From: a virus | Reading direction: 5' to 3' (one strand) | Length of the DNA stretch: 20,742 bases | Virus record (IMG/VR): IMGVR_UViG_3300044993_000192 | Span: 1-20,742 of that record | Shown here: positions 1 through 20,742 of the stretch, piece by piece | Position numbering within the stretch: the stretch's first letter is position 1 | Layout of the letters: each line of letters starts with the position of its first letter | Program-made: the position numbers and the translations under genes | The notes under the pieces: generated by a model | What the model was told of the DNA's origin: nothing | Databases searched by the model: none | Seen by the model: only the letters and a program-made list of their open reading frames with translations

Positions 1-569
1 TATTTGGCAAAACAAAGGAAAGAATATTTGCCAGAAACACTTGTATAAAAGAGGTATCAATAACCGAAAGCCGAGATTTTTTAGAAAAATATCATTTACA
101 AGGTTATTCACATGCTCCTATTAGATACGGATTATATTATAAAAACCAACTAGTTTCATTGATGACATTTTCTAAACCAAGAAAAGCATTAAATTCACAC
201 GGTAAAGAAGGATATGAACTAGTAAGATATGCTACTGATGGCACCTCTATCGTGGGCGGAGCTAGTAAATTACTTTCACATTTCATAAAAAATCATTGCC
301 CTAAAAAAATTACATCATATGCCGATTTGCGTTGGAGCGATGGTAAATTATATAGAACACTGGGGTTTAAACTAATCAAAACTACACAGCCTGGATATTA
401 TTATGTTGAAAACTATGAATTTCGTAGACATAGATACAATTTTACAAAACAAAAATTAATAAAAGAAGGATACAATCCAAATATTACTGAATGGGAAATA
501 ATGCAAATTAAAAATTATGACAGAATTTGGGACTGCGGAAATTTAGTATTTGAGTTAGACTTATCTTAA
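1..569 (+). CDS. Homing endonuclease C-terminal part (partial, runs off left edge)
   Basis: The frame is open from the first bases of the window (first full codon at position 3) to a TAA at 567-569, so this is the C-terminal ~188 residues of a longer protein; an internal ATG at 159 is not the real start. It aligns along its whole length with the last ~175 residues of the complete homing endonuclease at 17798-19519. Shared blocks are F..(K/E)(Y/N)HLQG, YELVR(Y/F)A, GAA/S-K-L, SYA(D/N)LRW and the ending (I/N)WDxGN. This C-terminal domain resembles a GNAT-like acetyltransferase fold often attached to phage homing nucleases; that is inference from motif pattern. The nuclease domain, if present, lies outside the window. 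The gene converges with the GIY-YIG gene, 16 bases away. Confidence 0.8.
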   Translation, partial: FGKTKERIFARNTCIKEVSITESRDFLEKYHLQGYSHAPIRYGLYYKNQLVSLMTFSKPRKALNSHGKEGYELVRYATDGTSIVGGASKLLSHFIKNHCPKKITSYADLRWSDGKLYRTLGFKLIKTTQPGYYYVENYEFRRHRYNFTKQKLIKEGYNPNITEWEIMQIKNYDRIWDCGNLVFELDLS

Positions 570-585
570 ATCAGTCAATAGTTTG

Positions 586-1398
586 TTATTTTGCTTGTTT
601 ACAGTTGTCTCCGTGCCATCGCTTATACATTCCGACGCTAACTGTTTTATTACAATGTTCGCAGGTTTTCTTTTGTTGTGAGGGGTGGGTGCCGGCTGCT
701 AATCGCGCTAAGTTAGATTCTGGCCCCATAAAGTTATGAGTTCCTGCGTCAACTCTCTTCTTATTCATATAAGGACCTAAGAAGTTATGACGACCTTCGG
801 CAATTAATTTTTTATTAAGTTTACCGTCGGCATTAGGACTCTTACCATTTTGCCAATGATGTGTGCCTTTCTTGGCATTTATAGTTGATGGGTTGTTAGT
901 AATAGAATTATGCGTTCCTCTTTCATATGCGAGTTTGGCGTTTCTGCCATCTTTGTTAGGATGATTTTTAATGAATGTCTGTTTAGCTTCTGGGTTGGTA
1001 TTCATCCAATGATTGTCACCCGAGATAGATGCTACTTTTTCAGGATATTTAGCAGTCCAGTGATTATCGCCTGATAATTTTTTTAAAGTCTCCGGATTAT
1101 GCATAGGATTGTTTTCACCGGCACCGAATCCAACAGGATTAATATTTTGATTCATACAATTAGGCTTTCCGTAATGTTCAGCCAAATATTCACCTTCTCT
1201 TTGCTTTAGTGTCTCTGGATCATCTACAAATTCTAATATTTCTCTTGTTAGAGTAGACTTATCCTTAATAGATCGGGGCCATCTACCTGAACCGATGTAT
1301 CCGTCATCTAAGTTTTCAGTGCTATGCCTGCCTATATAATATTTACCACTTGTGTGAGTGATTTTGTAAATAAAGTGTTTCATATATTTATTTATCAT
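586..1398 (-). CDS. GIY-YIG homing endonuclease with NUMOD3-type repeats
   Basis: This 270-aa protein has an N-terminal GIY-YIG nuclease domain (about residues 9-75). FIYKI and YYIGRH form the GIY-YIG strands, Arg24 is the predicted catalytic arginine, GYIGSG follows, and a glutamate in REGEYL (E68 or E70) is the predicted metal ligand. From about residue 92 it carries repeated GDNHW, GTHHW, GRHNF and GTHNF blocks, typical of NUMOD3 DNA-binding motifs. It ends with a CxxC...H...C zinc finger (CEHCNKTV to DNC). This architecture matches Seg-like free-standing homing endonucleases of T4-like phages. The start could be Met1 or Met6 (MKHF); neither has a clear Shine-Dalgarno. It lies downstream of the capsid gene, separated by a terminator, so it is probably expressed separately. 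Its target is probably a nearby conserved gene (inference). Confidence 0.88.
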   Translation of the reverse strand: MINKYMKHFIYKITHTSGKYYIGRHSTENLDDGYIGSGRWPRSIKDKSTLTREILEFVDDPETLKQREGEYLAEHYGKPNCMNQNINPVGFGAGENNPMHNPETLKKLSGDNHWTAKYPEKVASISGDNHWMNTNPEAKQTFIKNHPNKDGRNAKLAYERGTHNSITNNPSTINAKKGTHHWQNGKSPNADGKLNKKLIAEGRHNFLGPYMNKKRVDAGTHNFMGPESNLARLAAGTHPSQQKKTCEHCNKTVSVGMYKRWHGDNCKQAK

Positions 1399-1429
1399 AG
1401 TCCGCTGCGTTTATTAATAATAACCATAA

Positions 1430-1457
1430 GAAAAGGGGACATTTCTGCCCCCTTTTC
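1430..1457 (-). terminator. Rho-independent terminator after the capsid gene
   Basis: A perfect 9-bp stem, GAAAAGGGG / CCCCTTTTC, encloses a 10-base loop. On the minus strand the second arm runs into TTTTCTTA, and the hairpin sits 37 bases past the gp23 stop, as expected for ending a very highly expressed capsid transcript. On the plus strand the stem is followed by CCATTTTTG, so it may also work in the other direction. Confidence 0.75.
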
Positions 1458-1494
1458 CATTTTTGCTTGTTTTAACAAGTATTTTGTGATACAG

Positions 1495-2691
1495 TTACTG
1501 GAACGATAGATTCTGTACTGCAATTTCTCCGACGTAGTCAGCGGCATTCCCAAACGATGAGGCCGTGTTGGTAAGCTCTACATACCCGTATCTTGTCATG
1601 AAGCTTGTTACTGGCTCAAAAGTCTGAGGATCAATAACAACTCCAGCACTCATTAGCGGAATGTATGGGCAATAGAACGCAGCCGCATCAGTTTCAGTTG
1701 AGCCCTTATAACCAACCAGTACTGGCTGAGTATCAGAAGCATAAGTGTTTACGAACACACGCATTGCACCGTTTAAAGTACCAACAAACTTGGTATTTGT
1801 TGGTGCTTCAAAAGTTCCTTCAGTGGTTCTTGCAAACGCTGAAGTGGTAGCTGACTGTAGAACAGTCAAGGCTGCCGGAGATACAACCGCCCAGTTACCT
1901 GCACCGCGACGTGTACGCTGAGCAATTAAGTTTGCAACTCTATTGATTAGAACAGCCAAAGCAGCATGTTCATCACCAACGAAAGTAGCAGTACCAGAAA
2001 CAGTTGCTTGGTTATATGTGAACTCAGTTGAAGCTAGCGTTGATAGTGATAACAGGATTTCCTGGTCAATTTCAGCGGTGATTTCCTGGGCCAAAGCAGC
2101 CGTAATTTCTGCTTCGATATCAATACCATGCTGAGCCTGAGCATCCTGTGCAGCTTCAAAAGTCCAACGTGCCTGTAGCTTACGAGTCTTGGCTTCAACA
2201 GATTGACGTAGAACCTGGATTGAAAGTTGCTTGCCAGGATTCCCTTCAAGTGAAGCTGTTGCAGCACCCGTATAGCTATCGGCTGTGTTGACACCAAATG
2301 GTGTACGTGAATATGCCTGAGCAATCTTGAATGGTGATAGTGCTTCTTCACCTGCTACAACACTAGTGTTTGCACTTGAGTTGTCGATCAAACTGTTAGC
2401 ATAACGAACTCTTAGAGTGAGGATCTGACCTACCGGGCCAGTCATCGGCTGCACACCTACTAGTTCGTTAGCAATGACTGTAGGCATAACACGACGAATA
2501 ACCGGAAGAATAACTCTTTGTAAAGTTGCAATATTTCCGGAAGTAGTTGTACCTGAGGCAGATTCCTTAAGAAGTTGCTTTCTGGTATTTTCTAACACGA
2601 CACTCATGGTCTTACGACGGTTGCCGGTTAAGCCTTCAAGCAGGGCTTCTTTAGTTTCTCCCCAGCGGCTTTCTGTAAGTAGTTTTGACAT
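1495..2691 (-). CDS. 23: Major capsid protein, T4 gp23-like
   Basis: This is the main shell protein of the T4-like head. Family features include the N-terminal stretch LLTESRWGETKEALLEGLTG, the block ILPVIRRVMPTVIANELVGV, QPMTGPVG, the (R/K)YANS segment and the C-terminal FEPVTSFMTRYGYVELTN. At 398 aa it is clearly shorter than T4 gp23 (521 aa), as in divergent T4-like groups. gp21-type proteases cut after (L/I)-X-E; LKE at residues 41-43, just before SASGTTTSG, is a plausible maturation site (inference). AGGAG nine bases before the ATG is a strong ribosome site. It is the last gene of the head operon after gp22 and is followed by a terminator. Codon use is more GC-rich than that of its neighbours, consistent with high expression. 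Confidence 0.95.
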   Translation of the reverse strand: MSKLLTESRWGETKEALLEGLTGNRRKTMSVVLENTRKQLLKESASGTTTSGNIATLQRVILPVIRRVMPTVIANELVGVQPMTGPVGQILTLRVRYANSLIDNSSANTSVVAGEEALSPFKIAQAYSRTPFGVNTADSYTGAATASLEGNPGKQLSIQVLRQSVEAKTRKLQARWTFEAAQDAQAQHGIDIEAEITAALAQEITAEIDQEILLSLSTLASTEFTYNQATVSGTATFVGDEHAALAVLINRVANLIAQRTRRGAGNWAVVSPAALTVLQSATTSAFARTTEGTFEAPTNTKFVGTLNGAMRVFVNTYASDTQPVLVGYKGSTETDAAAFYCPYIPLMSAGVVIDPQTFEPVTSFMTRYGYVELTNTASSFGNAADYVGEIAVQNLSFQ

Positions 2692-2721
2692 ATTATTTTT
2701 CTCCTAAAAAATGTCTTTTCA

Positions 2722-3831
2722 TTATAGCCCTGCCAAACGCTTAATTTCAATAACGTTGTCTCTATCTACAACGTCTTCTTGAACAATCGTCTTTTTGGCA
2801 GTTTTATCTCCAGTTGCCTCAACAATGATGGATTTTGCAGATGACTTAGTTACTGCACCTTCTCCCTTAACACTGTTGAGAACCGCTGGTAGATATTTTT
2901 CAAACGCAATGTGCAAACGAGGTGTTTGCACATTTTCAAGTAAGGTCTTCATTACCTCTTTCTTTTCCTCATTAAGAGGAGCTAATAGCTTAGCCATTAT
3001 TCTCTCTCTTTCTGCGGTTTCTTTGATAATTCTGACCTCACGTTCCTTTGATTCAGCTAGCTTGATTGCCTTTTCGGCTTTTTCTTTTGCTTCCTGGATC
3101 AAACGATCTTTTTCTTCAAGTTGCTGCAATAGCTTGCGAGTTTCGGCTTTTTCATTTAAATATGTTACTGAAAACTCACTTGCGAATGCTTCAAACAATT
3201 TACGACCGAAATTGTTTTCCTTAGCAACTTGAATATCTTCTTTAAGCTGGTTTAGTTCAAATTTAAGTTGTTTTTCAACTAAGGACTTGACTTTCTTTGC
3301 ATTTTCAGAAATAAATTTCTTTTTAAGTTTTTCAATTTCTTTACGTCCTTCACTTACCAACTTAACTTTGGCTTCAACCACAGCCTTTTTATCTTGTGCA
3401 AATTCTGTGATTTCTTTAGCCAAAGAATGTATAATGAATTTTTCCAGCTTTTTCTGATTTTCTAATTGTAACTTGCGATCATTGCGTAGTTCTGTGATTT
3501 CTTCGGCAAGTTTAGTTACCATGAAATCATTGAACTTAGACATATTTTCGCGCAATTTTACTTGTGCCTTTGCTCTTTCTTCATTCATGGCTGAAATTTC
3601 TCGGTGAAATTCTTCAATTTCTTCACGAAGATTTTCAGTCATCATCTTGTCCAGAGCTTCAACCATAATAGTTCTATCATGTTCATAACGTTGCGCAAAT
3701 TCTTCACGCAACTCGGCACGAATTTGTTCACGAGCCTCAATTAATTTGGACTCCCAGGCTTCATTAATTTGCTGCCCGATATCCTCGTTAATGAGACCGC
3801 TTTCTAATAATGGTTTTACTACGTCTAACAT
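2722..3831 (-). CDS. 22: Prohead core scaffolding protein, T4 gp22-like
   Basis: This 369-aa protein is almost wholly charged alpha-helix and coiled coil (Lys/Glu-rich from about residue 30 to 300). That is the composition of the T4 gp22 internal scaffold, which fills the prohead and is later digested by gp21. The N-terminus (LLESGLINEDIGQQINEAWE) matches the start typical of marine T4-like gp22 proteins. It is longer than T4 gp22 (about 270 aa). AAGGAA eight bases before the ATG supports the start. It lies between gp21 (15 bases upstream) and gp23 (30 bases downstream), the invariant T4 order 21-22-23. Identification rests on composition plus position; little else is conserved in this family. 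Confidence 0.92.
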   Translation of the reverse strand: MLDVVKPLLESGLINEDIGQQINEAWESKLIEAREQIRAELREEFAQRYEHDRTIMVEALDKMMTENLREEIEEFHREISAMNEERAKAQVKLRENMSKFNDFMVTKLAEEITELRNDRKLQLENQKKLEKFIIHSLAKEITEFAQDKKAVVEAKVKLVSEGRKEIEKLKKKFISENAKKVKSLVEKQLKFELNQLKEDIQVAKENNFGRKLFEAFASEFSVTYLNEKAETRKLLQQLEEKDRLIQEAKEKAEKAIKLAESKEREVRIIKETAERERIMAKLLAPLNEEKKEVMKTLLENVQTPRLHIAFEKYLPAVLNSVKGEGAVTKSSAKSIIVEATGDKTAKKTIVQEDVVDRDNVIEIKRLAGL

Positions 3832-3846
3832 TATTGTGATTCCTTT

Positions 3847-4497
3847 TTATATTCTTAGTTCTCGGATAAGGCGTTTTACTTCCTCACCCAGGAATCTTTG
3901 TACTCTAGAGTTTCCTTGCACTTCTTTTGCAATTTCTAAGACTTTATGACCATACTTCATATTCATAAGACTTTCATAAATTGCCTTAGGATACGCATTA
4001 GGAGCGCTTGGCTGTGCTACGATATCAATAGTGATAATTTCAAAATCACTAACGGTACCATCATAGTCGTTTACGTTGCCCGATCCACGACTTGATACTC
4101 CCAATTTTACTCCTGACTCAAGCATAGTGGTTACTAACTGACCCATTGGAGTAGGAAGTATTTGTAATTTACCTACACCGTTAGACCCCTCCATACCCAT
4201 TTTAACAATACAGTGGCTCACACGGTCTAGATTAATTTTTAGGTCATCTGGATGATCTACTTCGCCGCAAATAGATATACCTTTTTCTAATTGCTCGTTA
4301 ATAGTATTAACCGCTCTTTGAATTTCCTTTACTGGGTATATTCTTTCATTTGCGTTGCGAATATCTCCTTGAATAAAAATCCCTTCCATGTATAGCTTTT
4401 TTGCTTTATTGCCAAAGCTATCTGTTCCTTCTTCCAAAGTAACTTTGGATTTAGCAGCTACTGGATTTAAATATTCCTGTAATATCATTCTTGACAT
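3847..4497 (-). CDS. 21: Prohead core protease, T4 gp21-like
   Basis: This is the serine protease that matures the prohead by cutting scaffold and capsid proteins. The 216-aa sequence has the expected blocks: YMEGIFIQGDIRNANERIYP (residues 36-55), GEVDHPDDLKINLDRVSH with the presumed catalytic His82, and LGVSSRGSG with the presumed catalytic serine at 135 or 136. The downstream DIVAQPSAPNA block is also typical. The length matches T4 gp21 (212 aa). AAGGAAAG six bases before the ATG supports the start; that site lies in a small palindrome, CCTTTT/AAAAGG. The next gene, gp22, starts 15 bases after the stop, so the two are co-transcribed and probably translationally coupled. Confidence 0.94.
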   Translation of the reverse strand: MSRMILQEYLNPVAAKSKVTLEEGTDSFGNKAKKLYMEGIFIQGDIRNANERIYPVKEIQRAVNTINEQLEKGISICGEVDHPDDLKINLDRVSHCIVKMGMEGSNGVGKLQILPTPMGQLVTTMLESGVKLGVSSRGSGNVNDYDGTVSDFEIITIDIVAQPSAPNAYPKAIYESLMNMKYGHKVLEIAKEVQGNSRVQRFLGEEVKRLIRELRI

Positions 4498-4685
4498 AAT
4501 CTTTCCTTTTTAAAAGGCAGATATTTACTTGAGTTTGATAAGTTTTTATTTAAAATTTTTTCTTTGCTGCTCCATAATACTGTAAGTGGAGTTTTGTCTC
4601 CACTTACAGTATAGTAATGTAGTTTTTCTACATGTGACAATTTGGATTTACTTGATACCAAATTATCTCTGAGATACAAAGCCAT
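4485..4685 (-). CDS. Doubtful small ORF between gp67-like gene and gp21
   Basis: This 66-codon frame occupies the 203-base gap between the core protein gene and gp21 and overlaps the gp21 start by 13 bases. Its ATG is preceded only by a weak GAGAGA immediately upstream. Its middle is formed by a perfect 15-bp inverted repeat, so a noncoding role is at least as likely. In T4 a second core gene, 68, lies at this place, but I see no resemblance to gp68. Confidence 0.25.
   Translation of the reverse strand: MALYLRDNLVSSKSKLSHVEKLHYYTVSGDKTPLTVLWSSKEKILNKNLSNSSKYLPFKKERLCQE
4577..4612 (-). promoter_or_regulatory. Perfect 15-bp RNA hairpin between core-protein gene and gp21
   Basis: ATACTGTAAGTGGAG and its exact complement flank a 6-base loop. 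On the minus-strand transcript it sits 80-120 bases before the gp21 start. It lacks a following U-run, so it is more likely an RNA processing, stability or translation-control element than a terminator. This role is inferred. Confidence 0.6.
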
Positions 4686-4700
4686 TTCTCTCAGTTATCC

Positions 4701-5618
4701 TTACTTCTTAGCCCTAACCACTCTTGCCTTGCGAGATTCTGCTATCGGGCTCTTTGAATTTACACCACTATCAGAGTGCTTTGGTTTAGGAACTGCTGTT
4801 AGTGATGCTTTCTTGTGTCCTGGCGCATTTTTAAACTGTCCTGCTCCTGGAACTTCTTTCTGTCCCTTTGTATAAAAGTTATTTGGGCTCTTTGGTCCGT
4901 TCGGAACAGGTTCAGAATCTCCAGCAAATTTAACTGCACCAGAATTCATTCCTCTCTTGCCCGAATCAGCTGGAACAGGACTTCTTTTATTGCTTCCATT
5001 ATCACCTGGGGTTACTGAAACTTTTTGAAGTTGTACTGCTTCCATAACTTCATCAGTATCTTCATCTTTTTCATCTTTTTCATCTTCTTCATCATCTAGA
5101 TCCATGTCTTCTTCATCATCTAGATCCATGTCTTCTTCATCATCTAGATCCATGTCTTCTTCATCATCTAGATCCATGTCTTCTTCATCATCTAGATCCA
5201 TGTCTTCTTCATCATCATCTTTTTCTTTTGTGATTCGGTCAAATTCAGCAATTAACTCGTCTAATTTGTCCTCAATTCTGATTAGTGTTTCTTCCTGTTC
5301 ATCAGTGTCATCAAGACTTTCCGATTCGTCATCATCAATGCCGCCAAATTCATAGTCCATATCACTATCATCTAGGTCGTCATCTGTTTCTGTGTCAAAA
5401 TCATCATCATCGTCGTCTTCCATCATGCCGGATTCTTCAGCATTAATTTCATCAAGAAGATCACCTACTTTACCGCCCATTTCTTCTTCTTCAGACATAA
5501 TGGATTCATAAATTTCTCTTGACTTTTCTACAACAATTTGATGGAATAATTCTCTTGCCTTTTCGATTTCTTCATTGATGACATAATTCATCAACTTTTC
5601 ATATTTTCTACTATCCAT
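4701..5618 (-). CDS. 67: Acidic prohead core protein, T4 gp67-like
   Basis: The N-terminal ~60 residues (EEIEKARELFHQIVVEKSREIYESIM) form a basic/hydrophobic helix like that of T4 gp67 (AARKLFAEAM...). An extremely acidic stretch follows, as in T4 gp67. The protein is 305 aa against 80 in T4. The extra length comes from Asp/Glu runs (about residues 67-190), including five exact tandem copies of EEDMDLDD, and a basic Ser/Pro/Lys-rich tail (about 200-305) ending in ARVVRAKK. The role would be that of an internal head-core protein assembled with gp22 and processed by gp21. AGGAG ten bases before the ATG is a good ribosome site, and a late-type promoter lies upstream. Its place between portal and protease matches T4. 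The symbol rests on the N-terminus plus synteny. Confidence 0.8.
   Translation of the reverse strand: MDSRKYEKLMNYVINEEIEKARELFHQIVVEKSREIYESIMSEEEEMGGKVGDLLDEINAEESGMMEDDDDDDFDTETDDDLDDSDMDYEFGGIDDDESESLDDTDEQEETLIRIEDKLDELIAEFDRITKEKDDDEEDMDLDDEEDMDLDDEEDMDLDDEEDMDLDDEEDMDLDDEEDEKDEKDEDTDEVMEAVQLQKVSVTPGDNGSNKRSPVPADSGKRGMNSGAVKFAGDSEPVPNGPKSPNNFYTKGQKEVPGAGQFKNAPGHKKASLTAVPKPKHSDSGVNSKSPIAESRKARVVRAKK
5083..5202. repeat. Five exact 24-bp tandem repeats coding EEDMDLDD
   Basis: Five back-to-back identical 24-bp units, plus a partial sixth to about 5216, lie in frame in the acidic core protein gene. Identity includes third codon positions, which indicates recent slippage or unequal recombination. 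There are no spacers, so this is not a CRISPR array. Confidence 0.95.
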
Positions 5619-5655
5619 AAAATATTATCTCCTGAAATTAATGGCTTTGTATACA

Positions 5656-5667
5656 ACTATACTTATG
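5656..5667 (-). promoter_or_regulatory. Probable late promoter for the gp67-like gene
   Basis: On the minus strand the sequence reads CATAAGTATAGT, one mismatch in the core from the CATAAATA motif found elsewhere in the window. It lies about 40 bases upstream of the gp67-like ATG. Confidence 0.45.
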
Positions 5668-5716
5668 CAATAAATAGGAAATATACTGATTATAGGCTAT
5701 TTTTTTGAAATTTTAT

Positions 5717-5953
5717 TTAAAATCCTGGCATTACGCTGCCTGATTGATCTGTTTTAGGACCATATTGAAGCCGAACTTGTTCTAAATATTTTTTTTGTTC
5801 ATATTGTCTAACATCTAACATTCTACGTAATTTTCGTATTTGCTTTAAACTAAGTTTAGTCTTTCTGGATGATCTATAAATAGGTTTACTGTTGTCGGAA
5901 TTAACGTCTTGTAAACCTTGTATAGGGGGAGCAAATACCTCATTCAACAGCAT
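5717..5953 (-). CDS. Small conserved protein between portal and core genes
   Basis: This 78-aa basic protein starts MLLNEVFAPP and has a central helix rich in Lys/Arg (KLSLKQIRKLRRMLDVRQYEQKKYLEQVRLQYG). Proteins with this pattern, LSLKQIxKLRxM...YG, sit between gp20 and the core genes in many marine T4-like phages; their function is not known to me. By position it may be a head-core or portal-associated protein, perhaps a counterpart of a small core protein, but I see no direct similarity to T4 gp67 or gp68. It has a ribosome site (AGGA seven bases before the ATG) and its own late promoter, which overlaps the gp20 stop codon. Confidence 0.8.
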   Translation of the reverse strand: MLLNEVFAPPIQGLQDVNSDNSKPIYRSSRKTKLSLKQIRKLRRMLDVRQYEQKKYLEQVRLQYGPKTDQSGSVMPGF

Positions 5954-5973
5954 AATAAAATCCTATATTTTTT

Positions 5974-5985
5974 ATAGTATTTATG
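5974..5985 (-). promoter_or_regulatory. Late promoter CATAAATACTAT
   Basis: On the minus strand the 12-mer CATAAATACTAT, followed by an AT-rich stretch, lies about 20 bases upstream of the 78-aa gene's ATG. The T4 late promoter is TATAAATA, typically followed by CTAT. The same 12-mer recurs at 12172-12183 upstream of the gp26-like gene. It overlaps the portal stop codon. Confidence 0.7.
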
Positions 5986-7741
5986 CCGGCGGTTCTGCAC
6001 CTGGTTCAGTAGTTGGAGCGTTGGATACCGGTCCAGATACTTCCATATCTCCTACTTCTTCTCCGGTCTCTATATTACTAATCTCGGACGATAAGTCCAT
6101 ATCAGCTTGGAAGTCGCCCGGGGAAACCCCGACATTTCTCATATCACTTCCTGTGGGTTCATATTGTATATTTTCTTTATTTTCTTCCATCCAAAGTTTT
6201 TCATTACGTTTGATTTCTTCTTCAGTAAGACCTAAGAATCTTTCCATAGCAAAACGCTTAGAAATATAAGGATATGATTCCATAGTAGAGAATGTTCCAA
6301 CCCTTGCATTATCAAGCTCACTTTGACGATATGCAGCAAAATTTTGAGGAGGATTAAATGTTAATTGAAATAAATTTGTATCAATATTAAAACCCCTAAA
6401 ACGTAAGAATAACTTAAATTCTTCGTCAAGAGTCATAGCCATATAATTCTGTAATCTTTCACAATATTGATTAAAACGAAATTCTTGTATCATAGCCGTT
6501 CCTACTCTGCCATCACTTAGTGGAGTAGTAGAATCATCTGGGCCTGTCGGTAAATAACTTGATGGAACTCTTAAGCCTCTTGCCAGTTTATTATTGAAGT
6601 ATTTCAAGTCATCAATTTCTCCTAAATTCTGACCTCCCGGTAAAACTTCAATACTTGAACCTCTTCCGTCAGCTGTTACAGGAAAGAAATAATCTTCATT
6701 TGTTGACATCGGATTATATGTAGCATCAACTATTGATTGCCCGCCGTACACACTAGGAATCCTTCGTTGATGAATTTCATTCTTTACTCTTTCCACAAAT
6801 GCCATAGCTAAGTGGCTTGGCATATTACCAACATCAATTTTAAATAATCTTCTTTCAGGCGCTCTTTGGATACGATAAATTAAAATGGCATCTTCAAGTA
6901 ATTCTTTTTGTTTATAAACCTTAAATACATTTTCCAAAATGCTTTGTCCGAAAGGCCAAAATCTGTCTAAACCTTCAGTCAATGATAAGTGGACAACGTG
7001 TTTAGCATCAATTGCCATTTCAGTTTGCCCAAGGGTAAATCTAGATCCAGATTGTGCTGAATTAGGCATGGTAGGAACCGTATACGGTGCTCCTGTTCCC
7101 CCGCCCGTGCCGCCATATCCAGTAGCCGGATTTACAGCAAAATCTGTGCTATTTTTGGGTGCTACAGTTAGATTTTCTAAATTTATATTAATATCCTTGA
7201 TAATATACTGTTCTGGCTTTTTACCTTCACTTTCGTTTACAATTACTTTGATGACTTTAGTCATATCGACCCAATATAATTTAAAATTTTGCGGGTCTCT
7301 TATAAAAACTTGGTCGCCATACTTAATAGTATTTCTAAATATTTTAAATATTCTAACATCTAATTCATTAAGTTTACACCATTGCTGTAATTGCTTAGTT
7401 AAAATTTCTACTTCGTGTTGTGTAGGGTCTTCCTTAAACTCAATATTGAATGGTGTTTTATTGTGCTTGTTTTTTTGGGTAGAAAATTCAGCAATAATAT
7501 CCAAACAAGCATTAATTTCAGCATCTAAATCCATGATTTCATATTGGTTATAGCGTTCAATTCTATTAGGATGACCTGTATATACTTCAGGTAATTGGTT
7601 CATGTAATTTCTATAACCAAAACTATTTAAATTTGTTCTTATATCGTTATTTCCCGAATTCCATGAACCTGAATTGCTATTAAAACCTGATATAGGACTG
7701 GATACACCCGACTTATTTAAAAACTTCTTTTTGTAGCTCAT
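5981..7741 (-). CDS. 20: Portal vertex protein, T4 gp20-like
   Basis: The portal is the dodecameric ring at the head vertex that starts head assembly and passes DNA. The 586-aa protein has the typical gp20 blocks: YNQYEIMDLDAEINACLDI near residue 70, FRNTIKYGDQVF, YWVDMTKVIKV, and DAILIYRIQRAPERRLF near residue 285. Further blocks are KNEIHQRRIP, STNEDYFFPV, GQNLGEIDDLKYF, and LRVPSSYLPTG near 400. It is somewhat longer than T4 gp20 (524 aa) because of a Ser/Asn/Gly-rich N-terminus, a Gly-rich insert around residues 205-225 and a Pro/Glu-rich tail. No strong Shine-Dalgarno precedes the ATG; an AATAAATAATT stretch lies there instead. It follows the tape-measure gene by 33 bases and heads the head-gene series. 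Confidence 0.95.
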   Translation of the reverse strand: MSYKKKFLNKSGVSSPISGFNSNSGSWNSGNNDIRTNLNSFGYRNYMNQLPEVYTGHPNRIERYNQYEIMDLDAEINACLDIIAEFSTQKNKHNKTPFNIEFKEDPTQHEVEILTKQLQQWCKLNELDVRIFKIFRNTIKYGDQVFIRDPQNFKLYWVDMTKVIKVIVNESEGKKPEQYIIKDININLENLTVAPKNSTDFAVNPATGYGGTGGGTGAPYTVPTMPNSAQSGSRFTLGQTEMAIDAKHVVHLSLTEGLDRFWPFGQSILENVFKVYKQKELLEDAILIYRIQRAPERRLFKIDVGNMPSHLAMAFVERVKNEIHQRRIPSVYGGQSIVDATYNPMSTNEDYFFPVTADGRGSSIEVLPGGQNLGEIDDLKYFNNKLARGLRVPSSYLPTGPDDSTTPLSDGRVGTAMIQEFRFNQYCERLQNYMAMTLDEEFKLFLRFRGFNIDTNLFQLTFNPPQNFAAYRQSELDNARVGTFSTMESYPYISKRFAMERFLGLTEEEIKRNEKLWMEENKENIQYEPTGSDMRNVGVSPGDFQADMDLSSEISNIETGEEVGDMEVSGPVSNAPTTEPGAEPPA

Positions 7742-7774
7742 AACAATTATTTATTACTTAATTAAATATATTTT

Positions 7775-10700
7775 TTAAATCATGTTAGATTTATACATTT
7801 TATCTCTAACATCATTTCCTTGCTCTACAGCATCGATCAAATCGTCTAATTTATCTATTAAAATCTGTAATGTTTCTTGATTTGTGTTAGAAATTTTTTC
7901 TATTATTTCTTTTTCTATTGTAGAAGTGGTTGTTGTTATATCATTAGTTGTAGTTGAGGATGGCGTAGTAGCTAATTTCATTAAAATTGAGTTAGTATCA
8001 AGTGGTGCGACCATTTCTGAACCGTGAAGTTCAGCTGGGTAACCCGAACTTGGACCGCTAAAAATACCTCCCTGTGCTGCTTTGATAGGTGACTCAATAT
8101 GCATGTGATCTTTGTGCCCTTTATCACCCCAAATTACTTTAAACCCTCTACTTTTAACATCCGCAGCTATATGATCAAATATTCTTTTCCAATTTTCATC
8201 ATTCCATTCTTTAATTCCTCCTGGTGCATTTACATCAATTGCCAAATCTTTGTAATGCTTAGAGTTTTTAGAATGTCCGCTAGTAATCTTTTTTCCATCA
8301 GGAGTAAATACTGAGTGCTCAGAAACTTTGACGCCGTATGTTCTTTCCAAATATTTACCTAGTTCAGCTATTCTATTGCTTTCTGTAATCGTCGACGTTG
8401 AATAATCATTTCTGCTATCAGCTAGCTGAGCATCATTATTTTTTGCCAATCTTACTGCATTGGCTATTCGTTTATTTCTATGTTCACCAGTAGATACTTC
8501 ATATTTCTTATCAATCAGCACAGCCGCTTCCGCTGCATCCTTGATTTTTCTTAATTTTTCTCCTACGCGCTTCTTTTCTCCTTGTGTCAATTCATAATGT
8601 ACAAACTCCATTTGAGTATAAAAATCATCCCAGGATGTTCCTCTTTCTTTGGCAAAACGTTTTAAGTTTTCAAATCTTTCTTTATTCCATTGTGCTATAC
8701 CATATGAATGTAATCCGGGTCCGGCATCATTTTTGTTTACTGCTCGAGGATTTAAATTAGGTCCGGATTCTTGTTGTAGATTTCCCACTATACCGGCTGC
8801 CTGTTCCCTACTCCAACCTTTATCCATGAAAAACTTCATAGCCTTAGCTGCATTTTCGGTAGAACCAGCACCGTCCGCTCCTAATCCGCTGAAGTCTCCT
8901 TCAGTATCATAAATGTCTGTTGTTGAACCAAATAGTGACAATTTAGCTAGATTATCAAATTTTTTAGTAATCTCATCTAAGCTAATTCTCAAGTTTTTAA
9001 AAGACAATTCATTAAAATTATGTCTTTTAATTTCTTGGTCTAGCATTTCCTCATTTGCTTTTGTAGTTTCTTTAAATGAATTTTTTAATTTTTCAATATA
9101 TTCTATTAAAGTTTCTTGCTCTTCTTCATCGCTAAATGTACTCAATAACTTTTTATTTTTGGGTTTAATCACTTCTTCAAGTGAATTAATACTTTGTGTT
9201 AAACTATTAACACTATTCTTATTAAATGCAGTTGATTTGTTAAATGAGGAAACTATTCGACCAAAAGATTCAACCATTCTTCCAAAATAAGTTACAAATT
9301 TACCAAAATTTGTAATATATTTTGTATCTGTGTTATTTTTATTGTTTACTGAGGCATTTGCACTTAATTTAGACAAATGACTGGCTAAATTTTCTATTGA
9401 CTTAGCCGCTTTAATAAATCCTTTTGTAGCTGTGACATATGAAGAAACTATTTTACCAAAATAAGTTACAGATTTACCAAAATTTGTAATATATTTTGTA
9501 TCTGTGTTATTTTTATTGTTTACTGAGGCATTTGCACTTAATTTAGACAAATGACTGGCTGAATTTTCTATTGACTTAGCCGCTTTAATAAATCCTTTTG
9601 TAGCTGTGACATATGAAGAAACTATTTTACCAAAATAAGTTACAGATTTACCAAAATTTGTAATATATGACAGATTTTTTGTATCTGTGTTATTTTTATT
9701 GTTTACTGAGGCATTTGCACCTAATTTAGACAAATGACTGGCTGAATTTTCTATTGACTTAGCCGCTTTAATAAATCCTTTTGTAGCTGTGACATATGAA
9801 GAAACTATTTTACCGAACGAAGCAATTATTTTACCAAAATCATTTACACTTCTACTAAAGTGTTCATTTACACTTCTACTAAAGTGTTGATTTGATGTTT
9901 TATCATTGCTTTTGATTTCAGGTGTTTGTTTTGTAATTATTTTTTTACCGGTTATCTTGTCCCAATTTTGATATAGACCTATTCCTCCGCCAATCAACCC
10001 TCCTATTAAAGCCCCTACTGGTCCTCCAAACATTGCACCCGTTCCTGCTCCGGTCAAAGCATAAGACCCTGTAGAAAGTGCTCCACTAGTTTTAGTATAC
10101 CCGGCTTGTTCTGCTGCATCAGCACCATAACTCAAGGCTAATCCGCCTAATATTGAACCTGCACCCCCCGCTAACCTACTTATACCAAATTTACTTAATT
10201 TATTTCCAGCATTTGAAAGCATTTCCCCAAATTTTCCAAATCTAGAAGTTTTAGTTTTAGCAGTAACAGAATCAGGAGAAGTAACAGAACCAATTTGACT
10301 TTCTGGCATAAAAACGCCGCCTGCTGTTTTTACATATCTAGTTCCGCCCTCGTTTAAAACATCAGGTGTTTTAGGTAAATTATTAACTGGAGAAAAAGTT
10401 GAACCAAGATTACCAGGAGATGTAGCTACATTTCTTGACAAGACATTCATAATTTGTAAATTCTTGAATAAACTCCAAGTTGCAAGACCCCCTAACCCTA
10501 ATCCTGCTGCTGCCATAATACTAGCAAATATTTCAGAACCATAATTGTTGGGAGTTGTATTTTTAGTTATATTTTCAAGTGTCGTGGCAGCTAAATTAGC
10601 TGCTTCTGTCATGGCTTCTATTGCAGGAACAACCAAATTTATTTCGTTTGCAAATTTTTCAAATTCTTGTCTTAATTTGATTTCTGCTTCAGTCAATTTG

Positions 10701-12133
10701 TTTCTGGCAATTTGATACTCATCAGTTGCTGCTGGACCTTCTTCTTCTTTATTCTTTTCTATACCTTCTTGGATTTTTTGTTTTGCTATTTCGGGGTCGT
10801 ATCCTCTTAATCTATTAACTTCAAATATGGCTTCCATTCCACCTAATAATTTTTGAATTTCGGGACTGAACATGGAAGCTTGGCCAAGTGGACCATTTAA
10901 AGTTGCTATTTTTTGATTCAATAATTGGTTTTGAAGTTCTGTTATTGTTTGTTGATCCAACTTACCTTCTCTGGCTAACTTGGCCGCCCTTTTAATATCA
11001 TCTGATACGTTTTGAAGTGATGTTTGATCTAATCCCAATGTTTGAGGTACTCCATACGCCTCCTGCATAAACCCTAAAGCGGCATCTTCACCAAACAATT
11101 TGGCAATTATACCTGCTGTATCAATAGTGTTTTGTAATTGTAAGCTTAAATCACTCTTTTCTTTTTCTGTTTTGGCATTTTGTATTTTTTCACCCATTTC
11201 AAGAATATACATCTGAGCCTGAAAAGTAGCCGCAACACGTTCTCTTCTCTTTACCTGTTCTTCAACAGTTAAGCCAGATATTTCTGCCATTACTTGAAGA
11301 TTTTTAATATATTCAAGCGAGGCTTTTTGTAGTGTTTTAACATCATTTCCAAATAATCTGAGAGATAAACCTATTTCTCCCATGGAACGAATATAATCTG
11401 CTTGTGCTTCAACTAGTTCTGTCTGGCTGTAACCCAATCTTTGAAATTCTTGTCTAGTATCACTACCAACTGCCGCCATTTCCATAAATTTTTTAACGGA
11501 ATCAGAGGCATTGTTTCCTAACATTTTAAAATTTGAACCTAATTTTTCAATAGGCCCAGATAACTTATCTAAATCTTTGGCAGCAAAACCAGCTTTATTT
11601 GCCATTTCTAAAATTTGTTGAGAACTAAATTGATTCATTGCTCCTAATTTTGAAACAGTATCATTGAATTTTAGCAATGAATCAACTTGATTAAATTGGT
11701 ATTTTAGTAGTTCCCCGCCGGTTTTGACTATTCCTCCCAAAACCTGTCCTACAACACCAAATTCTTTTCCTAAATCAGCAATTGTTCCTGAAACTGTATC
11801 AACCACATTTCCATATTTTTGGAAGTTATGGTTACTATCCATAACCGTTTTGCCAAACGTCATTATTGATGACGCGACAAATTCTAATCCTCTACCTAAT
11901 TTTGAAGTTGATGTTGTAAGTCTATCTTGTTCTTCACTCAGGTCTCTGAAAGATTTTGTGTTATTATTTGTAGCATCGGTATTATTTTTTAATGAACCAG
12001 AAAAAGTCTTATGCTCTCTAGCTATATTATTCATATTACGAACTTGTTCAGCCATCAATCTGTTTTGCTGGCTTAAAATGTCAGACATTTCTCTTAATTG
12101 TTCGTTTAATTGTTCAATTAATTCAGGATCCAT
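7775..12133 (-). CDS. Tape-measure-like tail protein with lysozyme and M15-type peptidase domains
   Basis: This is by far the largest gene, at 1452 aa. Residues 1-540 are helical and coiled-coil-rich, like tail tape measures. Hydrophobic Gly/Ala segments follow at about 538-557 and 654-724. Three near-identical 58-61-aa repeats lie at about 773-950. Residues about 1090-1235 form a tail lysozyme domain (AMKFFMDKGWSREQAAGIVG, then NLQQESG with the likely catalytic Glu, SYGIAQWN). Residues about 1255-1345 form a peptidase domain of the M15/VanY type, with predicted zinc ligands in SKHYKDLAID and DHMHIE. The AAQGGIFSGPSSGYPAELHG tail is common near the ends of tape measures. Expected roles are setting tail length, crossing the envelope and cutting peptidoglycan. 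A GAAAGAG ribosome site precedes the ATG. T4 itself has no such protein beside gp20. Confidence 0.85.
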   Translation of the reverse strand: MDPELIEQLNEQLREMSDILSQQNRLMAEQVRNMNNIAREHKTFSGSLKNNTDATNNNTKSFRDLSEEQDRLTTSTSKLGRGLEFVASSIMTFGKTVMDSNHNFQKYGNVVDTVSGTIADLGKEFGVVGQVLGGIVKTGGELLKYQFNQVDSLLKFNDTVSKLGAMNQFSSQQILEMANKAGFAAKDLDKLSGPIEKLGSNFKMLGNNASDSVKKFMEMAAVGSDTRQEFQRLGYSQTELVEAQADYIRSMGEIGLSLRLFGNDVKTLQKASLEYIKNLQVMAEISGLTVEEQVKRRERVAATFQAQMYILEMGEKIQNAKTEKEKSDLSLQLQNTIDTAGIIAKLFGEDAALGFMQEAYGVPQTLGLDQTSLQNVSDDIKRAAKLAREGKLDQQTITELQNQLLNQKIATLNGPLGQASMFSPEIQKLLGGMEAIFEVNRLRGYDPEIAKQKIQEGIEKNKEEEGPAATDEYQIARNKLTEAEIKLRQEFEKFANEINLVVPAIEAMTEAANLAATTLENITKNTTPNNYGSEIFASIMAAAGLGLGGLATWSLFKNLQIMNVLSRNVATSPGNLGSTFSPVNNLPKTPDVLNEGGTRYVKTAGGVFMPESQIGSVTSPDSVTAKTKTSRFGKFGEMLSNAGNKLSKFGISRLAGGAGSILGGLALSYGADAAEQAGYTKTSGALSTGSYALTGAGTGAMFGGPVGALIGGLIGGGIGLYQNWDKITGKKIITKQTPEIKSNDKTSNQHFSRSVNEHFSRSVNDFGKIIASFGKIVSSYVTATKGFIKAAKSIENSASHLSKLGANASVNNKNNTDTKNLSYITNFGKSVTYFGKIVSSYVTATKGFIKAAKSIENSASHLSKLSANASVNNKNNTDTKYITNFGKSVTYFGKIVSSYVTATKGFIKAAKSIENLASHLSKLSANASVNNKNNTDTKYITNFGKFVTYFGRMVESFGRIVSSFNKSTAFNKNSVNSLTQSINSLEEVIKPKNKKLLSTFSDEEEQETLIEYIEKLKNSFKETTKANEEMLDQEIKRHNFNELSFKNLRISLDEITKKFDNLAKLSLFGSTTDIYDTEGDFSGLGADGAGSTENAAKAMKFFMDKGWSREQAAGIVGNLQQESGPNLNPRAVNKNDAGPGLHSYGIAQWNKERFENLKRFAKERGTSWDDFYTQMEFVHYELTQGEKKRVGEKLRKIKDAAEAAVLIDKKYEVSTGEHRNKRIANAVRLAKNNDAQLADSRNDYSTSTITESNRIAELGKYLERTYGVKVSEHSVFTPDGKKITSGHSKNSKHYKDLAIDVNAPGGIKEWNDENWKRIFDHIAADVKSRGFKVIWGDKGHKDHMHIESPIKAAQGGIFSGPSSGYPAELHGSEMVAPLDTNSILMKLATTPSSTTTNDITTTTSTIEKEIIEKISNTNQETLQILIDKLDDLIDAVEQGNDVRDKMYKSNMI
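9284..9814. repeat. Three 174-183-bp direct repeats inside the tape-measure gene
   Basis: Copies start at 9284, 9458 and 9632 (spacing exactly 174 bp), differ at only a few bases, and the last has a 9-bp in-frame insertion. They encode repeats beginning FGKIVSSYVTATKGF. An upstream pair of exact 24-bp repeats at 9840-9887 encodes HFSRSVN(E/D). All lengths are multiples of three. Confidence 0.95.
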
Positions 12134-12161
12134 AAAACTCTTTCAAAATAAAAAACGGGTA

Positions 12162-12169
12162 AATTTATA
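12162..12169 (-). promoter_or_regulatory. Possible late promoter for the tape-measure gene
   Basis: The minus strand reads TATAAATT, one base off TATAAATA, about 30 bases before the tape-measure ATG. It lies back to back with the plus-strand promoter at 12172. Confidence 0.4.
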
Positions 12170-12171
12170 AA

Positions 12172-12183
12172 CATAAATACTAT
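12172..12183 (+). promoter_or_regulatory. Late promoter CATAAATACTAT for the gp26-like gene
   Basis: The same 12-mer as at 5974-5985, here on the plus strand, 34 bases upstream of the gp26-like start codon. A ribosome site, AAGGAA, lies between. Finding two identical 12-mers ahead of two genes supports a late-promoter role read by gp55. Confidence 0.72.
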
Positions 12184-12217
12184 GTATTATTTAGTACCAG
12201 AATAATAAGGAATAACA

Positions 12218-13042
12218 ATGCAAAATAATCCGCTACAACAATATTTTAGAAGACCAGCAGTCTACATTAGTTTACCTTCAAAAGGTATAGGATATTCCCC
12301 AGATGATCTTGATATGCCGGAAAATAAAGAACTTCCGGTATACCCTATGACGGCAATTGATGAAATTACTGCTAGAACACCAGATGCATTATTTAACGGA
12401 ACCGCAGTAGTAGAACTTATAAAAAGTTGCGTTCCAAACATAAAGAACCCATGGGCTATCAAAAATATAGACATGGATGCTATTCTTATCGGTATAAAAG
12501 CCGCTTCTGATAGCGAAACACTTGAAATTGACACCAAATGTCCTAACTGCGGAACTGAGTCAACTTATAGTGTTAGTCTATTAGCAGTTCTAAGTAATTT
12601 TACTGCTGGCGATTATGATACCCCTCTTGAAATAGGTGATTTAAAGTTTAAATTTAAGCCTTTAACATATAAAGAAATGAATCAAGCATCTATGGGACAA
12701 TTTGAAGTCCAAAAATTTCTAAATTCTATTATAGAAATAGAAGATATAGAAGAAAGAAACAAAGCAACAAAAAATGCTTTAGAAAAAATCACTTATTTAA
12801 CTATGGAAATTTTAGCAAAAACCATTGAATATATTGAAACACCAAATATAAGAGTGGACGACGAGCAATTTATTTTAGATTTTTTGAAAAATTGTGATAA
12901 TAAAATTTATAATGCTATCAGAGATCATAGCACAAAACTTAAAGAAGGTACTGAAATTAAGCCAGCACATATTAAGTGTTATAATTGCGGTCATGAATAT
13001 GACCAGCCATATACTATTAACCCAACGGATTTTTTCGGCTAA
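12218..13042 (+). CDS. 26: Baseplate hub / tail-assembly protein, T4 gp26-like (zero-frame product)
   Basis: The 274-aa product has the features of the T4-like baseplate-hub family: YISLPSKGIGY near the N-terminus, LPVYPMTAIDEITARTPDALFNG at about residues 39-61, and a central NPWAIKNIDMDAILIGIKAAS segment. Two CxxC pairs (C108/C111 in CPNCG and C254/C257 in CYNCG) could bind one zinc. T4 gp26 is about 208 aa. The start has AAGGAA upstream and a late promoter. The gene ends ...PTDFFG-stop; TTTTTTC just before the stop and a hairpin after it suggest that some ribosomes shift to the -1 frame and continue to 13266. Its position beside the tape-measure gene fits a role as tail-assembly factor or chaperone (inference). 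Confidence 0.88.
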   Translation: MQNNPLQQYFRRPAVYISLPSKGIGYSPDDLDMPENKELPVYPMTAIDEITARTPDALFNGTAVVELIKSCVPNIKNPWAIKNIDMDAILIGIKAASDSETLEIDTKCPNCGTESTYSVSLLAVLSNFTAGDYDTPLEIGDLKFKFKPLTYKEMNQASMGQFEVQKFLNSIIEIEDIEERNKATKNALEKITYLTMEILAKTIEYIETPNIRVDDEQFILDFLKNCDNKIYNAIRDHSTKLKEGTEIKPAHIKCYNCGHEYDQPYTINPTDFFG

Positions 13043-13078
13043 GGCTTCTTTATTCTAAGCCCGAAGAAATAAAGAAGC
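13030..13078 (+). promoter_or_regulatory. Programmed -1 ribosomal frameshift site (slippery heptamer plus hairpin)
   Basis: Zero-frame codons read T_TTT_TTC at 13030-13036, a classic X_XXY_YYZ slippery heptamer, two codons before the TAA stop. After a 7-base spacer comes an 11-bp perfect stem (13044-13054 with 13068-13078, extendable by a G-U pair) with a 13-base loop. AGCC in the loop can pair with GGCT at 13037-13040, so a pseudoknot is possible. The -1 frame then stays open to 13266. Slippery site, spacing, structure and open frame all agree. Confidence 0.8.
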
Positions 13079-13266
13079 TCATAGACGGGTATGAAAAAGA
13101 AGTTGATAATATAAAAAGAAGTGCTCTCTCTATGGCTTGGCATATGAGAGGAGGAGTTTCTTATACAGATATTCTTAATATGAGTTATGCTGAACGCAAA
13201 CATATTCAAAAAATTATTGAAGATAATATGGAAATTACCAAGAAGAGCGGACTTCCTTATTTTTAA
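13036..13266 (+). CDS. C-terminal extension read by -1 frameshift from the gp26-like gene
   Basis: This frame is open from 13021 (a -1-frame TAA is at 13018-13020) to the TAA at 13264-13266. There is no ATG, GTG or TTG before 13132, and that ATG has no ribosome site. Translation of the whole stretch gives a protein-like sequence: a helix SKPEEIKKLIDGYEKEVDN, then ALSMAWHMRGGVSY, then KKSGLPYF at the end. If reached by -1 slippage the fusion would be about 349 aa (273 + 76). It resembles the two-frame tail-assembly chaperones of other tailed phages, such as lambda G and GT, in organisation; I do not claim sequence homology. In T4 the gene after 26 is 51; whether this segment is related to gp51 cannot be decided here. 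Confidence 0.75.
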   Translation, partial: RLRLLYSKPEEIKKLIDGYEKEVDNIKRSALSMAWHMRGGVSYTDILNMSYAERKHIQKIIEDNMEITKKSGLPYF

Positions 13267-13359
13267 TCTTTTTTAAATATTTTTCCGGGAAACCATTGTT
13301 TTTATTTTTTTTTTTTTTTTGGATATCTATATCATTTTAAAGTTTAGACCAGTATCAAG

Positions 13360-13379
13360 AGTTGTTCTAACGAACAACT
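13360..13379 (+). repeat. 8-bp inverted repeat
   Basis: AGTTGTTC and GAACAACT flank a 4-base TAAC loop. It is a compact hairpin about 95 bases beyond the end of the frameshift frame. Confidence 0.6.
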
Positions 13380-13418
13380 AGAACTTCGCTCCATTCCATT
13401 CCGCTCGTTCTATTTTTT
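13379..13418 (+). terminator. Possible terminator for the gp26-like transcript
   Basis: TAGAAC and GTTCTA form a 6-bp stem with a 22-base loop, followed directly by TTTTTT on the plus strand. The stem is short and the loop long, so the call is tentative; position after the rightward gene supports it. Confidence 0.35.
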
Positions 13419-13526
13419 AAATAATTTCTGTTTTGTTTTTTTTTTTGGATATTTTTCTGGGGAACGCATCTTATATAATTTAGATTTAGGTCTATTTTGG
13501 AACTGCTTGCCGGGAGGAGCAACCAT

Positions 13527-13551
13527 GGTAGTGCTTATTTCAAGCACTACC
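13527..13551. repeat. Perfect 10-bp hairpin
   Basis: GGTAGTGCTT and AAGCACTACC flank a 5-base loop. No T-run follows on either strand, so it is not an ordinary terminator. Confidence 0.7.
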
Positions 13552-13556
13552 AAATT

Positions 13557-13578
13557 GACAACTGCTTGCACGGTTGTC
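13557..13578. repeat. 6-bp inverted repeat
   Basis: GACAAC and GTTGTC flank a 10-base loop, immediately after the 10-bp hairpin. Confidence 0.45.
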
Positions 13579-13712
13579 GCTTTGCCGCTTTTCCCCGACA
13601 AACTAGCCTTTTTATGCTGTTTGCCGCCACCGGTTACGCTGTAAGGTATTATGGGCTGTAGCGGGGTCCTGGAGCTATCTATATTTTGCTTTACTACCCC
13701 TGTAACGCATGT

Positions 13713-13743
13713 TCTATGGAATCAAAAGCGGAGTATCCATAGA
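13713..13743. repeat. 8-bp inverted repeat
   Basis: TCTATGGA and TCCATAGA flank a 15-base loop, at the start of the possible gene fragment. Confidence 0.5.
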
Positions 13744-13786
13744 CTCATTCAAGGTTCGCCTACCAACGAGAGCCTTGTCGGTATCT

Positions 13787-13819
13787 TTGACCGTTACGGT
13801 CAATGACCGTTACGGTCAT
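13787..13819. repeat. Twin 17-base palindromes
   Basis: TTGACCGTTACGGTCAA and ATGACCGTTACGGTCAT each have 8-bp arms around a single T. Their centres are 16 bp apart and they share one base. The arrangement is like paired operator or initiator-binding sites. Confidence 0.7.
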
Positions 13820-13834
13820 GCATACTCCAGATCC

Positions 13835-13859
13835 GAGTGCATTCAGCAGTGGTGCACTC
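13835..13859. repeat. 7-bp inverted repeat
   Basis: GAGTGCA and TGCACTC flank an 11-base loop, 15 bases after the twin palindromes. Confidence 0.5.
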
Positions 13860-13909
13860 TCAAGGAGGGCCTCATAGAGACCGCCAAATTTTTAAGAGCT
13901 AATGGCTTG

Positions 13910-14017
13910 GTGCCTAATGTGCCTAGTTGTGCCTATGATGTGCCTAATGTGCCTAGTTGTGCCTATGATGTGCCTAGTTGTGCCTATGATGTGCCTAATG
14001 TGCCTAGTTGTGCCTGA
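13910..14017. repeat. 30-bp tandem repeat built from GTGCCTA sub-units
   Basis: Two exact 30-bp units (13910-13939, 13940-13969) are followed by a 21-bp shortened unit (13970-13990) and a final unit that diverges after about 26 bases. Each unit contains three sub-units of 9, 10 and 11 bp that begin GTGCCTA. The array overlaps the last ten codons and stop of the nuclease gene on the opposite strand. Confidence 0.9.
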
Positions 14018-14565
14018 TTAATAATTTGTGAGTTTTCTTGTGTTGTAATTGAATAGCTTTTTAATAAATCTTTGTTAAGATCAAAAAAGTGTTGAAATTC
14101 CATTATAATCCATTCACCTGAATTTTCTGAATTATAATGAATAAAATTATCAGCGACCCAAGTATATTTAGATTCAACCGCTATAAATTTACCTTTTCTA
14201 GTAAATTTCATAAAAATTATATTAATGTCATTTTTTTTAGCAACATCCAATACTTGTTTTGCCCAACTGTCAAAAATAGGACACTTACCAGTAGGAAGTT
14301 GATGAAAAGGAAAATCTTTATATGACTTGGCCTCCGCATTAAAGTTTATCCAATCATCAGGAGGAACAATATCACCTTTAAAAGACCGGATTTGATTATT
14401 ACTAAGAGTTTCGGTTCGATGATTATTGGTCCCCCCAATGTAGGCGCCGCTGTGCGCGGCCCTTACAAAAGAAGATTCATATAATTTTGACATATAGGTA
14501 GCGACTTCACGCTCCCATGCTCCGCCTTTTGCTTTTTGTGTACTTGTCATACTATAATTTATCAT
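13984..14565 (-). CDS. PD-(D/E)XK nuclease (RecB/Holliday-resolvase-like)
   Basis: The 193-aa protein has the core of a PD-(D/E)XK nuclease: GGAWEREVATYM with E18/E20, SFKGDIVPP with D65, and NAEAKSYKDFPF with E78-x-K80. It probably cuts or resolves branched or broken DNA in recombination and replication. It lies 21 bases after gp46 on the same strand, so it is probably co-transcribed with gp47 and gp46. Either Met1 or Met6 could be the start; no Shine-Dalgarno is seen, only an A-run. The last ten residues (AQLGTLGTS region) are coded by the tandem repeat that invades from the neighbouring island, so the native C-terminus may have been replaced. T4 uses an unrelated gp49 for junction resolution; equivalence is not shown. 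Confidence 0.78.
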   Translation of the reverse strand: MINYSMTSTQKAKGGAWEREVATYMSKLYESSFVRAAHSGAYIGGTNNHRTETLSNNQIRSFKGDIVPPDDWINFNAEAKSYKDFPFHQLPTGKCPIFDSWAKQVLDVAKKNDINIIFMKFTRKGKFIAVESKYTWVADNFIHYNSENSGEWIIMEFQHFFDLNKDLLKSYSITTQENSQIINQAQLGTLGTS

Positions 14566-14586
14566 TTTTTTTTTATGGTCAAAAAA

Positions 14587-16674
14587 TTATTTTGTTATAT
14601 CTGTTGAAGTATTATATGTTGTAAATCCGTTTTCTTTAATAACCTTTAAGACACTTGAAACTCTTCCCGCTAATTCTTCTCTATGACTTATTAACCAAAT
14701 AGATTTTCCTCGATTTCGGCTCATATCTTTTAATACTGCCATGGAGTTTTCAACACCTACAGTGTCCATTCCACTATCAATAAGTTCATCTATAAATAAA
14801 GTATTGATTGGTGAGTATAAACTTTCCCAAACATCACGAAAGGCAAAGCTAAGACTCAAAATTAATCGGTTTCTTTCACCGCGGCTCAAATTATCAAAGT
14901 CCAGTTCTCTGCCTAGTTCAGTGATTTCAACAGTTAAATCATTCTTAAATATTACGCTATGAGGTAATCCAATTTTATCCAAATAATGGGTCAAACGTGC
15001 ATTCAAATAGGACAAGTTTTGATCAATTATCTTTTTTCTAACAAAGCTATCTTTATTAGTAAGAACATCTAATAGAAATTTTAAATGATCTCCTATTTTA
15101 GTTAATTCATTGATTTTATCAAAGGAAATTTCTTGCAATGCTTTCTTTTCCATATCAACAATTTGTTCTTGATAAGGATCTACCTCTGCCAACTTAGTTT
15201 CTATAAGAGATTCTATATTTTTTAATGTATTTTTATGTTCAATAGCTTCTCTTTCACTATCATAAATTGTTACTGGCATTGGACCAGGGTCGACTTCTGA
15301 CATTTCATTTAACTGTTCAAGGTATGGATCTTTTTCATTTTTCTTGGCATTTATTAACTGTAACAGTCTATTAATTTCTGAACTATGCTGTATAGCCTCA
15401 GTTTCAGTTTTATAGTAGGTTATAGGTTTTTCGCCCAAAACAAATAGAGAATTTTTATTTTTTTCTAATTCATTTTGGGTTTGGGTAATTTCGTTTTTTA
15501 CTGTTTCTAACATGGAAATTTTGTTGTTTATTACTTTGGCATGATTTTCATCATGAAAATCTTGACCACAAGCGTAACACTTATTATTGCGAAGAACTTC
15601 TATTTCTTTTTCTAATTGTTTTAATACTTTTTCATCTTTCTTTAATAAAGAAGATAATCTCTCGATGTTTTTTTCAATTGCTTCTAATTTAACTTTATTG
15701 TTTTCATATATTTTTAATTCGGCATGTGCTTTTAATTCAGCTTCAATGTCAATATGACTTAATGCATCATATTGTTTTTGTAGTATAGCTAAATCATTTT
15801 CTTGTTTTTGCTGCCAAGCTATATGCCTTGCTTTAATCGAATCATATTGTTCTTTTATTCTTACTAATTCATTATATTTAGCCAATTCTTTATGTGCTAA
15901 TAATTCCTTTTCAATGTCAATCTTTGAAAGTTCTTCATAATCATAAACTAACTTTTTTAAAGTTTCATCATGCTGTTTTTTCCATAAATTTTGTCTGCGC
16001 TTTAAACTTTCAATTTGCTCTTTAACTCGCTTATTAGCTTCTTCAATAGCCTTTATTCTAAATTCTTCTTGTAGTATTTTTTCTTTATTTTCTCTAATTT
16101 TTTCTTTTACTAATTCAGCCTTTTCACTTAAAAGAGTGATTCCCAAAAGTTGTTCAATAATATTTCTTTGGTCATTGGCTTTCATGGACAAAAAAGGTTC
16201 AGTATAGGTATTTAATACTACGATGTGCTTAAACATATCGCTTGACATACCTATAACACGTTCTATTACAGCCTGTGTTTCTTTATTTTCGCCTTGTGCT
16301 TCGTTACTATCTTCTTTATTTTTTTGAAGTTCGTTGTTTATATAAAATTTTAAAATATTTGGCTTTCTACCTCGTTCAATTCTATAATCAACACCATTTA
16401 CATTAAATTCTAGGGTAACCAACATATTTTTTCCGTTGGTTCGATTAATAAGATTGTCTTTTCTTATTTGATTTATAGGATTTCCATAAAGAGCATAACA
16501 AAGCCCTTGTATAAGAGTTGTTTTTCCGGTGCCGTTACGGGAGCCGTTTCCTCCCAAATCTAAATTTTCACCTAAAATTAGAGTAAGTTCTTTGTTATCA
16601 AAGTTTATCGCTTGACAAACTGCGCCAATAGAAAGGAAATTTTTTAATGTAATATTTTTAAGGATTATACTCAT
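14587..16674 (-). CDS. 46: Recombination endonuclease subunit, T4 gp46 (SbcC/Rad50-like)
   Basis: This is the ATPase subunit of the gp46-gp47 complex, which resects DNA ends for recombination-dependent replication. In its 695 aa the Walker A is GTGKTT (residues 48-53) after the typical GENLDLGGNGSRN. Two long coiled-coil arms flank a zinc-hook CYACG near residue 365. The ABC signature is LSRGERNRL near 596, Walker B is LFIDELID near 625-632, and an SGMD D-loop and an ISHREE switch follow. It is longer than T4 gp46 (560 aa) because of the coiled coils. The ATG overlaps the gp47 TGA as ATGA, so translation is coupled. Confidence 0.96.
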   Translation of the reverse strand: MSIILKNITLKNFLSIGAVCQAINFDNKELTLILGENLDLGGNGSRNGTGKTTLIQGLCYALYGNPINQIRKDNLINRTNGKNMLVTLEFNVNGVDYRIERGRKPNILKFYINNELQKNKEDSNEAQGENKETQAVIERVIGMSSDMFKHIVVLNTYTEPFLSMKANDQRNIIEQLLGITLLSEKAELVKEKIRENKEKILQEEFRIKAIEEANKRVKEQIESLKRRQNLWKKQHDETLKKLVYDYEELSKIDIEKELLAHKELAKYNELVRIKEQYDSIKARHIAWQQKQENDLAILQKQYDALSHIDIEAELKAHAELKIYENNKVKLEAIEKNIERLSSLLKKDEKVLKQLEKEIEVLRNNKCYACGQDFHDENHAKVINNKISMLETVKNEITQTQNELEKNKNSLFVLGEKPITYYKTETEAIQHSSEINRLLQLINAKKNEKDPYLEQLNEMSEVDPGPMPVTIYDSEREAIEHKNTLKNIESLIETKLAEVDPYQEQIVDMEKKALQEISFDKINELTKIGDHLKFLLDVLTNKDSFVRKKIIDQNLSYLNARLTHYLDKIGLPHSVIFKNDLTVEITELGRELDFDNLSRGERNRLILSLSFAFRDVWESLYSPINTLFIDELIDSGMDTVGVENSMAVLKDMSRNRGKSIWLISHREELAGRVSSVLKVIKENGFTTYNTSTDITK

Positions 16675-17687
16675 AGTGAACGATAAATCTCTAGCAATAA
16701 TTTAGGATCAAAGTATTCGCTCTCGATGGCAGCCAGATTATCTATAACAATTTGGTCTACACTTTCAAATTTTATTTGACCTGGAGCCAAATCTTGAGCA
16801 TATTGTTCTGATTTTATTGGTATTAAGGACATTTCACGTATATTATACTTAGGAATTAATGTTTCACGAATAAAATTGGCTTCCTCATATGAAATGTCAA
16901 TGTCTAAATGTATCCTTACACTGCTTTTTGGTAATAGTAAGCTATCAGGATTATCTAAAACTTCACTTAGTTTGTAAACTTTGTATAGTGGTTGATCAGG
17001 CCAAGAATAGAATACAGGTTCTTTTCCCCATTCAAGTATCATCATGCCTCTTTGGTCATCACCGGCATCGGCATAGTTATGTGGAAAAGCATTTCCTATA
17101 TACCAAATATTATTTCTTGATTGTCTTTTATGAAAATGACCACTGAATACAGTTTCAAAGTTTGAAACATGACTATCTTTTATTTCTCCGTGGTCTGGCA
17201 TAAGAACTTGAGCGTTCATGTAAAAGTTAGGCAGTTCAAAATGTCCAAATAGATATTTTCCTTCAAGTGTGGGGAGTTTTTTATAATCGTCACCTACTAA
17301 CCAAGGAGCAATAACAACGTCTTTGGTAATAAACCAATCATTTATTATTTTTACATTTGGTAAATGTTTTGCCCACTCTACACTATGTATATCACGCTTA
17401 TCACGATAATATAAATCGTGGTTTCCAGGGATAAAATATACTATATCAAAATTTTTACTTAGTTTTTCTAATCCTCTAAGACCAAATTGTAAAGTTTGTA
17501 TGTTAATACTGGCCCTATGATGGTTATAATCCCCCAGAAAAAAACAGGTTTCACAATCTTCTTCTTTAGCTTTTTTAATAAACCAATCTATAAAATTATC
17601 GCAGTCAGTGTTATGTATAATGCTGTTTGACTTTAATCCATAATGGATATCGGTCATGACGGCGGCTTTTTTAAATAAATTACTCAT
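16671..17687 (-). CDS. 47: Recombination endonuclease subunit, T4 gp47 (SbcD/Mre11-like)
   Basis: This is the metal-dependent phosphoesterase nuclease partner of gp46. The 338-aa length equals T4 gp47. All calcineurin-like motifs are present: D13-x-H15 (TDIHYG), G52-D53 (GDYNHHR), GNHD at residues 88-91, GHFE near 147 and GHFHKRQ near 180. It is followed with a 4-base overlap by gp46. In T4 the transcript order is 55-47-46; here the order is kept but a homing endonuclease lies between 55 and 47. The start context has only a weak AATTTCAAG before the ATG, and the 110-base gap upstream is AT-rich without a clear late-promoter motif. Confidence 0.96.
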   Translation of the reverse strand: MSNLFKKAAVMTDIHYGLKSNSIIHNTDCDNFIDWFIKKAKEEDCETCFFLGDYNHHRASINIQTLQFGLRGLEKLSKNFDIVYFIPGNHDLYYRDKRDIHSVEWAKHLPNVKIINDWFITKDVVIAPWLVGDDYKKLPTLEGKYLFGHFELPNFYMNAQVLMPDHGEIKDSHVSNFETVFSGHFHKRQSRNNIWYIGNAFPHNYADAGDDQRGMMILEWGKEPVFYSWPDQPLYKVYKLSEVLDNPDSLLLPKSSVRIHLDIDISYEEANFIRETLIPKYNIREMSLIPIKSEQYAQDLAPGQIKFESVDQIVIDNLAAIESEYFDPKLLLEIYRSL

Positions 17688-17797
17688 ACTTGAAATTATA
17701 TTTAGTTATTTTTTACAACACAACAAAAATGGTAACCACTTAAAAAATAAAATTTTAAACTATAGATATATAGTGTTAATATGAAAAAGGATTTGTA

Positions 17798-19519
17798 ATG
17801 TCATTATCAGAGCTTAAAAAACAATATGAAGATGAAAAAATTACTTTAATGGAATTTACCCATAGAGTAAAAAAATTTAAAGAAGAACTAGATTTAATTT
17901 ATCCACAAAATATTTCTTTATCGGGCAAAGCCTATCTTTATTTACATGATTATAACTCTGAGGTAGGTTGGTGTAGTATTAGTAATAAAGAAAAGAGATT
18001 TATAAGCATGTCTAAAGGTTATCGCAAATTTTGCGGGAACATGGACTCATGCCAATGCAATTTACTTGCTAAAAATGAATTTTGGAAAAATGCAGATATT
18101 GAGAAAATTAACAGCAAAAGAAAAGAAACAGTAAAAAGTAAATATGGGGTTGACGTAATAAGTAAACTTCCAGAAATAAAAGTAAAAGCTGCCAATACTT
18201 GTTTTAAAAAATATGGTGTAAAATCACCTACACAAAATCCTGAAATACTTAAAAAATCGTCAATGACTTGTTTAAAAAATAACGGTGTAGAATGGCCACA
18301 ACAAAATAAAAACATATATGAAAAAACAAAAAATACATTTTTAAACAAATACGGGGTTGAACGACCATCTAAGCATCCTATCTTTAAAGAAGCAATAAAA
18401 AACACTTGTATTAAAAGATATGGTGTCGTAAATGTGATGAAAAATGAAAACTATCGGGATAAAGTAAAAATATCCAAAAAATTTAATAGTTTTGAAGAAT
18501 TAAGTAAATTTAGAAAAACCATAACACCCTTATTTACCGCTAAAGAATATGCAACGTGTAATAGTGATGATTTACTTAAATGGAAATGTTTGAAATGTAA
18601 CACAGAATTTTATGAAATAGTAAGATATGCCAGAGATAATGCTTGTCCAACATGCAACCCAAAGAATTTTACTTGGGGTGAAATATTAATAAAAGAATGG
18701 CTAGATAATTTAAATATAAACTATGTTTTTGGTTCATATGATATTATTCCTCCTTATCAGATAGACTTTTATATCCCTGATTTTAATTTAGCTATAGAAT
18801 TTAATGGTTTATATTGGCACAGTGAATTAGCAGGCAGAGATAAAAATTATCATTTTGATAAGTTTAAAATGTGTAAAGAAAAGGGCATAAGATTAATACA
18901 AATATTTGAACATGAATTAATGTATAAAGAAGATATAGTTAAACAAAGAATTATAAATGCACTAAAGTTACAAACTAATAAAATGGGAGCCAGAAGTCTT
19001 AAATTGATTAAAATAGATTCTAAGACAGCTAAAAAATTTTTTGATGAAAATCATTTACAAGGAGGAATTTTTACCAAATACAACTACGGTTTAATAGATA
19101 AAGAAGGAAAATTATATTCAGCTATGGGGCTGTCTAAATCTAGATTTTCTAAAAAAGAAGCAGAATATGAATTAGTAAGATTTGCTTCCCTAAAAGAATA
19201 TTCAATTTCAGGAGCAGCTACTAAATTATTTCATGCTTTTATAAAAGAATTATCTCCTGCCTCAGTAATTTCTTATGCTAATTTAAATTGGGGAATAGGT
19301 AATGTATATGAAAATATGGGATTTAAATTTTCACATTATAGCAGCCCAAATTATTGGTATTTTAAATCGCCAGAAGAAGTATATAGTAGGGTAAAATTTC
19401 AAAAACACAAACTCCCTAAAGAATTACATCATTTAGGGAGTGAGTGGGATATCATGAAACATCTCAAATGGAATAGATTTTGGGATTCTGGCAATGCGGT
19501 ATATGTATATAAATCATAA
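17798..19519 (+). CDS. Vsr-like (EDxHD-type) homing endonuclease with repeat, zinc and GNAT-like domains
   Basis: The 573-aa protein has four parts. Residues about 110-225 hold four or five KYGV...(P/N)...KN repeats, the type found as DNA-binding repeats in phage homing nucleases. Residues about 262-288 hold two CxxC pairs (WKCLKC and ACPTC), a zinc ribbon. Residues about 292-374 form a Vsr-like nuclease with WGEILIKEW, YQIDFYIPD, AIEFNGLYWHSE, NYHFDK and QIFEHE, which fits the EDxHD catalytic pattern. The last ~170 residues form a GNAT-like domain shared with the gene fragment at 1-569. AAAAAGGA six bases before the ATG is a good ribosome site. It is oriented against its neighbours and overlaps the end of gp55 by 6 bases. 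No enzyme target can be seen directly. Confidence 0.88.
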   Translation: MSLSELKKQYEDEKITLMEFTHRVKKFKEELDLIYPQNISLSGKAYLYLHDYNSEVGWCSISNKEKRFISMSKGYRKFCGNMDSCQCNLLAKNEFWKNADIEKINSKRKETVKSKYGVDVISKLPEIKVKAANTCFKKYGVKSPTQNPEILKKSSMTCLKNNGVEWPQQNKNIYEKTKNTFLNKYGVERPSKHPIFKEAIKNTCIKRYGVVNVMKNENYRDKVKISKKFNSFEELSKFRKTITPLFTAKEYATCNSDDLLKWKCLKCNTEFYEIVRYARDNACPTCNPKNFTWGEILIKEWLDNLNINYVFGSYDIIPPYQIDFYIPDFNLAIEFNGLYWHSELAGRDKNYHFDKFKMCKEKGIRLIQIFEHELMYKEDIVKQRIINALKLQTNKMGARSLKLIKIDSKTAKKFFDENHLQGGIFTKYNYGLIDKEGKLYSAMGLSKSRFSKKEAEYELVRFASLKEYSISGAATKLFHAFIKELSPASVISYANLNWGIGNVYENMGFKFSHYSSPNYWYFKSPEEVYSRVKFQKHKLPKELHHLGSEWDIMKHLKWNRFWDSGNAVYVYKS

Positions 19520-20386
19520 GTTTTTTAATTGACGAGTAATCGACGGCGTAAACCCGTGGTATTCTAAAATATCATCTCGTATATTTTGTGTTCTTTTTTC
19601 ATTGTTTAATACTCTGCAAAAAGAATTGGTAACAGCCGCCGTATAATATGAAAACGGATTAGAACTTTTAGCTTCGTTAAATCTTAATCCTATACAAGTA
19701 AGTTGGAGAATAGCACTGGCTTCCATTTCATCACGGTAAGTATAGCCTCTCCAATTATATTTCATTGAATACTTTTCACATAACATCATAAATATTCTAG
19801 CAAGTTTATCAGTTATTTGTCCGTGATCTTTACTAAAATATCCATTGTCCATCCCTCCTATCCAGTGACTTTTACCGACACATATAAAATTTCTATTTTC
19901 ATCTAGTTTAAAATGTTGAAACGGAGGAAAGTTAACTTTTTCATAAACTAGATTATTATCATCATTGTCTATATCATTATAAATTTCTTCATCTTCATTA
20001 TCATCAAAGTCAAATTCAATAATATCTTTGGCGGTTTTCTTTGTTTGTGACTTTCTAGGAGGTTTTTGTGACATTGGAATATGTTCCCATGTCATTATTC
20101 TAAATATTAAATCAGTTTCAGGTATAGTTTTTGGATTAATTTTTGTTCCTGTTTCTTGTGAGAGTCTAGTTGCTCTATTTTCTTTGGCCTGCTTTATATT
20201 TGAAGGCTTAAGAGCAATTTCTAAAGATTTCTCAAGTGGCAAATCAGGTCTATCAATTATAATATCATATTGATGGTATTCTGGTTCTACAAAAGAACAA
20301 TATGATGATTTACTTTTATGTATTTCTTTTAAAATATCTTTATTATTTAGGTAATTAATCTTTTTTTTGTTTTTGATTCTTTCCAT
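19514..20386 (-). CDS. 55: Late-transcription sigma factor, T4 gp55-like
   Basis: gp55 replaces the host sigma to direct RNA polymerase to late promoters. Matches are INYLNNKDIL at the N-terminus (T4: YNYVNNKELL) and the sigma-like block at about residues 195-275. That block includes KLARIFMMLCEKYS, NWRGYTYRDEM, CIGLRFNEAKSSNPFSYYTAAVTNSFCRVLNNEKR and NIRDDILE. It is 290 aa against 185 in T4. The extra length lies between the two blocks and contains a lysine-rich then very acidic stretch (about 108-147). AGGAAAACAT before the ATG is a good ribosome site. It precedes gp47 and gp46 on the same strand, as in T4, with a homing gene inserted. The CATAAATA motifs in the window are its likely targets. 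Confidence 0.92.
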   Translation of the reverse strand: MERIKNKKKINYLNNKDILKEIHKSKSSYCSFVEPEYHQYDIIIDRPDLPLEKSLEIALKPSNIKQAKENRATRLSQETGTKINPKTIPETDLIFRIMTWEHIPMSQKPPRKSQTKKTAKDIIEFDFDDNEDEEIYNDIDNDDNNLVYEKVNFPPFQHFKLDENRNFICVGKSHWIGGMDNGYFSKDHGQITDKLARIFMMLCEKYSMKYNWRGYTYRDEMEASAILQLTCIGLRFNEAKSSNPFSYYTAAVTNSFCRVLNNEKRTQNIRDDILEYHGFTPSITRQLKNL

Positions 20387-20468
20387 ATGTTTTCCTGCTA
20401 TATAATTTAATTTTATTACAGCTCCGTGTAATTAAACAATAAATTAGGGCAAAATGCTGTTATTTTTT

Positions 20469-20480
20469 ATGATAAATATA
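20469..20480 (+). promoter_or_regulatory. Probable late promoter before the right-edge gene
   Basis: TGATAAATATAT, with GATAAATA one base off the consensus, lies about 35 bases before the ATG at 20514. It is in the 127-base gap between the divergent gp55 gene and the last gene. Confidence 0.5.
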
Positions 20481-20513
20481 TTTAAACTAATTACTATTTA
20501 GTCCGGAGAAATT

Positions 20514-20742
20514 ATGACAAAACCAATTTCTAAACCGCCGATAACCAATGATCCGTCTTTACCACCATTAAGAGAAGGCTTTGACCCGGGCAATTTATCA
20601 GTAAAAGACAATATATCAAAATCTGTTCCCTTCACAGAAATACCTGTGCCCTCCTTAGAAATATCTGAAAATTCAACAGAAAAGAAAGATATATTGGTTC
20701 GAGGAGAAAGATATACCAATGATTGGAGGGTAAAACTTTCAT
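20514..20742 (+). CDS. Unrecognised protein, N-terminal part (partial, runs off right edge)
   Basis: An open frame of 76 codons starts at ATG 20514 and is still open at the edge. CCGGAG eight bases upstream is a good ribosome site and a late-type promoter lies before it, so it is probably a late, virion-related gene. The visible part is proline-rich and disordered-looking (MTKPISKPPITNDPSLPPL), then VRGERYTNDWRVKLS, which looks like the beginning of a folded domain. Such a TNDWRVKLS start recalls tail tube or baseplate proteins, but the evidence is too short to name it. Confidence 0.7.
   Translation, partial: MTKPISKPPITNDPSLPPLREGFDPGNLSVKDNISKSVPFTEIPVPSLEISENSTEKKDILVRGERYTNDWRVKLS

Follow-up and report, generated by a model that had tools for sequence, protein, structure and literature searches.

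To our knowledge, very few phage RNAs of the size considered here have been described, namely, GOLLD, ROOL, and pRNA, and their functions are mostly open. Phage phi29 encodes the structured pRNA, which does its work as RNA, and the genes for GOLLD and ROOL lie near tRNA islands. GOLLD and ROOL, both large RNAs of phages, assemble into oligomers made of RNA alone, ROOL being represented by an example of 659 nt and GOLLD by many members of over 800 nt (PMC12286853). Here we present a large folded RNA that was previously undescribed: it is absent from Rfam release 15, and a literature search returned no description of such an RNA. It is encoded in a 20.7-kb IMG/VR virus fragment of a T4-like phage, the whole 20,742 nt of which is referred to as the window, and the major capsid protein of this phage is 65 to 67% identical to its counterparts in the Rak2/PA5oct/Phosso group of jumbo phages. 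The RNA comes after the gp47-gp46 and PDDEXK nuclease genes on its own strand and fills the convergent intergenic gap, facing the gp26-gp51 genes (Table 1). Our preferred reading, to which we assign a probability of roughly 60%, is that the minus strand of about 13357 to 13895 is a stable noncoding RNA gene of a jumbo T4-like phage and that its product acts in trans; that this strand encodes a conserved structured RNA we regard as practically certain. The ends of the RNA are estimates derived from conserved flank hairpins.

Table 1. Coordinates of the RNA parts and the neighboring genes in the window (n, members of the alignment)
Feature	Position	Strand	Remarks
gp26-like baseplate hub gene	12218-13042	+	PF12322, E 1e-14
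Small gp51-like ORF	13037-13266	+	Start uncertain; convergent with the RNA; equivalent ORF annotated in jumbo relatives
Whole structured RNA gene (probable extent)	13357-13895	-	5' end ~13895, 3' end ~13357
Two 3'-terminal hairpins	13360-13411	-	13380-13411 and 13360-13379; present in the sister, and in relatives with altered sequence
Conserved core aligned in A9	13509-13869	-	55 members
P10 hairpin	13527-13551	-	GGTAGTGC/GCACTACC
P9 pseudoknot	13592-13655	-	CCC at 13653-13655 with 13592-13594; crosses P6; 97.1% paired; first pair UA35/GC6/CG4/AU4/UG2, all four Watson-Crick pairs (n = 55), not formed in this register in the window itself
P8 hairpin	13596-13626	-	94-96% paired; double changes already between window and sister alone
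P6 long-range helix	13633-13706	-	13702-13706 with 13633-13637; inside it lie hairpin P7 (13697-13700 with 13663-13666) and a conserved stretch, ACAGNGNAACCGG; 96.1% paired, with GC48/AU5/UG2 and CG49/UA6 among its pairs (n = 55)
P5 hairpin	13713-13743	-	TCTATGG/CCATAGA; 97.4% paired; double changes at all 7 pairs (n = 55)
P4/P4b hairpin	13750-13777	-	CAAGG/CCTTG, inner TCG/CGA; P4: 100% of cells paired, GC41/CG11/UA3 and GC34/AU21 (n = 55)
Doubled palindrome	13788-13818	-	TGACCGTTACGGTCA twice; stands in for variable hairpin P3, whose sequence and length vary among relatives
P1 enclosing P2	13825-13867	-	P1: 13864-13867 with 13825-13828, 96-100% paired, double change in three pairs; P2 hairpin: 13853-13855 with 13839-13841, 94% paired, double changes at 4 of 4 pairs (n = 55)
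Tandem array	13910-14015		Just past the RNA 5' end, outside the conserved RNA; overlaps the end of the PDDEXK gene; unit differs in the sister
PDDEXK_15 nuclease gene	13984-14565	-	PF24608, E 5.7e-20; directly upstream of the RNA, same strand
gp46 and gp47 (Rad50/Mre11-like) genes	14587-17687	- (as RNA)	AAA_23, Rad50_zn_hook, and Metallophos matches

Elsewhere in the window, a 573-aa probable homing-type endonuclease (17798 to 19519; DUF7487 and a restriction-like domain) lies between gp47 and the next gene, and a short ORF at 159 to 569 resembles its C-terminal part. A probable GIY-YIG/NUMOD homing endonuclease (586 to 1398) directly adjoins the major capsid gene, and a gene near the portal gene contains an Asp/Glu-rich tandem repeat of DLDDEED units (5104 to 5360).

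The evidence for a conserved fold comes from alignment A9, which comprises 55 distinct members and covers the core at 13509 to 13869. The core RNA of about 330 to 360 nt folds into helices P1 to P11, compensatory change keeping the fold, and the crossing of P6 and P9 makes a pseudoknot. A total of 73 pairs were defined by hand with the help of RNAalifold, the structure being drawn on the same alignment as was scored; in the 55 members, 92.2% of the cells are paired versus 31 to 41% with partners slid, a control that flatters the pairing percentage because the pairs were chosen on the alignment scored. Double changes occur in 53 of the 73 pairs (38 in shuffled alignments) and in 605 cells (181 in shuffled alignments), and the covariation score of 0.408 compares with 0.151 after shuffling (0 of 500 shuffles reached 0.408) and with at most 0.078 after sliding. 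The four-way exchange at single pairs, such as that of the first P9 pair and that of P4 (Table 1) and AU20/UG13/UA11/CG6 in P8, is not explained by the choice of pairs on the scored alignment. The window copy forms 54 of the 68 consensus pairs; its P3, P7b, and P11 are replaced or weakened.

The minus strand of 13357 to 13895 has a fold z of -5.65 (in SD versus shuffles), and the slightly larger stretch 13340 to 13900 gave -4.4 on the plus strand and -4.7 on the minus strand, both far beyond chance. The initial folds being equal on both strands, a plus-strand RNA was also considered; it was rejected on the asymmetry of G-U and A-C cells and on promoter- and terminator-like signals in relatives, all pointing to the minus strand. 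Among the 55 members, G-U cells outnumber A-C cells by 183 to 65 on the minus strand, an excess that would be swapped on the other strand, and the RNA is therefore read from the minus strand.

The original prediction, made from the letters of the window, had described a structured, GC-shifted island at 13267 to 14017. Such an island exists: no convincing gene lies between the gp51-like ORF, ending at 13266, and the PDDEXK gene; the GC content is 0.484 at 13501 to 14000 versus about 0.27 to 0.38 nearby; and the inverted repeats, two T-runs, and tandem array are borne out by many hairpins, including the doubled TGACCGTTACGGTCA palindrome, by both T-runs, and by an array ending near 14015. The conserved element has narrower limits (about 13357 to 13895); the T16 run at 13299 to 13320 and the tandem array are, unlike the element, not conserved. 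A structured noncoding RNA, one of the identities then proposed, is strongly supported by covariation, compensatory change exceeding both shuffled and slid controls, but the RNA is on the minus strand, opposite to the one examined at that time. The other proposals did not survive. A 102-aa frame said to begin like a replication initiator has no Pfam match above the cutoff and is not conserved in relatives, where tblastn returned six weak hits, those among the five matches listed covering residues 1 to 55 or 5 to 55 only, and a rolling-circle Rep element was rejected on these grounds. Neither the remnant of an ssDNA phage or plasmid nor the nonautonomous mobile element is supported: the sister and 71 of the 79 other relatives have the element at this very site, each of 8 large records of the clade carries a single copy, and no Rep family matches. 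Presence in relatives together with an intact conserved protein had been named as refuting the prediction, and only the first half of this applies, the element being found in nearly all relatives but not coding there: the RNA core contains no conserved ORF, with a median longest ORF of 38 to 44 aa among members.

Relatives were found with the gp26-like gene as the anchor. Alignment of its protein fetched 80 loci, one of which is the sister (IMG/VR contig 3300002920_000062), leaving 79 others. The gp26-like protein of the sister is 84% identical to that of the window, and the element is at the same site and strand with 74% identity, several compensatory changes between the two falling within one hairpin. 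To its left, the sister carries an extra 490 nt that include a duplicated tail-gene fragment, and its tandem array has a differing unit, so neither belongs to the element; an apparent second copy of the element in the sister (97485) is merely the tail-gene fragment duplicated into the sister's gap. The sister array (L003:7100-7245) repeats TGTGCTATAATG, a match to the extended -10 sequence found with the RNAs of enterobacterial jumbo phages described below, directed away from the RNA.

An iterated profile search seeded with the window and the sister located the element in 71 of the 79 other loci, in every case downstream of gp26 and on the other strand from it. Six of the eight misses are contigs ending at that place; the remaining two (L243 and L262) have a gap of several hundred nucleotides after gp26 with no detectable RNA, possibly holding yet another version. 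Counting confident matches, the element is single copy in 8 records of the clade of 155 to 524 kb. The first exact motif searched, CCGGTTACGCTGTAAGG, matched the sister alone, and a second, TTTACAGNGCAACCGGTNGC, occurs in at least 120 viral stretches, all 118 newly returned loci among the matches listed being confirmed; in the genomes of 84,980 cellular species it returned five stretches, none of which was confirmed as the element. The RNA occurs in more than 100 sequences of related giant phages, in the identical place wherever checked. Blastn of a family member against 50,697 phage records gave no match.

In isolated jumbo phages the equivalent gap is mostly recognizable, in some of them after one to three further small genes past gp26. 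Some 0.65 to 1.5 kb downstream of gp26 is unannotated or holds only tiny ORFs in 121Q, GAP32, CBB, Munch, BF, pEa_SNUABM_19, and XbC2 and likewise in Kaldavass, Hallingskeid, XaC1, PA5oct, Cassandra, XacN1, RAS14, and Phosso; the gap is not evident in Atu_ph07, SCTP-2, and Vibrio phage 2.275.O, and 0.36 kb is left in RaK2. In Cassandra (OR805292.1, PA5oct-like), a perfect TTGACA-N17-TATAAT promoter lies at the end of the main gap, on its minus strand (L013, about 8895 to 8925), and three same-strand partial copies of another, unrelated-looking large noncoding element occur at 117334, 170939, and 235112.

The gap of the enterobacterial and Xanthomonas phages contains a second covarying RNA, with compensatory change at 40 of 97 predicted pairs. 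Its core model is 98.7% paired and scores 0.470 versus at most 0.152 when slid, two of five shuffle measures being not extreme (42/500 and 58/500). This RNA lies on the strand opposite gp26, has a conserved extended -10 sequence (TGTGNTATAAT), and has a terminator-like hairpin in many of its copies. Its covariance model finds five copies each in XbC2, Ea19, GAP32, CBB, Munch, Kaldavass, Hallingskeid, and XaC1, four in 121Q, and three in RaK2, on one strand throughout within each genome, as expected because these genomes are mostly transcribed one way. The copies are unannotated and roughly 35 to 95 kb apart (XbC2, Ea19, GAP32, CBB, Munch, and XaC1; loci L072 to L101). In each of the six genomes tested, the intervals between copies are more regular than chance would give (P 0.0002 to 0.02; the genomes are related, so these values are not independent). 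Four further copies (two in BF and one each in 121Q and GAP32) are in gaps without a convincing gene, immediately ahead of same-strand genes. Profile and covariance searches from the enterobacterial family to that of the window, and from the latter to the others, gave no match, and the link between them consists of the word ACAGNGNAACC together with position, strand, and architecture. We propose, tentatively and as rather less probable than the contrary, that the RNAs in these gaps (in the window clade and the enterobacterial, PA5oct-like, XacN1/RAS14, and Phosso lineages) descend from one ancestral large RNA that diverged beyond sequence recognition and was duplicated to about five regularly spaced copies in the enterobacterial lineage.

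As to how the RNA of the window might work, it would be made either by read-through of the gp47-gp46-nuclease transcript followed by release or from an internal promoter, would persist as a stable RNA, and, once folded, would act in trans by binding a phage or host protein or by assembling with itself, like ROOL and GOLLD. Against this, neither a clear promoter nor a strong terminator was found near the copy in the window. Action in trans rather than in cis is modestly favored by the elaborate fold, the invariant loop words, and the single copy per large record, and also by the covarying RNA of the other jumbo clade, which has promoter-like sequence of its own and lies in the equivalent gap and at other sites. 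The chief alternative is a cis-acting 3'-UTR element that protects, terminates, or processes the gp47-gp46-nuclease mRNA and insulates it from the convergent gp26-gp51 transcript. We consider it the less probable account. That the RNA begins directly behind a stop codon suits such an element as well and counts against our preferred reading. In 53 of the 55 members the RNA follows the PDDEXK gene on its own strand within tens of nucleotides of the coding end (median of 67 nt between gene and core), it fills the convergent gap, and a conserved GACACCNNGTC word stands at the end of the CDS, near which GACAC[CA]NNGTC is kept in 48 of 55 members. The fold, however, is far more elaborate than is usual for terminators or exonuclease barriers, and the enterobacterial equivalents are not directly downstream of gp46, EndoVII lying between on the other strand, come with a promoter-like sequence of their own, and have paralogues that lie ahead of other genes.

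It is quite improbable that the RNA belongs, as a divergent representative, to one of the known catalytic or structural classes (RNase P, intron, hammerhead, GOLLD, ROOL, or pRNA), despite its similar size, scattered RNase P-like words, and a hammerhead-like CAGAUGA..CGAA in the enterobacterial family. No Rfam gathering hit was obtained for the window, its sister, 16 members, or five jumbo relatives, the matches from permissive scans were all at chance level with no GOLLD, ROOL, or OLE among them, and RNase P covariance models had no match at E <= 10 in such scans; the hammerhead-like word has one core base changed, and its GAA becomes GCA in some copies. Group I and II introns were rejected, the element lying between convergent genes rather than interrupting one and having no Rfam intron match. 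The hairpins could instead be needed as DNA, in a replication origin, cruciform substrate, or packaging site. Such a DNA-level element would suit the adjoining recombination nucleases (gp46/47 and PDDEXK here, EndoVII or RusA in relatives) and the even spacing of the enterobacterial copies, but it is largely refuted, and we hold it to be very improbable: G-U pairs are tolerated on one strand only, the covarying pseudoknot is something DNA would not need, and no GC-skew switch occurs at the copies in the GAP32, PA5oct-like, and Munch genomes. The GC shift, palindromes, tandem array, and 102-aa frame could also suggest the remnant of a mobile element, a cryptic gene for a protein, or a join made in assembly. 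These are already refuted, to the point of being negligible, by the same-site covarying RNA in relatives; against them stand also the lack of a conserved ORF, the single copy in 8 large records, and the finding of the element at that site in the sister and in dozens of independent assemblies.

To conclude, covariation gives the RNA strong support, and almost all relatives examined retain it. The second covarying family resides in an unannotated gap of the cultivable phages 121Q, GAP32, Munch, and BF, so that its expression, deletion, and structure are directly testable; if the common-ancestor reading is true, these RNAs would imply a so far overlooked, RNA-based function at the core of infection by giant phages. 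Compared with the enterobacterial RNA (121Q, GAP32, CBB, Munch, BF, XbC2, and XaC1), that of the window shares the equivalent gap after gp26/gp51, the strand, and covariation but differs from this counterpart, which has a promoter-like sequence of its own and up to five copies per genome. Like phi29 pRNA it is a phage-encoded structured RNA, but the pRNA Rfam family has no match here, the size differs, and there is no sign of a packaging role. From ROOL it is set apart by the missing Rfam match, a smaller core, a constant position behind a nuclease gene in jumbo T4-like phages, and the lack of neighboring tRNA genes (none in the window and none in 29 loci of relatives), and from GOLLD by the same lack of an Rfam match and nearby tRNA and by another size and location. 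By Rfam and by neighborhood it is a member of neither family and is comparable to them at most in kind: like GOLLD, it is a large, ornate phage RNA known from metagenomes, and like ROOL, it is a large, pseudoknotted, phage- or prophage-encoded RNA without a protein product.
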